Program-made: the position numbers and the translations under genes
Shown here: one piece after another, positions 1 through 64,000 of the stretch
Position numbering within the stretch: position 1 is the stretch's first letter
Layout of the letters: each line of letters opens with the position of its first letter
Notes under the pieces: generated by a model
The model's database searches: none
The model's input: the letters and a program-made list of their open reading frames with translations, nothing else
Told to the model about the DNA's origin: nothing
Source: a virus
Direction: 5' to 3' (one strand)
Length of the DNA stretch: 64,000 nucleotides
IMG/VR virus record: IMGVR_UViG_3300020580_000009
Span: 1 to 64,000 of that record

Positions 1-319
1 TATTCCTAATCCTGAACAAGTAATTCCAGGCGTAATCTTCATTGGCGGAGAACGAATCACATATTGGCAAATTGATACTGTCAATAATGCTTTGTTACAA
101 ATACGAAGAGGGACAGCAGGAACTGGCGCCACACAAGCAACTATTCCAGTGGGAACTTTAGTAGAAGACGCAAGTATGGGTCAAGAGATTCCAAATGCTG
201 CAGGAATGACTTGGTACACATTAGGAGCAACTACACCGTCAAATGGTCAATCATTAGTGAATGATGACACAATTCAAGCTATATTCTTGAAGGAACAACC
301 CACATTCTATATAGGATAA
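1..319 (+). CDS. C-terminal end of a virion structural protein (partial)
   Basis: The reading frame is open from base 2 to the stop at 317-319, so this is the 3' end of a longer gene whose start lies left of the window. The TTG at 92 is internal, not a start. The visible ~105 residues are rich in Gly, Thr and Ala and contain LLQIRRGTAGTG and a terminal FLKEQPTFYIG, a style typical of T4-like tail or baseplate proteins. It lies directly upstream of further structural genes. The structural role is inferred from context and composition; the exact protein is not recognised. Confidence 0.6.
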   Translation, partial: IPNPEQVIPGVIFIGGERITYWQIDTVNNALLQIRRGTAGTGATQATIPVGTLVEDASMGQEIPNAAGMTWYTLGATTPSNGQSLVNDDTIQAIFLKEQPTFYIG

Positions 320-322
320 ATA
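317..322 (+). promoter_or_regulatory. Late promoter box TAAATA (leaderless type)
   Basis: GATAAATA lies 6 bases before the ATG at 329. The core matches the T4 late-promoter -10 element (TATAAATA). At this distance transcription would start at or next to the ATG. The box overlaps the stop codon of the upstream gene. Confidence 0.5.
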
Positions 323-328
323 TTCTTT

Positions 329-472
329 ATGCAAGAAAAACCTATTAAACCTAATGAAGATATTAAGCCTAAGGATCAAATGCCTGATGAGAAGTCAGGC
401 ATTTTGACGCAAGGTAAGATTAAAATCTTCGATCCAAGGACAAATGAAGTTTTTGTCGAAATAAGGGCTTGA
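329..472 (+). CDS. 47-residue protein resembling the N-terminus of the next gene
   Basis: ATG at 329 opens 47 codons to TGA at 470-472. Residues ~28-44 (QGKIKIFDPRTNEVFVE) match residues ~9-26 of the next protein (HGHIKIFDPISKEILVE). The ORF then stops where the neighbour continues with its NACH segment. The first ~25 residues are Lys/Pro/Glu/Asp-rich and unrelated. It is either a true mini-protein carrying only the first strands of this tail domain or a remnant of a tandem duplication. A late-promoter box just upstream favours expression. Confidence 0.55.
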   Translation: MQEKPIKPNEDIKPKDQMPDEKSGILTQGKIKIFDPRTNEVFVEIRA

Positions 473-476
473 ACAA

Positions 477-1073
477 ATGATTAATATTCCTATGAGTGTC
501 CATGGACACATTAAAATTTTTGATCCAATTTCAAAAGAAATTTTAGTTGAGAAAGATAATGCTTGTCATTATGAAAATATTTCCAATGCAATGGCATTAA
601 CCTTAGCAAACAGAACGACTGGATGGATTCAAGAAATGCATTTCGGTAATGGTGGTACTAGTGTTAGTTCGACAGGAATCATTACATATTTGCCGCCGAA
701 TGTGACAGGGCAAAATGCTAGTCTGTATAACGATACGTATTACAAAGTAGTTAATGATCAAAGTTCATTAAATCCGAATCCAGGTGTAAATTTTATGCAA
801 GTAAATCACTCACAAGGTCAAGTGTATACTGACATTTTGATTTCTTGCTTGTTAGATTTCGGAGAACCTGCCGGGCAAGCAGCATTCGATAACTCAACTA
901 ACTTTAATGATACGTTTACTTTCGATGAACTAGGTCTTAAAAGCTGGAATGGTACCCCGGGGGCAGGTTTGTTACTGACTCATGTCATTTTTAGTCCAGT
1001 TCAAAAATCATTGAATCGTATGCTACAAATTGATTATACATTGCGTATCCAATCATTGACTAATTTAGCGTAA
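477..1073 (+). CDS. Tail/baseplate-type virion structural protein
   Basis: 198 residues. The N-terminal GHIKIFDPISKEILVEKDNA segment matches a recurrent opening of phage tail and baseplate proteins: a beta-strand, a 'D...G/K-E-I-L-V' turn, then an Asn-Ala-(C/I)-H. The remainder is beta-rich with many Asn, Thr and Gly. Translation is probably coupled to the 47-residue ORF 4 bases upstream, and its TAA overlaps the next ATG by one base (1073). Family membership is from motif recognition; its place in the particle is inferred. Confidence 0.6.
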   Translation: MINIPMSVHGHIKIFDPISKEILVEKDNACHYENISNAMALTLANRTTGWIQEMHFGNGGTSVSSTGIITYLPPNVTGQNASLYNDTYYKVVNDQSSLNPNPGVNFMQVNHSQGQVYTDILISCLLDFGEPAGQAAFDNSTNFNDTFTFDELGLKSWNGTPGAGLLLTHVIFSPVQKSLNRMLQIDYTLRIQSLTNLA

Positions 1074-1828
1074 TGAGAATTAAAGACTTTGATCTAACAT
1101 CTATACCGAACAAGCAAAGAAAATTTTTGCTTAGTATAGAGAAAGGATTGATCGAAGCTGCAAGAAAAGATTCATACTTTGATAGTATGGATCTTAGTCT
1201 AGTAGTAATACTAGGGCATTTTGAAAGTTGTCTGAAAACTGTGTCAGGTATAGATTGGTTATCTAATCAATATAAAAAGAAAAAGTTTCAGATGGTAGAA
1301 ATTGTACAGTATAAAGAAGTTTTGGAGTTGTATTTCGAGACATTAGATGAATCCACTAAATCTCTTAAAGAATTATTTCAGCATCAAACAATTGACGATG
1401 TTGTTTGTTTTATAAAGAATAAATTTGGTAGCTTGTCTAAGAATGAAATAGAAAAACAGATAAAGGAAACTGAATCTGTTAGATTCATTGAAGATAGAGG
1501 ATTACTAGTAATTATTCCTAAGACTGCTAACGCAGCAAAGATATACGGGAAGGGAACTAAGTGGTGTGTCTCAGGATCCATCTATAATGAATTTAGTAAG
1601 TATGCATCAAAGGGTAGCTTGTATATCATTATACTAAATGATAGAAAGTTCAGTATGCATATAGAGAATAAGCAGTTTATGAATGAGCTTAATCAATCGA
1701 TCAATGAACGAGACATTCAAGAACTTACAGCGTCAGAACCATTTTTAAAGTTTTTTAGAGAGATAGAACAAGAATATAGCAATTACTCAGACTATTTTTC
1801 TTTTCTGGCTCAAAAAGGTTTGAAGTAG
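1073..1828 (+). CDS. PcfJ-like 'GTKWC' domain protein
   Basis: 251 residues. The N-terminal half is helical and unrecognised. Residues ~150-215 carry IPKTANAAKIYGKGTKWCVSG, then F-x-x-Y, LYIIILNDRKFSMHIE and QFMNELNQSI. This is the order seen in the PcfJ-like domain found in many large phages and other viruses ('YG.GTKWCT...F..Y...LY.I......Q.H.E..QF.D'). The biochemical function of that domain is not established to my knowledge. It sits between two structural genes in the same operon, overlapping the upstream stop by one base. Confidence 0.5.
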   Translation: MRIKDFDLTSIPNKQRKFLLSIEKGLIEAARKDSYFDSMDLSLVVILGHFESCLKTVSGIDWLSNQYKKKKFQMVEIVQYKEVLELYFETLDESTKSLKELFQHQTIDDVVCFIKNKFGSLSKNEIEKQIKETESVRFIEDRGLLVIIPKTANAAKIYGKGTKWCVSGSIYNEFSKYASKGSLYIIILNDRKFSMHIENKQFMNELNQSINERDIQELTASEPFLKFFREIEQEYSNYSDYFSFLAQKGLK

Positions 1829-1831
1829 TAA

Positions 1832-1837
1832 TAAATA
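1832..1837 (+). promoter_or_regulatory. Late promoter box TAAATA upstream of the ATT-start fibre gene
   Basis: TAATAAATACATA lies 24 bases before the proposed start at 1862 and is followed by the Shine-Dalgarno-like AAGGGG at 1849-1854. Here the distance leaves a normal leader, unlike the leaderless boxes elsewhere in the window. Confidence 0.45.
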
Positions 1838-1861
1838 CATATATTATCAAGGGGAATTAAA

Positions 1862-3235
1862 ATTCCATATACAATAACACATTATAATGGTGCCGCGCTT
1901 ACTACGGTTAATGATGGCACAGTCGATACAACAACTAACTTAACCCTAGTAGGTAAAAACTACGCAGGTTATGGTCAATTTATTGATGAAAACTTTGTCT
2001 ACTTGTTAGAAAACTTTGCAAATGCGACATCTCCTGTCAATCCTCTAGTTGGACAGCTTTGGTGGGATTCGAGTCACAACGTTTTAAAAGTATATACTGG
2101 AACAACATTCAAACCTATTAGTAGCTCAACTGCATCAGCTACGGCACCAACCGGAGCCGTTATAGGAGATTTGTGGTTTGATACAGTTAATCAACAATTG
2201 AACGTTTATAACGGATCATCATTTACACTTATTGGGCCATCATTTACTTCAGCAACAGGTCAGTCTGGCGCTATCGTTAGTACCGTTATTGACACAACAT
2301 CAACTAGTCACGTTATCGTTTATTTTTATGTAAGCAATATTGCGGTTGGTATTCTAAGTAAAGATTCATTGTTTACACCTCAAACAACTATCCCAGGATT
2401 TCCGACTATTGCTCCAGGTTTTAACTTAGCGACAACTGGAGCAATCCCAGGTATCCAGTTGTCTGGCACAGCTACAAATTCTAATACTGTAGGTGGATTG
2501 TTATCAACCCAGTTTATGCGTTCAGATACGAATACATCTACGACTGGTACACTTGGGGTCGTAAATAATACTGGTTTAACCGTTGGTGCAGGAAATGATT
2601 TACAATTTTCTATCGTTGCACAAAATGCATACATTCAGAATACAGATTTGAATGGCAATTTATACATTCAAGTTAATAAAGGCGGAACTCAAACTCCGGC
2701 ACTTACTATCGCTGGAGCAACGTCTAACGTCACATTGAACGCAACGTTATTGCCTACGACTACTAATACGCAAACAATCGGCAGTCCGAGTTTAGTGTTT
2801 AGTAACATTTATGCAACAACATTTACTGGAACTTCAAGTCAGGCTTTATACGCCGATTTGTGCGAAAAATATTGGGCGGATGCGATTTATAAGCCAGGAA
2901 CGGTAGTTTCTCTAGGTGGAGTCAACGAAATTACTTTGACCACAGACGATTTGAGTGAAGATGTTTTTGGTGTAATTTCTACTAATCCAGCAATTATGAT
3001 GAACGTCGCTTCAGGTCCCGACGACACGCATCCGTTTGTGGCGTTAATGGGAAGAGTTCCTGTAAATGTCATTGGGCAAGTTAAAAAAGGTGATCGTTTA
3101 GTTTCTGCTGGAAACGGATTTGCAAGAGCAGCATTGCAATCAGAGATATCGTCATTTAATGTGATTGGTAGATCGCTTAATGATAAAGCGACAGATGGTG
3201 AGGGAGTAGTTGAGGCATTTATTAAAGCAGTTTAA
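1862..3235 (+). CDS. Tail-fibre-like structural protein with a probable ATT start
   Basis: 457 residues if started at ATT 1862. Reading back from the obvious coding region, the frame is open to stops at 1826-1834 and contains no ATG, GTG or TTG before TTG 2003. The intervening peptide (PYTITHYNGAALTTVNDGT) is typical of the start of this fibre family, and AAGGGG lies 7 bases before the ATT. N-terminal residues ~50-125 carry two NP-(L/x)-x-GQLWWD / GDLWFD repeats. The C-terminal ~130 residues begin YADLCEKYWADAIYKPGTVV, a domain common at the end of T4-like fibre proteins and resembling the peptidase-G2 type. An ATG lost by sequencing error cannot be excluded. Confidence 0.65.
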   Translation: MPYTITHYNGAALTTVNDGTVDTTTNLTLVGKNYAGYGQFIDENFVYLLENFANATSPVNPLVGQLWWDSSHNVLKVYTGTTFKPISSSTASATAPTGAVIGDLWFDTVNQQLNVYNGSSFTLIGPSFTSATGQSGAIVSTVIDTTSTSHVIVYFYVSNIAVGILSKDSLFTPQTTIPGFPTIAPGFNLATTGAIPGIQLSGTATNSNTVGGLLSTQFMRSDTNTSTTGTLGVVNNTGLTVGAGNDLQFSIVAQNAYIQNTDLNGNLYIQVNKGGTQTPALTIAGATSNVTLNATLLPTTTNTQTIGSPSLVFSNIYATTFTGTSSQALYADLCEKYWADAIYKPGTVVSLGGVNEITLTTDDLSEDVFGVISTNPAIMMNVASGPDDTHPFVALMGRVPVNVIGQVKKGDRLVSAGNGFARAALQSEISSFNVIGRSLNDKATDGEGVVEAFIKAV

Positions 3236-3244
3236 AATATGTAG

Positions 3245-4120
3245 ATGAATAAATTCACTAAAGAGACATTTTTACAACAGGCATCGACAGTACATGGGAA
3301 TAAGTTTGATTATTCCCATGTTGTTTATATCAACAATAGCACCAAGGTAACAATTATCTGCCCAAACGGACATACCTTCGATCAAACGCCATCAAATCAT
3401 TTAATGGGTAAAGGTTGCAGATATTGCGCAGGGAACGTTCAATCAACAACTGAACGCTTTATAGAAAGAGCGAAAGTCATCCATGGTAATTTGTTCGATT
3501 ATTCTAAGACAGAATATATTAGCTACAAAGTAGAAGTGGAAATATTGTGTCCAATACACGGATCATTTGATCAAACACCAGACAATCACCTTAAAGGCAA
3601 AGGTTGCAAATACTGCGCTGATAATGTGAGATTGACGAAAGAACAGTTTATTGACCGTGCAAAGAAAATCCATTCAGACAAATATGACTACTCATTAGTC
3701 GAATACAAAAATGCACACACTAAGATAACAATAATTTGTCCTAAACACGGAAATTTTGATCAACTTCCAAATAGCCATCTCAGAAATAATGGTTGTCCAG
3801 ACTGCGGATTATTTTCTGGTGCGGCTATTAGCAAAAAAGAAACTGAATGGTTAGACTCACTAAATAATTCAAATATAGTGAGACAATATAGATTAGTTTC
3901 ACGAAACAAAAAGATAATTGTAGATGGTTTCGATCCATCTACAAACACAATATACGAATATCACGGAAAATATTGGCATGGGCATCCAGACATATTCCCA
4001 GACAGAAAAATGATTCATCCTGCATCAAAAATCTCTGTCGATGAACTGTATAAGAAAACTATTGAAAGAGAATCTCTTTTGAAAGACGCAGGATACAATA
4101 TTATTTCGATATGGGAATGA
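3245..4120 (+). CDS. Freestanding endonuclease: three DUF723 repeats plus Vsr-like nuclease domain
   Basis: 291 residues. Three ~65-residue repeats each read F-(L/I)-x-x-A-x-x-(V/I)-H-x-(N/D)-x-(F/Y)-D-Y-S ... C-x-x-H-x-x-F-D-Q-x-P-x-x-H-L ... G-C-x-x-C, the DUF723 zinc-ribbon-like repeat. The C-terminal ~90 residues hold VDGFDPSTNTIYEYHGKYWH and a terminal GYNIISIWE, consistent with a very-short-patch-repair/PD-(D/E)XK-like nuclease. It sits in a 10-base gap after one fibre gene and ends 4 bases before the next, which is typical of a mobile homing endonuclease inserted between conserved genes. Paralogues occur at 38528-39400 and 43128-44012. Target site unknown. Confidence 0.75.
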   Translation: MNKFTKETFLQQASTVHGNKFDYSHVVYINNSTKVTIICPNGHTFDQTPSNHLMGKGCRYCAGNVQSTTERFIERAKVIHGNLFDYSKTEYISYKVEVEILCPIHGSFDQTPDNHLKGKGCKYCADNVRLTKEQFIDRAKKIHSDKYDYSLVEYKNAHTKITIICPKHGNFDQLPNSHLRNNGCPDCGLFSGAAISKKETEWLDSLNNSNIVRQYRLVSRNKKIIVDGFDPSTNTIYEYHGKYWHGHPDIFPDRKMIHPASKISVDELYKKTIERESLLKDAGYNIISIWE

Positions 4121-4124
4121 AACT

Positions 4125-5099
4125 ATGACTTACGCAACAGGCCAAATAATCGCAAATGGAGATTACAACACTTTCGCGACTGGATCAGCAAATGGTGTAG
4201 CCAATAACTCAGTAGCAAACGTTAACACAATTTGGGGAGTCGGTAATGGCAGCAAAGGTTACGGCCAATCTACAGTATTGTCTCCGGTAACGACAGGCAC
4301 GTTAGTGACGGCAGCGCAATGGTCTTCGATGTTTTCTAAGATTACTGCATCTGCAAACCATCAAGGCACTTCGATTTCTGCATTAACTAATCCCACCACT
4401 GGAAATTTAATTCAGGCTATATCAGTTCTTAGTGGTGATATCAATACTGTTACGAATAATATCGGTAAGGTAACTACTAGAACTACTTCTGCATCTGGAT
4501 CATCAGCATACAGCGCAGCAAATAACAATCGTTGGCAAAATGCATTAACTTTTCCTGTCACTGTCACTTTTACCTCTGGAGATGCAGCTAGATATTTCTT
4601 CAATGCTGGCGGAACAATCAATTTCTCATTTACACATACACCATTTACTACAAATAATAAAAATACGTCATGGGTAAATTTGTGCGCGGCATGCGGAACT
4701 ATAAGCTTCGGGTATAATACAACGACTGCTTCTGGGAATACTGCTGGCGGAACTGGAACTCTTGTGCCTCCTGTTGCTATAGGTTATTGGCAACAGACAA
4801 TTGGCGCCCAAACCATTCAAAAGCAATATGCTGCAGGTGCAGCACCATATGCAAACGTCAATTTAATTCAAACAAACGTAAATTCAAACGGACACCAAGG
4901 ATCAAACGGTGATGTAGGTTCAGTATTGACATTCTCTATCGTTTGGACTGATGCAGCAACAGATACTTGGGGGCCTCCTACAGACATTGTAGATGGTGTA
5001 TCACAAGTTAATTGGTCAGCAGGAATGCCTCCCACCACATATCTATCCAACACTTGGGGCACTCCCATTATATCAGGCGGCACAGTAACAGGTAGTTAA
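4125..5099 (+). CDS. Tail-fibre/virion structural protein
   Basis: 324 residues, rich in Asn, Thr, Ser and Gly and nearly free of charge. It contains NVNTIWGVGNGSKGYGQ and repeated TFPVTVTFTSGD/ARYFFNAGG-like beta segments. This matches T4-like proteins encoded among tail-fibre genes (the 'N-x-I-W-G-x-G-x-G-x-x-G-Y-G' opening). The start is ATG 4125, four bases after the endonuclease stop. Without the endonuclease it would probably follow the upstream fibre gene directly. Position in the particle unknown. Confidence 0.6.
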   Translation: MTYATGQIIANGDYNTFATGSANGVANNSVANVNTIWGVGNGSKGYGQSTVLSPVTTGTLVTAAQWSSMFSKITASANHQGTSISALTNPTTGNLIQAISVLSGDINTVTNNIGKVTTRTTSASGSSAYSAANNNRWQNALTFPVTVTFTSGDAARYFFNAGGTINFSFTHTPFTTNNKNTSWVNLCAACGTISFGYNTTTASGNTAGGTGTLVPPVAIGYWQQTIGAQTIQKQYAAGAAPYANVNLIQTNVNSNGHQGSNGDVGSVLTFSIVWTDAATDTWGPPTDIVDGVSQVNWSAGMPPTTYLSNTWGTPIISGGTVTGS

Positions 5100-5101
5100 A
5101 T

Positions 5102-5130
5102 TTGACATTTCATACAAAACCTGCTACAGT
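5102..5130 (+). promoter_or_regulatory. Sigma70-type promoter, leaderless
   Basis: TTGACA (5102-5107), a 17-base spacer and TACAGT (5125-5130). The ATG of the next gene begins at 5137, 6 bases after the -10, so the predicted first transcribed base is the A of the ATG and no ribosome binding site is present. Confidence 0.65.
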
Positions 5131-5136
5131 GTTTGT

Positions 5137-5451
5137 ATGAATAATTCAAATATCAATAGTATGGCTGAGGCTGCATTTAATCATGCAGCCAAAAAGCTAG
5201 AACTTAAAGAGAAATCTCAACAACAATTATATGTAGCTCATAATGGTGGCTTATTTAAAGCTGCTCCGGAGCTTATTACATTCCTATCAATTGTAGAAGT
5301 TGATGTAATTGAGGACAGTTATGGAAATCCAATCCGAATCGAACGTGAAAAATTATTAGATGAACTAAAGCAATGTTACCAAACAATCATGAATGATTGG
5401 GAAGTTGAGTATCAGAAAATTCTGAGGATTAGAAATGGCAAACAAATCTAA
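5137..5451 (+). CDS. Conserved T4-like phage protein, unknown function
   Basis: 104 residues and soluble, with no signal peptide or membrane segment. It has an N-terminal helix, a middle beta portion (LYVAHNGGLFKAAPELITFL) and a helical C-terminus rich in Lys and Glu. Proteins of this style occur near fibre genes in T4-like cyanophages. It is the first gene after a sigma70-like promoter and overlaps the next gene by 17 bases, so it probably leads the glycosyltransferase operon. No enzymatic motif seen. Confidence 0.6.
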   Translation: MNNSNINSMAEAAFNHAAKKLELKEKSQQQLYVAHNGGLFKAAPELITFLSIVEVDVIEDSYGNPIRIEREKLLDELKQCYQTIMNDWEVEYQKILRIRNGKQI

Positions 5452-6259
5452 GGGATGCATAATTTTCGCTATAAACAACGGTGATTTTGAATACACTAGA
5501 TTGGCAGATGTTGCTGCTGGACTTGTCAAGAAAAATTTGGGAATACCTACTACTATAATTACAGATAGGAAATGCAATTTTAAGTATGCAGAAGATACAA
5601 TCATCATTGACAAAGGTGATTATACAAATCGGGCAATGTTCGACGGCGACCAATATCAAAATGTGAAATGGTTTAACCAATCTCGCCCAGGCGCATATGA
5701 TTTGTCACCCTATGACAGAACATTACTTATTGATGCAGATTATTTTATCTTAGAACCATCGTTAAAAACAGTATTTGCATCATCAAATCATTTCATGTGT
5801 TACTCAAAAGTATTTGATCCCACATGCAGGAATTCATTTTCTGGAAGTATGATGGCATCAAAATTTACTATTCCTATGCTTTGGGCAACAGTTTGTTATT
5901 TCGATAAATCTTATCCAGCCTGCTCAGTGTTCTACATGATGAAACAAGTAAGGGACAACTATGACTATTATCACAAATTATTGGGTGTAGATCCTCAACC
6001 ATATAGAAATGATTATGCATTGACTATTGCTGCGCAAGCATATAGTTGCCCAATATGGGCACTGCCTGGCGAAATGTGCATGCTTTCTACAGACGTAAAA
6101 GTTATTGATTATAAAGAAGATAGAGGATTGATTTATACGTATGAAAAGAATTCTAGAAAATATGTTGATTATATAAAAAATCACAATGTACATGTTCTAG
6201 GAAAGTGGTCATGCCAAGATGAACAATTGTTATATAAGTTGGAGAAATATGAATGCTAA
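5435..6259 (+). CDS. GT-A-type glycosyltransferase-like protein
   Basis: 274 residues. The N-terminus (CIIFAINNGDFEYTRLADVAA) and the TLLIDADYF segment at ~93-101 fit a GT-A/GT8-like nucleotide-sugar fold with a DxD metal motif. An internal GSMMASKF and a C-terminal YVDYIKNHNVHVLGKW segment are consistent with the acceptor half. Donor and acceptor are not predictable. It overlaps both neighbours by a few bases and is followed by a second glycosyltransferase. No signal peptide, so it is expected to act in the cytoplasm. Confidence 0.6.
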   Translation: MANKSKGCIIFAINNGDFEYTRLADVAAGLVKKNLGIPTTIITDRKCNFKYAEDTIIIDKGDYTNRAMFDGDQYQNVKWFNQSRPGAYDLSPYDRTLLIDADYFILEPSLKTVFASSNHFMCYSKVFDPTCRNSFSGSMMASKFTIPMLWATVCYFDKSYPACSVFYMMKQVRDNYDYYHKLLGVDPQPYRNDYALTIAAQAYSCPIWALPGEMCMLSTDVKVIDYKEDRGLIYTYEKNSRKYVDYIKNHNVHVLGKWSCQDEQLLYKLEKYEC

Positions 6260-7110
6260 CTAGAGGTGAATTTTCTGCACAAAAGGGGTATTTCACATTT
6301 GCTAAGAATACAAGCAAATGTGATTATTTGCGTCTAGCATATTTGCAAGCTGCTTCAATTAAAAAGACTCAAGCAACTAATTTATATGCAGTTGCAGTTG
6401 ACGCAGAGACGTTTAAAGAAATTACAGATGAACATCAGAAGGTATTTGATTACGTAATTCAAATTCCTGACACAAATGAGAATGAAGATCCTGAATGGAA
6501 GCTAGGCGATGAATGGAAATCTTATTGGTTAACTCCATTCAAAGAAACAGTGAAATTAGATTGTGACATGACTTTCAATAGAAACATAGACCATTGGTGG
6601 CCAGTGTATCAGTTGAAAGATGTTTTATTCACAACAAAAGTTGTTGATTATCTGGGAAATGTTTCAAACTCTAGGGCTTATAGAAGAATGTTTGATGAAA
6701 ATAGACTGCCAAATCTATATTCAGCATTTTTCTACTTCAGATATTCACTTCAATCAGCAGAGTTCTTTGATTTGGCAAGAAAAATTTATCAGAATTGGAA
6801 ATACTTTAGAGACGAACTTCTCATTAATTGTAGGGATACGTATCCAACTACAGATGTTGTTTTTTCTATTGCTGCAAAAATATTAGGCGAAGAAAATTTC
6901 TATATCCCTGATTTGAGCATCCCAAAAATCGTTCATATGAAAGGTGGAATTCAAGGGTGGGGAATTGATGAGGATTGGACTACTAAGCTGTATTCACAAA
7001 TAGATGATGAGTATAATCATACTGTAGGATTTACTAGACAAATGTATCCGTTTCATTACTATCAAAAAGATTATGCGACAGATGAGGTCATGCAAAAATA
7101 TGTCAAATGA
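6253..7110 (+). CDS. GT-A-type glycosyltransferase-like protein
   Basis: 285 residues. TFAKNTSKCDYLRLAYLQAAS at the start and ETVKLDCDMTF at ~98-108 give the nucleotide-binding half and a D-C-D metal site of a GT-A fold. IPKIVHMKGGIQGWG near residue 230 resembles the C-terminal His-containing segment of such enzymes. ATG 6253 is preferred because GGAGAA lies 7-12 bases upstream. It overlaps the upstream gene by 7 bases and the next by 11. Substrates unknown. Confidence 0.6.
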   Translation: MLTRGEFSAQKGYFTFAKNTSKCDYLRLAYLQAASIKKTQATNLYAVAVDAETFKEITDEHQKVFDYVIQIPDTNENEDPEWKLGDEWKSYWLTPFKETVKLDCDMTFNRNIDHWWPVYQLKDVLFTTKVVDYLGNVSNSRAYRRMFDENRLPNLYSAFFYFRYSLQSAEFFDLARKIYQNWKYFRDELLINCRDTYPTTDVVFSIAAKILGEENFYIPDLSIPKIVHMKGGIQGWGIDEDWTTKLYSQIDDEYNHTVGFTRQMYPFHYYQKDYATDEVMQKYVK

Positions 7111-7444
7111 AGATGAATTTTGGAAAGCATTAGCAGACTCAGCTTTTGTCGCGCCGCTACCAATAGAGCATAAAATATATTATGATGCTAAAGGAAATAT
7201 TACGGATTGCACTATAGAAGATAAAGATGGTGACTATATTATTGTTGATTTAGACGCATTTATAGCAATTCAGATGGGGAAATATAAAGTAAAGAATGGC
7301 GAGATACATAATATGTCCCTATCTAGTATTAATACTATCTACTTAGAAAAAGTAGAAGATGGAAATTTTAAAACCGTAAAGAATAACATGCTAATTTTAG
7401 CGGATGATTCGATAACCGAGAGAGATTCTTATGTTTCAAAATGA
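7100..7444 (+). CDS. Conserved T4-like phage protein, unknown function
   Basis: 114 residues from ATG 7100. The alternative ATG 7073 would add nine residues buried in the upstream gene. The core reads KIYYDAKGNITDCTIEDKDG, DYIIVDLDAFIAIQMGKYKV and GEIHNM, a pattern I recognise from proteins encoded beside fibre genes in T4-like cyanophages. No catalytic motif. It lies between glycosyltransferase-like genes in one overlapping operon and could be a small structural or accessory protein. Confidence 0.55.
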   Translation: MSNEDEFWKALADSAFVAPLPIEHKIYYDAKGNITDCTIEDKDGDYIIVDLDAFIAIQMGKYKVKNGEIHNMSLSSINTIYLEKVEDGNFKTVKNNMLILADDSITERDSYVSK

Positions 7445-8369
7445 ATACATTAGTAGTGATAAGATTATAGACGTAGCAGATTTAGATGTTATCTTTTTGA
7501 CTTATGACGAACCGAAGAAAGAAGAATTCTGGATTAAGATTCAGAATATCGCTCCATGGGCAAAACGTGTAGATGGGATTAAAGGTTCAGACTCTGCACA
7601 TAAAGCAGCAGCAGCAGCAAGTGATACAGATAGATTTATTTTGATCGATGGCGATAATATTCCTGACTCTGATTTCTTTAATTTACAATTACGTATACAA
7701 GATTGGCAGAATGATTGCGTATTTCGTTGGAAAGCACGCAATCACATTAATGGACTTTGCTATGGTAACGGTGGATTGAGCATGTGGACGAAGGATTTTA
7801 TAAACAATATGAAAACACATGAAAATAGTGATGGCAAAGATGAAAACAACGTGGAATTTTGCTTTGATTCTAGGTATATTGCACTACATAATACATATAG
7901 CACAACATACCCCAATCAGAGTGCATTTCAAGCATTTCGTGCAGGATTTAGAGAAGGCGTAAAGATGTGTTTAGATAGGGGTTCTAAACCATCATTACAA
8001 GACTTTGAAGCTAAGGTGCATTCACGTAATTTAGATAATTTAATGATTTGGATGAATATCGGCGCCGACATTGAAAATGGCAATTACGCAATATATGGCG
8101 CACGTTTAGGAACATACCTCACTATGTTAACAAATTGGGATTATACTGAAGTTCATGATTTTGATAAGATCAAAGAAATTTGGGATCAATCGCATGATAT
8201 CAATCATATAACACCGATGCTCAGGAGTAGATTGAATCTTCCTATCATTGACATGAACGCAGAACAAAGTAAGTTCTTTAAACATCACTATGCAAATGCA
8301 CATAAGAATGCTTCTAATGCAATGATTACTGAAATGGATGTCATCAATTTTAACAGAGGATTACAATGA
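7431..8369 (+). CDS. GT-A-type glycosyltransferase-like protein
   Basis: 312 residues. DVIFLTYDEPKKEEFW (~18-33), AKRVDGIKGSDSAHKAAAA (~45-63) and FILIDGDNI (~70-78) form the expected order of a GT-A nucleotide-sugar domain with a D-G-D metal site. HINGLCYGNGGLSMWTK follows. The same order appears in the C-terminal ~230 residues of the 963-residue protein at 30063-32954. This gene overlaps both neighbours and belongs to the same operon. Substrate unknown. Confidence 0.6.
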   Translation: MFQNEYISSDKIIDVADLDVIFLTYDEPKKEEFWIKIQNIAPWAKRVDGIKGSDSAHKAAAAASDTDRFILIDGDNIPDSDFFNLQLRIQDWQNDCVFRWKARNHINGLCYGNGGLSMWTKDFINNMKTHENSDGKDENNVEFCFDSRYIALHNTYSTTYPNQSAFQAFRAGFREGVKMCLDRGSKPSLQDFEAKVHSRNLDNLMIWMNIGADIENGNYAIYGARLGTYLTMLTNWDYTEVHDFDKIKEIWDQSHDINHITPMLRSRLNLPIIDMNAEQSKFFKHHYANAHKNASNAMITEMDVINFNRGLQ

Positions 8370-8614
8370 GCCAAGTGACGATTCCAGTGGGATGTTCAAT
8401 ATACTCTAAAACTATACATGAGTTTGGAATGATATTAGGAGTTAGAAATTCAGAATCAATATGGCCATATATTGTGGTTCAGTATGAGGGAGAAGACTCA
8501 TTTATGACAGACATTAATGATTACGAAGAATGTTTGCTTGAAGGAACAATAGTTGTTTATAATAAAGAATTGACAGAACAAGAAAAATTAGTAGAGAGAT
8601 TAAAACACAGTTAA
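8366..8614 (+). CDS. Small protein, unknown function
   Basis: 82 residues starting in an ATGA overlap with the upstream gene. It is predicted to be a small beta protein (VTIPVGCSIYSK, IVVQYEGEDSF) with a charged C-terminal helix. I do not recognise it. The tight overlaps (4 bases upstream, 1 base downstream) show it is translated with the operon. Confidence 0.5.
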   Translation: MSQVTIPVGCSIYSKTIHEFGMILGVRNSESIWPYIVVQYEGEDSFMTDINDYEECLLEGTIVVYNKELTEQEKLVERLKHS

Positions 8615-8907
8615 TGAATAATTTTACAAAAATAAATCTAGCAGATATAAAAAATCTGTTTTGGAAACCACAGAACAGATTTTTGGTAATCATTGGAACA
8701 AAAAGGAATCAATACACTATTAATAGTTATACTACTACATTTACAGTAAATTGGCCTGATGATCTTATTGAATCCTTCAAAGGTGCCTGGCCAACAGAGG
8801 AACCAGGTATGGTATATGAAGATTTGGCTTCCCAATATCTAGATTGGGAAGTTTATGGTGAACTAACTGATGAAGAAAAATTGGAAATAATATTAAGAAA
8901 CAAATGA
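8614..8907 (+). CDS. ~98-residue protein preceding the radical-SAM cluster
   Basis: 97 residues. It contains FLVIIGTKRNQYTINSYTTTFTVNW and an acidic C-terminus (GELTDEEKLEIILRNK). It is the same size class and position as the proteins at 11813, 13337 and 13636: directly upstream of, and overlapping, a radical-SAM gene. However, it lacks their clear C-terminal aromatic/Ala pattern, so relationship is uncertain. It may be a partner or substrate of the downstream enzyme; function unknown. Confidence 0.5.
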   Translation: MNNFTKINLADIKNLFWKPQNRFLVIIGTKRNQYTINSYTTTFTVNWPDDLIESFKGAWPTEEPGMVYEDLASQYLDWEVYGELTDEEKLEIILRNK

Positions 8908-10289
8908 AATCCCCAAACCAGATCAACGTCGATAACATGTTATCGAGAATGACTGAAATAGAAATTAAGGCAGGCAGCGATAGCATTTGTCTAGCTAAAT
9001 GGTTACAAACGACCATCAACTTGCATAACGGTCATACCTCATCCTGCCATCACTGTAAGTCAAACAAAATTTCAGTAGAAGAACTAAAGAATAATTATTC
9101 AGCGCTACATAATACAAAAGAAAAAAAATTAGAAAGACTTGACATGATGGAATCTCGGCGTCCATCAGCATGTAACTACTGTTGGAATATTGAGGATTTG
9201 GGTAATGATCATATCAGTGATAGAACATATAAAAGCACAGATGAAAGCTGGGCATATCCGTATGCTGATAAAGTATTAACGAATGGACCATTAAACAATA
9301 TAACGCCGACATATGTAGAAATTTCGTTTAGCAGTGTATGTCAAATGTCATGCATGTATTGTTCCCCTGATGTTTCTTCAAGTTGGATGGAAGAGATTGA
9401 CCGTTACGGTGAATACAAAGTTGGAATAGGTAATATTGAATGGATTAAGCAACAAGGAAAGATGCCTATTCCTCACAAAGATCATAATCCATATGTAGAT
9501 GCATTCTGGAGTTGGTGGCCCGAACTAAGTAAAACGTTAGTAGAGCTAAGAATTACAGGCGGAGAACCATTGCTTAGTAAAGATTTTTGGAAATTGCTCG
9601 ATATGATTTATCAGAATCCTATGCCAAATTTGAAAATATCAGTAAATTCAAATATGATGGTTCCTGATCAATTAATAGATAAAATAATTGACTATGCAAA
9701 CAAGCTAAACGGTAAGGTCAAAGAATTTGAATTATACACAAGCTGCGAGGCGTCAGATATTCAAGCTAATTATATCAGATACGGGATGGATTATGATACG
9801 TTTATAAAAAATGTAGATAGGTATCTAGACGAAACGCCTAGTAATTATCGTATAAATTTCATGATTACATTCAATGCATTAAGTTTGACTTCATTCAAGG
9901 GTTTCATGTATGATATATGGAACTTCAGGCGAGACTACAATGAGAATGATGGATTCAACCGCATCCCGTTTGTAATTAGTTACTTGCGGTGGCCACAATT
10001 TCAAGACGTTAGAATTTTACCTACTGAATTTAAGTTAAAGTATCTGAATGATATTGATCAATGGATGAATATGCATGATAGAAATCATAGTAAGGATGCT
10101 GCTGGTAGATTTTATCTAGAAGAATTGGATCAAATTGCGCGACTAAAGGAATATGCTTTGACACCACTGGATAATGCTGATTTACAAAAACGATTATCAG
10201 ACTTCAAAAGCTTTTACAAAGAATACGATCAACGTAGAGGAACAGATTTTTTAACCACATTCCCAGAATATAGAGAATTTTATGAATGA
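8904..10289 (+). CDS. Radical-SAM protein 1 with N-terminal Cys motifs
   Basis: 461 residues. The radical-SAM signature CQMSCMYC lies at ~146-153 in the context EISFSSVCQMSCMYCSPDVS, followed by VELRITGGEPLLSKDFWKLL (the GGE motif that contacts SAM). An upstream segment has CHHCKSNKI (~49) and CNYCWNIEDLG (~90). This resembles the Cys-containing 'twitch' auxiliary region but placed before, not after, the catalytic domain. Such twitch-type radical-SAM proteins are known in large phages; reaction and substrate are not. Starts in an ATGA overlap with the small upstream gene. Confidence 0.75.
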   Translation: MKSPNQINVDNMLSRMTEIEIKAGSDSICLAKWLQTTINLHNGHTSSCHHCKSNKISVEELKNNYSALHNTKEKKLERLDMMESRRPSACNYCWNIEDLGNDHISDRTYKSTDESWAYPYADKVLTNGPLNNITPTYVEISFSSVCQMSCMYCSPDVSSSWMEEIDRYGEYKVGIGNIEWIKQQGKMPIPHKDHNPYVDAFWSWWPELSKTLVELRITGGEPLLSKDFWKLLDMIYQNPMPNLKISVNSNMMVPDQLIDKIIDYANKLNGKVKEFELYTSCEASDIQANYIRYGMDYDTFIKNVDRYLDETPSNYRINFMITFNALSLTSFKGFMYDIWNFRRDYNENDGFNRIPFVISYLRWPQFQDVRILPTEFKLKYLNDIDQWMNMHDRNHSKDAAGRFYLEELDQIARLKEYALTPLDNADLQKRLSDFKSFYKEYDQRRGTDFLTTFPEYREFYE

Positions 10290-11820
10290 ATCAAACTTAG
10301 ATTACAAAAAACGAGTATTAGATGCAATTAGCCCGACTTATTGTGCTGGTAAAGCACTAGGAGGAACTATTTGGCTTGGGTCTGGATCGTCTGCCCAATG
10401 CCATCACCCACCAGCATCAAAAATTCCTCTTACTGAACTAAAAGCAAGTTACAAAGCATTGCTAAACACAGAATATAGAAAGACAGTAAGAAAAGAAATG
10501 ATTGATGGAATACAAACTAAAGAATGTGATTACTGCTGGCGAGTAGAAAATTTAGGCAAGGATTTAGTGAGTGATAGAGTTTATAAGAGCATAATTCATT
10601 CAGAAGATGATATTCAAAAGAGTATTGAACAATATAAAAATTTTGAAGATATTGCCCCAAAGACATTAGAGATTTCGTTTGATAATTTGTGCAATTTTGC
10701 TTGTTCATACTGTAATGCAAGTTTTAGCTCAACTTGGGCGCATGATATTAAAGTCAATGGTGCTTATCAAAATCTCGTAAGTGACGGCGCTGGCGCCTAT
10801 CATCAGGATGGGTCATGGGCAATGCCGTACGGAATCAAAAACAAAGATAATCCATATACTGAAGCATTTTGGCAATGGTGGAACAATGAATTGCAATATA
10901 GCTTAGTTGAATTGCGCATTACAGGTGGCGAAGGAACTATGAGTCCGGATTTCTGGAAGCTTATAGATTGGTGGGAACAGAATCCAAATTGCAAAGTTCG
11001 CTTAGCAGTCAATAGCAATCTCGGAGCTAAGAAAGAATTGATTGAACGGTTGTGCAGAGCTACACATAGTTTTGAAGATTTTCATCTTTATACAAGCAAC
11101 GAGAGTTTCGGTGCTCATGCAGAATATATACGCGACGGTCTAGTTTGGGATGAATGGCTCAACAATTTTGAATACATTCTGAGTGAAGGCAACTGCAAGA
11201 ATACTCATGTGATGATGACTATCAATGCACTGTGTTTGTTCAGTATTACTGAATTCATGGATGAGATGCTGAAATTGAAAGAGAAACATGGGCATTGGCA
11301 TGCAGGCATGAGTTTCAATATCTTACGCTTCCCGAGTTTTATGAGCGTAAATACATTGCCATATATTGTCAGGGAGGCCCAAGCTGTAAAGATACAAACC
11401 TGGGCAATTGCAAATAGGTCAAAATTGCAAAATCACGAGTATGAAGGAATTGAGCGAATGATAGCATACATTCGTGAAGTTGATGAAGGTCACAGCAACG
11501 TGAGTAGTTTAGAATCTCGACAAAGGGATTTCAGAACATTCTTTGCTGAATATGATCAACGCAGAGGTAAAAATTTTGTTGAAACGTTCCCAGCATTGAA
11601 AGATTGGTATTTGAGTTTACCTGAGACAAAATTGAAGCCGATCAAAGAATTGATTAACGGTGATAACACCAAAGCGATGGAGTTCGTGCATAAGGAATTG
11701 TTAAATAAAGCTAAAGAGGAGGGATGGATTCTTTCTCCCTCAAAAGCAAATCCTGGCAGTCAAGAATATGTAGAACCTCAGACTGTCAGGGATATTATTA
11801 ATCCTGACACAAATGAATGA
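10282..11820 (+). CDS. Radical-SAM protein 2, close paralogue of protein 1
   Basis: 512 residues. CNFACSYC at ~137-144 (EISFDNLCNFACSYC) and VELRITGGEGTMSPDFWKLI are the iron-sulphur and GGE motifs. The N-terminal ECDYCWRVENLGKDLVSDR matches protein 1 (CNYCWNIEDLGNDHISDR), and both have a QRRG(T/K)(D/N)F near the end. Protein 2 keeps only part of the first Cys pair (QCHHPPAS versus SCHHCKS), so its auxiliary site may differ. It also has an extra ~60-residue C-terminal tail. Overlaps both neighbours by 8 bases. Confidence 0.75.
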   Translation: MNESNLDYKKRVLDAISPTYCAGKALGGTIWLGSGSSAQCHHPPASKIPLTELKASYKALLNTEYRKTVRKEMIDGIQTKECDYCWRVENLGKDLVSDRVYKSIIHSEDDIQKSIEQYKNFEDIAPKTLEISFDNLCNFACSYCNASFSSTWAHDIKVNGAYQNLVSDGAGAYHQDGSWAMPYGIKNKDNPYTEAFWQWWNNELQYSLVELRITGGEGTMSPDFWKLIDWWEQNPNCKVRLAVNSNLGAKKELIERLCRATHSFEDFHLYTSNESFGAHAEYIRDGLVWDEWLNNFEYILSEGNCKNTHVMMTINALCLFSITEFMDEMLKLKEKHGHWHAGMSFNILRFPSFMSVNTLPYIVREAQAVKIQTWAIANRSKLQNHEYEGIERMIAYIREVDEGHSNVSSLESRQRDFRTFFAEYDQRRGKNFVETFPALKDWYLSLPETKLKPIKELINGDNTKAMEFVHKELLNKAKEEGWILSPSKANPGSQEYVEPQTVRDIINPDTNE

Positions 11821-12112
11821 TGACGATCTAAAAGTTTTAGTTTATACACAAAGCTATGGCATTATTGATGATAGATATGATGCGTCTTTTTACGATACAG
11901 AACACGAATATGATCCAGGTCATATTCGTTTTGTAAATCATGCAGTGCAAAAGATATTATCAACTATAGATTTTTCTCTGTATAGAGGCGTAAAGATATT
12001 AGTTGAAACGAAGGAAGAGCAGGATGTTAATTGTTCTCCCTTCGTTCAAGCTAAATTCTTTATTAAATTTGAAAATAGGTTAGACGCATTGGCGTTTAAA
12101 TTGAAGAAATGA
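11813..12112 (+). CDS. ~98-residue radical-SAM partner protein
   Basis: 99 residues in the overlap-coupled gap between radical-SAM genes 2 and 3. The last 20 residues read KFFIKFENRLDALAFKLKK, a pattern shared with the two small proteins at 13337 (YYIEFDTEQDAFEFSL) and 13636 (RIILVFDCEKEALEFII): aromatic strand, acidic turn, then (D/E)A-x-x-F helix. Similar small proteins are common in T4-like cyanophages. Pairing with radical-SAM enzymes suggests a substrate or recognition partner, which is inference. Confidence 0.55.
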   Translation: MNDDDLKVLVYTQSYGIIDDRYDASFYDTEHEYDPGHIRFVNHAVQKILSTIDFSLYRGVKILVETKEEQDVNCSPFVQAKFFIKFENRLDALAFKLKK

Positions 12113-13368
12113 GTGAAAGAAAACATCTATGCTGTGCTCCATGGGTCTCTATGCACCTTTGGCCGAATAACAATGTATATCCATGCTGCGCAGTAAATTC
12201 AGCAGATTCATTTGGGCAATTGGATGAATCAGGTATTGCTATAATGAACAATGAAAAATTTAAGAAATTTAGAATTGACATTCTAGCAGATAAAAAACTA
12301 GATGTATGCAAAACATGCTGGAAGGCAGAAGAGGCTGGACAAGTATCTCTCAGAAAATCTTATAATCACCAATTTTTAGATCATGCCCAAGAGTTGATAG
12401 ATTCTACACAAGAAGATGGAACAGCAGATGTAAAAATGTTAAATTGGGATTTTAGATCAAGTAATTTATGCAATTATGCATGCAGAACATGCGGACCACA
12501 ATTGAGTAGCACATATAAGCAACTGTCAGATAGGGCATCAGGAATTAAAAGTGACAAAGTAACACACATTCGAAGTGCATCAGAAATTGGTCTTAACCAA
12601 ATCATTGAACAGAATACTAATCAAGTTAAGGCAATGCATTTTGCGGGCGGCGAACCATTATTAATGGAAGATCATTATAAAATTATCAACAAATTGATTG
12701 AAGAAAATAGAACGGATGTGAATATTCAATACTCTACAAATGGCAGCAAATTAACCTACAAGACATTTGATTTTAGAGACGCTTGGCACAAATTTAATAG
12801 CGTTACTATGAGTTTTAGTATAGACGAAATTGAGGGTCGTGCTGAATATTGGCGATATGGGACAGATTGGCCCGTCGTTAAGAAAAATATTGATGAAATG
12901 ATGATTTATACTAAAGAGCATACAAATGTTTGTGTTTGGTTTGCTCCTACGATTAGCGTTTTTAATATCACTCGTCTAGAAGACATTCATAAATATTTTA
13001 GAGCGTCTGGCTGGTTAGATGGCGCAAGGCCAGAAATTTTGTTTAACCTTTTGCACACACAAGAGTATTATTGTGTTAAGAATACGAGTGATGAATTTAA
13101 ACAGTATGCAAAAACTAAACTAGAAAGCTATGTTGAATATTTGAAGAAATCAGAATTTGAATTTGACAACAAATTGGTTTCTTCAGCAGACGGATTGATT
13201 GGCTTTATGATGCAGCCTGGGCAAGACTTAAGTGACCAATTTACAATTAATACTGAACTATTGGATTTTCAGAGGAACGAAAATATTTTCGATGTTGCTC
13301 CAGAACTAGCTGAGTTGTTAATTAATAAAACTCTTTATGACAAGCAGAGTATTACTCGAAAAAATTGA
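12109..13368 (+). CDS. Radical-SAM protein 3 (twitch-type)
   Basis: 419 residues. It begins with CCAPWVSMHLWPNNNVYPCC and later DVCKTCWKAEEAGQVSLR, a four- to six-Cys auxiliary-cluster region at residues ~8-80. CNYACRTC follows at ~121-128 and MHFAGGEPLLMEDHYKI at ~180. The order is auxiliary motif first and catalytic domain second, matching proteins 4 and 5. The auxiliary motif differs from that of proteins 1 and 2, so the cluster holds at least two subtypes. Start overlaps the small upstream gene by 4 bases. Confidence 0.75.
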   Translation: MSERKHLCCAPWVSMHLWPNNNVYPCCAVNSADSFGQLDESGIAIMNNEKFKKFRIDILADKKLDVCKTCWKAEEAGQVSLRKSYNHQFLDHAQELIDSTQEDGTADVKMLNWDFRSSNLCNYACRTCGPQLSSTYKQLSDRASGIKSDKVTHIRSASEIGLNQIIEQNTNQVKAMHFAGGEPLLMEDHYKIINKLIEENRTDVNIQYSTNGSKLTYKTFDFRDAWHKFNSVTMSFSIDEIEGRAEYWRYGTDWPVVKKNIDEMMIYTKEHTNVCVWFAPTISVFNITRLEDIHKYFRASGWLDGARPEILFNLLHTQEYYCVKNTSDEFKQYAKTKLESYVEYLKKSEFEFDNKLVSSADGLIGFMMQPGQDLSDQFTINTELLDFQRNENIFDVAPELAELLINKTLYDKQSITRKN

Positions 13369-13636
13369 ACCAAACTTCTTGAGGACAATGGAAGTTGGGA
13401 AAGTTGTTTATGATAAAAAAGAAATAGAGAAGAATCCATTTTCTCTGTATAAGGAAATATTGTCTCTTGATTGGCTGAAACAAAAATCATACAGGATAAT
13501 TAGAGAGACACTTGTAAAGCAGACTCACACAGAATGGCCGGGACAAAAGTATTCTATACATTATTATATAGAATTTGATACCGAGCAAGATGCGTTTGAA
13601 TTTAGTTTAAGATACAATAACAGAATGGCGAATTGA
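13337..13636 (+). CDS. ~98-residue radical-SAM partner protein
   Basis: 99 residues from ATG 13337, or 82 from ATG 13388, which has GAGG just upstream. The longer form overlaps the radical-SAM gene by 32 bases but gives the natural-looking VLLEKIEP opening comparable to VVLKSWNR in the next gene. The C-terminal IEFDTEQDAFEFSLRY is the shared partner-protein motif. It is followed directly by a second partner gene, so radical-SAM gene 4 has two. Confidence 0.5.
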   Translation: MTSRVLLEKIEPNFLRTMEVGKVVYDKKEIEKNPFSLYKEILSLDWLKQKSYRIIRETLVKQTHTEWPGQKYSIHYYIEFDTEQDAFEFSLRYNNRMAN

Positions 13637-13929
13637 TGGCAACTGAAGTAGTTTTGAAATCATGGAATAGAATCAATCTAGACGCCTCATGGCCAGGTGC
13701 ATATACTGAAATGAAAACAGTAGAAAATGATTCACTATGTTTCGAAACTCGCATGTGGCTAACTACTGCACAATCAAATTTCCTTCAAGGAAAATCTGTA
13801 AGATCAAAATTAGAATTAGAAACTCCGATTTATCCTCAGGGATTTGCTGGAACATCCCTTTACTCAAGAATCATTTTAGTCTTCGATTGCGAAAAAGAAG
13901 CACTAGAATTCATAATTAAACACTTATAA
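13636..13929 (+). CDS. ~98-residue radical-SAM partner protein
   Basis: 97 residues from ATG 13636, which overlaps the preceding TGA (TGATG). A TTG three bases earlier is unnecessary. The C-terminal RIILVFDCEKEALEFIIKHL matches the motif of the two preceding partner proteins. The middle (LDASWPGAYTEMKTV) is not shared. It ends in the first base of radical-SAM gene 4, implying coupled translation. No leader-peptide or double-Gly cleavage signature is seen, so a RiPP precursor role has no direct support. Confidence 0.55.
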   Translation: MATEVVLKSWNRINLDASWPGAYTEMKTVENDSLCFETRMWLTTAQSNFLQGKSVRSKLELETPIYPQGFAGTSLYSRIILVFDCEKEALEFIIKHL

Positions 13930-15218
13930 TGTCTCAAATACCAAAATCATTTTGCACTGCTTCGGTATTGCATACTATGGCGCATCCGTCGGGCGAGCGC
14001 AGATTATGTTGTGCTAGTAGAGAGGAACCGCAATTCTTTAAAGGATATATTGATAAGGGTGAAGCAACACAATTAGACTATAATCCTATTCCTCTAGATG
14101 ATTGGTGGAATAGTGAATACATTCGAAGAATACGATTGAAAATGAAGAATGGTGAAGTTCCCTCGCAGTGCGAAATATGCAATGATAATATCTTGAATCT
14201 TCATACGTATAAACAATATTTTAATGAAACGTTGTTTTCACATAAGATTCAAGACGCGTTTGATTCTATTGACGAAAACGGATATACTTCATTGAAGCCA
14301 ATGAGCTATGATTACCGTGTCAGCAACCTGTGTAACTTCAAATGTCGTATGTGTGGTCCCGAACTTAGTTCTGCATGGGAAAGTGAAAAAAGAATGCTGG
14401 GCACTTGGAATCCGCAAACTGAAAAATGGATGAGTGCTGATAACAAAGAGAAGATAGAAGATTTTCAACAAGTCTTAGAACAAGAACTTTGGGATGCAGT
14501 CAAAGAGAATCGTATTGAAGAAATATATTGGGTTGGTGGAGAGCCACTTATGTATCCTATTCACTGGTCGATAATGAATCATCTTGTAGAGACTGGTCAG
14601 AGTAAAAATGTAATTGTGAGATATAATACGAATCTAAGCAATGTAAGAAATCTATATGATTTGTTGCCTTACTTTAAGGGAGTGAATGTATGTGCTTCAA
14701 TGGACGCTACCGCTGATGTTGCAGAATACATTAGAACTGGACTTAAATGGGAGCAATGGTTAGAGAACTTTAAAGAAGGTATGTTCTTAAATAATTTGTT
14801 CGGAATGAACGGTATGGTTATTGATGTGACGATAACATTACCTGGGTTATTTGACATGAAAAATTTGATGAAATTAGCAACGGAATTAGGAGTTAAGAGT
14901 TATGTTAAAATTACTTTTGATTTTGATAGCCAAGTTTTGATGAGCCCTATGTCCCTACCACATACTATTCTTGATCCTATTTTAGATGATTTGATCGCTT
15001 ATGAGGAATCATTGCACAACCCTTTAACAAAAGTATATTCAGACACGTTTAAAGATATGAAACGAAGATTGACTTTTGATCAGAAATATCCTGATTATGA
15101 ACAAGGTTTAAAATTAGGAAAAGAGAGATTGTTAAAATTGGAAGGACATAGGAAGCACCCTTTAACTATGTCTGATATACTAGCAAGTGATGCTAAAAAT
15201 TGGTGGGATAATATATGA
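13929..15218 (+). CDS. Radical-SAM protein 4 (twitch-type)
   Basis: 429 residues. The N-terminal auxiliary region is FCTASVLHTMAHPSGERRLCC plus QCEICND (~75). The catalytic CNFKCRMC lies at ~135-142 in YDYRVSNLCNFKCRMCGPEL, followed by IEEIYWVGGEPLMYPIHW. YDYRVSNLCN/CGPELSS is closely matched by protein 3 (WDFRSSNLCN/CGPQLSS), marking these two as sister paralogues. The gene ends in an ATGA overlap with the HNH endonuclease. Confidence 0.75.
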   Translation: MSQIPKSFCTASVLHTMAHPSGERRLCCASREEPQFFKGYIDKGEATQLDYNPIPLDDWWNSEYIRRIRLKMKNGEVPSQCEICNDNILNLHTYKQYFNETLFSHKIQDAFDSIDENGYTSLKPMSYDYRVSNLCNFKCRMCGPELSSAWESEKRMLGTWNPQTEKWMSADNKEKIEDFQQVLEQELWDAVKENRIEEIYWVGGEPLMYPIHWSIMNHLVETGQSKNVIVRYNTNLSNVRNLYDLLPYFKGVNVCASMDATADVAEYIRTGLKWEQWLENFKEGMFLNNLFGMNGMVIDVTITLPGLFDMKNLMKLATELGVKSYVKITFDFDSQVLMSPMSLPHTILDPILDDLIAYEESLHNPLTKVYSDTFKDMKRRLTFDQKYPDYEQGLKLGKERLLKLEGHRKHPLTMSDILASDAKNWWDNI

Positions 15219-15712
15219 TTACACAACATGAATTGAAAGAAAGTTTAACCTATGATCCAGTTACTGGTCAATTTATTTGGCTTGCACCCTCTAAATTTAG
15301 TAATATTAAACCTGGATCTATAGCAGGATCATTAAAGCATGATGGATATGTGCAAGTTAAGGTGCGAGGAAAACGGTATTATGCACATAGATTAGCTTGG
15401 CTGTACATGTCAGGAGAATTTCCGAAAAATTTCATAGATCATATAGACGGAAACAAAGCAAATAATTCTTGGATTAACCTTAGGGAGGCTACAAATGCGC
15501 AAAATCAAAGAAATAGTAAAATGAATGTAAAAAATACATCTGGAGTGAAAGGCGTGAGTTGGCATAAAAAATCGCACAAATGGCAAGCCCACATAGGGCT
15601 TGAGGATGGTCGTAATAAAAATTTAGGTTCATTTAATTCAATTGAGGAGGCCAAGAAGGTGGTCGAAGAGTATAGAAGCAAATTGCATGGTGAATTTGCA
15701 AACCATGGCTAA
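15215..15712 (+). CDS. HNH homing endonuclease with AP2 DNA-binding domain
   Basis: 165 residues. AHRLAWLYMSGEFP, then IDHIDGNKANNSWINLREAT and AQNQRNSKMN form the HNH_3-type nuclease core. NTSGVKGVSWHKKSHKWQAH and LGSFNSIEEAKKVVEEYRSK, ending LHGEFA, form the AP2-like DNA-binding domain. This two-domain layout is the standard phage/plant-type HNH homing endonuclease. It is inserted cleanly between two radical-SAM genes with a 4-base overlap upstream and 8-base overlap downstream, so it does not break either gene. Confidence 0.85.
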   Translation: MITQHELKESLTYDPVTGQFIWLAPSKFSNIKPGSIAGSLKHDGYVQVKVRGKRYYAHRLAWLYMSGEFPKNFIDHIDGNKANNSWINLREATNAQNQRNSKMNVKNTSGVKGVSWHKKSHKWQAHIGLEDGRNKNLGSFNSIEEAKKVVEEYRSKLHGEFANHG

Positions 15713-16889
15713 AACTTCTTGCTGCCTCCCATTTCAGCATCTTGGAACTCATCCCAATGGTTCTGTAAGTGTATGTTGTCAAGCTGATATGTCTAACCCA
15801 AATTCGTTTGCTAGAACAAACGGGCAGATGCTTTTCTTAGGTAAAAATACATTGGATGAAATTCGTAACAGTGAATCATTTAAACAAGTTCGTCTAAATA
15901 TGCTTGCTGGACAAGAACCTTCCCAATGTCATCGATGCTATGAGACTGAACGATCTGGCGGAAGAAGTAAGAGACAGTTAGAGAATCATTTATATAACTG
16001 GAAAGAAGATGACGCATTTACGTATGTGGATGGTAGCATTGATTCACCTTTACAATTCATCGAGTTACGGTTGGGTAATACGTGTAACCTGGCCTGCATT
16101 ACGTGTAATAGCGTATCTAGTTCTAAGTGGAGTAAGGATGAGCAATTTCTTACGAAGAAAATTGAATGGTTCAAAGCTTTTGAAAATTCTAAGCAAACTC
16201 GTTGGTTCGAAAGCGAAGGATTTTACGAAAACTTAGCTGCCATAAGCAAACATGTTCAGAAAATTTATATCAATGGTGGAGAACCACTGCTAATCAAGCA
16301 ACATAAAGTATTGCTTCAAAAACTTATTGATATGGGAGTTGCTAAGAACATTCATATTGAATACAGTATTAATCTAACGATCAAAGATGAAGAATTTATT
16401 GCACTTTGGAGTCAATTCAAGTATGTATCAGTACAATTTAGTATCGATGCTACGTATGAAATGAATGACTATATTCGTTATGGTTCTAATTTTGCAGATA
16501 TTCAAAACAATCTAGAATGGTATATTGCTAACAAACCACATAATGTATATTATTTTGTATGCCAAACAATTTCAGCATTGAACGCATGTCAAATAGAGCA
16601 GATGCAAGGTTTTCTAGAAGAATATAAATTGCAAATGTATGTCAATCCAGTTTATTCTCCTGAATATTTTTCTGCATCTGCGCTCACTGAAGCTGAAAAG
16701 ATAAAAGTGAGAAAATCTATTGCACCACTAAAAGATGATCAGATCAAATCTACAATGATCGCTTGGCTCGACAACAACAAAAGTGATAGTAATATGAGAG
16801 ATAAGCTTAATCAAGTTATCAATGCACTAAATGAAACTAGAGATATTCAATATCCTAAGTATCTAGGTGATATCGTTATTTCGAAGTAA
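15705..16889 (+). CDS. Radical-SAM protein 5 (twitch-type)
   Basis: 394 residues from ATG 15705, chosen because MAKTSCCLPFQHLGTHPNG aligns with the CC-x-P openings of proteins 3 and 4. The longer ATG at 15642 lies inside the HNH gene. Auxiliary Cys: CCLPFQ, VSVCC and QCHRCYETERSGGRSKR. Catalytic CNLACITC at ~127-134 (ELRLGNTCNLACITCNSVSS), then IYINGGEPLLIKQHK. It runs convergently into radical-SAM gene 6, with the two 3' ends overlapping by 14 bases. Confidence 0.75.
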   Translation: MAKTSCCLPFQHLGTHPNGSVSVCCQADMSNPNSFARTNGQMLFLGKNTLDEIRNSESFKQVRLNMLAGQEPSQCHRCYETERSGGRSKRQLENHLYNWKEDDAFTYVDGSIDSPLQFIELRLGNTCNLACITCNSVSSSKWSKDEQFLTKKIEWFKAFENSKQTRWFESEGFYENLAAISKHVQKIYINGGEPLLIKQHKVLLQKLIDMGVAKNIHIEYSINLTIKDEEFIALWSQFKYVSVQFSIDATYEMNDYIRYGSNFADIQNNLEWYIANKPHNVYYFVCQTISALNACQIEQMQGFLEEYKLQMYVNPVYSPEYFSASALTEAEKIKVRKSIAPLKDDQIKSTMIAWLDNNKSDSNMRDKLNQVINALNETRDIQYPKYLGDIVISK

Positions 16890-17832
16890 TCTTCCGTTTA
16901 GGAACAGTAACGTCGATACCGCAATAACAAAATGGTGTCCGACATTTAGTAGAAGTGGATAAAAGTTTTTCTAAATCCACTTCATCAAACCTTCCTTCCC
17001 AACCATCATTGAAACAATTTCCACGCTTTATTTGACCATCGTAGTTGATAAACAAACTCGCTTTACCGATATCGCATTCAAACCCTACAAACGAATTCTG
17101 TTTTGAATTAACCAAATCAATCGTGTTGATCTTTTTGAATTCACCATCATTGAACTTAGCGAATGCATCAGTTGTATTGACGTCAGTTTGAATCCAATTC
17201 TTACGTTCTACTCTTGATACCGTATTCAACCAATTATCTTGTTCGTCAGTATAACCTACATCCTTCCCGTCTGCCCCTAGACTCATACCTTCGTGCCTAT
17301 ATAATCTAACTGCCTCAACAGCTAAGTTAGGATTTGCAGCAAATTCATTAAACTTAGCATAGCAATGATCCCAATTGTATGGATCCATCATAACACGCAC
17401 AAGCACTTGTGTATGTTCAGCAGCAGCTAACGCAGTATTCATCCAATCATCTTTAGCAAATTCTGAGTGATACGACATTGCGATGTATGCACAGTGTGGT
17501 GCAAGTTCAGAAAAGTATCTAGCAGTTCTCTGTCCATTTGAAGTAAGTCCTACAGTCCATCCCAAGGATTTCATTCGTTGAACTAACTCTATAAATTTAG
17601 GATAAAGTGTTGGCTCACCGCCAGAAAATGCAATATGCACTTTCTTGTCTTTGAGATTTGAATTCAGATTATCAATGAATGCAAATAATTCTTCATCTTC
17701 GAAATGATGATTAGAACCGTTATAAAGATTTGGCTCACAATACCAGCAACTGTTGGTGCATATATTGTTGATCAAAAAGTCAATGTGAAATGTGTTTGGC
17801 TTTTCTGAGAAAATTTCTATGATTCGTTTCAT
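16876..17832 (-). CDS. Radical-SAM protein 6 with C-terminal Cys cluster
   Basis: 318 residues. The catalytic motif is near the N-terminus: CTNSCWYC at ~25-32 (IDFLINNICTNSCWYCEPN), then VHIAFSGGEPTLYPKFIEL and VGLTSNGQRT. The C-terminus has FECDIGKAS, RGNCFNDG and CRTPFCYCGID, a SPASM/twitch-like auxiliary region placed after the catalytic domain as in classical family members. This is the reverse of proteins 1-5. Opposite strand, with its own upstream partner gene in ATGA overlap. Substrate unknown. Confidence 0.75.
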   Translation of the reverse strand: MKRIIEIFSEKPNTFHIDFLINNICTNSCWYCEPNLYNGSNHHFEDEELFAFIDNLNSNLKDKKVHIAFSGGEPTLYPKFIELVQRMKSLGWTVGLTSNGQRTARYFSELAPHCAYIAMSYHSEFAKDDWMNTALAAAEHTQVLVRVMMDPYNWDHCYAKFNEFAANPNLAVEAVRLYRHEGMSLGADGKDVGYTDEQDNWLNTVSRVERKNWIQTDVNTTDAFAKFNDGEFKKINTIDLVNSKQNSFVGFECDIGKASLFINYDGQIKRGNCFNDGWEGRFDEVDLEKLLSTSTKCRTPFCYCGIDVTVPKRKITSK

Positions 17833-18683
17833 TCTATTGATATCTTTGTAATGAGTTGATTGTTCTTTATGTTGTTAATGATGGATTCACGATCTGCATT
17901 GCTGGACAAATTTGCTACAGGAATTGAACCAGGTTTTAAATGCGGATGATTTCTATCATATCCTAACGAATTGAAAAATTCTTGATGTTCAATGTAATAT
18001 TCGTCCATCATTTTTTCTACTATCTTTGCTTTTGGCACATCGGTATCCCAAAATTTGATATTGAAATCAGAACTAAAATTTATGAATGGCTTGAATGCTT
18101 CTCTGCTGATGTATTCGTCATTATCTTGCGCTAAATCTTCTAGAGTTTTTCCGATATTCACATAATTGAGGTAGATGGTTCCGAATTCATATCGATTAGT
18201 CATCAAATCAAAATCAGAATCATTGAATTTTTCTGTCTTTGGTTGCCCAAAGTAAGTTACTACCACTCTAGGTTTGTTGCCTCTGAGGACAGATTCGCAT
18301 CTATGAACATCTATGTTTAATTGACATAATGCTTTTTGATATTCTTCTGGCATACTTTTGAATTCATTTGTTTGCGCATCTGATAGTCCATGGTGTTTTT
18401 CAAAAATGCTGTGCAAGTAATTCAGAGTATCATAGTCATGAACGGATAAAACGTTTCTATCAATTAACGGTTTGTGTTTGTTTATCGTATCTATTGTTAT
18501 GTTTATTTTTTGGAGTGCAATGTCAGCATTAGAAGAAAAGCCGTAGAAGCGTCTAGCATCATCGATGCTGTAATTTTTGATAGCATCTTTTAACACTGTG
18601 AGCCATCGTTCTGAAATTTCTGTATCTGTTAATGTAAAATCTAATGTGTAGTGCGTATTAAAAGTGATTTTAATCGTAGTCAT
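17829..18683 (-). CDS. Unknown protein co-expressed with radical-SAM protein 6
   Basis: 284 residues and soluble, with long helices plus a beta portion (KPRVVVTYFGQPKTEKF) and a C-terminal GYDRNHPHLKPGSIPVANL segment. I do not recognise it. It is the first gene of a two-gene leftward unit. Its last 4 bases overlap radical-SAM gene 6, and a GTAAATA box ends 5 bases before its ATG, so it is probably transcribed late and leaderless. A role as substrate or chaperone of the radical-SAM enzyme is only a guess from co-expression. Confidence 0.55.
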   Translation of the reverse strand: MTTIKITFNTHYTLDFTLTDTEISERWLTVLKDAIKNYSIDDARRFYGFSSNADIALQKINITIDTINKHKPLIDRNVLSVHDYDTLNYLHSIFEKHHGLSDAQTNEFKSMPEEYQKALCQLNIDVHRCESVLRGNKPRVVVTYFGQPKTEKFNDSDFDLMTNRYEFGTIYLNYVNIGKTLEDLAQDNDEYISREAFKPFINFSSDFNIKFWDTDVPKAKIVEKMMDEYYIEHQEFFNSLGYDRNHPHLKPGSIPVANLSSNADRESIINNIKNNQLITKISIE

Positions 18684-18688
18684 GCGAA

Positions 18689-18702
18689 TATTTACGTAAA
18701 TA
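18689..18702. promoter_or_regulatory. Divergent late-promoter palindrome TATTTACGTAAATA
   Basis: A 14-base perfect palindrome containing a TAAATA late box on each strand. Leftward, TAAATA ends 5 bases before the ATG of the minus-strand gene (leaderless). Rightward, it precedes an ATG at 18707 that opens a five-codon ORF (MRKIK) ending in the ATGA start of the SGNH-like gene at 18721. A GAGGAAG ribosome-binding sequence lies within that mini-ORF. Confidence 0.55.
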
Positions 18703-18720
18703 ATTCATGAGGAAGATAAA

Positions 18721-19494
18721 ATGATCGTTATTTGTGTTGGTGATTCATATACAGATGGAACTGAATTGTGGGAAGAACAAAATGTGCCGGAATATTGCTT
18801 AATGACACCTGACATTGCTAGAAGTAATATGGTGTATAATCCAACTACTGATGTTCTTAGAAAGGATCTAACTTATACTGGATTTATGAAGAAAATGAGA
18901 ACAGATTGGTCAATACATAATTTTGGGAAAGGTGGCGCATCACAACAAATGATCACTGAAAACATGTTCAACAATTTTGTTAGAATCAGGATGGAATATC
19001 CAAACGAAAAAATTGTTTGTGTTATGCAAGATACTTTCAGAAATAGAATGACTTTTTGTAGTAGCCAAAAATATCAATTGGAGGGTTTGAATGTTGATAA
19101 AATTGACATACATACGAAACACTATCCTGAGACTTCAGAATTAGTAAGTTATATTAAGAAATTTATAGATGAAGAAACATTGGCGACACAATTTTATTCC
19201 CAAGCATTTATTATGCGAGATTTCTTCAAGAAACTTAATATACCATTCTTAAATTTTTCTTTCTATAATCATGCATACACATACAGATTTGATATGTCTG
19301 AAAAAATACGTGCAATGAAGTCTGAGTATATAAAAACTATTGATATTTTTCCGACGGGCGCATTACAGAGAGCATATGATTACTATCGAATAAAAGAGAA
19401 GGATGCAGTGTTACCGTCTTGGCATCTGAAAGGTCGATATCATGAGATAATTGCAAATGATTTGGTAGATTACATTGAGGATAAATTTCTATGA
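18721..19494 (+). CDS. SGNH/GDSL-hydrolase-like protein, paralogue 1
   Basis: 257 residues. VICVGDSYTDGTELWEEQNV is the block-I Ser region of SGNH/GDSL hydrolases (GDS-Y-T). NFGKGGASQQMI is the second block with the Gly/Ser oxyanion region. VLPSWHLKGRYHEII carries the expected catalytic His, but the usual Asp three residues before it is not Asp. No signal peptide. Such enzymes remove or transfer acyl groups on esters and glycans; the acceptor here is unknown. Stop overlaps the next paralogue by 4 bases. Confidence 0.6.
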   Translation: MIVICVGDSYTDGTELWEEQNVPEYCLMTPDIARSNMVYNPTTDVLRKDLTYTGFMKKMRTDWSIHNFGKGGASQQMITENMFNNFVRIRMEYPNEKIVCVMQDTFRNRMTFCSSQKYQLEGLNVDKIDIHTKHYPETSELVSYIKKFIDEETLATQFYSQAFIMRDFFKKLNIPFLNFSFYNHAYTYRFDMSEKIRAMKSEYIKTIDIFPTGALQRAYDYYRIKEKDAVLPSWHLKGRYHEIIANDLVDYIEDKFL

Positions 19495-20258
19495 TTATTG
19501 TTTGTGCTGGGGATTCTTTTACGGCAGGTGCTGAGCTTTGGGAAGAGAAGAATGTCCCTGGATATATTGACATAAAAAATCCTAAGCAAGCATTAGTAGT
19601 ATCAAAGAAAACATATTTAGAAAATCAAATATGTGATGAGGATAGGAAAAAATTGAGCTATACTAACTATCTGGCTGACAGCAAATATAACGTAATTAAT
19701 TTGGGCATATCAGGTAGCTCTCAAATTGATTCTATACAAAGAGCTATTATTGCTATATCAAAAATAAGAGAAAATAATCATTATGAAAAAATTGTATGTA
19801 TATTGCAGAATACAAATTCTAATAGAACTTGGATTTGGAACGATAAAATAAAATGCAATGATAGTTTTATAATGACAAAGTTTAGCCCGAAATTTGATTT
19901 ATCAGATGCGATAGAAATTAGATCAACGCTACTAAAATATTCATTAGACGATTACATAAACCAAGAATTTTATCTTCAAATTTTGGCACTACATCATTAT
20001 TGTGCAAAACAAAATATAAATTTTGTACATTTTGATATGGTCGATAAGCAGCATGAATATACTATCTCAAGTCATCGTTTATTAAAACAAAACGCGTTAC
20101 TGGAAAAATTTCATATAAAAGATTCTATGTATAAAAAATTGTATTCGCACTTTAATGATGATACATTTTTATTACCAAGCATGCACTTCAATTGTGATTC
20201 TCACAAATTAATAGCTTATTGGCTTATGGATGAATTGAGAAAACGGGACATACTTTAA
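19491..20258 (+). CDS. SGNH/GDSL-hydrolase-like protein, paralogue 2
   Basis: 255 residues. IIVCAGDSFTAGAELWEEKN matches the block-I Ser region of its neighbours almost exactly. NLGISGSSQIDSI is block II and LLPSMHFNCDSHKLI the C-terminal His block. The HxNC(D/E) sequence after the His is shared with paralogues 3 and 4 but not 1. The gene ends inside a strong terminator hairpin. Confidence 0.6.
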   Translation: MIIVCAGDSFTAGAELWEEKNVPGYIDIKNPKQALVVSKKTYLENQICDEDRKKLSYTNYLADSKYNVINLGISGSSQIDSIQRAIIAISKIRENNHYEKIVCILQNTNSNRTWIWNDKIKCNDSFIMTKFSPKFDLSDAIEIRSTLLKYSLDDYINQEFYLQILALHHYCAKQNINFVHFDMVDKQHEYTISSHRLLKQNALLEKFHIKDSMYKKLYSHFNDDTFLLPSMHFNCDSHKLIAYWLMDELRKRDIL

Positions 20259-20272
20259 TGTCCCGTTTTCTC
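20237..20272. terminator. Bidirectional Rho-independent terminator
   Basis: A perfect 15-bp stem, GAGAAAACGGGACAT / ATGTCCCGTTTTCTC, with a 6-base loop. The A/T-rich flanks of the stem provide a T-rich stretch on both strands. It lies between the convergent SGNH gene 2 and the fibre gene at 20279-21064, overlapping the last codons of the former. Confidence 0.8.
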
Positions 20273-20278
20273 AACGAT

Positions 20279-21064
20279 TTATGAAACTTGATACCAAGTT
20301 TTAGTTGAATCTACATAACGGAATGCACCATTGGTATAGGCTCCAGTCCCTAAATTCAAAAAAACTGTTACCGGAGTAACACCGTCTAATGCTAAGCCAC
20401 TTGCACTATATGCACCTGGACCATCAATGATTGCAACCTCAATGTATTGTCCGTCTACCGTCGGTGTAAGAAACGATAATGGCATCGTACCAGTATATGT
20501 AATGGTAGAACAATCTACGATTTGGCAGTTTCCAGCAATGAACACGGTAGATCCTGAGGTAGGAATAACAGAAACAATCGTAGAAAGATTGCTAGTAATT
20601 CCATTCAAGTTATATATTGCTGTAGGAACAAATGCAGTAGTTTGTGTCGTGTTATCTGAAAAGATGATTCCCCCAGGCACAACCGACGGTTCAGGCGAAT
20701 TGAAGCTTAAGAATGATCCACCGGATCCTGAATTAAATTCAATATTGTGACCAGAGGCAGAACTATCAAAAACACTAAGGTGGTTCTGAACATCACCTCC
20801 TGTCAGTAACAAATAATTAGACAAAGATGATATTTGTGCATATTCAGTAAATGCTGCTGATACAGTTAAGAATTGTGTTGAATCAACGTATAAATGTCCA
20901 GTGCTATCAATCTGAAGACCGGTTGTATATTTTACAGCAATATGCCCATCAGTCATAGCAAGTAAGCCAGACGAAGTTGAATCAACTAAAACACCACCGA
21001 GAGTGGTAGAGGTTGCAGAAGGCAAGGTTGCCGTAAGAATTGTTGCTAGGTTTGAAGTTGTCAT
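20279..21064 (-). CDS. Tail-fibre-like structural protein
   Basis: 261 residues, dominated by Ser, Thr, Gly, Ala and Leu with few charges. It contains LPSATSTTLGGVLVDSTSSG, SFNSPEPSVVPGGIIFSDNT and GQYIEVAIIDGPGAYSASG, as in collagen-like or beta-helical phage fibres. AAGGAG lies 8 bases upstream of ATG 21064, so unlike many genes here it has a ribosome binding site. It sits alone on the minus strand inside the SGNH cluster, flanked by a terminator, suggesting a separately exchanged module. Confidence 0.55.
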   Translation of the reverse strand: MTTSNLATILTATLPSATSTTLGGVLVDSTSSGLLAMTDGHIAVKYTTGLQIDSTGHLYVDSTQFLTVSAAFTEYAQISSLSNYLLLTGGDVQNHLSVFDSSASGHNIEFNSGSGGSFLSFNSPEPSVVPGGIIFSDNTTQTTAFVPTAIYNLNGITSNLSTIVSVIPTSGSTVFIAGNCQIVDCSTITYTGTMPLSFLTPTVDGQYIEVAIIDGPGAYSASGLALDGVTPVTVFLNLGTGAYTNGAFRYVDSTKTWYQVS

Positions 21065-21164
21065 AATTTTCTCCTTTATATGTTAGTAAAACTTTTGATT
21101 TCTTCAATATCATTACATACCTACATTGTGCAAGTATGGATTAATATTTAGTACAATAATACTT

Positions 21165-21188
21165 GGAATTATATGGTGATATAATTCC
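21165..21188. promoter_or_regulatory. Perfect palindrome upstream of a late promoter
   Basis: GGAATTATAT-GGTG-ATATAATTCC: 10-bp arms with a 4-base spacer, ending one base before a TATAAATA box. It could be an operator for that promoter or an AT-rich hairpin. No T-run follows, so it is not an obvious terminator. Confidence 0.4.
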
Positions 21189-21189
21189 A

Positions 21190-21197
21190 TATAAATA
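21190..21197 (+). promoter_or_regulatory. T4-type late promoter TATAAATA
   Basis: Exact match to the T4 late-promoter consensus TATAAATA, 16 bases before the ATG at 21214. A ribosome binding sequence (AGAGGGA) lies in the short leader. Confidence 0.65.
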
Positions 21198-21213
21198 ATG
21201 TTAGAGGGAAATT

Positions 21214-21990
21214 ATGATACTAGTTTGTTCAGGTGATTCATTTACGCATGGCATGGAACTTTGGGAAGAAAAGAACGTGCCTGGCTATACTGAGTTGAAA
21301 ACCCAACAAGATGCATTTAATGCAAAAGTGAAAACATTAGAAACAGAAGAAGCTAGACTGAAATTAGCCTGGCCACATGCATTGGGTGAATTATTAAATT
21401 GTCGTGCGATGAATGTTGGTGAAGATGGTTGCTCAGAATTGTCTATCACACAAAAAACTATAAAGAAACTTGCTGCTGTTAAAAAAGAATTTCCCAACGA
21501 AAAAATTGTGTGTATTCTGCAAGATACTGAACTAGAGCGAATCTGGATTTGGTATGACGAGTTTAAAATAAATTTGAATATGTCTATCGTTAGCCTCAGT
21601 TCGTATTATCCTGGTGACAAATTAGAAGCGTATGAATTAAAAAACATCTATCTAACTAAACAACCCACTGAGATGCTTCTATCTGAATATTACCTTCAAG
21701 GACTTGCAGTTAAAAACTTTTGTGCTAACAATGATATAGATTTTTTGCACTTTCAAATGTTCCGAAATTGGAAACGCGATGATTATTGGATTAAAACTAT
21801 AGAGCTATCGATGATAGAAAAACTATATTTCGATCCTAAGCACACTGTAAACGATAACATGACGAATATGCTAGTAGAATATTATCAACATGATAATTTT
21901 GTATTGCCAGGCCTTCATGTAAATTGTGAAGCACAAAAAATAATTGCAAAATTGCTTTTTGAAGAATTAAAAATACGAGGTTTGATGTGA
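21214..21990 (+). CDS. SGNH/GDSL-hydrolase-like protein, paralogue 3
   Basis: 258 residues. LVCSGDSFTHGMELWEEKNV is the block-I Ser region, NVGEDGCSELSI block II and FVLPGLHVNCEAQKII the His block. It is closest to paralogue 4: both have (Y)E-(L/I)-K-(N/D)-IYLK/T and CNNDIDFLHF/CNNDIDFMHF. It is the first gene behind the TATAAATA promoter, so it should be expressed late. Confidence 0.6.
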   Translation: MILVCSGDSFTHGMELWEEKNVPGYTELKTQQDAFNAKVKTLETEEARLKLAWPHALGELLNCRAMNVGEDGCSELSITQKTIKKLAAVKKEFPNEKIVCILQDTELERIWIWYDEFKINLNMSIVSLSSYYPGDKLEAYELKNIYLTKQPTEMLLSEYYLQGLAVKNFCANNDIDFLHFQMFRNWKRDDYWIKTIELSMIEKLYFDPKHTVNDNMTNMLVEYYQHDNFVLPGLHVNCEAQKIIAKLLFEELKIRGLM

Positions 21991-22811
21991 TTATTGTTTG
22001 CTCTGGTTGCTCATTCACACATGGGATGGAACTTTGGGAAGAAATACACATTCCTTATTATAGTCAAGCGAAAACACATGACGAAGGAACAAAAATCTCT
22101 GAAGAATTTTTTAATAACTCAGTTGGCGGAAGAGGAGCACATAGTAACATTGATGAAAAATCTCGCAATCTCTCTTATAGCGGAACATTAAAAGAGATTT
22201 TAGGCTGTGAAGTAATAAATGTAGGAATGGGCGGCGCATCACAACAAGAGATAGCACAACTAACTCTTGCTACATTGTCTGCGCTAAAGAAAAAACATCC
22301 AATTGAAAAAATTATATGCATTATGCAAGACACTAGTCCAGATAGGATTTGGATAAAAGATAGAGACCCAAATCGTATTTACAATAGACCAATTAACGGA
22401 TTAAAAAGTTACGTATTACCGTTACTAGAGAAATCTTACTATGATGAATTAGAAGCATATGAAATCAAAGATATCTATTTGAAATACTCTAAAGTAGCAC
22501 AAATACATTTTGATTATTACATGCAAAGTGCAATGGTTCAAAATTATTGCTGCAATAACGATATAGATTTCATGCATTTTATTATGTGGGATAATCAACA
22601 TAGGATAGGTGAATCAAATTTGGATATGACATTTATGCATGATGTATTTTTTGATGATAAGTATTGTATGCCTATAGCAATGGTCTATAAGTTAGAGGAC
22701 TATTATGGCAATAAGAATTTTTATCTGCCTGGCCTTCATGTAAATTGTGACTCTCACAAAGTCATGGGAAAGTGGTTAGTAGAAGAAATGCAAAAAAGGA
22801 AAATATTATGA
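21987..22811 (+). CDS. SGNH/GDSL-hydrolase-like protein, paralogue 4
   Basis: 274 residues from a GTG start overlapping the upstream TGA. Block I reads IIVCSGCSFTHGMELWEE: the usual GDS is GCS, so the Asp beside the nucleophile is replaced by Cys while the Ser is kept. NVGMGGASQQEI is block II and FYLPGLHVNCDSHKVM the His block. It is a recent duplicate of paralogue 3. Whether the GDS-to-GCS change affects activity is unknown. Confidence 0.6.
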   Translation: MIIVCSGCSFTHGMELWEEIHIPYYSQAKTHDEGTKISEEFFNNSVGGRGAHSNIDEKSRNLSYSGTLKEILGCEVINVGMGGASQQEIAQLTLATLSALKKKHPIEKIICIMQDTSPDRIWIKDRDPNRIYNRPINGLKSYVLPLLEKSYYDELEAYEIKDIYLKYSKVAQIHFDYYMQSAMVQNYCCNNDIDFMHFIMWDNQHRIGESNLDMTFMHDVFFDDKYCMPIAMVYKLEDYYGNKNFYLPGLHVNCDSHKVMGKWLVEEMQKRKIL

Positions 22812-22912
22812 AAAATTGGTTTAAGCTAATGTGGTTAAAATTCAAAATAGAAGTATTATATCGCAAGCGTCTTAAAAAGATGAAAGAACGAGACCCATTT
22901 ATCTACAAATAA
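22808..22912 (+). CDS. 34-residue basic protein conserved in T4-like cyanophages
   Basis: ATG 22808 overlaps the upstream TGA and 34 codons follow to TAA at 22910-22912. The sequence is basic and aromatic: it opens MKNWFKLMWLKFKIEV and ends KMKERDPFIYK. The RKR...K-x-R-DPFIY ending is one I recognise from many small cyanophage ORFs. Its first half could form an amphipathic, membrane-touching helix. Function unknown. Confidence 0.65.
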   Translation: MKNWFKLMWLKFKIEVLYRKRLKKMKERDPFIYK

Positions 22913-22915
22913 ATT

Positions 22916-23527
22916 ATGAATAGAATACTATTTTTTGGTGATGCCTACACAGAACAGTCAGGTATTGTCGATCTTATTAAAAGCAAAAAATCAGATTGGA
23001 TAGTAGAAAACTATGCTAAGGCAAAGTCTGGACAATCATTGATTTCAGCTACAGCGTATAGTACATATACTAGATTGAAAGGAATTCATCCTGATGATAA
23101 GTATGTTTGTGTAGTACAAGAAACTACTAGAAACATTTTTACTTATTTCGATCCCAAATTAAAACAATATATGGGAATGAATCTAGATAGCCTGGACCAG
23201 CACCATAAAGAATTCCCACATACGAAGGATCTAGTAAATTTTGGTAGAAAATTTTTGAATGATGAAAATCTAGGAACACAATTCTATGCATCTTGTTTCG
23301 GTCTAGCTGAATTCTTTAGTTGTTATGATGTTCCTACAATTACATTTACAGCATATGATCATGAAGAAAAGTATAGAAATGATAATCCAAAATTAGAAAA
23401 CATAGCAGTAATGAAGGAAATGTATTTGAAGAATCAAACTATATTTCCTAATGGGGCAGTGAAGTTTGGCAGCACAGCAGACGTTGCTAACGAATTGATT
23501 ACTCACATTGAGAAGAAACTATTATGA
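22916..23527 (+). CDS. Degenerate SGNH-like protein, paralogue 5
   Basis: 203 residues. The block-I motif is ILFFGDAYTEQSG, so the catalytic Ser is Ala. The C-terminal LP-x-x-H block is missing, the protein ending shortly after TIFPNGAVKFGSTADVANEL. It aligns best with paralogue 1 through VCVVQETTRN, LGTQFYASCF and TIFPNGA. It is therefore probably catalytically dead and may keep a binding or structural role. Stop overlaps the carbamoyltransferase start by 4 bases. Confidence 0.6.
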   Translation: MNRILFFGDAYTEQSGIVDLIKSKKSDWIVENYAKAKSGQSLISATAYSTYTRLKGIHPDDKYVCVVQETTRNIFTYFDPKLKQYMGMNLDSLDQHHKEFPHTKDLVNFGRKFLNDENLGTQFYASCFGLAEFFSCYDVPTITFTAYDHEEKYRNDNPKLENIAVMKEMYLKNQTIFPNGAVKFGSTADVANELITHIEKKLL

Positions 23528-25017
23528 CAAAATTAATTTTTGGCATTAGTGGAACTGGATTTCACGATTCAGCATTGACAATCACACAAGATGAAAATAT
23601 TCTATTTGCATCCCATAGTGAGAGATTTTCAAAGAAGAAACATGATAAAGATTTAAGCGAGTCTATGTTGTCATATGCCATAGATAATTTCGGTAAGCCG
23701 GACACGATTGCTTACTATGAAAATCATACAAAGAAAAAATTTAGACAACTTCGTAGCGGAGAGAACTACAACGTATTCAGAAGTAATCCAACATCTGAAA
23801 TACTGAAGAAATTCAATTTAAACAAAGTCCCATTTGTTAGTTATGATCACCATATGTCGCACGCAGCAGCAGGGTTTCAAACATCTAATTTCGAACATGC
23901 TACAGTAGTTGTCATTGATGCAATCGGAGAGTTTGATTGCATCACGATTTGGCATGCACAATACGATTATAATGGAAAGGCATTTTATAAAAAGCTTTGG
24001 TCTTCTAAGTATCCACACAGTATTGGATTGTTCTATAGCGCATTTACAAAGCATGTCGGACTAGAACCATTGGATGAAGAATACATTATGATGGGCATGT
24101 CTGCATATGGTGAGCCAAAGTATGTTGATGAAATCAAAAACAAATATATCTCGAACGAATACGAAATTAAATTTAAAGAAAATTTGCATATTGGAATCGA
24201 TCCCACATTTTTAGATTCGAATCATCACACCCATAAAATTGATGTTGCTGCGAGTGTTCAAAATATAACCGAGACATTGATTTGTAATGTAATGAGTCGT
24301 GCAGCAACAATAAGCAAATCGCATAACTTAGTATTCATGGGCGGTGTCGCATTGAATTGTTTAGCTAATAGATTAATAGGAAATTATTTTGAGAATATAT
24401 GGGTGATGCCGAATCCTGGCGATGCGGGTAGTAGCTTAGGTGCATGTGCATTGAACTATGGCAAACAAATGTCTTGGCAAGGACCCTATCTAGGATATAA
24501 TATCGATAGACCTTATCCTGTAGATGATCTAATTAGTGAACTTCAAACAAACAAGATTGTTGGGGTAGCGAATGGTTGTGCAGAGTTCGGTCCACGCGCT
24601 TTGGGCAATAGAAGTTTGTTAGCTGATCCGAGAGGTCCAGAAATCAAAGATCAAGTTAATTCTATTAAGCGCAGACAGAACTTCAGGCCATTCGCTCCTA
24701 TCATACTTGAGGAACATGTGCATCAATATTTTATTATGCCACAAGGTTGGGATAAGAGTGATTACATGCAAGTAGTCGCACCATGTAAATTTCCTAATCA
24801 GTTTCCTGCTATCGTGCATACTGATAACACATCACGCGTTCAGACTGTTCCTATCAATTCTAAGAGCGGTGTTAGAAAGTTGTTAGAAGTTTGGTATGCC
24901 AAGACAGGATGTCCGATGCTGTTAAATACATCACTAAACATCCGTGGGATGCCGATGGTAAATGACTTGCAAGATGCAGCATTGTTTGAGCAAAAATATA
25001 ACGTAAGAGTTTTATGA
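23524..25017 (+). CDS. NodU/CmcH/TobZ-type O-carbamoyltransferase
   Basis: 497 residues, slightly short for the family but with both domains. The N-terminal Kae1-like domain has FGISGTGFHDSAL, VSYDHHMSHAAAGF (metal-binding His) and VVVIDAIGEFD. Then LVFMGGVALNCLANR, the YrdC-like part with EFGPRALGNRSLLADPRGPE, NFRPFAP and LLNTSLNIRGMP. Family enzymes activate carbamoyl phosphate with ATP and carbamoylate a hydroxyl on sugars, antibiotics or, in some viruses, 5-hydroxymethylcytosine in DNA. Its operon partner is the SGNH-like family, so a glycan or other hydroxylated acceptor is as likely as DNA. Confidence 0.85.
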   Translation: MTKLIFGISGTGFHDSALTITQDENILFASHSERFSKKKHDKDLSESMLSYAIDNFGKPDTIAYYENHTKKKFRQLRSGENYNVFRSNPTSEILKKFNLNKVPFVSYDHHMSHAAAGFQTSNFEHATVVVIDAIGEFDCITIWHAQYDYNGKAFYKKLWSSKYPHSIGLFYSAFTKHVGLEPLDEEYIMMGMSAYGEPKYVDEIKNKYISNEYEIKFKENLHIGIDPTFLDSNHHTHKIDVAASVQNITETLICNVMSRAATISKSHNLVFMGGVALNCLANRLIGNYFENIWVMPNPGDAGSSLGACALNYGKQMSWQGPYLGYNIDRPYPVDDLISELQTNKIVGVANGCAEFGPRALGNRSLLADPRGPEIKDQVNSIKRRQNFRPFAPIILEEHVHQYFIMPQGWDKSDYMQVVAPCKFPNQFPAIVHTDNTSRVQTVPINSKSGVRKLLEVWYAKTGCPMLLNTSLNIRGMPMVNDLQDAALFEQKYNVRVL

Positions 25018-25051
25018 CGAGGATATTTTAATGGAACTCTTTCTAGTCTGA

Positions 25052-25057
25052 TAAATA
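25052..25057 (+). promoter_or_regulatory. Late promoter box TAAATA
   Basis: GATAAATA lies 7 bases before the ATG at 25065, between the carbamoyltransferase and an endonuclease gene. The 7-base distance equals that at 60607 and 52709. Confidence 0.4.
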
Positions 25058-25064
25058 AAGATGT

Positions 25065-26141
25065 ATGAAGGATATACAAATGCTTACTTTTCAATTTATA
25101 AACGCCGCTGCGGTTAGATCAGGTGGTCCAATGCAATGCAGAATTTCCGCACACTGTGCGGAATGCGGGAAAATTATTTCTACACAATATACTGATTATA
25201 TAAGACGATTTGAATCTAAACGTTTATTATATGATAAAGAGGTGTCGGGGATATTTGTTTGTAGGAAATGCTCTAAAAGAATTATTGACACAAATGAATC
25301 AATATCCAGGAAAAACTCTGCGGGTCAAGCTAATGCTAAAAAACAAAAGACACAAAATCAGAAAAAGTTTTATGAAAATCCGCAAAATAGAGAAAATCAT
25401 TCAAATAAAATGAAACTTTGGGCTGACGAAAAGAAAAATCAATTAGGTGAGGATTATTTTTCAAAACAATCCATAGAAAGCAACAAAAAGAAAAATAAAG
25501 AAGAAGCGCTAGACAAATTTAATAAAACAATTGACAGAAAAAGAAAAGAAAAAGAAAAAATAGACGATTCAGAAAAAGCGCAATTGATAAACAAGATTAA
25601 AAACTCAACTGACAAAGTATTATTTGATAATACTAAGTCACGATTACATAAAAATGTTATAAGCGATGTATTAAATTTAAAAAATCATTATTGTCATCCC
25701 ATATTATGGGACGATACTGTTAGTATCCTTAGGGGGCAAATATCAAGCGATGTGGAGATAATAACAGTTAAATCAATAAAAAGGCAATCTCGCGGAGAAA
25801 TCAAGCGCGGGTGGGTTCGTATTCAAAATAAAATTTTAAAATTTGATTCTAAATTAGAGCTATCATTCATATTATGGAAAATTGATTCTATAAACAGAAA
25901 CAATAAAGGATTCAATTATGAATGGGAAGGGAAAATTAGAAAATATTATCCAGATTTTATTGATATTAACACACATCATATATATGAGATTAAGGATAAG
26001 TCAGATTATATAAAGAATAAAATTTTGATTGATACAAAAGCAAATAGTTGCAATGCGATTTTAATTTTCGATAATGAAATACCGATGGAATTTAAAGCTA
26101 AAGCAAAATACTTAATAGACAGGAAGCTTAATGACAGATAA
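25065..26141 (+). CDS. PD-(D/E)XK-type freestanding endonuclease with N-terminal zinc motif
   Basis: 358 residues from ATG 25065, or 353 from ATG 25080, which has AAGGAT upstream. Residues ~31-70 have CAECGK and FVCRKCSK, a four-Cys zinc site. A Lys/Asn-rich linker with SNKMKLW-like repeats follows, resembling nuclease-associated modular DNA-binding repeats. Near the end are DSKLELSFILW, then YYPDFIDINTHHIYEIKDK, a clear P-D...E-x-K nuclease core. Codon use is more A-rich than in the neighbours. It lies between carbamoyltransferase and dCMP deaminase, as homing endonucleases often do. Confidence 0.65.
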   Translation: MKDIQMLTFQFINAAAVRSGGPMQCRISAHCAECGKIISTQYTDYIRRFESKRLLYDKEVSGIFVCRKCSKRIIDTNESISRKNSAGQANAKKQKTQNQKKFYENPQNRENHSNKMKLWADEKKNQLGEDYFSKQSIESNKKKNKEEALDKFNKTIDRKRKEKEKIDDSEKAQLINKIKNSTDKVLFDNTKSRLHKNVISDVLNLKNHYCHPILWDDTVSILRGQISSDVEIITVKSIKRQSRGEIKRGWVRIQNKILKFDSKLELSFILWKIDSINRNNKGFNYEWEGKIRKYYPDFIDINTHHIYEIKDKSDYIKNKILIDTKANSCNAILIFDNEIPMEFKAKAKYLIDRKLNDR

Positions 26142-26559
26142 AAATAAACAATACTTCGATATGGCAGAATACGTAGCTGAGAAATTTTCGAAGGATACAA
26201 CTAAAGTGGGTTGCTTGTTAATAGACCCAAACACATTTCAGATATTATCAACGGGATACAATGGCATACCTAGAAAAGTAGAAGAGACAGAAAACAGAAA
26301 ACAACGACCAGAAAAATATTATTGGTTTGAACATGCAGAGCGAAACGCGTTGTATCATGCTGCTAGGCATGGCATAAAAGTCGATGGTGCAACAGCATAC
26401 ATAACAATGTTTCCTTGTGCAGATTGTGCTAGGGGGCTTATCCAGGCTGGCATAAAACAAATTTTTACTAAAAAGCCGAATAATCCAACTTGGGAAGAGA
26501 GTTTTAAACGATCAAGTTTAATGCTCAAAGAAGCGGGAATTGAAATCATTTTTCTATGA
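26131..26559 (+). CDS. dCMP deaminase
   Basis: 142 residues, compact for the family. STGYNGIPR, HAERNALYHAA (zinc His and catalytic Glu) and MFPCADCARGLIQAGI (zinc Cys pair) are the classical deoxycytidylate deaminase motifs. It converts dCMP to dUMP, feeding the thymidylate synthase at 37115-38005. Starts 11 bases inside the upstream endonuclease gene, possibly because the endonuclease inserted beside it. Ends facing the convergent ART-like genes with no clear terminator in the 66-base gap. Confidence 0.85.
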   Translation: MTDKNKQYFDMAEYVAEKFSKDTTKVGCLLIDPNTFQILSTGYNGIPRKVEETENRKQRPEKYYWFEHAERNALYHAARHGIKVDGATAYITMFPCADCARGLIQAGIKQIFTKKPNNPTWEESFKRSSLMLKEAGIEIIFL

Positions 26560-26625
26560 CGAAGTTTATCGTGATACATCTGGGATCGGCTTCTTAAAGA
26601 AATGCGGAATCAATGTCACGAAGCT

Positions 26626-27291
26626 TTAATCACCCTGCACCGGGATCTTAAATGTTGCAGAAAGGATAGTTTCAAAATTAATCTTATCACCATAATGGTT
26701 TTTGAATATCTCGCTTGTATTCTTAGCAGAGAATGCATAATATTCACCACTTACCATAATTTCATTCCCCTTCTCTAATGCAGAAACAAAGTTATTATCA
26801 GTATATTTGAAACGTCTAACAAACTCTTGTGCTGCTGCTTCCTTGTTCGAAGTTTTCAGGATTGTTTCAGCCCAACTATCAATATGCGGCGCAGAAAATA
26901 GGTCATGAACGTCAGGACTCCAAAGAAAATTAAATCCATTCTTAGGAAAGATTAGATACGGATAGCCATATAAACTAGTTCTCTTTTTTACAGAAGTGCA
27001 AAATATTGAATTTGATCTATTAGTAGCAAAGCCATATACTTTCATATTTTCATCAAATGCAATTTGAACTTTCGGATTAGAATGTAATGTTCGTCTATCT
27101 TCTCTTGGTCTGCCATGGAACGCTTCTGGCACATTAGCAGCATCTTTAAATCCTCTATACAAAAATGTTTTTGCTTGTTGCATAGCTGAAATAGCATCAC
27201 TACATTCTGTAGTTAGAAGTTCAATAATTTTTTCATCTGCACCATCTGTTACAGGATTTCTGTCACCAGCTTCTATTTCATATATTTTCAT
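26626..27291 (-). CDS. ADP-ribosyltransferase-like family member A
   Basis: 221 residues. First of eleven paralogues in the window (A-K). Order of motifs: N-terminal tag MKIYEIEAG; a helix with EC-S-x-A-I-x-x-M; FLYRG (Arg46); R-x-x-R; NRSNSIFCTS (~91-100); YLIFPKNGFNFLWSP; then NEIMVSGEYYAF (Glu177). The order YRG - S-x-S - E-I-x-x-x-G mirrors the R-S-E catalytic triad of arginine-type ADP-ribosyltransferases, with 45-85-residue spacings that fit. The usual first Glu of ExE is absent (Gly/Asn), so target chemistry may differ. Distinct C-terminal tail of ~35 residues. Target unknown. Confidence 0.55.
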   Translation of the reverse strand: MKIYEIEAGDRNPVTDGADEKIIELLTTECSDAISAMQQAKTFLYRGFKDAANVPEAFHGRPREDRRTLHSNPKVQIAFDENMKVYGFATNRSNSIFCTSVKKRTSLYGYPYLIFPKNGFNFLWSPDVHDLFSAPHIDSWAETILKTSNKEAAAQEFVRRFKYTDNNFVSALEKGNEIMVSGEYYAFSAKNTSEIFKNHYGDKINFETILSATFKIPVQGD

Positions 27292-27866
27292 TTTTTAAAC
27301 CCAAAATATTCAGATAATGGCTTCCAGTATTCTTTGAAGGAAAATGCATAGTAGGATCCATTAATCATTATTTCATTTTTTGATTTTATGGCCGCAACTA
27401 AATTCTTATTTGTGTAGCCATAACTTAGTGGATGAAAATGTGATAAATGTTTATTAATGCTTGCATTTGTAGCGAAATCAACAACCATTGGGCTCCATGT
27501 AAATTTAAATCCGTTGATGGGGAAAATCATATAAAGCTTACCATAACTACCCGCCTCTGGACCAGACCCGCTGCAAAAAATAGAATTGGTGCGCCTAGCA
27601 TCAAATCCGTCTTGTTCAAATTGGAAATCTATTATCTTACTTTCTTCCCGAACATAGCTTAGTGAATTTCTATTATCTCTAGATTTTCCGATGAATATTT
27701 CACTTGGAAAAGAGGATGTACCACGGAATATAAATTTATTTGCAGATTGCATTGCAGCAATAGAATCACTACAATCAGAAAGGAACTTTTGAAACGTTCT
27801 ATTTTCATCTGAATTAGACGGCTCAAATTTTTGTTTCTCACCAGCTTCTATTTCGTATATTTTCAT
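27288..27866 (-). CDS. ADP-ribosyltransferase-like family member B
   Basis: 192 residues from ATG 27866, the start that gives the tag MKIYEIEAGEKQ and an ATGA overlap with member C. Motif 1 is FIFRG (Phe for the usual Tyr), motif 2 RRTNSIFCSG (Thr for the first Ser) and motif 3 NEIMINGSYYAF. The final acidic position after Gly is Ser. It ends 4 bases inside member A. A compact, insert-free member. Confidence 0.55.
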   Translation of the reverse strand: MKIYEIEAGEKQKFEPSNSDENRTFQKFLSDCSDSIAAMQSANKFIFRGTSSFPSEIFIGKSRDNRNSLSYVREESKIIDFQFEQDGFDARRTNSIFCSGSGPEAGSYGKLYMIFPINGFKFTWSPMVVDFATNASINKHLSHFHPLSYGYTNKNLVAAIKSKNEIMINGSYYAFSFKEYWKPLSEYFGFKK

Positions 27867-28462
27867 TTGACTAAATATTTCCAAAAAACACCGCCAGCAA
27901 GATTGCTACGGATTGCATAATATTCTCCAGCAATCATGATTTCATGACCAGACTTAATTGCTTCTCCTAAGGCTTGATTTGTGTAATCTTTCCTTATGAC
28001 ATATCGATCATAAAATTCTTGTTCGTAACGATTTCGCCAATTATAGTCTGGATCATTAACTATATCTCTGACTTTCGGACTCCAGACAAACTTAAATCCA
28101 TTTGTGGGAAATATGCAATAAACGTCATTATCATCTAATCCATAGATCATAGCTTGAGTTACGCTTCCAGAACAAAATATAGAATTTGAACGGTTAGCTT
28201 CTATTCCTTGTTTTGCTAGTGCAATATCAAACATTTTCTGTGATTCCGTACGATTTTTATTGGTCGGTTGTCTGTCGGACCTAGGTTTTCCATGAAACAT
28301 AGATGGCACCCCATTTATCCCCCTATACAGAAATTTATTGGCTTGCTTCATTCCGGCAATAGCTTCTGAACAATGAGTATGAATTAGATCGATAAAATGA
28401 TAAATATTATTTGTATCACTTATATCAATTTTTTCACCAGGATCTATTTCATTTATTTTCAT
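27863..28462 (-). CDS. ADP-ribosyltransferase-like family member C
   Basis: 199 residues. Tag MKINEIDPGEK; FLYRG; NRSNSIFCSG; YCIFPTNGFKFVWSP; HEIMIAGEYYAI. All three triad-like residues are present. The ATG at 28462 lies 14 bases inside the end of member D; the overlapping arrangement makes translation of the whole A-E block likely from one mRNA. Confidence 0.55.
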   Translation of the reverse strand: MKINEIDPGEKIDISDTNNIYHFIDLIHTHCSEAIAGMKQANKFLYRGINGVPSMFHGKPRSDRQPTNKNRTESQKMFDIALAKQGIEANRSNSIFCSGSVTQAMIYGLDDNDVYCIFPTNGFKFVWSPKVRDIVNDPDYNWRNRYEQEFYDRYVIRKDYTNQALGEAIKSGHEIMIAGEYYAIRSNLAGGVFWKYLVK

Positions 28463-29402
28463 AGAGTATCTTTTCTCTTAGTTCGTAATAGTATTTGTCT
28501 TTATTAAAGGCATAGTATTCACCTTTAATCAGAATCTCATGTAATGAGTTAAGCGCCGCTGTAAAATCATCTGACTTATAACCCATACCTTGCATAACGT
28601 CTTTTGGATGAATATTCTTTTGCGGATTCTGCATGGCAGTTGCGTATTGAATATAGTCAGGTAAGTGGTCCATCAATTTCTCACCTATATTTTGCTTGTA
28701 CATTGAATTGTATGCGACGACCGCAGCAGCAATTTTTTTAGCATCTTTTGCAGATGGAAACATATAAGTATTGGTTTGTAGATCCATCTTGTAATAGTTT
28801 TGAGTATTTGCAATGAGACCTCCTAGTTTTTCACCGCCTTTTCTTTCAGGAGAGCCATAAGGTAAGTTATTAACTTCATGGATTATTTGTCGCATATAAG
28901 ATGTTACATTGAACCCTGCAATTCTATATTTTTGAAAAGTATCAGAATATGCTTGGAATCCATATTGTGAAAAGTTAGTACGATTTAAAGATAAGTAGCG
29001 CGTTAAATCATCTATCTTAGTGCTCCACGTAAAATCAAATCCATTTTTAGGAAAGATGATGTAATTTTTTCCATACATTCCAGTTTCCCAAACTGAACCT
29101 GAACAAAATATAGAGTTGGTTCTTATTGCAGTAAATCCTGCTTTGGACATGAGAGTATTGATTTGTTCATTATGTCCCTTAGGGGTGTCCAATGGACTCC
29201 TATCTTGTCGTGGTATACCAACAAAAATATCAGGGACTTTTGTTTTTATCCCCCTATATAAAAGTTGCTTTGCTTGCCTCATCGCTGCGATGGAATCACT
29301 ACAATCTAAAAGAAATTTATCGAAACTTCTTTCATAGTCTGTGTTTGAAGGATCAAATCGTTGTTTTTGTCCTGGTTCCAAATCAATTTCATTTATTTTC
29401 AT
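28449..29402 (-). CDS. ADP-ribosyltransferase-like family member D with helical insertion
   Basis: 317 residues from ATG 29402 (tag MKINEIDLEPGQK, ATGA overlap with member E). The first motifs are standard (LLYRG, IRTNSIFCSG, YIIFPKNGFDFTWS). The last, HEILIKGEYYAF, lies ~110 residues later than in members A-C, after a mostly helical insertion rich in Asn, Lys and Tyr. Members H and K carry insertions at the same place, suggesting a loop that tolerates a target-recognition module. Confidence 0.55.
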   Translation of the reverse strand: MKINEIDLEPGQKQRFDPSNTDYERSFDKFLLDCSDSIAAMRQAKQLLYRGIKTKVPDIFVGIPRQDRSPLDTPKGHNEQINTLMSKAGFTAIRTNSIFCSGSVWETGMYGKNYIIFPKNGFDFTWSTKIDDLTRYLSLNRTNFSQYGFQAYSDTFQKYRIAGFNVTSYMRQIIHEVNNLPYGSPERKGGEKLGGLIANTQNYYKMDLQTNTYMFPSAKDAKKIAAAVVAYNSMYKQNIGEKLMDHLPDYIQYATAMQNPQKNIHPKDVMQGMGYKSDDFTAALNSLHEILIKGEYYAFNKDKYYYELREKILYENK

Positions 29403-30034
29403 TGAATTACCCGTCCTGGATGAAATTCTTCGTTCCACAATTTATCAAGCACTCTCCGCATTTTCCATCTTGAAAATGCATAATATTCACCATGTATGTA
29501 TATTTCAGTTCCTTGCTTTATTGCTTGTGCCAAATTTGTATCGGATAGATATTGTCTAACGTTTTCTGGATCTGTATTGCCACTTTTTAAAATATCATTG
29601 ATAGTTTCTACAATATATACATTATCTTTACCTGCACCTGGAGCCCAAGTGTATGTAAATCCGTTCTTCGGAAGAATCTCATACATTTCACCATATCCTT
29701 CAGCTACGTGCTGATCACCTGTCGTATAGATTGAATTTGATCTTAGTGCAGTAAATCCAGCATTTAACAATAAATTATCAAATTCTTTTTCGGTGGGCGA
29801 TACACCACTACCGTAACGGCTTATAGATTTTCCTACGAATGCTAACGGGATTTGTCGTTGTTTAGTAACAAAGCTATGCCATTTTGTTCCGACTTGCAAG
29901 CCGCGATATAATGCATAACGGGCTTCAACTACATAGGGAATAAATTGGCTACATTCAGTGCGAATTGTTTTTACTAAAGCATCAATTTCAGCATCATCGG
30001 CTTTGGGATTATCTGTTATTTCGTTTATTTTCAT
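29399..30034 (-). CDS. ADP-ribosyltransferase-like family member E, divergent
   Basis: 211 residues. It is the most divergent member: the tag is MKINEITDNPK without the PGEK part. Motif 1 is ALYRG, motif 2 LRSNSIYTTG (Cys lost), the central motif YEILPKNGFTYTWAP, and motif 3 TEIYIHGEYYAF. YALYRG-LQVGTKWHSF contains extra residues before the Arg-rich segment. It is the promoter-proximal gene of the A-E block. Confidence 0.55.
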   Translation of the reverse strand: MKINEITDNPKADDAEIDALVKTIRTECSQFIPYVVEARYALYRGLQVGTKWHSFVTKQRQIPLAFVGKSISRYGSGVSPTEKEFDNLLLNAGFTALRSNSIYTTGDQHVAEGYGEMYEILPKNGFTYTWAPGAGKDNVYIVETINDILKSGNTDPENVRQYLSDTNLAQAIKQGTEIYIHGEYYAFSRWKMRRVLDKLWNEEFHPGRVIQ

Positions 30035-30047
30035 GTTATAATATGCA

Positions 30048-30057
30048 TATTTAAATA
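30048..30057. promoter_or_regulatory. Divergent late-promoter palindrome TATTTAAATA
   Basis: A 10-base palindrome with a TAAATA box on each strand. Rightward, the box ends 5 bases before ATG 30063 (leaderless). Leftward, it ends 13 bases before ATG 30034, with no ribosome binding sequence between. Confidence 0.55.
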
Positions 30058-30062
30058 TATTT

Positions 30063-32954
30063 ATGTTCGACGTATTCTACACCACTTCTACTAAACCAAA
30101 TCTATTTCCACATGAAAAATACGCAGTAGATATTTTCGATGCTGCAAAACAAAGCAGAACTAAGTTTTGTTGGGTGATTACAGCAGATACAGATTATGAT
30201 AATTTTGATTTTTATTGGATGCCACCTAAATGGGAACAGCATCACACTCACGTGTTTGGTTCGCAGTGGCAGCGCAATGCTGGAACGTATCTCATTCCGG
30301 CAAATCTAACTGAATCAAATTTAATTAAAAATTATAGAACTGAGCAACGAGTTGTTAGGAAATCGTGTGTCGAAAACTGGGTAGTCCCTGAAAATATAGA
30401 TGTAGATAGTTTCGACTTCTCCTGGCACCCTGACCCAGACGAGCCACCTTACATTCACATATTCGGTACGGTATGGTGGGACATTGGGGGACCCGAATAT
30501 CATTGTATTAAAGCAGTTGCTCCAAAATTCCACGATGAGTTGCGTGCAAAAACTATTCCAATTGGCGGCTGGATTGTTCCCGCTAATATCGATAAGAGTA
30601 GCTTTGATTTCAGTTGGTGCCCACATCCTAATGACCCTCCATATATTTATAAATTTGGAACGCAGTGGCAAGCTACAGGTGGTCCGACATACGTTGTAAA
30701 GAATGCGACACAAGAAAAATATGTCCCACAGTTAAAAGCTAAAGCAATACCTGAAATGCAATATTGGACGCTTGATCCTAACGCAGATTATTTTACGTTT
30801 GATTTCTCATGGCATCCAGATGAAAGTCAAAAGGATTATAAACATGTCTTCCCTTCACAATGGCAAAAAACTTCTGAAACTTCATATTTCGCAGGAACAA
30901 CCGCGCCTCGTGGATGCAATTATATCAATGATATACGGGTTTTTTATAGTGGTATTAATTCCCCTCGCTATTTCATACTATCTACATTAGAAGATTTAAT
31001 AAGCGAACATCCTACTGAAAAGTTTTGGGCATTGAGTAAAGATTTAAATTATGATGAATTTGATTTCAGTTGGCACCCAGATAAAAGTCAAATTGATCTT
31101 GTTCATGTATTTGCGTCACAATGGCAACAACACAGTGAAACATATTTTGTTAATGCACCGTCATATCTAGCCGGTAATACAAGTATTAACTATGTTGCGG
31201 ATATTAAAACAACAAATACAGCATCACTTGATATGTTCTTTTTAGACAAAGGTAACAAAGAAAGTACTGAAAGATTTGAATCATTAAAGAACAAATATCC
31301 GCAGCTACAAAAAACGAGATTCGTTAATAATTTACAACAAACAGCAATTCGTTGTGCTAATAAATGTAATACAGATAGATTCTGGATTATCAGTAGTGAA
31401 TTTGTTTATGATGAATTTGATTTCAGTTGGTCCCCAGAACCATGGGAACTATCTATGACACATGTGTTCGGTAGTAAATGGGATAAATGGACTGATTCAA
31501 TTCTATTGTCTAAGTTTGAGTTAAACAGAAACAGAACATGGTGCAATGATATCAAAGATTGGCCAAATCTTAATTTTGTCAAGAATCAAACAGTGGATAA
31601 TAGTGAAGAACAAATTGATATTTGGTATCTAGATCATTTCAATCCAGAAAGCAAAACACAATTAGATATTCTAAAGCAAAAATATTCTAATATAAAAACG
31701 ATGCGATTTGTTGATAATTATTTGGATGCTATAACTCGTTGTGCCAATCAATCTGAGACAAAACATATTTGGGTTATCTCAAGTATTTGTGATTATTCCA
31801 CATTTGACTTTAGCTGGCACCCAAGTGCTTGGCAACATAATATGTTACATGTATTTCCTAGTAACGATCAGAAGTATGGCGATACATTTTATGTTCCAGT
31901 AACTGAATTTAAAGCGCAGAGACAGCAAATTAGTAAGTTAGAGGACTTTAAAACAGTGAATTACGTATCAGTGCAGCCAGTTAATAGGTATGACGTTGAA
32001 ACTGTACGATTTACTGAAGAAACCTTGCCTCAAGTAGTCGAAAATCACGTTTTTTCTACTAATTATGCATTGTTTTTGCCTAAAAAATATGAAGGGGGCG
32101 TGCTTACATACACGCCAAATCTATGGTCAGGTAAAGATAGATCGGTGCATGTATTGAGTGATGGTGCAGAGTTTGCATTGGTGCCAAAAGACGTTAAGAA
32201 CTATTTCAATTCTCAAATATACGACTATCCATTCATTACGATAGATAAGAAAGATTGGTATAAAAGCAAACCACTTGATATTGTATTCATTAGCAATGGT
32301 GAATCGATGGCAGATGATATGTGGTTGAAGCTTAATGAATACGTTATAGATAAAGGTTTCAAAAATCGTATCGTTAGGGTCGATGGTGTAAATGGTCGAT
32401 CAGCAGCATATAAGGCAGCATCGAATGCTAGTGAAACAAATTGGGCATTCAATGTATTTGCTAAGTTAGAGATTGATACGAATTTTGATTTTAATTGGCA
32501 ACCAGACCGACTTCGCATGCCACGCCACTATATTTTTCATGCAAAGAATCCTGTCAATGGATTAGAATATGGCCATCAGGCAATTATCGCATACCACAAG
32601 AATACGGTATTGAGTATGGATGATAATCACGGATTAGATTTTACGCTTTCTTCGTTGCACGATGTTGTTCCTATGCTTAGTGGAACGAGTCATTTTAATA
32701 AAGATAGTAAAGTATGTTGGCGCACATCTTTTAGGGAAAGTTTGAAGCTTAGATACTTTGCAGACAATGGCGACTATATTGCAAAAGAAAGATTGGATAT
32801 TTGGTTGAATGTTGCCGAAGGCGAGAATGCAGATATGTGCCTTAAAGGTGCAAAAGACGCTATCACATATTATGAAAGTGTCAATGGCGAATTGAATAAA
32901 TTGTTGTTAAGTTTTGAGTGGGCGTGGTTGGATGAATATTTCAAGAACCAATGA
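30063..32954 (+). CDS. 963-residue protein: eight 'FDF-x-W-x-P' repeats plus GT-A-like domain
   Basis: Eight repeats centred on FDF(S/Y/N)W(H/C/S/M/Q)P at residues ~46, 115, 179, 244, 332, 452, 579 and 806. Most are followed ~10-20 residues later by (T/V/I)HVF-x-S-x-W. Spacing grows from ~65 to ~225 residues. The C-terminal ~230 residues (LDIVFISNGES, RVDGVNGRSAAYKAA, NPVNGLEYGHQAI) match the glycosyltransferase-like protein at 7431-8369, but the D-x-D there is replaced in this copy by a repeat unit. It may be a sugar-binding repeat array or scaffold with a degenerate glycosyltransferase domain. Large proteins of this kind occur in T4-like phages. Function unproven. Confidence 0.6.
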   Translation: MFDVFYTTSTKPNLFPHEKYAVDIFDAAKQSRTKFCWVITADTDYDNFDFYWMPPKWEQHHTHVFGSQWQRNAGTYLIPANLTESNLIKNYRTEQRVVRKSCVENWVVPENIDVDSFDFSWHPDPDEPPYIHIFGTVWWDIGGPEYHCIKAVAPKFHDELRAKTIPIGGWIVPANIDKSSFDFSWCPHPNDPPYIYKFGTQWQATGGPTYVVKNATQEKYVPQLKAKAIPEMQYWTLDPNADYFTFDFSWHPDESQKDYKHVFPSQWQKTSETSYFAGTTAPRGCNYINDIRVFYSGINSPRYFILSTLEDLISEHPTEKFWALSKDLNYDEFDFSWHPDKSQIDLVHVFASQWQQHSETYFVNAPSYLAGNTSINYVADIKTTNTASLDMFFLDKGNKESTERFESLKNKYPQLQKTRFVNNLQQTAIRCANKCNTDRFWIISSEFVYDEFDFSWSPEPWELSMTHVFGSKWDKWTDSILLSKFELNRNRTWCNDIKDWPNLNFVKNQTVDNSEEQIDIWYLDHFNPESKTQLDILKQKYSNIKTMRFVDNYLDAITRCANQSETKHIWVISSICDYSTFDFSWHPSAWQHNMLHVFPSNDQKYGDTFYVPVTEFKAQRQQISKLEDFKTVNYVSVQPVNRYDVETVRFTEETLPQVVENHVFSTNYALFLPKKYEGGVLTYTPNLWSGKDRSVHVLSDGAEFALVPKDVKNYFNSQIYDYPFITIDKKDWYKSKPLDIVFISNGESMADDMWLKLNEYVIDKGFKNRIVRVDGVNGRSAAYKAASNASETNWAFNVFAKLEIDTNFDFNWQPDRLRMPRHYIFHAKNPVNGLEYGHQAIIAYHKNTVLSMDDNHGLDFTLSSLHDVVPMLSGTSHFNKDSKVCWRTSFRESLKLRYFADNGDYIAKERLDIWLNVAEGENADMCLKGAKDAITYYESVNGELNKLLLSFEWAWLDEYFKNQ

Positions 32955-33585
32955 GTTGTCTAAACTCTGGCCAATCTTCGAATTCAGTACTAACCGCATA
33001 ATATTGGCCATGGATCATTATTTCATTGCGTGAACTAACTGCTGCTCCGAAATCTTTATCAGTATATTCTGATTTCCATAAAAATTCGTTGATAAGTTCT
33101 GGGTCAGCATCATCCTCGTAATAGAATTTCATTCTCTTTAAGTATTCTTCCGGGCCATTCCCAAATAAACCATATTCATTAACAAAGAGATCCTGAATTG
33201 ATGGACTCCAAGTAAATTTAAATCCGTCTATGGGGAATATCATATATGGTTTATTGCTGCTTCCTAATGCATAGCCAGCAGCTTCTCCTTTATCAGACGT
33301 TGCAAATATTGAATTGGATCTATTTGCAACGAATCCTGCTGTAGCAAAAGCTAAATTAATGTTTCTATGAAATGTCGCTGACGATGCTGATGGACTTCTG
33401 TTTTCCCTAGATTGGCCCAGGAATGCTACTGCTGGCATCTTTTTTACTCCTCGATAGAGAAATCTGTTTGCCTGCTGCATTCCGTAAAGTGCTTGCCTAC
33501 AATGTTGTTGAATTAACGGAACAATTTTTTCAATCGGCGATTCAAACTTCTCTTTGGCACCAGCTTCAATTTCGTATATTTTCAT
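32941..33585 (-). CDS. ADP-ribosyltransferase-like family member F
   Basis: 214 residues. Tag MKIYEIEAGAKEK; FLYRG; NRSNSIFATS (Cys replaced by Ala); YMIFPIDGFKFTWSP; NEIMIHGQYYAV (Gln at the position after Gly). Its 3' end overlaps the convergent 963-residue gene by 14 bases. With G and H it forms the second block of the family. Confidence 0.55.
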   Translation of the reverse strand: MKIYEIEAGAKEKFESPIEKIVPLIQQHCRQALYGMQQANRFLYRGVKKMPAVAFLGQSRENRSPSASSATFHRNINLAFATAGFVANRSNSIFATSDKGEAAGYALGSSNKPYMIFPIDGFKFTWSPSIQDLFVNEYGLFGNGPEEYLKRMKFYYEDDADPELINEFLWKSEYTDKDFGAAVSSRNEIMIHGQYYAVSTEFEDWPEFRQLIGS

Positions 33586-34184
33586 TCTAATAATTCCTTA
33601 TCAAAATTATAGCCATATATTAGGTTAGAAAATGCATAATATTGACCATGGACCATTACTTCGTGTCCAGCTGTCAAGGCATCATTCAGATACTTGTTTG
33701 TAAATTGGAATTTTTCTTGAAAACTTTCGAAATCTCTATTATTCAACGTTTGATAATCTGACGATCCCATCATAGCATAAAGATCACCTGAATATCGGCT
33801 CCAAGTGTAATCAAATCCATTGATGGGAAAAATCATATACAAATGTCCAGATCCCTTCTCATAATATTGTGCTTCTTCGTATGCAGAAGTGCAGTATATA
33901 GAATTTGATCTTAATGCTTTAAATCCATAATGAGATAACATTTCATCAATCAATACTTGGAAATGTGCTTTAGTTGAGAGTGGTCTGCGATTTTCTCTTG
34001 ATGCACCTTTAAATGCCCTTAAGGTCGCCCCAGGAACACCACGATACAAAAACCTTCCTGTCGCTTTCATTGCCGCAAGTGCTTCTGAGCAATCTCGTTT
34101 AATAAGTGCGATATACGTTTCACTAAGTTCTGGTGTTAGCTCTTGTTTCTCACCAAGTTGGATTTCTAATTCGTATAACTTCAT
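33582..34184 (-). CDS. ADP-ribosyltransferase-like family member G
   Basis: 200 residues. Tag MKLYELEIQLGEKQ, with a two-residue insertion before GEK; FLYRG; LRSNSIYCTS; YMIFPINGFDYTWS; HEVMVHGQYYAF. All three triad-like residues are kept. 4-base ATGA overlaps with both F and H. Confidence 0.55.
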   Translation of the reverse strand: MKLYELEIQLGEKQELTPELSETYIALIKRDCSEALAAMKATGRFLYRGVPGATLRAFKGASRENRRPLSTKAHFQVLIDEMLSHYGFKALRSNSIYCTSAYEEAQYYEKGSGHLYMIFPINGFDYTWSRYSGDLYAMMGSSDYQTLNNRDFESFQEKFQFTNKYLNDALTAGHEVMVHGQYYAFSNLIYGYNFDKELLE

Positions 34185-35062
34185 TTAATGAGTGCATCCC
34201 ACAGATATTTGTGATATTTATTATTCGTGAATGCATAATATTCACCATTGACAATTATTTCTTTTTTGGATTTTAGTGCAGCAGCAAAATCCTTATCAGT
34301 GTATTGTAAATTTGATAGAACCTGATCCGACGTCAGGATAGTGGTTTTCAGCAGTTCATTAATTTCAGAAATATATGCATGTATAGTTTTAAGATCAACT
34401 TTATACTTTTTTTCTATATCAAAACATTTTTTGGATGCTTTCATTAGAAACTTTGGGATTTCTTTCGGATTATATTCATAACTTATGTCGTTGAACCAAA
34501 CCTTGATATAATAGAGTTCATCACCTACATCATCAAAACGTCGTTTAATTATTATAGAATCGAGTTTATTTGCTATACGGTCTGAAGATTTCCTGATTGT
34601 ATCTAATACATCTTGATTGGAATACAAATCACTTGGGTTATTGATATCTTTGCTTTGCATATAATCATAAAAATCATATATCTTAGGACTCCAAGTGAAT
34701 GCAAATCCGTTTATAGGAAAAATTATATATGGATCACCATAGGATATAGCGGTGTTGATATCACCACAACAAAATATAGAATTAGATCGTAATGCAGTAA
34801 ACCCTGCAGCAGTGTAAAATTTATCTACTTCTTTCTGAATAGAGCCTTTTGTATCCACAGCATTACGATTAGCTCTGGGCCGCCCTAAAAATATATCACC
34901 TTTTGTACTCTTTATTCCGCGATATAAAAAACTTTTAGCTTCGCGCATAGCAGCAATAGATTCACTACAATTCGTTAAAAACGTAGTAAATGATTGAGGT
35001 TCTTCAGTGTTTGAAGGGTGAAATTCCTTCTTTTGGCCTGGTTTAAGTTCATAGAGTCTCAT
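34181..35062 (-). CDS. ADP-ribosyltransferase-like family member H with helical insertion
   Basis: 293 residues. Tag MRLYELKPGQKKE; FLYRG; LRSNSIFCCG; YIIFPINGFAFTWSP; then a ~100-residue charged helical insertion before KEIIVNGEYYAF. First gene of the F-H block; a GGTAAATA box ends 5 bases before its ATG inside the upstream gene. Confidence 0.55.
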   Translation of the reverse strand: MRLYELKPGQKKEFHPSNTEEPQSFTTFLTNCSESIAAMREAKSFLYRGIKSTKGDIFLGRPRANRNAVDTKGSIQKEVDKFYTAAGFTALRSNSIFCCGDINTAISYGDPYIIFPINGFAFTWSPKIYDFYDYMQSKDINNPSDLYSNQDVLDTIRKSSDRIANKLDSIIIKRRFDDVGDELYYIKVWFNDISYEYNPKEIPKFLMKASKKCFDIEKKYKVDLKTIHAYISEINELLKTTILTSDQVLSNLQYTDKDFAAALKSKKEIIVNGEYYAFTNNKYHKYLWDALIK

Positions 35063-35066
35063 ACTA

Positions 35067-36173
35067 CTATTTACCGTAGTATTCTTTTACTACCTTTATG
35101 ATGTATTCCACCTCGACATCCTGGAGCTCTGGGTATATGGGTAAACTAAGCTTTTCTAGGCAATTTTTGTGAGAAATAGTATTGGTATCGTATTTGTCAG
35201 TATTCATATGATGATGCCTTAATGTTTTCTCATAATGAATTCTAATTTCAATACCATTCTTTTCTAGATGTTGTCTAAGTTTATCTCTATCGTTCGATGA
35301 AGTTCTCAACACATATTTGTGCCAGTTGCACACAGAATCGAGTGTTTGGGTAGGAATATCTAATGCAAATATTTTAGAAAATTCTGAATTATAGTGATTG
35401 GCAATTTGTGTTCTGCGTGCTTGCCATTTATCAAAATGTTTCAACTTTACGAGCAATCCAACAGCATCCATTTCAGACATTTGAACATTTATTCCATACT
35501 CTAAACGGTGTGAATATACTTCAGTCCCATTTGATCTAAAGTTTCGCATATATTCTGCAACATGAATATCATCAGTCAAAATCATTCCACCTGATCCATA
35601 GTTGTTTAAATTCTTTGTTGGATCAAAACTCAAGCAACTAATAGTTCCCAGTTTTCCTGATGGGATTCCTTTATATGATGAACCGAAGCTTTGGCACGCA
35701 TCCTCAATAATAGGAAGATTGCTGATCCCATATAACTCTAGCATTACACGTAAGTTGTCATAATCTAAACAATTACCGTATAAATTTACATAAAGCAAGG
35801 CACTTGCGTTTTCTAATTTCGCTTTAGTCAATTTTTTGATATCAAGCAATCCACTGTAATCAGAATCTACAATCACAGGATTATTTGATGTAGAATAAAT
35901 TGCGTTTGCTGTTGCGACAAAGCTTTCTGCTGGACATAAGATATTCTTTGATTGACAATACAAAGAAATGATAGCACCCATTAATGCACTTGTGCCACTA
36001 TTAACTGCGATTGCAAATTGCCTATCACATCTAGCAGCAATTTCTTCTTCAAGCATTTGAGTGTTGATACCTCTGATTACTTTACCAGATGATAATACTT
36101 TATCATATGCATTGAGAATATCGGTTCTAATTGTTTGATACTGTCTATCTAAAGCAAAAAAAGGAATGTTCAT
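35067..36173 (-). CDS. DegT/DnrJ/EryC1-type sugar aminotransferase
   Basis: 368 residues from ATG 36173 (ATGA overlap with the epimerase gene; a TTG 9 bases earlier is not needed). It is a PLP-dependent fold-type I enzyme: AVNSGTSALMGAI, ILCPAESFVATANAI, IEDACQSFGSSY and the PLP-lysine region SFDPTKNLNNYGSGG. The end has IYPELQDVEVEYII. Members transfer an amino group to keto-sugars bound to nucleotides. With the adjacent epimerase/dehydratase it probably makes an amino-deoxy sugar for a surface glycan or for the phage glycosyltransferases. Specific product not predictable. Confidence 0.8.
   Translation of the reverse strand: MNIPFFALDRQYQTIRTDILNAYDKVLSSGKVIRGINTQMLEEEIAARCDRQFAIAVNSGTSALMGAIISLYCQSKNILCPAESFVATANAIYSTSNNPVIVDSDYSGLLDIKKLTKAKLENASALLYVNLYGNCLDYDNLRVMLELYGISNLPIIEDACQSFGSSYKGIPSGKLGTISCLSFDPTKNLNNYGSGGMILTDDIHVAEYMRNFRSNGTEVYSHRLEYGINVQMSEMDAVGLLVKLKHFDKWQARRTQIANHYNSEFSKIFALDIPTQTLDSVCNWHKYVLRTSSNDRDKLRQHLEKNGIEIRIHYEKTLRHHHMNTDKYDTNTISHKNCLEKLSLPIYPELQDVEVEYIIKVVKEYYGK
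35068..35073 (-). promoter_or_regulatory. Late promoter box TAAATA (leaderless type)
   Basis: On the minus strand GGTAAATA-GTAGT-ATG: 5 bases to the start of member H. The box overlaps the stop codon of the aminotransferase gene (35067-35069). Confidence 0.55.
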
Positions 36174-37114
36174 TTTAGCCAATCATAATATTTGAGAAAG
36201 CCCACTTCAATATCAGTAGTAGGCGTAAAATCTAATAATTCATATGCTTTACTGCAATCTAATGAATCTCTTGACGGATACATCGGATGTTTGGATTGAA
36301 TGTTGATTCGGCCAGCGCCGACTATTTTTGTAATACATTCAGCAGCATCCAATAATGTTCGTGAAGAACCTCTAGACATATTGAATGTGTGACCAAAGCT
36401 TTTGTGTGTTTCTATTGTAGCACAAATACCAGATGCTAAATCTTCTACATACGTAAAGTCTAGTAATTGTTCAGCACCATGAACGGTTAATGCTTCATCT
36501 TTCATTGCAGCTTCAAAGAATTTACTAACAACACGATCCTGAACATCAAGTGGTCCATAAACCGCGCTAGGGCGTAGAATTGTATAATTTTTATCCATCT
36601 TAGATGCCCAATCTTTAACTAGCTGTTCTCCTGCTAGTTTAAGAATACCATACGTCCCTTTGGGATTGCATAGTTCATTTTCTGATATTGGATGATCGAA
36701 ATCACCATATACCATTGAACTACTGATATAAACAAAATGCTCTACAGTAGAGCAATTTTCTAAAATATTAAGCAATCCTGATATTAATGTTTCACTAGCA
36801 TATGACGGATTCTTGTCAACTACTTTGGCACGCGGGAAAGCGGCTAAGTGCAAAACATGTGTTGGCTTGAACATATCAAATGCCTTCTTTACTAATGTCT
36901 TGTCATTGATATCACAATAAGCTAGAGGAACACCTACGATCTTTTGACGTTCTGTTAATAGAAATGTCAATTCTTCTTTTGGAATAAGATCGAGATATGT
37001 TGTATGATTATCCATACTTAGGATATTGTCAGAACCATACTTCTCTGATAAAAGTTTGATAACGTATGTTCCTATAAATCCGTCTCCACCAGTAACGAGA
37101 ATTTTCTTAGTCAT
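36170..37114 (-). CDS. NAD-dependent epimerase/dehydratase (extended SDR)
   Basis: 314 residues. The Rossmann motif ILVTGGDGFIGTYVIKLL at the start, VLHLAAFPRAKVVD, YISSSMVYGD (Ser of the triad) and YGILKLAGEQLV (Tyr-x-x-x-Lys) define the extended short-chain dehydrogenase family of nucleotide-sugar enzymes. Ends 4 bases inside the aminotransferase gene and starts directly before thyA's stop, forming a sugar-enzyme pair within a nucleotide-metabolism operon. Confidence 0.8.
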   Translation of the reverse strand: MTKKILVTGGDGFIGTYVIKLLSEKYGSDNILSMDNHTTYLDLIPKEELTFLLTERQKIVGVPLAYCDINDKTLVKKAFDMFKPTHVLHLAAFPRAKVVDKNPSYASETLISGLLNILENCSTVEHFVYISSSMVYGDFDHPISENELCNPKGTYGILKLAGEQLVKDWASKMDKNYTILRPSAVYGPLDVQDRVVSKFFEAAMKDEALTVHGAEQLLDFTYVEDLASGICATIETHKSFGHTFNMSRGSSRTLLDAAECITKIVGAGRINIQSKHPMYPSRDSLDCSKAYELLDFTPTTDIEVGFLKYYDWLK

Positions 37115-38005
37115 TTAAACCGCCATTGGTGCTTTGATGGATGCATGTGATTGATAATCTTCTAACAGAATATCGTCCATAATGAAGGATTCAATGTTAG
37201 TGACATCTGGATTGAGCCATAACGCAGGTGCTTGGAGCGGAGTTCTAGAAAGTTGTTCTCTAACTTGATCTATATGATTTAAATAGATATGGGTATCACC
37301 CAATGACATAATTAATTCACCTACTTCCAGATTGCATATTTGGGCAATAAGGTGTGTGAATAGCGCATATGAGGCGATGTTAAATGGCAATCCTAAGAAG
37401 GTATCCACACTTCTTTGGGTCATCATGCAATCCAGTTTGTTATTTACAACATTGAATTGTGCCATAACGTGACACGGTGGCAATGCAAATTGTTTCGTAG
37501 CAATCTCACCTGCGTTCCATGCAGAAATAATATGACGGCGACCAGTTGGGTCAGTATTGATGCCATCGATCAATGCAGTTAATTGATCAATTTCTACAGT
37601 AGTGTATGCTGGAGAGCCTTGATGAACACCGAATTCATTAATCGGAGTAATCCAGCGCCTCCACTGCACACCATATACGCGTCCCAAATCACCCTCAAAT
37701 TCTGCATGTGGTTTCCAATAATCTGCATTTGCATTATCAGTCCAGATTGTGGATTTTTCTGAGTTACGATCACCATGTAGAATTTCACGTAAATCTAATT
37801 CATTTCCTGATCCACGTATAAACCACAATAATTCTGCTTTCATTGAATTAAACGCTAATTTTTTAGTAGTGACAGCGGGAAACCCTTTTGATAGATCGAA
37901 TCTCAATTGTTTGCCGAAAACAGAAAGAGTGCCAGTCCCTGTTCTGTCAGTTTTCTGCACTCCGTTGTCCAATACGTCTTGTAATAGTTCTAAGTATGCT
38001 TTCAT
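37115..38005 (-). CDS. thyA: Thymidylate synthase (ThyA type)
   Basis: 296 residues. LPPCHVMAQF carries the catalytic Cys, MTQRSVDTFLGLPFNIASY the dUMP-binding region, and GDTHIYLNHIDQVREQL the C-terminal signature. The base-selecting residue is Asn (in PFN), as in dUMP-methylating enzymes, not Asp as in dCMP hydroxymethylases. The enzyme makes dTMP from dUMP and methylene-tetrahydrofolate. It overlaps the DHFR gene by 4 bases, matching the need to recycle dihydrofolate. Confidence 0.9.
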   Translation of the reverse strand: MKAYLELLQDVLDNGVQKTDRTGTGTLSVFGKQLRFDLSKGFPAVTTKKLAFNSMKAELLWFIRGSGNELDLREILHGDRNSEKSTIWTDNANADYWKPHAEFEGDLGRVYGVQWRRWITPINEFGVHQGSPAYTTVEIDQLTALIDGINTDPTGRRHIISAWNAGEIATKQFALPPCHVMAQFNVVNNKLDCMMTQRSVDTFLGLPFNIASYALFTHLIAQICNLEVGELIMSLGDTHIYLNHIDQVREQLSRTPLQAPALWLNPDVTNIESFIMDDILLEDYQSHASIKAPMAV

Positions 38006-38511
38006 TCTTCTTTATCCTTCCATGGAAATGTAATTTTTTCCCAAACCTCGAAGGTGCAATTATCACCTGGTTTGACTGACATTAAACGGAATCCTGTTAA
38101 AAAGGAATTCAAGTCTAATCTAGTATCAGTATAATACCTTCCCTTGAAGCGTGTCAAATAAATTGTCTTGATTTCCGGTCTTAGCCATTCTAGAACTTGT
38201 TTGCCACCGATGACAAAAATTTCTTTTTCAGGAAAACTTTCTTTGAGAGTTATCAGTGTTTCAGTAAGATTGTCTGGAGTAGAATATCGAGCCAAAGCAT
38301 CTTCAGGTGGATTATTTGTTACAACAACATTGATGCGATCTTTGAGTGGTTTGGGCATTTTCTTGTCCTTCCACGTGTTTTTTCCCATTACAACGATATT
38401 GTTTAGTGTGTGCTCTTTAAACCACACTAGGTCTTCAGCGTGTTTTGGCCAAGGGAGTGACCCCTTGTTGCCTATCCCGCCGGATGAGTCAACAGCAAAT
38501 ATAGCTTTCAT
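38002..38511 (-). CDS. folA: Dihydrofolate reductase
   Basis: 169 residues. MKAIFAVDSSGGIGNKGSLPWP is the N-terminal folate/NADPH signature, followed by WFKEHTLNNIVVMGKNTW, INVVVTN and EIFVIGGKQV. These are in the standard DHFR order. The usual active-site acidic residue in helix B is represented by DLVWFK. RBS-like AGAGAAA precedes ATG 38511. It regenerates tetrahydrofolate consumed by the downstream thymidylate synthase. Confidence 0.9.
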   Translation of the reverse strand: MKAIFAVDSSGGIGNKGSLPWPKHAEDLVWFKEHTLNNIVVMGKNTWKDKKMPKPLKDRINVVVTNNPPEDALARYSTPDNLTETLITLKESFPEKEIFVIGGKQVLEWLRPEIKTIYLTRFKGRYYTDTRLDLNSFLTGFRLMSVKPGDNCTFEVWEKITFPWKDKEE

Positions 38512-38527
38512 AATTTTCTCTTTTTGA

Positions 38528-39400
38528 TTATTCCCAGACTGAAATGAGATTATATCCCAAATCTTTGAGAAGATGTTCTTTTTCTAGCGTTCGTTCATAT
38601 AGATTGATTGCTGGTATTTTGTTTACTGGATGAACAGCATTTCGGTCAGGAAATACATCTGGATGACCATGCCAATATTTCCCGTGATATTCATATACAG
38701 TATTTGTTGTGGGATCATATCCATCAACTCTAAAATGTTTGCCCTCAGCTACTATAATACGATATTGTCTAATAATTTTCGGATTATCAAACGAATCTAA
38801 CCAAGTTGTTTCAGATTTGCTGATAGTAGAAACACATAAGGGGCAACCCTTTTTATGCAAATGATTATCAGGAGTTTGCAAAAATATTCCATGCTCTTTA
38901 CAGTGTATTTTAACCTTCTTATTGTTGCTGACGTAATTGGTTTCAGAATAGTCATATCTATTATTGTGAATATTATTTGCCTTAATAATAAATTCTTTTG
39001 TAGATAATTTCTTATGACCAAAACAAGAAATGCATCCTTTTTTACTAGAATGATTTCCAGGTGTTTGCCAAAAACTACCATGGATTGGGCATATAATTTC
39101 AACTTTAATTAAACTAGAGACATAGTTTACTTTAGAATAATCGTAGTAATTATTGTGAAGTTTCTTAGAATTATTAATAAATTCTTCAGTATTGGTTACA
39201 TACCTTCCGCTGCATTTAGGACAACCGATTTTCAATTTAGTATGAGATTCAGCGACTTTCCAAAAGCTACCATGAGAAGAACAAATAATTTCTACCTTAG
39301 TTTTAGCATTTATATAATTAGTTTTAGAATAATCATACTTAAATTCATGAATAGAAATACATTCAGAAATGAATTCTTCGGTAGTTTTTCTTTTTGTCAT
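38528..39400 (-). CDS. Freestanding endonuclease: DUF723 repeats plus Vsr-like nuclease domain (second copy)
   Basis: 290 residues. Three repeats with HEFKYDYSKTNY, HNNYYDYSKVNY and HNNRYDYSETNY, each followed by I-x-C-x-x-HG-x-F and G-C-x-x-C. The C-terminus has RVDGYDPTTNTVYEYHGKYW and GYNLISVWE. It differs from the copy at 3245 through most of the repeats but keeps the nuclease core. Inserted between DHFR and a conserved T4-like gene, overlapping the latter by 4 bases. Confidence 0.75.
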   Translation of the reverse strand: MTKRKTTEEFISECISIHEFKYDYSKTNYINAKTKVEIICSSHGSFWKVAESHTKLKIGCPKCSGRYVTNTEEFINNSKKLHNNYYDYSKVNYVSSLIKVEIICPIHGSFWQTPGNHSSKKGCISCFGHKKLSTKEFIIKANNIHNNRYDYSETNYVSNNKKVKIHCKEHGIFLQTPDNHLHKKGCPLCVSTISKSETTWLDSFDNPKIIRQYRIIVAEGKHFRVDGYDPTTNTVYEYHGKYWHGHPDVFPDRNAVHPVNKIPAINLYERTLEKEHLLKDLGYNLISVWE

Positions 39401-39744
39401 GACAATTTTTTAAATAATTCGTCTGTTGATGATTGGACTATTGTAGTTACAGATTCTACATTTATAAAAAAGTCTACTGATTGTATGTAAGCATCCAGTT
39501 CTGCAAATTTTTCATTAAGATATTCCTCCACAGTCCCAGCTTCACTAGATTCTAATAAAGCTGGGACGTCAATGGAGATATCCGTCCCGTCGATCAATTT
39601 TATCATAATCGATCTAACAAATTCTAAGGGAACTTCTTGTTTCTCCACCTGCTTGAGAATATTCTTCCAATCTTTTTTAGCGTTGATTGAAATTTTCCGG
39701 GCTTTGGGTCCTGCGTTAGCTTTGGACTGAGACTTTCTTGGCAT
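39397..39744 (-). CDS. Conserved T4-like phage protein, unknown function
   Basis: 115 residues. Basic N-terminus (MPRKSQSKANAGPKARK), then WKNILKQVEKQEVPLEFVRS, LIDGTDISIDVPALLE and a C-terminal VDFFINVESVTTIVQSSTDE. This pattern is conserved in T4-like cyanophages. Function not known to me. It overlaps the upstream gene by 29 bases and belongs to a three-gene conserved unit (39397-40620). Confidence 0.65.
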   Translation of the reverse strand: MPRKSQSKANAGPKARKISINAKKDWKNILKQVEKQEVPLEFVRSIMIKLIDGTDISIDVPALLESSEAGTVEEYLNEKFAELDAYIQSVDFFINVESVTTIVQSSTDELFKKLS

Positions 39745-40384
39745 TGCGAGGAGCTCGTGTCTTGACTACTTTTGCTTCTTTTTCTTCTGGAAGGAACTTT
39801 TTTGCTTCCGCTTCCAAACGCGCTGCCTCTTTTAGCAAACCTTCCGCTTCAGTTTTCATTCTAGCAGCTTGAGCTAGATTCTGTTGTGCAAAATACGTAT
39901 CATCTAATACACCGACACCACTTTGCGACTCATCAAATTGTTCTGCGATATCTTGTGCTTTTTGTTTGTATGGATTATTATTTCCATTCATGCCGCGATT
40001 TGAGTCTAGATCAGCCATTTTCTTAATTGCTTCTTCACCCTTTCGCATTTCAGAAAGAATGTTATTCAATTCATCAAGACGAACTTGACTAGTCGGGGTT
40101 GCTGTTACAATGACTTGATTTGTCGGGACTTTCTTGATAAATCCTTCTTTGTGCAAACTACCTAAAATGTTGCGACCATCATGCAATAAATTGCGGTGCA
40201 ATGCTTCTGCAAATACGTCTGCTGCTTGCCCAGGTTGAGATTCAAGAATTGGCATGATAGTATCATGATACTTACGTGGTAGAGCATCACTATATGTCAC
40301 GAGGCACATATGTGCTTCCTCAGGAACTTCACGATACAAAATTATTACTTTCTTATTGTTATGTCTACCAATATGCTTTATCAC
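39716..40384 (-). CDS. Conserved T4-like phage protein, unknown function
   Basis: 222 residues from a GTG start at 40384 that overlaps the upstream TGA (GTGA). It opens IKHIGRHNNKKVIILYREVP and continues ALPRKYHDTIMPILES and HKEGFIKKVPTNQVIVT. The C-terminal ~70 residues are Ala/Glu/Lys-rich and probably coiled coil, ending in a basic tail. The N-terminal part is strongly conserved among T4-like cyanophages. Position in an operon with two other conserved genes suggests a structural or assembly role, unproven. Confidence 0.7.
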   Translation of the reverse strand: MIKHIGRHNNKKVIILYREVPEEAHMCLVTYSDALPRKYHDTIMPILESQPGQAADVFAEALHRNLLHDGRNILGSLHKEGFIKKVPTNQVIVTATPTSQVRLDELNNILSEMRKGEEAIKKMADLDSNRGMNGNNNPYKQKAQDIAEQFDESQSGVGVLDDTYFAQQNLAQAARMKTEAEGLLKEAARLEAEAKKFLPEEKEAKVVKTRAPRNAKKVSVQS

Positions 40385-40620
40385 TGTGCTTCTCCTGGTG
40401 TTGATGATTCTTGTTGTGCTTCATTTGCAGCGGCTTCCTCTGCTTGTTTAGTGAATGCTGTTACGAAATTATTGATTTTATCAAAAATTTGACCGACGGC
40501 ACTTAATTCGCCGCCCTTAAATGCTCCGCGTGTGCTTGCAAGTTCAATTACTGCAAGAACCGTTTGAAGGTCCTGGACGCCTAATTCTGGTGCTGTTTGT
40601 TGAGTGGTTACATCTGACAT
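40381..40620 (-). CDS. Conserved T4-like phage protein, unknown function
   Basis: 79 residues. LGVQDLQTVLAVIELASTRG and AFKGGELSAVGQIFDKINNF are typical of a small helical protein found in T4-like cyanophages directly upstream of the preceding gene's homologue. The C-terminal ~20 residues are Ala/Gln/Glu-rich and disordered. GGAGATG lies 9 bases before the ATG. Confidence 0.65.
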   Translation of the reverse strand: MSDVTTQQTAPELGVQDLQTVLAVIELASTRGAFKGGELSAVGQIFDKINNFVTAFTKQAEEAAANEAQQESSTPGEAQ

Positions 40621-40651
40621 GTTGCTACATCTCCATTGAGTTATATACAGA

Positions 40652-40657
40652 TATTTA
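40652..40657 (-). promoter_or_regulatory. Late promoter box TAAATA with normal leader
   Basis: GTTAAATA on the minus strand, ~31 bases before ATG 40620, with GGAGATG as ribosome binding site. Also here: 9-base imperfect inverted repeats (CTACATCTC / GAGATGTGG) flank the box and include the ribosome binding site. Confidence 0.4.
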
Positions 40658-40691
40658 ACTAGTAGAGATGTGGCATGAGAAAAAACGTGGT

Positions 40692-41330
40692 TTAACCTTG
40701 TTCGAAGATTTCGTAAGCGACGACACCAGAATCACTTCCATTGCTAGATGTGATAGTGAAAGATGTAAATGGTGTTCTTGCTGACACTCGTAATGCCCCG
40801 GTGCTATTATTATCTTGTGCAGTTAGCTGGATTCTACTAGTTGCAGTAACTGAAGTATTTGATACAAGAACCGTTCCAGAAGACAGTGTAGCGACTCCTT
40901 GTTTGGCATTGGAACCCTCAGCGACCTTCAATCCAGCACCAATTGTAGAAATATCGATATTTCCTGTAACCGTTAATAAACTAGTTGTTACGGATGCAGA
41001 ATTAATTGCACCTGCGACACCCGCACCACCCGCTACAATCAGTGCGCCAGTGGTAGTAGATGTTGATGCCGCAGTAGAACCTATAGTAACTGCACCAGAC
41101 ACAATACCACCTGTTGAACTATATGGCGTGTAGCCTAACGCGCCGTTCACGTCTGCTGAAAGCAATGTTACTGTCCCACTTCTAGTATTGAAAGTATTTA
41201 AAACATTTGATGCGTAGGAAGTAGAATACAAATCTGTGAAATTTGCATTTACTTTTTGCATACTATATCGTAACTTATCGCCGGTTCCGTCGTTGGAAGT
41301 TGCTCCAACATTGATTATTTGTTGTGTCAT
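40692..41330 (-). CDS. Fibre-like structural protein with NANFTDLY start motif
   Basis: 212 residues. GTGDKLRYSMQKVNANFTDL at ~15-34 is the conserved opening of many phage fibre proteins. The middle is Ser/Thr/Ala/Gly-rich (GALIVAGGAGVAGAINSASV). The C-terminal ~80 residues, from KVAEGSNAKQGVATLSSG to AYEIFEQG, are nearly the same as in the next gene. Two bases separate the pair. Probably a fibre or virion decoration protein. Confidence 0.6.
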   Translation of the reverse strand: MTQQIINVGATSNDGTGDKLRYSMQKVNANFTDLYSTSYASNVLNTFNTRSGTVTLLSADVNGALGYTPYSSTGGIVSGAVTIGSTAASTSTTTGALIVAGGAGVAGAINSASVTTSLLTVTGNIDISTIGAGLKVAEGSNAKQGVATLSSGTVLVSNTSVTATSRIQLTAQDNNSTGALRVSARTPFTSFTITSSNGSDSGVVAYEIFEQG

Positions 41331-41332
41331 GT

Positions 41333-41752
41333 TTAACCTTGTTCGAAAATTTCGTAAGCAATCACACCAGAATCCCCTGAATTACTTGAGGTGATCGTAA
41401 ATGATACCCCTGGCGTCCTAGACGAAATTCTTAATACACCTGTGCTATTATTATCTTGTGCAGTTAGGAAAATTCTGCTAGTCGCTGTGACGGAAGTATT
41501 TGGCACAACAATCACTCCAGATGATAGAGTAGCGACTCCTTGTTTTGCATTAGATCCTTCAGCAACTTTGATGCCAGAACCAACAACAGAAATATCTACA
41601 TTTCCACCGACTATTACAGAGTTACCAGTAAAACCTAATTTATTTGTATAAAGATCAGTGAAGTTTGCATTCACCTTAGTCATGCCAGAACGAAGATTAT
41701 CACCCGTTCCGTCGTTTGGTGCTGAACCTATATTAATTATTTGTTGTGTCAT
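41333..41752 (-). CDS. Fibre-like structural protein, shorter tandem paralogue
   Basis: 139 residues. TQQIINIGSAPNDGTGDNLR and KVNANFTDLY at the N-terminus and the KVAEGSNAKQG...AYEIFEQG C-terminal domain match the previous gene. The ~70-residue Ser/Ala-rich middle is absent. It is a tandem duplication that has lost or never gained the spacer. Confidence 0.6.
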   Translation of the reverse strand: MTQQIINIGSAPNDGTGDNLRSGMTKVNANFTDLYTNKLGFTGNSVIVGGNVDISVVGSGIKVAEGSNAKQGVATLSSGVIVVPNTSVTATSRIFLTAQDNNSTGVLRISSRTPGVSFTITSSNSGDSGVIAYEIFEQG

Positions 41753-41772
41753 TTTGTCAATTCCATATTATG

Positions 41773-41778
41773 TATTTA
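41773..41778 (-). promoter_or_regulatory. Late promoter box TAAATA upstream of fibre pair
   Basis: TTAATAAATACATA on the minus strand, 20 bases before ATG 41752. The TAATAAATACATA string is the same as at 1829-1841 before the ATT-start fibre gene, so two fibre loci share an extended late-promoter sequence. Confidence 0.5.
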
Positions 41779-41797
41779 TTAACAAAATGGACAAAAT

Positions 41798-42457
41798 TTA
41801 ATACATCAAATAGCTTTTTAAGACAGGTTCAAATTGATGATGTATTGCATAGTATTCGCCTCTAATCATAATTTCATGATTAGAATTGATGGCGTTTTCT
41901 AAACCACTGTTATTATATTTTGCAATATCGAAAATCCACTCGCCAGGATCATGTTCGAATTGATCGAAAAATTGTTCTCTAGCTCCATCATTTACTGTTA
42001 GATTATCGATAACGTCAGAAAATAAATCTGCATATCTTCTTGACCAAGTAAAGTCGAATCCATTGATAGGGAAAATAATATACGGCACACCATAATTAAT
42101 TGCAGCAGCTTTGTAACCAGAACAAAATATTGAATTACTTCGCAGTGCTTTAAACCCAGTTGCTTCTAGAGCACCATCAATCATATTTTGAATTTGCCCT
42201 GGAGTATCCATTGGCTTTCTATTTTCTCTAGATGATGATTTAAAGATAGTTGGTGCGCTACCTTGCAAATGTCTTGGTTTCCAAAATGTCCCTACATTTG
42301 AACCACCTACCTTTACGCCGCGGTATATAAATCTGTGAGCACTTTTTACTGCCTGCAATGCATCTCCACATTCAGATTCTAGGACGTCAATTATACGTTC
42401 CATGCCATGATACGGCACACCTTGCCTTTCGCCTGGATCTAGTTCAAATAGTTTCAT
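41798..42457 (-). CDS. ADP-ribosyltransferase-like family member I
   Basis: 219 residues. Tag MKLFELDPGERQ; FIYRG; a longer segment between Arg and the R-x-N-R motif (residues ~50-75); LRSNSIFCSG; YIIFPINGFDFTWS; HEIMIRGEYYAI. Third block of the family with member J, in 4-base ATGA overlap. Confidence 0.55.
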   Translation of the reverse strand: MKLFELDPGERQGVPYHGMERIIDVLESECGDALQAVKSAHRFIYRGVKVGGSNVGTFWKPRHLQGSAPTIFKSSSRENRKPMDTPGQIQNMIDGALEATGFKALRSNSIFCSGYKAAAINYGVPYIIFPINGFDFTWSRRYADLFSDVIDNLTVNDGAREQFFDQFEHDPGEWIFDIAKYNNSGLENAINSNHEIMIRGEYYAIHHQFEPVLKSYLMY

Positions 42458-43050
42458 GGTAGTGCAACCTTCAATGCCTTAGATAAACCTTTTCCATATT
42501 TTGAGTATCTGAATGCATAATAAGTTCCGTGTATCATTATTTCCTTACCAGACATTAATGCACCCTTTAAGTTAGTGTCTGAATAACTGAACTCAATCGG
42601 ATCAAATTCTTTTGGATTAATGTTAGCTATAGTAGCCAACCGATTATTTGTAGCAAAATCATAAACTTCACTGCTCCAAGCAAAATCAAAACCATTGATG
42701 GGAAAAATCATATAAAGCCTACCATAAGTAACTGCTACACCCGCCAAACTAGTACAGAAAATTGAGTTGGATCTATGAGTTTTGAATCCAGCTTTTATAA
42801 ATTGTTTATCAATTTGTTTCGATACAGATGGCTTGAATGTTAATGAATTTCTATGTTCTCTTGAACGTCCAATGAAAATATCCGGAGAAACAATATTCGA
42901 CATACCCCTATATAAAAATGTATTTGTAGCTTGCATTGCAGCAATGGATTCACTACAATCAGACAAAAATTTACCAAAACTTTTGCTCAAATCTGTATTA
43001 GAGGGTTCGAATGTTTGTTTTTCGCCTGGATCTATTTCATTTATTTTCAT
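42454..43050 (-). CDS. ADP-ribosyltransferase-like family member J
   Basis: 198 residues. Tag MKINEIDPGEKQTFEPSNTD; CSESIAAM; FLYRG; HRSNSIFCTS; YMIFPINGFDFAWS; KEIMIHGTYYAF. Closest to member B across its length: both share SNTD/SNSD after the tag, F-x-KFLSDCS and a short DFATN segment. A late box ends 5 bases before its ATG. Confidence 0.55.
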   Translation of the reverse strand: MKINEIDPGEKQTFEPSNTDLSKSFGKFLSDCSESIAAMQATNTFLYRGMSNIVSPDIFIGRSREHRNSLTFKPSVSKQIDKQFIKAGFKTHRSNSIFCTSLAGVAVTYGRLYMIFPINGFDFAWSSEVYDFATNNRLATIANINPKEFDPIEFSYSDTNLKGALMSGKEIMIHGTYYAFRYSKYGKGLSKALKVALP

Positions 43051-43055
43051 ACAAG

Positions 43056-43061
43056 TATTTA
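43056..43061 (-). promoter_or_regulatory. Late promoter box TAAATA (leaderless type)
   Basis: Minus strand AATAAATA-CTTGT-ATG, 5 bases before member J. No ribosome binding sequence is possible. Confidence 0.55.
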
Positions 43062-43092
43062 TTGGTTATTGTATTTTGTATAGCCGAAAAAA

Positions 43093-43112
43093 AAGCGCTC
43101 CGGAGAGCGCTT
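43093..43112 (-). terminator. Rho-independent terminator after endonuclease gene
   Basis: Minus strand AAGCGCTC-TCCG-GAGCGCTT followed by a run of T (43092-43087). It lies 15 bases after the stop of the gene at 43128-44012 and isolates it from the downstream ART-like block. Confidence 0.8.
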
Positions 43113-43127
43113 GACAGTTTGCAACTA

Positions 43128-44012
43128 TTATGCCCACTTAGATACTATTTTGTAACCTAAATCTCTTAATCGTATTTCTCGAATGAGAGTATCGAAATAC
43201 AAGTCACTCCCTAAAATCTTGTTTTTGGGGTGCTTTTCATCTGGATCACATCTATCTGGGTGCCCATGCCAAAATTTACCGTGATATTCGTATATAGTAT
43301 TTGTACTTGGATCAAAACCATCTACAACCGCATATGTTCCATCAGATAATTTAATTCGTTTTTGTTTGATTAGATTTGGTATATTTAATGAGGCCAACCA
43401 CTCTTCCTCCACTTTACTGATTTTTGATTTGGCGCATGTAGGACAACCTTCGCCGTTTAAATGATCTGCTGGTCGTTTCTTGAATGTACCATGCAAACTA
43501 CAAATAATGTCTAGTTTAGTCGATGCATTTACATAGATATTATGGTCTGGATAAGTATATCTGAAATTATGTTTGAGATTGGATTGATCTATAAAAGTTT
43601 GGTAAAGTTTTCGTTGTTTCGCGGCACGAACTTCTATACCACACTCTCTACATCCTTTCCCTGCTAGATGATTATTCGGCAATTGAGTAAATGTCCCATG
43701 AATACGACACTCAATTTCTACCTTTTTATATTGGCTAACGAATACAGTATTTGGATACAGATATGTGTCGCCATGAACCTCTTTAGCTTCTGCAATGAAG
43801 GTCTCAGTAGTTTTGCGAAATCCGTAACAGTATGGGCACTTCCCGCTTTTAAGATGATTAAAAGCATTTTGCCAATAAGGACCATGGACGGGACACACGA
43901 CTTCGATATCAGAGTTGGCTCCGAAATACACTAATTTTTCATAGCCATCGCTTTTGCCAAACTTTAGATAAATTTCAAGGATATAATCTTCGCTTGTTTT
44001 TCTTTTAGTCAT
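43128..44012 (-). CDS. Freestanding endonuclease: DUF723 repeats plus Vsr-like nuclease domain (third copy)
   Basis: 294 residues. Repeats with CPVHGPYWQNAFNHLKSGKC, CRIHGTFTQLPNNHLAGKGC and CSLHGTFKKRPADHLNGEGC. C-terminal VVDGFDPSTNTIYEYHGKFW and GYKIVSKW. It has its own leaderless sigma70-like promoter and its own terminator, so it is a self-contained transcription unit, unlike the other two copies. Confidence 0.75.
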   Translation of the reverse strand: MTKRKTSEDYILEIYLKFGKSDGYEKLVYFGANSDIEVVCPVHGPYWQNAFNHLKSGKCPYCYGFRKTTETFIAEAKEVHGDTYLYPNTVFVSQYKKVEIECRIHGTFTQLPNNHLAGKGCRECGIEVRAAKQRKLYQTFIDQSNLKHNFRYTYPDHNIYVNASTKLDIICSLHGTFKKRPADHLNGEGCPTCAKSKISKVEEEWLASLNIPNLIKQKRIKLSDGTYAVVDGFDPSTNTIYEYHGKFWHGHPDRCDPDEKHPKNKILGSDLYFDTLIREIRLRDLGYKIVSKWA

Positions 44013-44018
44013 AAATTG

Positions 44019-44047
44019 ATTATACTTGTAGTTGTTTTTAGTCGCAA
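44019..44047 (-). promoter_or_regulatory. Sigma70-type promoter, leaderless, for endonuclease
   Basis: Minus strand TTGCGA (44047-44042), 17-base spacer, TATAAT (44024-44019), then CAATTT and ATG at 44012. The 6-base gap from -10 to ATG equals that at 5137 and 50607. Confidence 0.6.
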
Positions 44048-44052
44048 TAAGG

Positions 44053-44076
44053 AAAACGGAGCAATTGCTCCGTTTT
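44053..44076 (-). terminator. Rho-independent terminator after VWA gene
   Basis: AAAACGGAGC-AATT-GCTCCGTTTT: a perfect 10-bp stem with T-rich 3' flank on both strands, 20 bases after the stop of the VWA gene. The endonuclease promoter starts 6 bases further on. Confidence 0.75.
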
Positions 44077-44095
44077 TGTAAGTTACTAGCTTAGA

Positions 44096-45361
44096 TTACG
44101 CTTTTTCTTCAATTGCGTCATAAAACACTGTCTGACCAAACGGCCCTTCGATATCCTTCGTGCCGTATGCAAGCCAGATCGTATCGCAGTAATCTGGATC
44201 ACCCCAACCCGCACAAGGATACATATCCGTGAAGACTAAAAGTGTCTTTGGTTGGGAATCGATTTCCTTCAAGTGTTCGAAAATGCATTCGAAATCAGTA
44301 CCACCACCACCGCGGAATTCATATTCCTCCAAGTCTGCCACATTGTCTGGCGTAATTGTAATGTAATCGTACACCGCAGTGTCAAAACAGAACAAATGGA
44401 GTTTGTAATCCTGATACGAATCAACAATGTTCAAAACCTCAGACACCATTTTTTGGGCATAAGGGGCCGTAGAACCAGACATGTCCATTGCAACATGCAG
44501 TTCAACCATAGTATCGACATTCGAACCAGGAAGAATTGCATCGCAGCTAAACGAACGACGCGACGGACGCATAAACGTAAAGTCAGACTTGATTTGGCTT
44601 TGGATATGCTGTTCAACCAGAGTGCGCCAATCAATAACAGGCTTCAAGATACGATCAAGATAGCGCTGAACACCGAGAGGAGTCTTACCAGCACCTGCAG
44701 CAGCCGCAGCTTGCATAACAGCAGAAAGCATTTCATCGCGCAGCTTATCAACATCACCAATAGTCGGACGACCACGACCCTTACCATCCTTGTCGCCATC
44801 ACCGTCACCATCACCGTCTTCGTCGCCGTCACCATCGTTATCGAGGTGATCGTCAAATGCGCTCATTTGCTTGAACTTTTGCTGATTTTGCATGATATCA
44901 TCATACACATCTTCCGCAGTCCAACCGACATACTTGCGATCATAGCAAATTTCGACAGTCGTAATCTTTTCACCGATTTGCGCATCGACCAAGTCGCCAT
45001 TTACGCAAAAATCAAGTGCGACATTCCACATTTGCTTATCACGATTTGCTTGACGAGCAACACCGAGTGAGCCGACGTGTGCATATGCGCAATGCAAAAT
45101 TTCATGCGCAATACCAAAAATCAATTCTTTATCAGAGAGTTTTAGAACAAACTCGCTGTTGTAATAAAACTTACGACCATCAGTTGCGAGCGTCGGAAGC
45201 CATTCGTCAGAATTGACAGGTTCAAGACGCAATGCAAGATTGCCGAAAAATGGTTGCTTAAGCAGCAAAGCGATGCGAGCATTAGTAAGCTTTTCAAGAG
45301 CCTTCTTATCGCGTTCCTTGTCAAACGTGAGATTGGTCGTGACTTGTTTTGTGCTAGACAT
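44096..45361 (-). CDS. VWA-like protein with N-terminal metallopeptidase-like domain (DUF2201 type)
   Basis: 421 residues. ELIFGIAHEILHCAYAHVG at ~80-98 carries HExxH zinc-peptidase-like residues. Residues ~175-200 are an Asp-Gly repeat (DGDGDEDGDGDGDGDKDG) that resembles calcium-binding loops. The C-terminal ~170 residues form a VWA domain with a MIDAS-like AMDMSGSTAPY and GGGGTDFECIF. DUF2201/VWA proteins usually act with MoxR AAA+ ATPases, as here (47755-48900). Role in the phage unknown: remodelling or metal insertion is inferred. The gene has higher GC than its neighbours. AAGGAA precedes the ATG. Confidence 0.75.
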   Translation of the reverse strand: MSSTKQVTTNLTFDKERDKKALEKLTNARIALLLKQPFFGNLALRLEPVNSDEWLPTLATDGRKFYYNSEFVLKLSDKELIFGIAHEILHCAYAHVGSLGVARQANRDKQMWNVALDFCVNGDLVDAQIGEKITTVEICYDRKYVGWTAEDVYDDIMQNQQKFKQMSAFDDHLDNDGDGDEDGDGDGDGDKDGKGRGRPTIGDVDKLRDEMLSAVMQAAAAAGAGKTPLGVQRYLDRILKPVIDWRTLVEQHIQSQIKSDFTFMRPSRRSFSCDAILPGSNVDTMVELHVAMDMSGSTAPYAQKMVSEVLNIVDSYQDYKLHLFCFDTAVYDYITITPDNVADLEEYEFRGGGGTDFECIFEHLKEIDSQPKTLLVFTDMYPCAGWGDPDYCDTIWLAYGTKDIEGPFGQTVFYDAIEEKA

Positions 45362-45390
45362 TTATGTTCCTTAATGTATTCAGTAAGATA

Positions 45391-45418
45391 ATTATACTAT
45401 AAAATTTGGATTTGTGAA
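45391..45418 (-). promoter_or_regulatory. Sigma70-type promoter for the VWA gene
   Basis: Minus strand TTCACA (45418-45413), 16-base spacer, TATAAT (45396-45391), then a leader of ~29 bases with AAGGAA. An 18-bp TGTTG-N8-CAAC element lies 38 bases upstream of the -10. Confidence 0.65.
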
Positions 45419-45434
45419 GATTATTTTATGAGGT

Positions 45435-45452
45435 GTTGCGAAAATACAACGA
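45435..45452. promoter_or_regulatory. 18-bp palindromic element, copy 1 (imperfect)
   Basis: TGTTGC-GAAAAT-ACAACG. Same length and core as five others between 45.9 and 50.7 kb. It abuts the stop codon of the upstream gene (45453) and lies upstream of the VWA promoter. Possible operator. Confidence 0.5.
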
Positions 45453-45776
45453 TTAACGTTTGATCCAGCTGAAGTCTTCAATATTTGTCATATATTTGGC
45501 AGAGTTGAGCTTACCGAGTAATTGTTCATATTGATCAATCAGTGATTCGGCTTCGGCATCATTTTCATAGTTATGCAATGTAATTATTGCATTTATCAAA
45601 ATGTCCTGTGTTTTATTTAAATTTGATACAATTGCATTTTTACCTTTTCGTAAAACGGAAGTCGGTTTATTTCTTAACGATGCTTTATATTCGTTAAATT
45701 GTTCAAGATTATTCAATACATTACCTTTCAAAATTAATTTTAATTTTTCTTGGTCTTCTATTTCACATAATCTCAT
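45453..45776 (-). CDS. Small protein with ART-family-like N-terminal tag
   Basis: 107 residues. It begins MRLCEIEDQEK, resembling the (K/R)-(I/L)-x-E-(I/L) tag of the ART-like family, but has none of that family's other motifs. The rest is helical and Asn/Leu-rich (LNNLEQFNEYKASLRNK, NKTQDILINAIITLHNYEN). If the tag is a targeting signal, this could be a further cargo; chance similarity over ~10 residues is possible. Confidence 0.5.
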   Translation of the reverse strand: MRLCEIEDQEKLKLILKGNVLNNLEQFNEYKASLRNKPTSVLRKGKNAIVSNLNKTQDILINAIITLHNYENDAEAESLIDQYEQLLGKLNSAKYMTNIEDFSWIKR

Positions 45777-45778
45777 AA

Positions 45779-45928
45779 TTATTCCTCTTCTATGCGGTCT
45801 AACGCATCAAGAGATTCACTATAAAGTCCATTTTTATTCATCGCATCCCATTCTGCAAGAAATGCATCCATTTCTTCGTCAGGAATCTCGTTTAAACTTT
45901 TATACTTTGCAAAATTGTATTCCTTCAT
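45779..45928 (-). CDS. 49-residue acidic protein
   Basis: ATG 45928 to TAA 45779-45781, preceded by AGGAG at 8 bases. The product opens MKEYNFAKYKSLNEIPDEE, is strongly acidic (D/E in the second half) and probably helical. Not recognised. The extended -10 promoter upstream and clear ribosome binding site support translation. Confidence 0.55.
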   Translation of the reverse strand: MKEYNFAKYKSLNEIPDEEMDAFLAEWDAMNKNGLYSESLDALDRIEEE

Positions 45929-45948
45929 ATTTTTCTCCTATATAGTGC

Positions 45949-45957
45949 ATTATAGCA
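45949..45957 (-). promoter_or_regulatory. Extended -10 promoter
   Basis: Minus strand TGC-TATAAT with no good -35 hexamer, the pattern of an extended -10 promoter. It lies 20 bases before ATG 45928; an 18-bp palindrome is centred ~35 bases upstream of the -10. Confidence 0.5.
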
Positions 45958-45980
45958 CAACTATATCAGGTATGCATGTT

Positions 45981-45998
45981 TGTTGTAAAAATACAACA
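45981..45998. promoter_or_regulatory. 18-bp palindromic element, copy 2 (perfect)
   Basis: TGTTGTA-AAAA-TACAACA: perfect 7-bp arms. Same arms as copy 5 at 50006-50023. Confidence 0.6.
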
Positions 45999-46027
45999 TT
46001 ACAATATGTAAGATTACAAACTGTAAT
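45999..46027. promoter_or_regulatory. Two tandem TTACA-N3-TGTAA palindromes
   Basis: TTACA-ATA-TGTAA (45999-46011) and ATTACA-AAC-TGTAAT (46013-46027), directly beside palindrome copy 2. Centre-to-centre distances are ~15 bases. This looks like a compound operator region upstream of the extended -10 promoter. The second copy touches the stop codon of the gene at 46027-46200. Confidence 0.45.
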
Positions 46028-46200
46028 TAATCGGGAAGTTTTTCGCCTGGTTTGTCGTATAATACGACTTCGCAAGTCGGATCAGTTAGAAATGGTGTGA
46101 TTGAACCAAAAGGTTCCAACCATTCTTTGGATCCATTAAATCGAATTGCGGCATATGTGCCAACATTCGGAAAACCTTCAGAATCTTTAGTATAGACCAT
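46027..46200 (-). CDS. 57-residue protein, unknown function
   Basis: ATG 46200 to TAA 46027-46029, with AAGGA upstream. It opens MVYTKDSEGFPNVGTYAAIR and ends DKPGEKLPD. Predicted small beta protein with no recognised motif. It is the last gene of the leftward small-gene run that starts at 47001. Confidence 0.5.
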   Translation of the reverse strand: MVYTKDSEGFPNVGTYAAIRFNGSKEWLEPFGSITPFLTDPTCEVVLYDKPGEKLPD

Positions 46201-46209
46201 TTTTATTCC

Positions 46210-46557
46210 TTAATAAATGTAACCTGACCATTCTGCGATGATTTCAATATCGTTTTCTTTGATATAATCAAAAGCATCTTTCATTGACCAAAATGAAGGT
46301 CCAGGTGCGCCCATCGCGCGATCATTATCAGTTGATCCGGTAGACACATAATAATAGCCATCTTCTTCCATATCCATTTCTTCAGCGTCAAATGAACAAC
46401 ACTCATGCTTTTCAGCTTCTAGCAACACAGATTCTGGAACTTTTTCACAATCAGAAGTGTATGGAGAGAAAATCCAATTCCAAACATCTTCATTTACCAG
46501 TTTTACATCCGTATCGCCTTGACCGCTCAATACAATTAGATAGAGTTTTTCAGACAT
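46210..46557 (-). CDS. 115-residue protein, unknown function
   Basis: It opens MSEKLYLIVLSGQGDTDVKL and contains an acidic stretch (SFDAEEMDMEEDGYYYV) and FWSMKDAFDYIKENDIEIIA. Acidic, soluble and compact; possibly a DNA-mimic-like or regulatory small protein, but nothing in the sequence proves it. Clear spacing to the neighbours and conserved strand order support coding. Confidence 0.55.
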   Translation of the reverse strand: MSEKLYLIVLSGQGDTDVKLVNEDVWNWIFSPYTSDCEKVPESVLLEAEKHECCSFDAEEMDMEEDGYYYVSTGSTDNDRAMGAPGPSFWSMKDAFDYIKENDIEIIAEWSGYIY

Positions 46558-46559
46558 TT

Positions 46560-46739
46560 TTAATCCTGTTTTGTAGAGCCAGTGAAATGATAACCAGTAA
46601 TATCAGCGCAACCAATGCCCTTATCGTAACATGGACGCAAAGAACCTGATGTAAATTCGACGTTGTATTTCTTGTTCAGATATTCAGCAACAGCTTTTAA
46701 TACTTCCATTTCAGTTACATCAACAGATAGTTTTGACAT
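46560..46739 (-). CDS. 59-residue protein, unknown function
   Basis: ATG 46739 to TAA 46560-46562. The sequence opens MSKLSVDVTEMEVLKAVAEY and ends CADITGYHFTGSTKQD. Two Cys at ~37 and 44. Not recognised. It sits between small genes with 1-2 base spacing, supporting co-translation. Confidence 0.5.
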   Translation of the reverse strand: MSKLSVDVTEMEVLKAVAEYLNKKYNVEFTSGSLRPCYDKGIGCADITGYHFTGSTKQD

Positions 46740-46740
46740 T

Positions 46741-46833
46741 TTAACGACTCAATAAAGTTGCTGTTACTACACCAAATACGCAAACGAATACAATCAAGAT
46801 ACCCAGTAAATCATTTTTTAATAGATCGCGCAT
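46741..46833 (-). CDS. 30-residue single-pass membrane protein
   Basis: ATG 46833 to TAA 46741-46743. After MRDLLKND, the stretch LLGILIVFVCVFGVVTATLL is an uninterrupted hydrophobic segment, ending SR. Typical phage micro-protein with one transmembrane helix. Its ATG immediately follows the upstream stop (TAAATG) and it ends 1 base before the next ATG, so coding is likely although it is very short. Confidence 0.5.
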   Translation of the reverse strand: MRDLLKNDLLGILIVFVCVFGVVTATLLSR

Positions 46834-47001
46834 TTAGTTGTATTGCAAACGTTCTTGTTCTTGAAAAGCTTGAAAAGCGGGACTTTGGAACACTTCTGGT
46901 TCATTGACACCAAGTTGGTCCACGAGCCGCATCAGATAGGCAATGCGGTTTTCCAACATCACAACATACGGATCATTCGAATAGTCAATTGCGTTTTCCA
47001 T
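46834..47001 (-). CDS. 55-residue protein, unknown function
   Basis: ATG 47001 to TAA 46834-46836, with GGAG ~9 bases upstream. Begins MENAIDYSNDPYVVMLENRI and continues AYLMRLVDQLGVNEPEVFQS. Helical, ending Gln/Glu-rich. Not recognised. It contacts the membrane micro-protein gene at TAAATG. Confidence 0.5.
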   Translation of the reverse strand: MENAIDYSNDPYVVMLENRIAYLMRLVDQLGVNEPEVFQSPAFQAFQEQERLQYN

Positions 47002-47015
47002 TTTAAATCTCCAAT

Positions 47016-47678
47016 TTAAGTTAGTTTAAATTTACAGCGATCAAAATGATACTTTTTCATTCCAGACGAACCACCGCTTTTATTGCAGTGTGGGCAAATA
47101 ACGATAGGCATTTTCTTACCTTTGTTATTTGGTGGTTTTCCTTTCTTTTTATCAGACATCCTTTGCTTTGTGTCATCAGAATGAGTCTTACCTCTATGAC
47201 CATCAGCATTCTTTTTTCTCACTTCCTCACTTGGATTTTGGTGAGATTCAGATTGCCTTTTTAAGACATCCTCTCTTGTTTCTTTACGACCTTTGTTCCA
47301 TGGTTTAGAACCTTTTTTACCTTTTGAAATATTCGCATTGCTCGTGGCAGAGCGATTCTTCGCAGAAATCGATTGTTTTGCTTTAGTTTCTTCAGATGTG
47401 ACTCTAATAATTCCTGAGGTTCCTTGCCCACCATTCGTTCTATTGTGTAGAGTTCCTGTTCCTATATCCTTACGACCATAAAAGGAAATCCAGAAACGCT
47501 CCCAATAAAACGCATCAAATTCATCCAAATCCTTCTGCGGAAAAACTATTCTTCGCTTATCTGCTGGCGGATTAAAACCATTATGCTGATTAAATGCTCG
47601 TCTATTTTTCCCTTTTCCGACGTAATATGGGGAACCATCTTTCCTCAAGTAAAAATACACATAAAAAATATTAGTCAT
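47016..47678 (-). CDS. GIY-YIG homing endonuclease with NUMOD3 repeats and zinc finger
   Basis: 220 residues. FYVYFYLRKDGSPYYVGKGKN is the GIY-YIG variant with Y-x(10-11)-Y-V-G. NRRAFNQH contributes the Arg, and AFYWERFWISFYG the Glu helix. Repeats such as TSEETKAKQSIS, PSEEVRKKNAD and HSDDTKQRMSDK are NUMOD3-like DNA-binding elements. The C-terminus has CPHCNKSGGSSGMKKYHFDRC, a zinc finger. A classic phage homing endonuclease, placed between small genes and the MoxR-like gene. Confidence 0.85.
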   Translation of the reverse strand: MTNIFYVYFYLRKDGSPYYVGKGKNRRAFNQHNGFNPPADKRRIVFPQKDLDEFDAFYWERFWISFYGRKDIGTGTLHNRTNGGQGTSGIIRVTSEETKAKQSISAKNRSATSNANISKGKKGSKPWNKGRKETREDVLKRQSESHQNPSEEVRKKNADGHRGKTHSDDTKQRMSDKKKGKPPNNKGKKMPIVICPHCNKSGGSSGMKKYHFDRCKFKLT

Positions 47679-47704
47679 AGTTGCCTTAGTAGTTTTGTTG
47701 AAAA

Positions 47705-47724
47705 GAGAGGGCTTTCACCCTCTC
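47705..47724 (-). terminator. Rho-independent terminator after MoxR gene
   Basis: Minus strand GAGAGGG-loop-CCCTCTC, then TTTTC. It lies 31 bases after the MoxR stop and before the GIY-YIG gene. Confidence 0.7.
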
Positions 47725-47754
47725 CCCAACTTACTACTATTTATCCAAAAACTA

Positions 47755-48900
47755 TTATTTTAGATTTATTGCATCCGTAATTTGTTTGTTGAAACGCTTG
47801 AAGAATTCATCGAAGTTCTTCAGGCTCGAAACATCGACTGGCAAGTCATACGTTGCAAGTGCAGTCTTCGCACCCATCACGCACATTTCGGTCTTGAAGT
47901 TGTCCATCATGAACTTGAAGAAATAATCAGTCATTTCGTGCAACTTCTTGTTATCAGCCTTGCTGAGTTCGCCATTCAGAGCGTGCTTCTTAACGAAGTC
48001 ACCCAATTCATAGCACATGCTGATGGTCAGAGTGTACATGACCGAAATTTCCTTGCTGTTATCAGCGAGCTTCGTTACTTCACCGCTAAGAATCTTTGAA
48101 GGATTCGGCAGCTTGCTTGCCATTTCACGGTGCGTCATGAATTCAGTAGCAACACCCGAACCGATTGCACCAGCAACCAAATCAACCATTTCCTTTTCGC
48201 TCATGTAGCTACCAGCTTCTTGGGTGCGAACGATTTCGCTAGTGAAGGCCCAAGTACGCGGCGTAGCAAACGAACGTTGCTTTGCCTTCGGATCGAACGT
48301 AAAGAGCTTGTCTTTAGCGAACGAGATATAACCGACAACATCTGGGTGAATATTGTGGCGAACAGCCCAATCGATCCAAGCTTCAGCGTCAGCTTCCATC
48401 TCCAAGTGAATGAAACGATTCGACAGCGGAGAAGGCATTGCGTAAGTAACACCCTTGTCGCTTTCACGGTTACCTGCAGCGACGATAACGACGTTATCAG
48501 GAAGCTTGTAAGTGCCGATCTTGCGGTTCAGCGTAAGCTGATATGCAGCAGCCTGAACGCTAGGAGCAGCACTGTTCATTTCATCGAGGAACAGCACGAC
48601 AATCGGATATTGTGCGCAGAGTTCAGCAGTCGGAAGATCGATCGGAGGTGCCCATTCCATGAAACCTGTGTTCTTGTTATAGAACGGCATACCGCGAAGA
48701 TCAGTCGGATCAAGCAGGTTCAAGCGAATATCGACAAGCAGACCACCGAGCTTTTCAGCGACGGACGCAACAACATCAGACTTACCGATACCAGGAGCAC
48801 CCCAAAGAAACACAGGACGCTTTGCAGCGAAACAGTGTGTAAGCGCAGCAGCGATACGGTTAGCGTTGAGCGGACGTGCAGTAGCGATGTTCGTAGACAT
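47755..48900 (-). CDS. MoxR-type AAA+ ATPase
   Basis: 381 residues. VFLWGAPGIGKSDVVASVAE (Walker A), IVVLFLDEMNSAAPSVQAAA (Walker B), VIVAAGNRESDKG (sensor 1) and MPSPLSNRFIHLEME (Arg finger region) place it in the MoxR subfamily. MoxR ATPases act with VWA proteins to remodel or load metals into partner complexes; the VWA protein is 2.4 kb downstream. No membrane segment. GC content is visibly higher than in the neighbours, as in the VWA gene, suggesting a shared origin. The long 5' region (48901-49150) carries regulatory elements. Confidence 0.8.
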   Translation of the reverse strand: MSTNIATARPLNANRIAAALTHCFAAKRPVFLWGAPGIGKSDVVASVAEKLGGLLVDIRLNLLDPTDLRGMPFYNKNTGFMEWAPPIDLPTAELCAQYPIVVLFLDEMNSAAPSVQAAAYQLTLNRKIGTYKLPDNVVIVAAGNRESDKGVTYAMPSPLSNRFIHLEMEADAEAWIDWAVRHNIHPDVVGYISFAKDKLFTFDPKAKQRSFATPRTWAFTSEIVRTQEAGSYMSEKEMVDLVAGAIGSGVATEFMTHREMASKLPNPSKILSGEVTKLADNSKEISVMYTLTISMCYELGDFVKKHALNGELSKADNKKLHEMTDYFFKFMMDNFKTEMCVMGAKTALATYDLPVDVSSLKNFDEFFKRFNKQITDAINLK

Positions 48901-48994
48901 ATGTTTAATTACCTTTAAAAAGAAGTTTAGTAAGTTGGTTTAGTGAATCGACAACAAAATCATTTTACTACATTTTTACTACTTTGTGTTGTTT

Positions 48995-49012
48995 AGTTGC
49001 TTAAAAACAACA
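48995..49012. promoter_or_regulatory. 18-bp palindromic element, copy 3
   Basis: AGTTGC-TTAAAA-ACAACA in the MoxR leader region. A further TGTTGT at 48986-48991 makes a longer nested repeat with the same right arm. Confidence 0.4.
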
Positions 49013-49114
49013 CTTAGAAACTTTTGAAACCTTGCAAATTTCGCGCTTTATTTCGTTTGCTGCGTCACTCACAACAGAATCAATTATACGCGATTTTCGA
49101 AACTTTTGTTGCTT

Positions 49115-49132
49115 TGTTGCACATTTACAACA
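49115..49132. promoter_or_regulatory. 18-bp palindromic element, copy 4
   Basis: TGTTGC-ACATTT-ACAACA, 26 bases upstream of the TATAAT at 49083-49088 and 18 bases after the stop of the gene at 49151-49405 on the minus strand. Confidence 0.55.
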
Positions 49133-49150
49133 ACTTTTTTCTTACAAATC

Positions 49151-49405
49151 TTAATTCTTGACACCTAGACGAATGAGGATCACTTGACCAGATCCAGTTT
49201 GGGGCAGGTATTCCCTTACAATTTCGAAAGTTTTTGCAAACGTTCCAAATTCAGGATCTACGGGTTCAGTCAAATCAATATCAACTTCACTTACAGAAGT
49301 GTAAGATTCGTACCCGTGACACGAATCATCGGTGGTAATCACTTCAATTTTAGCATCCTCAGGAAACTGTTCAAGCCATTCTTGCAATTCTTTACGAGTT
49401 GTCAT
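49151..49405 (-). CDS. 84-residue protein, unknown function
   Basis: Opens MTTRKELQEWLEQFPEDAKI, then EVITTDDSCHGYESYTSVSE, ending GSGQVILIRLGVKN. Acidic with a helix-strand layout; the LQEWLEQFPEDAKIEV opening resembles small phage proteins but I cannot name a family. Last of a three-gene unit (49937 to 49151) driven by the promoter at 49962-49989. Confidence 0.6.
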   Translation of the reverse strand: MTTRKELQEWLEQFPEDAKIEVITTDDSCHGYESYTSVSEVDIDLTEPVDPEFGTFAKTFEIVREYLPQTGSGQVILIRLGVKN

Positions 49406-49417
49406 ATTTCAATCTCC

Positions 49418-49678
49418 TTACGCCATAAAGCAAATATCAAAATCTTTGCTAGTTACACTAGAACCATCAAGATTCCAGCAGCGCGACCAGTCAGCAGTAT
49501 GAAAGCAACTTTCTTCAGTATCGCTTTCAGCGAACTTGAAAATTACATCTGTAATGTCGCCGTTTCGCAATTTAACACTTACAGCAGCACCCCTGTTAAA
49601 CACAGATTCAAAAGCTAGTGCGTGCGTGAATGTATTCAGTTCTTCTTTATTCTTCTTAAACATTGCATCATTGCGCAT
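49418..49678 (-). CDS. 86-residue protein, unknown function
   Basis: Contains EELNTFTHALAFESVFNRGA, AVSVKLRNGDITDVIFKFAE and a Cys/Trp-rich ESCFHTADWSRCWNLDG. Beta-rich small protein, possibly metal-binding through Cys/His, not recognised. Second gene of the three-gene leftward unit. Confidence 0.55.
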   Translation of the reverse strand: MRNDAMFKKNKEELNTFTHALAFESVFNRGAAVSVKLRNGDITDVIFKFAESDTEESCFHTADWSRCWNLDGSSVTSKDFDICFMA

Positions 49679-49688
49679 TTGAATATCC

Positions 49689-49937
49689 TTACCAAGAAAT
49701 TTTAACAGTAAAAATTGACTTCGTATAATTTTGATCTACATCTACTGTAAATCCTGATTCTTGTGCGATAGACAAAGCAAAACCTGCCTCAGTAGACATT
49801 TCGAATAGAATCTTACAAGATGTAAGCTTCGATCTAGCAGCATCAGTTATTGCTACATCTACAAGGCTTTCAATTGCCTTACGAGACCTAAATCCACTCT
49901 TTCCAGACAATTCTCGTGCTTGCTCAAGAGTAATCAT
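49689..49937 (-). CDS. 82-residue protein, unknown function
   Basis: Opens MITLEQARELSGKSGFRSRK. A helical N-terminus is followed by short strands (KSIFTVKISW at the end). AGGAG lies 6-10 bases before the ATG. First gene behind a consensus promoter; not recognised. Confidence 0.55.
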   Translation of the reverse strand: MITLEQARELSGKSGFRSRKAIESLVDVAITDAARSKLTSCKILFEMSTEAGFALSIAQESGFTVDVDQNYTKSIFTVKISW

Positions 49938-49961
49938 TGTAATCTCCTATCGAATAAGTCT

Positions 49962-49989
49962 ATTATACGCTTTTGGGTGAAAATGTCAA
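49962..49989 (-). promoter_or_regulatory. Consensus sigma70-type promoter
   Basis: Minus strand TTGACA (49989-49984), 16-base spacer, TATAAT (49967-49962). The spacer TTTTCACCCAAAAGCG closely matches that of the promoter at 50614-50641 (AATTCAACCAAAAGAG). A ~24-base leader with AGGAG follows. Confidence 0.8.
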
Positions 49990-50005
49990 GTTTGGTCAGG
50001 CTGAA

Positions 50006-50023
50006 TGTTGTACAAATACAACA
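50006..50023. promoter_or_regulatory. 18-bp palindromic element, copy 5 (perfect)
   Basis: TGTTGTA-CAAA-TACAACA, 1 base after the stop of the gene at 50025-50273 and 16 bases upstream of the -35 of the next promoter on the minus strand. Confidence 0.6.
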
Positions 50024-50024
50024 C

Positions 50025-50273
50025 TTATACCTTCATTTTAAGTTTAAATGCGAGCAATTCTTGCTCAGAATTCAGAATTGAACCATTTCCATTATAATGC
50101 GAACTATAGTCTTTAAAATTTTTTTCTATTTGTTCCAACGTAACAGAAGGTTTTGGATCGTCATTCTCTGTGTTATTCCAATTGATATAATATCCATTGT
50201 TATATTTTTCAATACGACCTACCCACAAATCGTCATCTAATACACAAGCAAATATAGAATTTTCAGTAATCAT
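50025..50273 (-). CDS. 82-residue protein, paralogue of the upstream gene
   Basis: ENSIFACVLDDDLWVGRIEK at the start, then YYINWNNTENDDPKPSV, ending LNSEQELLAFKLKMKV. The ending matches the upstream gene (LNNEKDLLKHKLKMKV), and both have a (K/R)(I/V)-x-x-Y-x-x-x-(G/N)-Y/V pattern. Small beta-barrel-like protein, unknown function. ATGA overlap with the upstream paralogue. Confidence 0.6.
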   Translation of the reverse strand: MITENSIFACVLDDDLWVGRIEKYNNGYYINWNNTENDDPKPSVTLEQIEKNFKDYSSHYNGNGSILNSEQELLAFKLKMKV

Positions 50274-50515
50274 ACTTTCATTTTGAGTTTATGTTTTAAC
50301 AAATCTTTCTCATTATTGAGAATAGTCCAATTATCGACTTTAATTTGCCAATCAATATAATTTTGTCCGATAGATGATTTCATTCCACCGTCCCATGAAA
50401 TATCATACATTACACCATTCTTGCTATAATAAACTCGTAATACTTTTCCGAATTTGGCAGGAGAATATTTTGTTGCAGGTACGGCAATTAAATGCCCTTT
50501 CATTAATGCTGTCAT
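50270..50515 (-). CDS. 81-residue protein, paralogue of the downstream gene
   Basis: Opens MTALMKGHLIAVPATKYSPA, then FGKVLRVYYSKNGVMYDISW and ends LNNEKDLLKHKLKMKV. Paralogue of the gene at 50025-50273. Its ATG lies in an ATGA overlap with the 31-residue membrane protein, so all three are translated from one promoter. Confidence 0.6.
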   Translation of the reverse strand: MTALMKGHLIAVPATKYSPAKFGKVLRVYYSKNGVMYDISWDGGMKSSIGQNYIDWQIKVDNWTILNNEKDLLKHKLKMKV

Positions 50516-50607
50516 TTTGAATGATGAATAATAACTATGAATAATACTCCCAAAATAAAGGGGGCTAAGGTCATAATAAGTATAAGTGTTCGTTCAATTT
50601 TATCCAT
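50512..50607 (-). CDS. 31-residue single-pass membrane protein, leaderless
   Basis: ATG 50607 to TGA 50512-50514. MDKIERT is followed by the hydrophobic LILIMTLAPFILGVLFIVII and ends HHSK. One transmembrane helix is predicted. The ATG is 6 bases after a perfect TATAAT, so the transcript should start on the ATG, and the stop overlaps the next ATG (ATGA). These two facts make this very short ORF convincing. Confidence 0.65.
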   Translation of the reverse strand: MDKIERTLILIMTLAPFILGVLFIVIIHHSK

Positions 50608-50613
50608 ATTGAC

Positions 50614-50641
50614 ATTATACTCTTTTGGTTGAATTTGTCAA
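50614..50641 (-). promoter_or_regulatory. Consensus sigma70-type promoter, leaderless
   Basis: Minus strand TTGACA (50641-50636), 16-base spacer, TATAAT (50619-50614), then GTCAAT and the ATG at 50607. An 18-bp palindrome lies 9 bases upstream of the -35. Confidence 0.8.
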
Positions 50642-50650
50642 GATAAGTTG

Positions 50651-50668
50651 TGTTGTTTTAATACAACA
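50651..50668. promoter_or_regulatory. 18-bp palindromic element, copy 6
   Basis: TGTTGT-TTTAAT-ACAACA, between the leftward consensus promoter and the rightward late promoter of the kinase gene, where it could act on either. Confidence 0.55.
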
Positions 50669-50678
50669 ACGAAAACGA

Positions 50679-50684
50679 TAAATA
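50679..50684 (+). promoter_or_regulatory. Late promoter box TAAATA (leaderless type)
   Basis: GATAAATA-ATTAT-ATG: 5 bases before ATG 50690 of the kinase-like gene. Confidence 0.55.
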
Positions 50685-50689
50685 ATTAT

Positions 50690-51382
50690 ATGAAAATCTA
50701 TGACATTGTAAATGAATCATTTCTAGACGAAGGTCGTCATGATCCACATATCTTTAAGAGTGTGTTTGTTATTGGGCCACCAGGATCTGGAAAGAATACG
50801 ATTGCCCGACGCTTTATGTCTCGCTATGCATTCAAGCAAGAAGATATTGATGAAATACTTCACAAACATAAACAGATTGCAGCAAAAAAACAGAAACCAG
50901 ACGTGGGCTATGCAGAAACATTTCCATTGGTTGCAAAGCGTAGAGAACTGTGGCAACAAAATTATTTGCCCATTATTTTTAATACAACGGGTCGTAGGTA
51001 TGATCGTATTGCTGAATTGAAACAACAATTAGAGAGCACCGGATATGATACATTATGTGTTTTTGTTTATGTCACCGAAGAAACTGCATGGAACCGCACA
51101 CAAGAACGAGAAAGAACTTCGACCAATCCCGCTGATAAGGGCCGCACAGTTGATAGAGACTATTTTGTGCAAACCTATCAAGCAATAAAAGAATCAGCAA
51201 AGCAGTACAAACAATTGTTTGGAAATAATTTCATATTCTATGTAAATGATGAAAAATTGTCAGGTCCAGAAACTCAAGACTATCAAACATCTAAAGCACT
51301 GAAAGCAATCAACGAATATGTGTTCAAACCTGTTATGAATCCGATAGGTCAAGAAATAATAAAAAAAACGTTAGGCAAATAA
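50690..51382 (+). CDS. P-loop kinase / zeta-toxin-like protein with N-terminal tag
   Basis: 230 residues from ATG 50690, chosen for the late box 5 bases upstream. Tag-like MKIYDIVNESFLDEG, then SVFVIGPPGSGKNTIARRFM (Walker A) at ~24-43, and PIIFNTTGRRYDRIAELKQQ, VFVYVTEETAWNRTQERERT (kinase Arg/lid region). The closest fold is zeta toxin / small-molecule or nucleic-acid kinase. It is on the opposite strand from its neighbours with its own late promoter and terminator. If the N-terminal tag is a packaging signal, it would be carried in the virion; substrate unknown. Confidence 0.65.
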   Translation: MKIYDIVNESFLDEGRHDPHIFKSVFVIGPPGSGKNTIARRFMSRYAFKQEDIDEILHKHKQIAAKKQKPDVGYAETFPLVAKRRELWQQNYLPIIFNTTGRRYDRIAELKQQLESTGYDTLCVFVYVTEETAWNRTQERERTSTNPADKGRTVDRDYFVQTYQAIKESAKQYKQLFGNNFIFYVNDEKLSGPETQDYQTSKALKAINEYVFKPVMNPIGQEIIKKTLGK

Positions 51383-51404
51383 AAAGGGACTTAAGGTCCC
51401 TTTT
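51380..51404. terminator. Bidirectional Rho-independent terminator
   Basis: AAAAAGGGAC-TTAAG-GTCCCTTTTT, with T-rich flanks on both strands, between the convergent kinase-like gene and ART-like member K. Confidence 0.8.
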
Positions 51405-51405
51405 T

Positions 51406-52701
51406 TTAATATCTGCTTTGGTTTGACGATATACCAAATAATTTTTCAAATGTATCGCCATATGCATCTCGATTTATAGCGTAATATTCCCCTGACACAC
51501 AAATCTCATTGTTAGATGCTATCGCTTTTGTAAAATCTGTATTATCAAACTCTAATTTGTTTTTAACTATTTGTTCAGGTGTCAATAGTGCTTCATTTCT
51601 AATAGTATTGTAAGTTTTAATAATATTTAAAAATGTTGTATCTATAAACGTGTTTGAATTATTAATTTTATAGTAAGTTAGTTCGTTAGAAAAAACAGGA
51701 ATGAGCTTGATACCATCCAATCTGCGTAGCACTTGTATAATTTGAGTTAAAGAAGCATCGAAATTTGCTTCATCCTCTGGATTCTTTGCTTCAACAAGTA
51801 GATCAATTGTCTCTCGTATAGATGTTTGCACTTTTCTTAGGGTAGACATTACGACTGGTCTATTTTTGAAAATTTTCAGTGCTATGCTTTGTAGTTCAGG
51901 TTTATTTGTTAAATCAAGTAATGACAAAAAATCTTCAAACGGCCAAGACTTTCCCACTCTAACATCTAGAATATAATCAATTTCGCCCAATAGTGAGCGT
52001 AATCCCCATAAATGAGCCCGCAACGCATTTTTAGCTTCCTCATAGTCAGTAGTATGAAATAATGATTGAACACCTGTGTTATACAAATTTGATAATAAAT
52101 CAGAATAGAGATCCAAATATTTTGGTGACCAAGTAAATGTAAATCCGTCCTTAGGAAAAATCATAAAGACGTCGCCATATCCTGTTGCTTGACTAAGCCT
52201 ACCACTACAAAAAATAGAGTTTGAACGAAGCGCATTGAATCCTGCAGCTTTTAACAATCCATCAAAATCTTTTTGAACCTGGTCATTTGAGTCTTTTGCC
52301 CATCTATTTTCACGAGGCTTTCCGGTGAATATATTTGGTGGATTCCCTTTAATACCTCTATACAACCAACTACCAGCTTCTTCCATTGATTGTAATGCAT
52401 AGCTACAATCACGTTTAATTAATGAGGCAATTTGGACGATCTTCGGATCTATATCTACGAGAGATTCTCGCTCCCTTTGAGTCTTCCATTTATCATCGTG
52501 TGCTTTTTGTTGTGCCTTCTGAAGTTTCTCTAATTGCTTTTGAAGCTTGTCCATCTTAGCTTGTAATAATTTTGCCTTAGCTAAGTTTTGTGGAGAGGGC
52601 ATGTGCTTCTGCATCTCCGGATGTACGAAATCCCCTTCCGGATTTAGTTCGCTTTTCTCACCAGGTTCAACTTCAGTTAGTTTCTTGATTTTATCAGTCA
52701 T
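51406..52701 (-). CDS. ADP-ribosyltransferase-like family member K, long form
   Basis: 431 residues. The tag is internal by six residues (MTDKIKKLTEVEPGEKSE). A unique ~60-residue Lys/Gln-rich coiled coil follows (LLQAKMDKLQKQLEKLQKAQ). Then the family core: CSYALQSM, WLYRG, LRSNSIFCSG, FMIFPKDGFTFTWSP, a ~200-residue helical insertion, and NEICVSGEYYAI. It lies alone, 8 kb from the other copies. GATAAATA ends 7 bases before its ATG. Confidence 0.55.
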   Translation of the reverse strand: MTDKIKKLTEVEPGEKSELNPEGDFVHPEMQKHMPSPQNLAKAKLLQAKMDKLQKQLEKLQKAQQKAHDDKWKTQRERESLVDIDPKIVQIASLIKRDCSYALQSMEEAGSWLYRGIKGNPPNIFTGKPRENRWAKDSNDQVQKDFDGLLKAAGFNALRSNSIFCSGRLSQATGYGDVFMIFPKDGFTFTWSPKYLDLYSDLLSNLYNTGVQSLFHTTDYEEAKNALRAHLWGLRSLLGEIDYILDVRVGKSWPFEDFLSLLDLTNKPELQSIALKIFKNRPVVMSTLRKVQTSIRETIDLLVEAKNPEDEANFDASLTQIIQVLRRLDGIKLIPVFSNELTYYKINNSNTFIDTTFLNIIKTYNTIRNEALLTPEQIVKNKLEFDNTDFTKAIASNNEICVSGEYYAINRDAYGDTFEKLFGISSNQSRY

Positions 52702-52707
52702 AATAAA

Positions 52708-53097
52708 TTATTTATCGACTTTTCTTTTTAACATTTTTCTTAGATTTTCAATACCGTACAGAGACGTTATTGTTATATCTTTGCTTCCAAAAAGAATTAG
52801 TTTGTCTTTTCTAACATACCACGGCCCATCTAATCCATTATCATACATTTGAATATCTCTGAAAGGGAGTGATTCAACTAGAGGGGATAGTGTTTCTGAT
52901 AAATCGAATTCACACATTTCTATTTTAAGAATGTCACGAAGATGGGAATATCCTGCTTTTGTTAAGTTTAGCGAAGTACGTTTATAAGGATTTCTCCACC
53001 ATAATTTCTTATGATGGAGAATAAATTCAGGGGTGATTAGTTCTTCAACGAACGATTGCTGAAGGAAAAGTTTTGTGAAGTCGGATTGCTTATCCAT
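52708..53097 (-). CDS. 129-residue phage protein, unknown function
   Basis: Contains FILHHKKLWWRNPYKRTSLN, LTKAGYSHLRDI, PWYVRKDKLILFGSKD and a basic end RKMLKRKVDK. The 'LT-x-x-G-Y-x-x-L' and 'P-W-Y-x-x-x-x-x-L-x-L-F' segments resemble small proteins of T4-like phages. A small nucleic-acid-contacting role would fit its basic charge but is not shown. Near-contiguous with the upstream gene (1-base gap). Confidence 0.6.
   Translation of the reverse strand: MDKQSDFTKLFLQQSFVEELITPEFILHHKKLWWRNPYKRTSLNLTKAGYSHLRDILKIEMCEFDLSETLSPLVESLPFRDIQMYDNGLDGPWYVRKDKLILFGSKDITITSLYGIENLRKMLKRKVDK
52709..52714 (-). promoter_or_regulatory. Late promoter box TAAATA
   Basis: Minus strand GATAAATA-ATTTATT-ATG, 7 bases before member K and overlapping the stop codon of the upstream gene. 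Confidence 0.5.
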
Positions 53098-53098
53098 A

Positions 53099-53386
53099 TT
53101 ATGGATATATTTGATCGCCAGCGATCAATTTGACTACTGTAAATAAATCTGTTTTGTATCTTTTGTTTAATTTCTTTGCAAGATTGATTGCGAATCCAGG
53201 ATTCTGAAAAGAGCTCTTTTTGTATCTTGGTGCTGGAATAGTATAATAAGTAGAAATAGATTTTACATTAATGGGTTGCCCATCAAAAAACACAGCCCAT
53301 ATTCCATCGCTACTCAATATCTGTTCACTTTTGTAAGTTGATTTATTAATATTTTCTAATAAAACGTGTGGTTTTGGACGTGACAT
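53099..53386 (-). CDS. Conserved T4-like phage protein, unknown function
   Basis: 95 residues. MSRPKPHVLLENINKSTYKS then EQILSSDGIWAVFFDGQPIN and FQNPGFAINLAKKLNKRYKT match a small protein conserved in T4-like cyanophages ('RPKP-x-VLLE ... NPGxAxNLAxxLNKxF'). Function not known. A GGTAAATA box lies ~28 bases before ATG 53386, followed by a small hairpin (ATTCTT/AAGAAT). Confidence 0.65.
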   Translation of the reverse strand: MSRPKPHVLLENINKSTYKSEQILSSDGIWAVFFDGQPINVKSISTYYTIPAPRYKKSSFQNPGFAINLAKKLNKRYKTDLFTVVKLIAGDQIYP

Positions 53387-53422
53387 GGTCTATATTCTTT
53401 CTATAAGAATATTTACCAAAAG

Positions 53423-53641
53423 TCAGAAACCTCCACCATCAAAGTTTATAGAAGTTGGCGCTGGGTCAGCTTTTGTATTTGCATAATGAGAAATAATTTC
53501 CATGAGAGCAAATATATCAGCTTGTAAGTCTCTTGCTTCCTGAGTCGTAAGGACTAAATTTTTACTGCCTGCTTGGTTCATGATTCGAACTTTATCATTG
53601 AACTTGTTGACGTGAAATGATAGATTACTAATGTCACTCAT
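53423..53641 (-). CDS. Conserved small T4-like phage protein, unknown function
   Basis: 72 residues. NKFNDKVRIMNQAGSKNLVL, then TTQEARDLQADIFALMEIIS and a Gly-rich C-terminus (SINFDGGGF). The pattern occurs in T4-like cyanophages next to the following gene's homologue. Overlaps that gene by 8 bases. No enzymatic motif. Confidence 0.65.
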   Translation of the reverse strand: MSDISNLSFHVNKFNDKVRIMNQAGSKNLVLTTQEARDLQADIFALMEIISHYANTKADPAPTSINFDGGGF

Positions 53642-54107
53642 TGTTTGCTCTCCTTAAGGCTTCAGCCATTTCCATTTTATTTTTATAAGGTCCGCGAAAT
53701 TCATAACGTTGAATGTTATTAATTTTGGGACAATATGATCGCACCCATCCATGAGCAAATTTGATGATGAAGTATCCAGCAGAATAGAATGAAGTTGATT
53801 TTTCTCGTTTAGTGAATATAGGCAACTTCTTTGATAGGTCATATACTGCATTATGTGGTGGAGATTCACATGGAAACCCATGCACGTTGAATGACTCATC
53901 AGACTCGTTACTAATATTAGTATCTTCATCAAAAACTAAATTATACTTATCTGAGAGAATGTTAATACTATTAAATTTCTCTCTGCTCATATCTTTTTTA
54001 ACAAAAACAACACCATCATGCACAGATTCTATCGAACCTATTTTTTCACCATTGTTTAATACAATCCAGAGTTTATCTTCGAGGATATTTTTTACATGTA
54101 ATGTCAT
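53634..54107 (-). CDS. Conserved T4-like phage protein, unknown function
   Basis: 157 residues. VNGF-type motif FNVHGFPCESPPHNAVYDLS, then KLPIFTKREKSTSFYSAGYF and GWVRSYCPKINNIQRYEFRG are strongly conserved in T4-like cyanophages. It may bind nucleic acid given its basic, aromatic C-terminal half, but no function is established to my knowledge. ATG 54107 follows a TAAATA box by only 3 bases. Confidence 0.65.
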   Translation of the reverse strand: MTLHVKNILEDKLWIVLNNGEKIGSIESVHDGVVFVKKDMSREKFNSINILSDKYNLVFDEDTNISNESDESFNVHGFPCESPPHNAVYDLSKKLPIFTKREKSTSFYSAGYFIIKFAHGWVRSYCPKINNIQRYEFRGPYKNKMEMAEALRRANNE

Positions 54108-54113
54108 AATTAT

Positions 54114-54431
54114 TTACCAACCTAGGTCCTGAGCCTTTTTAACTATATCTAATACTATATTGTGGTCATACAATTGTTCATCTGTCATCTGTTGAACATC
54201 ATCGCATGCTAACGTTTTTACTCCACCTGAATGCACAGAATCAGAGTAAGCTATAAAATATACATGTTTCACCTTCATAAGTAGATTCTTTAAAGCTGAA
54301 TTGTCTTCAGCTTTCTTTAGGATATCTAACATATCAGACTCGCTAAGTCCAATACTATTTTCTCTATCTTGGTGCATTGATGGTAACTTATATGTTACCC
54401 CATCAATTCTTTTGTATGTATATCTTCTCAT
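54114..54431 (-). CDS. 105-residue protein, unknown function
   Basis: Opens MRRYTYKRIDGVTYKLPSMH, then ESDMLDILKKAEDNSALKNL and YFIAYSDSVHSGGVKTLACD. Mixed helix/strand, not recognised. ATGA overlap with the coiled-coil gene upstream. 6-base gap to the next gene. Confidence 0.55.
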   Translation of the reverse strand: MRRYTYKRIDGVTYKLPSMHQDRENSIGLSESDMLDILKKAEDNSALKNLLMKVKHVYFIAYSDSVHSGGVKTLACDDVQQMTDEQLYDHNIVLDIVKKAQDLGW

Positions 54432-54856
54432 TTTCCGAATTTGTCTTCATCAGAACAATCTAAAAACTCTTCGATTTCGATATCACAATCGTATTTGTTT
54501 CTTTCATAAGCTGCTTTTATTTTATTCAACAATTCATTCGATGCTATTGCTTTTTGAGATACATTAACAGTATTAGTTTGTTTTATTTCCCTGCTAGCCC
54601 TAATTGCCTCGTCATCTAATTTATCTATTGTATTTTCTAGACGGTGATGCTTGTCTTTTAAAGTTTTGTATTTTTCTTCTAACTTTCGTAATTCATTTTT
54701 CACATCCTCTAGCTCAGACTGTGCTGATACATATTCAGTATCGCACAATAGCCAAGCATTACGTAGGCTATTAAGCGTAGAAGCTATAGTTGGATTGTCT
54801 TTTGCAACGACTAGCATTCTTCGAAATTCTTTAAGAGTTGGTAATGTATTAGACAT
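54428..54856 (-). CDS. Coiled-coil protein, unknown function
   Basis: 142 residues from ATG 54856 (an ATG 27 bases earlier lies deeper in the nuclease gene). Residues ~50-90 form a strong coiled coil (SELEDVKNELRKLEEKYKTL and following), with an acidic C-terminus (IEIEEFLDCSDEDKFGK). Could be a scaffold or dimerisation protein. Overlaps the upstream Rnh-type gene by 8 bases. Confidence 0.55.
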   Translation of the reverse strand: MSNTLPTLKEFRRMLVVAKDNPTIASTLNSLRNAWLLCDTEYVSAQSELEDVKNELRKLEEKYKTLKDKHHRLENTIDKLDDEAIRASREIKQTNTVNVSQKAIASNELLNKIKAAYERNKYDCDIEIEEFLDCSDEDKFGK

Positions 54857-55853
54857 GATATGGTGATGATAAAAGGTTTGCAAAAATAGTTGATTGTTCA
54901 GCCAATCGAACTAGGTCATGTTTCCCACAAAATTTTAAGAAATTTGTTCCTACTGCTGCATTTGATTTAGTGACAGCTTGTTCTTTGATTGTAGTATCAA
55001 ACTTCATTTTGAATTCGTCAGGTTGTGCTGATAAATCAATCAATGTCTTGTTTCGTTGATAGTCATCTAGAACACGATGCTGTACTTGATTATGATCTAT
55101 CCACTTAGTTAGCATAACTGTGTTCCACGCAAAACCTTGTGCGTGTCTATCTGAGAATGCTTCAATCAACCCAACACGATTTTTCGAACTTTTCTTCGGA
55201 GCACCTGGATACGCACTGAATACATTATCAGACGTATCTCCTCGCATGCATTTTTCAAAAAGTAACCACTCAGGATCACCGATCATTTTCGGTTCTTTAG
55301 TCTTCTTATCCATTATGATCTTGCCCTTTGCATCAAATATACCAAGCATTGTAATATGTTCATCAGTCACACCATTGTATTGGCTGACATTGCTATTAAT
55401 CAATTGATAATAATCACTATCACTACTAACAATAACATGTTCAGCATCAGGATGACTGTGAATCCAACGAGCAATCATATCATCAGCTTCGGCTTCTGGG
55501 TGTCGGAGTATTGTGCAATTTGTCTTATCTTCAATGTATTTGGTCAGTGCTTCATAACCTTCCCAATACAATCTATCTTCTTCCTGTTCTTTTTCTGTGT
55601 ATGCAGAACGAACAGCAGCACGATTCTTTTTGTATGGTTCATAGAAATCCTTTCTCCAGGATCGACCTTCAAGCGCAATAACAACATGGCTATTATGACC
55701 GCTATTCGAAAAATCCTTCCAGCATTTCGCTATAGATTGCATTAATAAATGCATAGCGAATGCAACTTTTTCATCTGGTGTAGAAAATTTGCTCGCAATG
55801 TGGCGAACGCGAAAAAACATATTCGAAGTATCTACAATAATAAATTTTTGCAT
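54849..55853 (-). CDS. rnh: T4 Rnh-type 5'-3' exonuclease / RNase H (FEN family)
   Basis: 334 residues, near the usual length. FIIVDTSNMFFRVRH (first metal Asp), PYKKNRAAVRSAYTEKEQEE (arch region), AEADDMIARWIH, VIVSSDSDYYQLI and MRGDTSDNVFSAYPG are the acidic metal-binding motifs of the FEN/5'-nuclease family in order. In T4 this enzyme removes RNA primers and 5' ends during lagging-strand synthesis. It supports the T4-like assignment of the phage. Confidence 0.85.
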   Translation of the reverse strand: MQKFIIVDTSNMFFRVRHIASKFSTPDEKVAFAMHLLMQSIAKCWKDFSNSGHNSHVVIALEGRSWRKDFYEPYKKNRAAVRSAYTEKEQEEDRLYWEGYEALTKYIEDKTNCTILRHPEAEADDMIARWIHSHPDAEHVIVSSDSDYYQLINSNVSQYNGVTDEHITMLGIFDAKGKIIMDKKTKEPKMIGDPEWLLFEKCMRGDTSDNVFSAYPGAPKKSSKNRVGLIEAFSDRHAQGFAWNTVMLTKWIDHNQVQHRVLDDYQRNKTLIDLSAQPDEFKMKFDTTIKEQAVTKSNAAVGTNFLKFCGKHDLVRLAEQSTIFANLLSSPYHV

Positions 55854-56251
55854 TATTCGAATTCTGAGCGATTATTGCCTAAGTCTCTACGCTTTACTAG
55901 AGAGGCTGGTTTATATCCCATATCATCAAAGTCTGGCATCTGACCGATTCTTGCTTTTTCTTGTTCATATGTTTCTAGAACAATATTACGACAAACATCA
56001 GAAAACCATTGTTCTACTAAATCTTCATCTGAATGACCGGTATAGCCATCTGAAATAAGTTGGTTGATGAATTCTTTGTTCCAATCAAATTCAAACGCGC
56101 CCTCAGCTGGATTATCTGGGTTGACTGCAAACCCAGTAATTTCGATACGGGGGTCTTCTCGTTTTTCCTTTTGAGCCTTTGTCTGTGGCAATGCATCTGT
56201 ATAAGTATCTTTGTCAAATTTTTGTAACTGTCTTATAATCCATTTAATCAT
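55853..56251 (-). CDS. Conserved T4-like phage protein, unknown function
   Basis: 132 residues. PRIEITGFAVNPDNPAEGAF, then EFDWNKEFINQLISDGYTGH and EDLVEQWFSDVCRNI are conserved in T4-like cyanophages ('ITGFGxDPxNPxxGxFEFDWN...FV...L...GYTG'). Function unknown. Overlaps the nuclease start by one base. Confidence 0.65.
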   Translation of the reverse strand: MIKWIIRQLQKFDKDTYTDALPQTKAQKEKREDPRIEITGFAVNPDNPAEGAFEFDWNKEFINQLISDGYTGHSDEDLVEQWFSDVCRNIVLETYEQEKARIGQMPDFDDMGYKPASLVKRRDLGNNRSEFE

Positions 56252-56436
56252 TTTAATTTCTCTAAAATATATGTCACGCCTAACATGAGAGCAAGCATGA
56301 ATGATAACATAACTATTAATATCAATACATTACTTGTTGATCCTAAATTGTAATGTTGCAAAATCCATGGAATCATCAACAATGCTCCAGAAGACCAAGC
56401 AGTAAATCCTGATACAATAGTTATTGTATGTTTCAT
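56248..56436 (-). CDS. 62-residue two-helix membrane protein
   Basis: Hydrophobic segments ITIVSGFTAWSSGALLMIPW and NVLILIVMLSFMLALMLGVT with a short polar link, ending EKLK. Two transmembrane helices are predicted. Could be an inner-membrane micro-protein, for example holin-like in shape, but no lysis gene is adjacent. ATGA overlaps on both sides. Confidence 0.55.
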   Translation of the reverse strand: MKHTITIVSGFTAWSSGALLMIPWILQHYNLGSTSNVLILIVMLSFMLALMLGVTYILEKLK

Positions 56437-56591
56437 GCTTTGTTTTTGTTTTCTTCTTCCATTTTGCGTTTAGCTACATTATCCTCATGGTGATAGCAAT
56501 CTTCGCTGTGATGGTGTTGACCATGTTGATTCATTTCGGCACCACAAATATCACATTCGTATCCGTACCCGCCCCAAGTTCCGTTGTTCAT
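56433..56591 (-). CDS. 52-residue His/Cys-rich putative zinc protein
   Basis: ATG 56591 to TGA 56433-56435. WGGYGYECDICGAEMNQHGQ, then HHHSEDCYHHED and a Lys/Glu-rich helical end. C-x-x-C plus several His and a further Cys suggest one zinc ribbon. ATGA overlaps with both the QueE gene and the membrane protein gene support its reality. Confidence 0.6.
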   Translation of the reverse strand: MNNGTWGGYGYECDICGAEMNQHGQHHHSEDCYHHEDNVAKRKMEEENKNKA

Positions 56592-57484
56592 TTTCCTACC
56601 TTATTTCCAAAAACGTAGCAATGAACTCTTGCTGCTACATTGTAACCTCGTTTAATTGCACCCTCTGCAACTGTTGCAGAAATCTTGTCCTGTCCTTCTA
56701 CTGTCGCACCCATTGGCATAATCCAGACCGGCCAATTGACCCCCACATTACGATATGCTTGTGTAAATTCTTCCACTTCATCCCATGCACGATTTGATCC
56801 GTCGCAGACATATTTTAGCTGCCCATATGGGCTAGAATCATTGTATTGCGATAATATTTCTGGTTTAAGCGCATCAGATTTTTTCTCGCCACTCAAATAT
56901 AGCTTCGGGGATACAGACCAAAACCATTCAAATGCTTCATAATTTTCAGACATATAATCTGCAAATTTACCTCTAATATCTTGAGTGCCATTTGTTTCAC
57001 ATGTAATATACCATGGCAAGTTTCCGCGAGAATCAAATTCTTGCATAATATCGACAATAGCATTTTGATTAAGCATTGGTTCACCACCAGTAAAGGCTAA
57101 ATGAGTTGTTAGTCCTGAATTTGGGTGATAAAATGTTCCCTGCGGATTGAATTCATTTTTTAACCAACTTTCTAAGTTGTCACAAATTTCAATTGCAGTT
57201 CCTGTATGCGCAAGATGTGAGAATTTTTTTGACCAACTGTAAGAACTATCACATCCAGTATTGAATACCGGGAGGTCTTCCATTTTTTTGATAGAAGATA
57301 CATCAACAGTCTGGTAATCTAATTTGTATGAAGTTACATCTTCAGGATCTACCTGACTAAAGCCATTACATTCAAAATTGCAACCCCAAAATCGTAACCA
57401 AATTGTCGGAGAGCCGGTGTATTTTCCTTCGCCCTGAAATGTATCTCCGAAAATTTCAGAATACTTATATCTTTTTTGGTGCAT
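56588..57484 (-). CDS. queE: QueE-like radical-SAM 7-carboxy-7-deazaguanine synthase
   Basis: 298 residues from ATG 57484, which has AAAGGGG upstream (the ORF extends further but inside queD). YSEIFGDTFQGEGKYTG, then IWLRFWGCNFECNGF (two radical-SAM Cys), NTGCDSSYSW (probable third Cys and substrate region) and THLAFTGGEPML. The third Cys is ~45 residues away instead of 2, due to an insertion (residues ~37-80). This occurs in phage QueE-like proteins as far as I know. The enzyme makes CDG from CPH4, the product of QueD. Confidence 0.75.
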   Translation of the reverse strand: MHQKRYKYSEIFGDTFQGEGKYTGSPTIWLRFWGCNFECNGFSQVDPEDVTSYKLDYQTVDVSSIKKMEDLPVFNTGCDSSYSWSKKFSHLAHTGTAIEICDNLESWLKNEFNPQGTFYHPNSGLTTHLAFTGGEPMLNQNAIVDIMQEFDSRGNLPWYITCETNGTQDIRGKFADYMSENYEAFEWFWSVSPKLYLSGEKKSDALKPEILSQYNDSSPYGQLKYVCDGSNRAWDEVEEFTQAYRNVGVNWPVWIMPMGATVEGQDKISATVAEGAIKRGYNVAARVHCYVFGNKVGK

Positions 57485-57992
57485 GTTTTGCCCCTTTCTT
57501 TTTAGCAAGTAAATAATCGTTTTCGTCACCAATATAAATTGCAGAGTTTGCGCCATGCTCAAATATTTCTACGCTTTTGATTCGCACAGATGGATTTAAT
57601 GAAGCCTCTTCAGCAACAGCTTTTGCTAAAAAGAACGCCATTTTATGATATGCCATTTCTGCAAATTTCTCACAACCAGTAGCTGGAACTACTACGATAT
57701 CTCCGATTCCTCTAGTTGAAAATGTTTTGATAGTCGCGATCTCTGGATCATCTTCTGCTACAAGAATTTTATGATCAAATGTGCCATGCAACCAATTCTT
57801 GAAATCTTTCAACCCACCAAAATCTTGGACCCAGTTACGTTCATCCAAACTATCGCATTCGAAAATAAGTTTTACACCTATACTGTAACCATGCATTTTG
57901 GAACAATGCGAGTGTGTAGATTTCCATTGCCTAAAGCAACAGCTTAGGCCTTCGTCTGTATTATATGTTTTGGTGCTTAAGAATTTACCCAT
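57465..57992 (-). CDS. queD: QueD-like 6-carboxytetrahydropterin synthase
   Basis: 175 residues, longer than bacterial QueD (~120). CCFRQWKSTHSHCSKMHGYS gives the catalytic Cys and the zinc His (H...H-x-H spacing), DFGGLKDFKNWLHGTFDHKI the Asp/His region, and VKSVEIFEHGAN-like C-terminus the final Glu. It converts dihydroneopterin triphosphate, made by FolE (60610-61305), to CPH4. Overlaps queE by 20 bases. Confidence 0.85.
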   Translation of the reverse strand: MGKFLSTKTYNTDEGLSCCFRQWKSTHSHCSKMHGYSIGVKLIFECDSLDERNWVQDFGGLKDFKNWLHGTFDHKILVAEDDPEIATIKTFSTRGIGDIVVVPATGCEKFAEMAYHKMAFFLAKAVAEEASLNPSVRIKSVEIFEHGANSAIYIGDENDYLLAKKKGAKHAPKKI

Positions 57993-58006
57993 AATTGAGT
58001 CCTAAA

Positions 58007-58012
58007 TAAATA
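58007..58012 (+). promoter_or_regulatory. Late promoter box TAAATA (leaderless type)
   Basis: AATAAATA-TTGTT-ATG, 5 bases before ATG 58018. Confidence 0.55.
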
Positions 58013-58017
58013 TTGTT

Positions 58018-58620
58018 ATGACTAAAATGACAATTGCTGACGTTTATAACTATATCACAACCCAACAGGAAAGTGAAGTATCCTTTCGACCTATTGTTGA
58101 GATTGGCCAAATCAACGTTCCAGAAAATTTTTTAGAAGATGTGGTAAAGAAAAAATCATTTGAAGAAAAATACACGTTTGGGCAACCCGGTAAAGCATGG
58201 GAAGGCGCAAATAAGTGGTATGTTTATACGTCTAAAACAAGAGATAATGTTTGGATAGATTCTGACTTTTCTGCTTTGAATTCGCAAATAATACAACAAG
58301 CCAGAAAATTTGTTTCAGAATTTGATATCCTTTCCTCATGTGTATTTTCATTAGAGCCAGGTGGATATATCATACCTCACATTGATCGACCTGGGAATCC
58401 GAATGAATTGTATATGCCCTTCAATTGGCCTGATGGAGTTCATATGGCTTGGAAATCATATGGTGAAATCCATCCTATATGTCATACACTTTACGCATTT
58501 GACACGCATAAAGAACACGCAATTGTAAATATGAGCAATGAAATTCGATATGTATATATCGTCTGTCCAGCAGACACTGAGGCATTAAAATCTGTTTTTA
58601 CGTTAGATAATATTTCTTAG
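58018..58620 (+). CDS. Aspartyl/asparaginyl beta-hydroxylase-like Fe(II)/2OG oxygenase
   Basis: 200 residues. GGYIIPHIDRPGNPNELY (His-x-Asp) at ~119-136, then HKEHAIVNMSNEIRYVYIVC (distal His and 2OG-binding Arg) fit the Fe(II)/2-oxoglutarate double-stranded beta-helix core. HLDxG/HTD pattern and VHMAWKSYGEIHP support the beta-hydroxylase-like subfamily. Substrate could be protein, nucleotide or sugar. It lies on the opposite strand to its neighbours, with its own late promoter, and overlaps the PP-loop gene at the 3' end by 23 bases. Confidence 0.6.
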   Translation: MTKMTIADVYNYITTQQESEVSFRPIVEIGQINVPENFLEDVVKKKSFEEKYTFGQPGKAWEGANKWYVYTSKTRDNVWIDSDFSALNSQIIQQARKFVSEFDILSSCVFSLEPGGYIIPHIDRPGNPNELYMPFNWPDGVHMAWKSYGEIHPICHTLYAFDTHKEHAIVNMSNEIRYVYIVCPADTEALKSVFTLDNIS

Positions 58621-59662
58621 TAGTTACACCGGCAAAACTGAATGTATCATATTCGAAAAATTTATTATCTTTTAAATTAGACAACTGTCCTAAATGATAC
58701 ACAAAATCACGATAATGTTCTAAACTTTTCCATGATTCATTGGTTGCTAATGTAAAAATTTCAGTATATCTATCAGAATGTAATCCAAATGTTTTATTGA
58801 CTCCACCACCTGTTTGGTGGCTTATGGATGAACCACGGGCCATAACTTGTGCAAATTCATCATACATCATTTGCGTTTCTTGCATAGAAGAAAAATAGTC
58901 TGAAGATAGATTTTTATCTTCAGCGTAATTTATCAATAGATGACATTGTTTAATTGCTAGTTTCGGAAGATCGCCACTTAAATAAAACCATTCTAGATTA
59001 TCCTGATTGCCTAGACCCTGATTGAAATTCTTATCATTCATCATGTAGAAGAATTTTCCATTTTCATCCAAATGCACTTTACATTTCTCAAATCCAAATA
59101 CTTCGCAATGATTTTTTCTTAACGCAAGATCAGGGAGTGCCTCTACAATGCTAGGATAGTGATTCAAATTGAAATTATAATTGCAACCATATCCACCGTA
59201 TTTTAAAAACCAATCTTTTTGAAAATATGCGTTAAACTCGTCTTTCCCCGGCTTCAAAATAGAAATGATAGGAATCATGACGCCAGCTTCATTATATGTT
59301 TTGATAGCAGTTTCATACGCAATTGTGGCATCAGTCGCAAATCGGGGCATGATGCTCCAATCCATGATAAGAAGCTCATCAATACGAATATTATTTTCAA
59401 CAAATGTTTTTAGGATGTGATGACTATCACGTCCAGCACTATACCATAATCTAACATGATCGTATTTGTCTCGGATCATCTTGGCACGTTGAATGCATAA
59501 TTCATTAAATGTTTCTGACGGTTCTGTTTTCCAATCCTGTGCAGAGAATTCTTCATCATATAGATGAAAATGAAATGCCTCGTTATTACGAATTACATGA
59601 TCCCAAAACTTTAGCGCATTGGTAAAGTTTTGTGTTTCTGCCTTATAGAATACCTTTTTCAT
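58598..59662 (-). CDS. PP-loop (ATP pyrophosphatase-like) protein
   Basis: 354 residues. HVRLWYSAGRDSHHILKTFV at ~72-91 is a variant PP-loop (SGGxDS replaced by SAGRDS). The family (QueC, asparagine synthase, tRNA thiolases) adenylates a carbonyl group. No Cys pair of the QueC zinc site is seen, and the protein is longer than QueC, so it is not assigned to preQ0 synthesis. AGRDSHH is preceded by the strand LWY and followed by a helix as expected. Substrate unknown. Overlaps the 80-residue gene by 4 bases. Confidence 0.55.
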   Translation of the reverse strand: MKKVFYKAETQNFTNALKFWDHVIRNNEAFHFHLYDEEFSAQDWKTEPSETFNELCIQRAKMIRDKYDHVRLWYSAGRDSHHILKTFVENNIRIDELLIMDWSIMPRFATDATIAYETAIKTYNEAGVMIPIISILKPGKDEFNAYFQKDWFLKYGGYGCNYNFNLNHYPSIVEALPDLALRKNHCEVFGFEKCKVHLDENGKFFYMMNDKNFNQGLGNQDNLEWFYLSGDLPKLAIKQCHLLINYAEDKNLSSDYFSSMQETQMMYDEFAQVMARGSSISHQTGGGVNKTFGLHSDRYTEIFTLATNESWKSLEHYRDFVYHLGQLSNLKDNKFFEYDTFSFAGVTTKKYYLT

Positions 59663-59901
59663 TGCATTGTGATAATTTCTAACTGCATGATGGATGTGCT
59701 TCCATTTGCGATATTAATTTCAGAGTCTCCCGGATATATTCGGGTATCCCCTCTTTTATAACCTGTAACAAATTCTTCGTCATTTACTACTATTACGTCT
59801 CCATAATCCCATTCAGATAAAAACAAAATCGTAATGTCTGAATCTTCTCTAGTGCTTTTGATGTTAGATAACATCTCACCTGGATGTAGGGTTATCCGCA
59901 T
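59659..59901 (-). CDS. 80-residue protein, unknown function
   Basis: From ATG 59901 (MRITLHPGEMLSNIKS); an ATG 12 bases earlier is possible. Beta-rich (DITILFLSEWDYGDVIVVND) and ends IMQLEIITMQ. A small jelly-roll or cupin-like fragment is conceivable, but no metal-binding motif is present. Overlaps the oxygenase-like gene upstream and the PP-loop gene downstream, so it belongs to their operon. Confidence 0.5.
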   Translation of the reverse strand: MRITLHPGEMLSNIKSTREDSDITILFLSEWDYGDVIVVNDEEFVTGYKRGDTRIYPGDSEINIANGSTSIMQLEIITMQ

Positions 59902-60599
59902 ATATGATTCCATTGATTAATAAAAGTTTGGTAACGATCATCAATGATGCCAGTTACCATAAAGAACGCTCTTGTCATTTCAGAAAAGTTTGCTCCGAAA
60001 TGCGGGACTGCATTTTCTAGTAAAACAATATCACCTTTTTTCCAATCCCAACCTGCATTACCAAAATAAAATGCATTACCTTTTGTTCTATCATCCATAG
60101 CAATTAAAAACTTTCGACAACCATAATCTTTATCGAATCCACCCTGATAAATTTTGTTGCCATCTTTTGCTGCTATAAAATTATGATCTAAGTGATAAAT
60201 TGAAACAGAGTGAGGAGGAAGGATGCTGAATCTAGTATTATATGATTCGAAAGGAAATTGTTCGCCAATAATTTTATCTAGTGGATATTTTTTATCAACA
60301 TTGGAACACACAAAAGATACATAATCATCAGGATAGCCAGCATCCTTTAATGATTGATATGTGTCTTTTAGTTCTTCTAATTGATTTTCGGTTTGATTGG
60401 GTGTGTTCAAACCATTCAGATATATTTGATTATATTTGATATCATAGGTATTTTTATTAGTGAGTTGATCATTGAGATATAGTTTAAGCCTATCTATCAA
60501 ATTATCATCTAACTTCCCTACGATTTTTATCGTATCAGGATGACTTCTATCGAAGTGATAGAAGCCAGCCTTTTTTGCTTGTTGTTCAGCTACTTTCAT
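59892..60599 (-). CDS. Putative Fe(II)/2OG oxygenase-like protein
   Basis: 235 residues. SVSIYHLDHNFIAAKDGNKI (His-x-Asp) at ~131-150, then KGDIVLLENAVPHFGANFSE and MTRAFFMVTG give the distal His and a following Arg, in oxygenase order. RFSILPPHSVSIYHLDHN resembles the metal-site strand of phage hydroxylases. The N-terminal ~110 residues are unrecognised. First gene of the leftward oxygenase/PP-loop unit. A TAAATA box ends 7 bases before its ATG. Confidence 0.5.
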   Translation of the reverse strand: MKVAEQQAKKAGFYHFDRSHPDTIKIVGKLDDNLIDRLKLYLNDQLTNKNTYDIKYNQIYLNGLNTPNQTENQLEELKDTYQSLKDAGYPDDYVSFVCSNVDKKYPLDKIIGEQFPFESYNTRFSILPPHSVSIYHLDHNFIAAKDGNKIYQGGFDKDYGCRKFLIAMDDRTKGNAFYFGNAGWDWKKGDIVLLENAVPHFGANFSEMTRAFFMVTGIIDDRYQTFINQWNHICG

Positions 60600-60606
60600 A
60601 GATAAG

Positions 60607-60612
60607 TATTTA
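60607..60612 (-). promoter_or_regulatory. Late promoter box TAAATA
   Basis: Minus strand AGTAAATA-CTTATCT-ATG, 7 bases before the gene at 59892-60599. It overlaps the 3' end of folE. Confidence 0.5.
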
Positions 60613-61305
60613 CTGTTTGTGAGAAATTTGCAAACTTAACGTATCGAAAAATTCTTTCTTAGTTGAGGGATCAGATTTGAAAGCACCTTTAAGGACAGTA
60701 GTGGTAGTTGAACTATCATGAGCCATAATACCACGATTCGTGCAACATCCGTGTTCCATTCTCAAATAAACAGCAACATCATTACTTTTAGTTGCTTTTT
60801 GAATTTCAGAAGCGATATCATTGCACAATTCTTCTTGTAGTGTCCCGCGTCTTGCACACCATTGGGCTAAACGAGAATATTTGCTCAATCCAGGTAATTG
60901 ATCTGCTGCTAGGATTCCTATATACGCAACTCCAGAAACTGTCTGATGGTGGTGACTACAAACGGATTTAAGTTCAGCCCTAACAACTAGCATACCATCA
61001 AAAGTATTATCTTCAGTATTAGGAAATGCAGTTACTTCTGGTGCTGGATTGTATCGACCACTCATGAGTTCATTTACATACATCTTAGCAAGTCTCTTTG
61101 CAGTTCCTTTGCTATTGGGATCGTTATCAGTATCAATGATTAATGATTGCAATACGTCCTCAAATTTGGTAGTCACTTCATCTACAAGAAGGACTAATTC
61201 ATCATCATGAATATATTTTGAAATATTGCTATTTGCGAAAAACTTCCCTTCGTCTTCCTGGATACGCCCTTTAATTACTTCACTAATTGGTTCTTTTTTT
61301 GTCAT
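60610..61305 (-). CDS. folE: GTP cyclohydrolase I
   Basis: 231 residues. AELKSVCSHHHQTVSGVAYI carries the zinc Cys and His, GLSKYSRLAQWCARRGTLQE the substrate helix, and YLRMEHGCCTNRGIMAHDSS the second Cys and triphosphate region. This is full-length GTP cyclohydrolase I, making 7,8-dihydroneopterin triphosphate from GTP. Product can enter the preQ0 pathway (QueD, QueE nearby) or folate. Given the phage DHFR and ThyA, both uses are possible; preQ0 is favoured by proximity. Confidence 0.9.
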   Translation of the reverse strand: MTKKEPISEVIKGRIQEDEGKFFANSNISKYIHDDELVLLVDEVTTKFEDVLQSLIIDTDNDPNSKGTAKRLAKMYVNELMSGRYNPAPEVTAFPNTEDNTFDGMLVVRAELKSVCSHHHQTVSGVAYIGILAADQLPGLSKYSRLAQWCARRGTLQEELCNDIASEIQKATKSNDVAVYLRMEHGCCTNRGIMAHDSSTTTTVLKGAFKSDPSTKKEFFDTLSLQISHKQ

Positions 61306-61310
61306 ATTAA

Positions 61311-61316
61311 TATTTA
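61311..61316 (-). promoter_or_regulatory. Late promoter box TAAATA (leaderless type)
   Basis: Minus strand CCTAAATA-TTAAT-ATG, 5 bases before folE. Confidence 0.5.
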
Positions 61317-61318
61317 GG

Positions 61319-62425
61319 TTAATTGCAATAGTATTCTTCGAATATGTTCATCATAACATCTGCTTCAAAAAATTTCATCGCATCTTTAGCCAAGTATGTT
61401 TCGACTTGCAATGCATACCAATCATAATTTTCCATTACAGTGATGATTTTATCTTTCAACTGTTCCTTATTCGTTTCATAAAAATAAGAATGATTGGCAG
61501 TCCAATCAGATGGATATAAAAATTCTGGATGATTCTTAAATATTTCAGAATAGCTAAGACGATCTGGATTCAACGGAATGCAGCCAGCCGCTGGCCCTTC
61601 GATGCACTGGCTAATACCAAGAGTCTCTTGAAAACTTGCACTGAAAACTATCTTACTTTCTAGTAAAATATTGTGGTATTCATTTTTTGTCAGCGGAGTT
61701 TCCTGACAAACGATAAAATCATACTGAGGAAGCTCTTTTTTTAAATCTTCAAAAATATGTAATTGCTTTTCTGGCGCAAGTCTGTGTGCAAAGACAATTT
61801 GATTTTTCTTTTGGATTCCTGAATATTCAGTAGATATAATACTAGGAATGTAATCGAATGGAAATCCAGTTCGAACAATCTTGCGGCTTTCTTTTTCTAG
61901 AGAAACCCATTCATCTTTACCATCATACCACGGTCCGAATACATTTTGTGCAAATAGATCAATATGAAAATCTGTAGCAAAATAATTGTGATCATAGGAT
62001 CCATACATAGATTTTTCTAATGATCTAGCCCAACCTTTGTTATCCATACGACCTAAAAAGTCCCAGGAATCATACGATCCTGCATGCCAAAGTCCATGTA
62101 TAACCCAATTCTTTTTAGATAGTTCATTGATATATCGAAGCTGCGTAACACATGGATTCCAAGCATCTGTAATTAGAATATGATCGTCATCACTTACTTC
62201 TCCAGAATTTACTTTTTGAATGAATTTTGCTAATTGTGTGGATTTCCAGAGATTAGTATTCGTAAAATCTAAGAATGCACCAGGTGATGCATCAACAGTT
62301 GATACATCACCATCAATTTGTTCATAGGGAATATTGCTTTTGAAAAACAGACTAGGAATCCAGCCATGCCATTCACATGTATATCTATTTGGCAAAGGCT
62401 CGACCGAGAAGATCCAAACTTTCAT
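61319..62425 (-). CDS. GT-B-type glycosyltransferase (GT4-like)
   Basis: 368 residues. The C-terminal half has IVFAHRLAPEKQLHIFEDLK (donor-domain start), YDFIVCQETPLTKNEYHNIL, and ESKIVFSASFQETLGISQCI followed by EGPAAGCIPL, the E-x7-E-like donor site of GT4/GT-B enzymes. The N-terminal half (MKVWIFSVEPLPNRYTCEWH) is the acceptor domain. Donor and acceptor unknown; phage GT-B enzymes may glycosylate DNA, proteins or surface glycan. AAGGAT precedes the ATG. Confidence 0.7.
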   Translation of the reverse strand: MKVWIFSVEPLPNRYTCEWHGWIPSLFFKSNIPYEQIDGDVSTVDASPGAFLDFTNTNLWKSTQLAKFIQKVNSGEVSDDDHILITDAWNPCVTQLRYINELSKKNWVIHGLWHAGSYDSWDFLGRMDNKGWARSLEKSMYGSYDHNYFATDFHIDLFAQNVFGPWYDGKDEWVSLEKESRKIVRTGFPFDYIPSIISTEYSGIQKKNQIVFAHRLAPEKQLHIFEDLKKELPQYDFIVCQETPLTKNEYHNILLESKIVFSASFQETLGISQCIEGPAAGCIPLNPDRLSYSEIFKNHPEFLYPSDWTANHSYFYETNKEQLKDKIITVMENYDWYALQVETYLAKDAMKFFEADVMMNIFEEYYCN

Positions 62426-62436
62426 ATCATATCCTT

Positions 62437-62442
62437 TATTTA
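62437..62442 (-). promoter_or_regulatory. Late promoter box TAAATA with short leader
   Basis: Minus strand TTTAAATA, 11 bases before ATG 62425; AAGGAT lies in the leader. Confidence 0.4.
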
Positions 62443-62450
62443 AACGAAAA

Positions 62451-62477
62451 AAGATGGGGATTTTTAGTCCCCATCTT
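62451..62477 (-). terminator. Rho-independent terminator
   Basis: Minus strand AAGATGGGGA-CTAAAAA-TCCCCATCTT followed by TTTT: a 10-bp perfect stem, 5 bases after the stop of the gene at 62483-62680. Confidence 0.85.
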
Positions 62478-62482
62478 GCATA

Positions 62483-62680
62483 TTACTTGTGATTCTTGTT
62501 GTAATACTTCTTTCTTTCAAACTTCTTATAAGCTTCACTTCGATACAAATCAGCTGGATCATACTTGTGCAGCTTCCACTGGCAATAAGATTTCCATTCC
62601 TCAAGATCATTGAAGATTTGCTTCACTTGCGGAGTCATGCGGAGATACTTCTTATTGTAATTTGCTACTGAGATTGCCAT
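62483..62680 (-). CDS. 65-residue basic protein, unknown function
   Basis: From ATG 62680, with AAGGA ~10-14 bases upstream (a longer frame to 62737 lies in the neighbouring gene). Opens MAISVANYNKKYLRMTPQVK, then FNDLEEWKSYCQWKLHKYDP and a Lys/Tyr-rich end. Helical and basic, not recognised. Followed directly by a strong terminator, so it ends the operon. Confidence 0.55.
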   Translation of the reverse strand: MAISVANYNKKYLRMTPQVKQIFNDLEEWKSYCQWKLHKYDPADLYRSEAYKKFERKKYYNKNHK

Positions 62681-62693
62681 GATGCTTAAATCC

Positions 62694-63068
62694 TTAAAAA
62701 GGTGGAGTATAATTAATGGAACAGCCGCACTCTCCATCTTCGGAGATTTCGATGACCACTTTTCTATGCGGATATTTTTCCGCTATTTTATCAAATAAGT
62801 CGTCAGACAACATTTCGACGCTCTTTGAATTGATATCAATTTCACTAGTATCAAATAATGACTCTAGCCAATTGAGAAAATTATGAAATTCGACTTCACG
62901 ATCATTGTGATAAACGTCGATAGATACTTTAAATTTAAATAAATGTCTATGTTTGTCTCTCAAATATCCTTGTTCCTCTACTGCGTCAGGATAAAAATGA
63001 TAGCCTTTCTTTTGAAAGGTTACCCAGATCATTCTTTTTGCATCTTGTTTTGTTGCTTCGATTAACAT
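62694..63068 (-). CDS. Conserved phage protein, unknown function
   Basis: 124 residues. KRMIWVTFQKKGYHFYPDAV, then LRDKHRHLFKFKVSIDVYHN, DREVEFHNFLNWLESLF, and VVIEISEDGECGCSINYTPP. This recognisable order (W-V-T-F-Q-x-x-G-x-H ... H-R-H-L-F-x-F-x-V ... SEDGECG) occurs in T4-like phages. It has a vague resemblance to the pterin-synthase fold (H-x-H strand, late Glu), but no catalytic site can be assigned. Overlaps the upstream gene by 7 bases. Confidence 0.6.
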   Translation of the reverse strand: MLIEATKQDAKRMIWVTFQKKGYHFYPDAVEEQGYLRDKHRHLFKFKVSIDVYHNDREVEFHNFLNWLESLFDTSEIDINSKSVEMLSDDLFDKIAEKYPHRKVVIEISEDGECGCSINYTPPF

Positions 63069-63763
63069 TCTCTACTCATTAAAATTGCGATTTCTTTGTG
63101 GAGTTCGTCATATACAAAATTGATATCAGTGCCTTCAACAACAAGCCCTGGGAATTCTGCTACGCTTCCCTGATAGATCCGTTGTCCATCAACTTCATAC
63201 GAAGAAATGGAAATAGAATGTGATGTATGTTTTACTGGTTCAGATGCCTTAACAGCTTCGATAATTTTATCACTGCCATATTCTTCCCAATTAGTAAATT
63301 TCTTTGAATCCATAAGATCATGAACACGATGACACCAAACACCAGGATTAGTTGCGTCAAAGCCAATATCATCTATTTTTAATGTTGCATTATAGTTAAG
63401 CAACTTGATATATGGAATCTTGACACTAACTTGTGGAATGAACTTGTTGAATTCACATAGCCCAGTTTCATGAATATCTTCTATATATTGCACATCAAAA
63501 TCTAGGGTGCACCAAAAATTCTCAGCCAAGCATGCTTTAATGACAGCATCCCATGTTAAAAGATTTGACCCAATGAAACTTTGATTTGCACCAAAATAGA
63601 TATGGTCACAAAAATTCTCTTTTGAGTAATCAATTATTTTTTCTGGGCTATGAAGTCCATTAACGAACAATGTCCGTTTCCAAATTGCTGGAGTATGTTC
63701 AACTTCATCACCAACAAAGAAAATTGCTGAAGAAGAAGTTACTGTATTATATTTGCGGTCCAT
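63062..63763 (-). CDS. Phage protein with HicB-like C-terminal domain
   Basis: 233 residues from ATG 63763 (the TTG 9 bases earlier lies in the upstream gene). The N-terminal ~165 residues (AIFFVGDEVEHTPAIWKRTL, DHIYFGANQSFIGSNLLTWD) are a phage-specific unknown domain. The last ~50 (GQRIYQGSVAEFPGLVVEGT, then a helix) match the HicB antitoxin-like fold, where 'A-x-x-P-(E/G)-x-x-G' is diagnostic. No HicA partner is visible, so a toxin-antitoxin function is unsupported. Confidence 0.55.
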   Translation of the reverse strand: MDRKYNTVTSSSAIFFVGDEVEHTPAIWKRTLFVNGLHSPEKIIDYSKENFCDHIYFGANQSFIGSNLLTWDAVIKACLAENFWCTLDFDVQYIEDIHETGLCEFNKFIPQVSVKIPYIKLLNYNATLKIDDIGFDATNPGVWCHRVHDLMDSKKFTNWEEYGSDKIIEAVKASEPVKHTSHSISISSYEVDGQRIYQGSVAEFPGLVVEGTDINFVYDELHKEIAILMSREC

Positions 63764-63764
63764 A

Positions 63765-63962
63765 TTATTCAAATAATGAGTTAAACATCGTATTAGAATT
63801 GATAGTGTTTTTACCAGTCAATCCCCGAGTGCCAATGATTTGCATCCAGAATCCATTGTAAGATTCGATAATCTCGTTTGCTTTATTGAAGTCATCGCAA
63901 GAAAAGATTTCATCAACAACATTACTGAATAATACACGATCATAGGTGCTATATTCAAGCAT
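63765..63962 (-). CDS. 65-residue protein, unknown function
   Basis: From ATG 63962, with AAGGGAA ~10 bases upstream. Opens MLEYSTYDRVLFSNVVDEIF, then NKANEIIESYNGFWMQIIGT, ending MFNSLFE. Not recognised. The next gene starts one base after its stop. Confidence 0.5.
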   Translation of the reverse strand: MLEYSTYDRVLFSNVVDEIFSCDDFNKANEIIESYNGFWMQIIGTRGLTGKNTINSNTMFNSLFE

Positions 63963-64000
63963 TTTTGGTAGATTCCCTTGCTCATAGGCTAAATTAGCCT

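Follow-up and report, generated by a model that had tools for sequence, protein, structure and literature searches.

The 18-bp palindrome TGTTGT-N6-ACAACA, which stands six times next to leftward promoters in the viral DNA analysed here, is a recurrent promoter module of many uncultured large phages, not a local peculiarity of one genome. A scan of 2.9 million IMG/VR contigs for the palindrome followed at 5-20 bases by TTGACA-N15-18-TATAAT recovered at least 120 viral stretches, whereas the scrambled palindrome GTTGTT-N6-AACAAC recovered one. The stretch from which the analysis started (hereafter "the window") comprises the first 64,000 bases of a virus record of 70,829 bases, possibly a fragment of a larger genome, and has a GC content of 35.6%.

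Palindromes of the window and their promoters

All six palindromes are non-coding, and each lies ahead of a leftward sigma70-type promoter (Table 1). Their positions agree with those in the preliminary description, except that the first copy starts at 45434 rather than 45435 and ends in ACAACG. The same description is borne out with respect to the two copies with perfect 7-bp arms (at 45981 and 50006; the copy at 50651 has 6-bp arms), the 26-38 bases that separate palindrome and -10 element on the minus strand, and the frequent location just past the preceding stop codon (by 1 nt at 45434 and 50006, 18 nt at 49115 and 28 nt at 45981). Palindromes 5 and 6 precede the sole two perfect TTGACA-N16-TATAAT promoters between 43.5 and 60 kb, palindromes 3 and 4 stand in tandem ahead of moxR, and the -10 hexamers that follow palindromes 2, 3 and 4 have no good -35.

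Table 1. Palindromes, associated promoters and downstream genes of the window
Feature	Coordinates	Strand	Sequence or promoter elements	Palindrome to -10 (bp)	Remarks
Palindrome 1	45434..45451	-	CGTTGTATTTTCGCAACA (on minus strand)		1 nt past stop of ORF 45453-45776
Promoter of palindrome 1	-10 at 45391-45396	-	TTCACA-N16-TATAAT	37	
Palindrome 2	45981..45998	-	TGTTGTATTTTTACAACA		7-bp arms
Promoter of palindrome 2	-10 at 45949-45954	-	TATAAT	26	without good -35
Palindrome 3	48995..49012	-	TGTTGTTTTTAAGCAACT		in moxR leader; first letter A
Promoter of palindrome 3	-10-like at 48962-48967	-	TAAAAT	27	
Palindrome 4	49115..49132	-	TGTTGTAAATGTGCAACA		
Promoter of palindrome 4	-10 at 49083-49088	-	TATAAT	26	without good -35
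Palindrome 5	50006..50023	-	TGTTGTATTTGTACAACA		7-bp arms
Promoter of palindrome 5	-10 at 49962-49967	-	TTGACA-N16-TATAAT (perfect)	38	gap to -35 16
Palindrome 6	50651..50668	-	TGTTGTATTAAAACAACA		6-bp arms; between divergent genes
Promoter of palindrome 6	-10 at 50614-50619	-	TTGACA-N16-TATAAT (perfect)	31	gap to -35 9
VWA-like / DUF2201 metallopeptidase gene	44096..45361	-			downstream of palindrome 1; Pfam PF13203 (E 1.8e-34), PF09967 (E 1.3e-14)
MoxR-type AAA+ ATPase gene	47755..48900	-			downstream of palindromes 3 and 4; phrog_1297 (E 2e-98), PF07726
Small-gene cassette (107 and 49 aa)	45453..45928	-			downstream of palindrome 2; inside 559-bp segment 45413-45971
Small genes (82, 86, 84 aa)	49151..49937	-			downstream of palindrome 5
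Small genes (81, 82 aa)	50025..50515	-			downstream of palindrome 6

The degenerate pattern TGTTGY-N6-RCAACA has four exact matches, all of them in the 45,435-50,668 stretch, and the earlier statement that the palindrome is absent from the rest of the window holds, as regards exact copies, even for the whole 70,829-bp record. In 150 order-3 Markov copies of the window, the expectation for exact copies was 0.033 and the maximum was 1. With two mismatches allowed, 20 matches were found against 12.6 expected; this is near the level at which the palindromes could be taken for chance repeats of an AT-rich genome, and therefore only exact and 1-mismatch copies were counted. The chance reading is refuted by the controls, namely the exact copies of the record and the scrambled-palindrome scan. 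Across 1.62 Mb of whole phage records, a control palindrome occurred 3 times, compared with 62 occurrences of the real one. Equal abundance in coding DNA, which would have spoken against a regulatory role, is not seen either: 19 of these 62 copies fall within ORFs of at least 100 codons, versus 86% of random 18-mers.

The search for recognisable domains in the small genes downstream of palindromes 2, 5 and 6 found none. The MoxR ATPase of the window is 46% identical to that of the Pseudomonas jumbo phage PA5oct and its relatives, and the gene order (exonuclease, ATPase, homing endonuclease, VWA/HNH-annotated gene) is similar to that of PA5oct; a megablast search revealed no cultured phage alike at the DNA level. 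In the nearest relative (G010/L022), which is 91-97% identical across the main aligned parts, a segment of 559 bp (45413-45971) is missing, and with it the two small genes and palindrome 1. The only palindrome there, which corresponds to palindrome 2, is separated from the -10 of the VWA gene by 26 bp, compared with 37 bp in the window, i.e. it is nearer by exactly 11 bp or one helical turn. This shift fits helical phasing, but as a single event it is only suggestive. The same relative also lacks an insertion of ~680 bp that carries a GIY-YIG homing endonuclease (47016-47678).

Distribution and spacing of the module in other genomes

Among the carriers of the palindrome are T4-like relatives of HTVC008M and of cyanophages, as well as jumbo phages related to PA5oct. 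A palindrome lies, for example, within 60 bp of 10 of the 23 strong promoters of the carrier G017 and of 5 of the 7 of G018, while the corresponding figure is ~1% for random sites and 0/22 for the strong promoters of the motif-free relative G002. Among cultured relatives, no palindrome was found in PA5oct, HTVC008M, S-TIM4, Phosso, Atu_ph07, GAP32 and XbC2, and a single one in SCTP-2 and in Vibrio phage 2.275; a blastn search of one module sequence against INPHARED yielded merely weak partial matches. The interpretation of the palindrome as an operator for the VWA/MoxR and small-gene region is well supported as far as a regulatory site is concerned, but the element is shared with other phages. 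Our literature searches for the element or for a function of the HTH_39 family discussed below returned nothing relevant, although the element may have been described elsewhere.

In bacterial and archaeal genomes (257 billion bases) we found 12 palindrome-plus-promoter matches, 8 of them in two Bacilli MAGs, mostly ahead of paralogous surface genes. A further one of the 12 lies in a 3.2-Mb bin (G022), whose only three palindromes all sit on the same 4.3-kb contig, which is probably a phage. These data bear on the alternative that the palindrome is the site of a host regulator exploited by several phages. Such an origin would agree with the presence of the element in phages of differing lineages and sizes and with the failure to find the factor in the record of the window, but it is at odds with the scarcity of matches in this general collection of cellular genomes, with the concentration of most of them in two MAGs that have a paralogous gene family, and with the confinement of the G022 copies to a probable phage contig. 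We regard a host regulator as rather unlikely.

The first genes downstream of the module encode, among others, MoxR ATPases, VWA peptidases, other AAA ATPases, GIY-YIG proteins and a recurrent family of ~115 aa. At all eight loci chosen for a tRNA-like first ORF, tRNA genes were confirmed, in arrays of 3-21. The genes downstream of the module look like early or accessory functions.

The distance between the palindrome and the -35 element is clustered and seemingly close to helical phase. In the whole phage records, a near-consensus promoter lies a short way from most palindromes, and the 36 gaps to the -35 measured there (cases with weaker promoters were left out) comprise 25 of 5-10 bp, 6 of 15-20 bp and 5 of 37-48 bp, with none at 0-4, 11-14 or 21-36 bp. 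We also collected 227 non-redundant modules from two scans, a scan-biased set that covers only the matches listed and in which peak heights are not comparable between the scans. In this set the near-range gaps peak at 6, 9-10, 14-16 and 20 bp, the first two peaks being half a turn apart, and contain a 10.3-bp component over a smoothed null (p 0.0005); gaps of 21-51 bp exhibit no 10.5-bp periodicity, which speaks against the activator model proposed below. A gap of 6 bp is the most frequent both with N16 and with N17 spacers, which indicates that the palindrome is anchored to the -35.

This clustering is also relevant to the possibility that the palindrome is an RNA hairpin that ends the preceding transcript by processing or termination. 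The preceding stop codon is often 1-28 nt away and the 7-bp arms could pair; on the other hand, the element is poor in G+C, lacks a T-run and was not detected as terminator-like, palindrome 6 sits between divergent genes, and the distance to the next -35 is clustered. Moreover, at positions 6/13 relative to the promoter the combination C/A, which breaks the RNA stem, outnumbers T/G, which keeps it, by 20 to 10. The C/A excess and the clustered promoter distance together favour a protein on double-stranded DNA, and we consider the hairpin very improbable.

Proposed mode of action and comparison with known systems

The sequence, position, enrichment, distance clustering and spread of the palindrome are direct observations; beyond them, we infer that a protein binds it, that this protein activates transcription and that the phages encode it. 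We see an even chance that the palindrome, which would form a module with the sigma70 promoter, is bound by a dimeric protein associated with the phages, and that this protein raises transcription. According to this model, the dimer would bind TGTTGT-N6-ACAACA just upstream of the -35, with the centre of the site ~47-64 bp before the predicted start, and, being placed on the right face of the helix, would contact RNA polymerase through sigma region 4 or the alpha C-terminal domain. The contact would boost early or accessory cassettes, i.e. moxR/VWA and small genes, and tRNA arrays in other phages. At promoters with a consensus -35 the bound protein would act as a booster, while at those window promoters that have a poor -35 (palindromes 2, 3 and 4) it might take over the role of this element, as does Mor in phage Mu.

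A factor that acts with RNA polymerase is more likely to be an activator than a repressor, as judged from the arrangement of the sites: the location upstream of the -35, the clustering of distances and the -35-poor promoters of the window suggest a co-worker of RNA polymerase rather than a blocking operator. For the large phages we gave up the reading as an operator that blocks the start site: such a position is consistent only in one lineage of ~39-kb phages, in which the palindrome lies directly past the -10, a repressor-like spot. In the whole records of large phages, the palindrome overlaps neither the -35, the -10 nor the start, and its distance ahead of the -35 reaches 48 bp.

Against activation stands the fact that many palindrome promoters are already consensus-like and should need no activator. 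For this reason, the main rival is a phage-encoded repressor or modulator that closes strong early promoters later in infection by contacting RNA polymerase at the -35. It would suit promoters that are near-consensus and strong unaided, and the arrangement in the ~39-kb lineage. A precedent exists in Gp5.7 of phage T7, a small winged-helix protein, like HTH_39, which represses early promoters by binding around the consensus -35 while touching RNA polymerase (PMC5569994). However, Gp5.7 binds weakly and at the -35 itself, and an upstream palindrome does not feature in the text consulted (PMC5569994). The position of the large-phage palindromes, clear of the core promoter elements, would be odd for a repressor, and the -35-poor promoters of the window would benefit little from one; we therefore hold this alternative to be possible but doubtful.

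The activator model has a formal parallel in class I activation of the CRP type, where a palindromic dimer site precedes the -35 and its spacing varies in steps of roughly one turn of the helix. The module would share the putative dimer site ahead of the -35 and perhaps the helical-turn spacing, but its half-site differs. Late promoters under P2 Ogr and P4 Delta have the consensus TGT-N12-ACA (PMC3931495), which is included in TGTTGT-N6-ACAACA, so that the outer letters and their spacing fit, and both elements lie upstream of promoters served by host RNA polymerase. In contrast to the P2 system, a consensus -35 is frequent among the palindrome promoters, and the genes behind them have no structural role. 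The Ogr_Delta family (PF04606) was found in 0/20 and 0/16 phage records, including that of the window, with the E. coli control matched and several records being fragments; on this basis it was set aside as the regulator. At the Pm promoter of phage Mu, the Mor dimer recognises a 16-bp element, centred at -43.5, that holds two repeats of 5 bp (PMC4390567), and inverted repeats upstream of the -10 replace the -35, which may be comparable to the three -35-poor promoters of the window with a palindrome 26-27 bp before the -10. The sequence is different, however, and most copies in other phages retain a consensus -35. The Mor family (PF08765) was likewise set aside, with no match over the cut-off in 23 records, several of them fragments.

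Candidate regulator and implications for large phages

The preliminary description attributed the palindromes to a dedicated regulator. The 70.8-kb record of the window yielded no regulator gene, and the most promising family has members in other phages only, so that such a regulator is one that we infer. The candidate, a winged-helix family of ~90 aa (PF14090, HTH_39), is met repeatedly near the palindrome in various phages, whereas the record of the window gave no match to it. Among 18 records picked by terminase, independently of the palindrome, it is present in 4/4 palindrome-bearing and 2/14 palindrome-free ones (p 0.005, or p = 0.04 without the weakest Pfam match, though the family's own model scores that match at 138 bits), and its genes are closer to palindromes than expected by chance (p 0.0003). 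In all 57 records, HTH_39 occurs in 14 of the 22 with at least two palindromes versus 5 of the other 35, and in those above 100 kb, in 10/12 versus 2/18. Many of these 57 records were selected by the palindrome and related phages are not independent, so that the p-values for this family are overstated.

The correspondence has exceptions in both directions. HTH_39 is absent from the palindrome-bearing G014 and G045 (as well as from G000) and present without palindromes in G002 and HTVC008M. A division into two subfamilies, considered as an explanation for the palindrome-free carriers, was rejected, since the same type is present in both G037 and G039. According to the prediction, the protein folds as a winged helix that has an additional C-terminal helix, and its structural matches are weak. 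We treat HTH_39 as a candidate factor and a lead only, whose co-occurrence with the palindrome may be explained by relatedness of the phages. An AbrB-like family, a 59-aa HTH family and a 76-aa multicopy family also recur near the palindrome or in palindrome-bearing phages.

The shared palindrome points to an undescribed gene-control switch in otherwise different large phages. In a more specific version, which we put forward tentatively and think unlikely to be right in full, T4-like and PA5oct-like jumbo phages would have in common a small winged-helix protein that recognises the palindrome ahead of consensus sigma70 promoters and directs host RNA polymerase to cassettes of accessory genes and tRNAs; gain or loss of such a cassette would include its palindrome promoter. 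In the uncultured large phages that carry it, one recognisable cis-element marks a large share of the strongest promoters. Promoter control in uncultured large phages being barely known, the palindrome provides a handle for predicting regulated genes from sequence alone, and makes it testable which small phage protein contacts the host RNA polymerase.

Gene content of the window

The nearest relative of the window phage (L022) lacks, by sequence comparison, the ~680-bp GIY-YIG insertion that follows the MoxR-type ATPase gene, moxR, in the window.

Features of the window outside the palindrome promoters
Feature	Position	Remark
GIY-YIG homing endonuclease	47016-47678	within the ~680-bp insertion after moxR
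Radical-SAM proteins, Nol-like carbamoyltransferase and aminotransferase	10282-36182	predicted function probably glycan modification

Phages without the palindrome

Pelagibacter phage HTVC008M possesses a homolog of the winged-helix family HTH_39 and no palindromes; the homolog is located immediately downstream of cobS (L595, 91.1-92.1 kb). The relative G002 (L217-L227) has 22 strong sigma70 promoters and no palindromes, and several of these promoters have a TTGACTTTTTGGTTA-like spacer in common.

Palindrome promoters on other contigs

At eight loci (L041, L042, L043, L059, L069, L074, L106 and L108) arrays of 3-21 tRNA genes are found downstream of or around a palindrome promoter. One lineage of ~39-kb viral contigs (L256, L292, L294, L303 and similar) carries the palindrome 8 bp after TATAAT, and thus at the predicted transcript start. 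Contigs L261, L269 and L296 exhibit a different, partly facing arrangement of promoters and palindromes, with GGCGCC sequences in the vicinity. At the Bacilli MAG loci L144, L145, L147-L149, L152 and L154 the palindrome precedes promoters of paralogous surface genes, the spacer of which carries a G-run (TTGACACCGGGGGGGG...TATAAT) that looks phase-variable.
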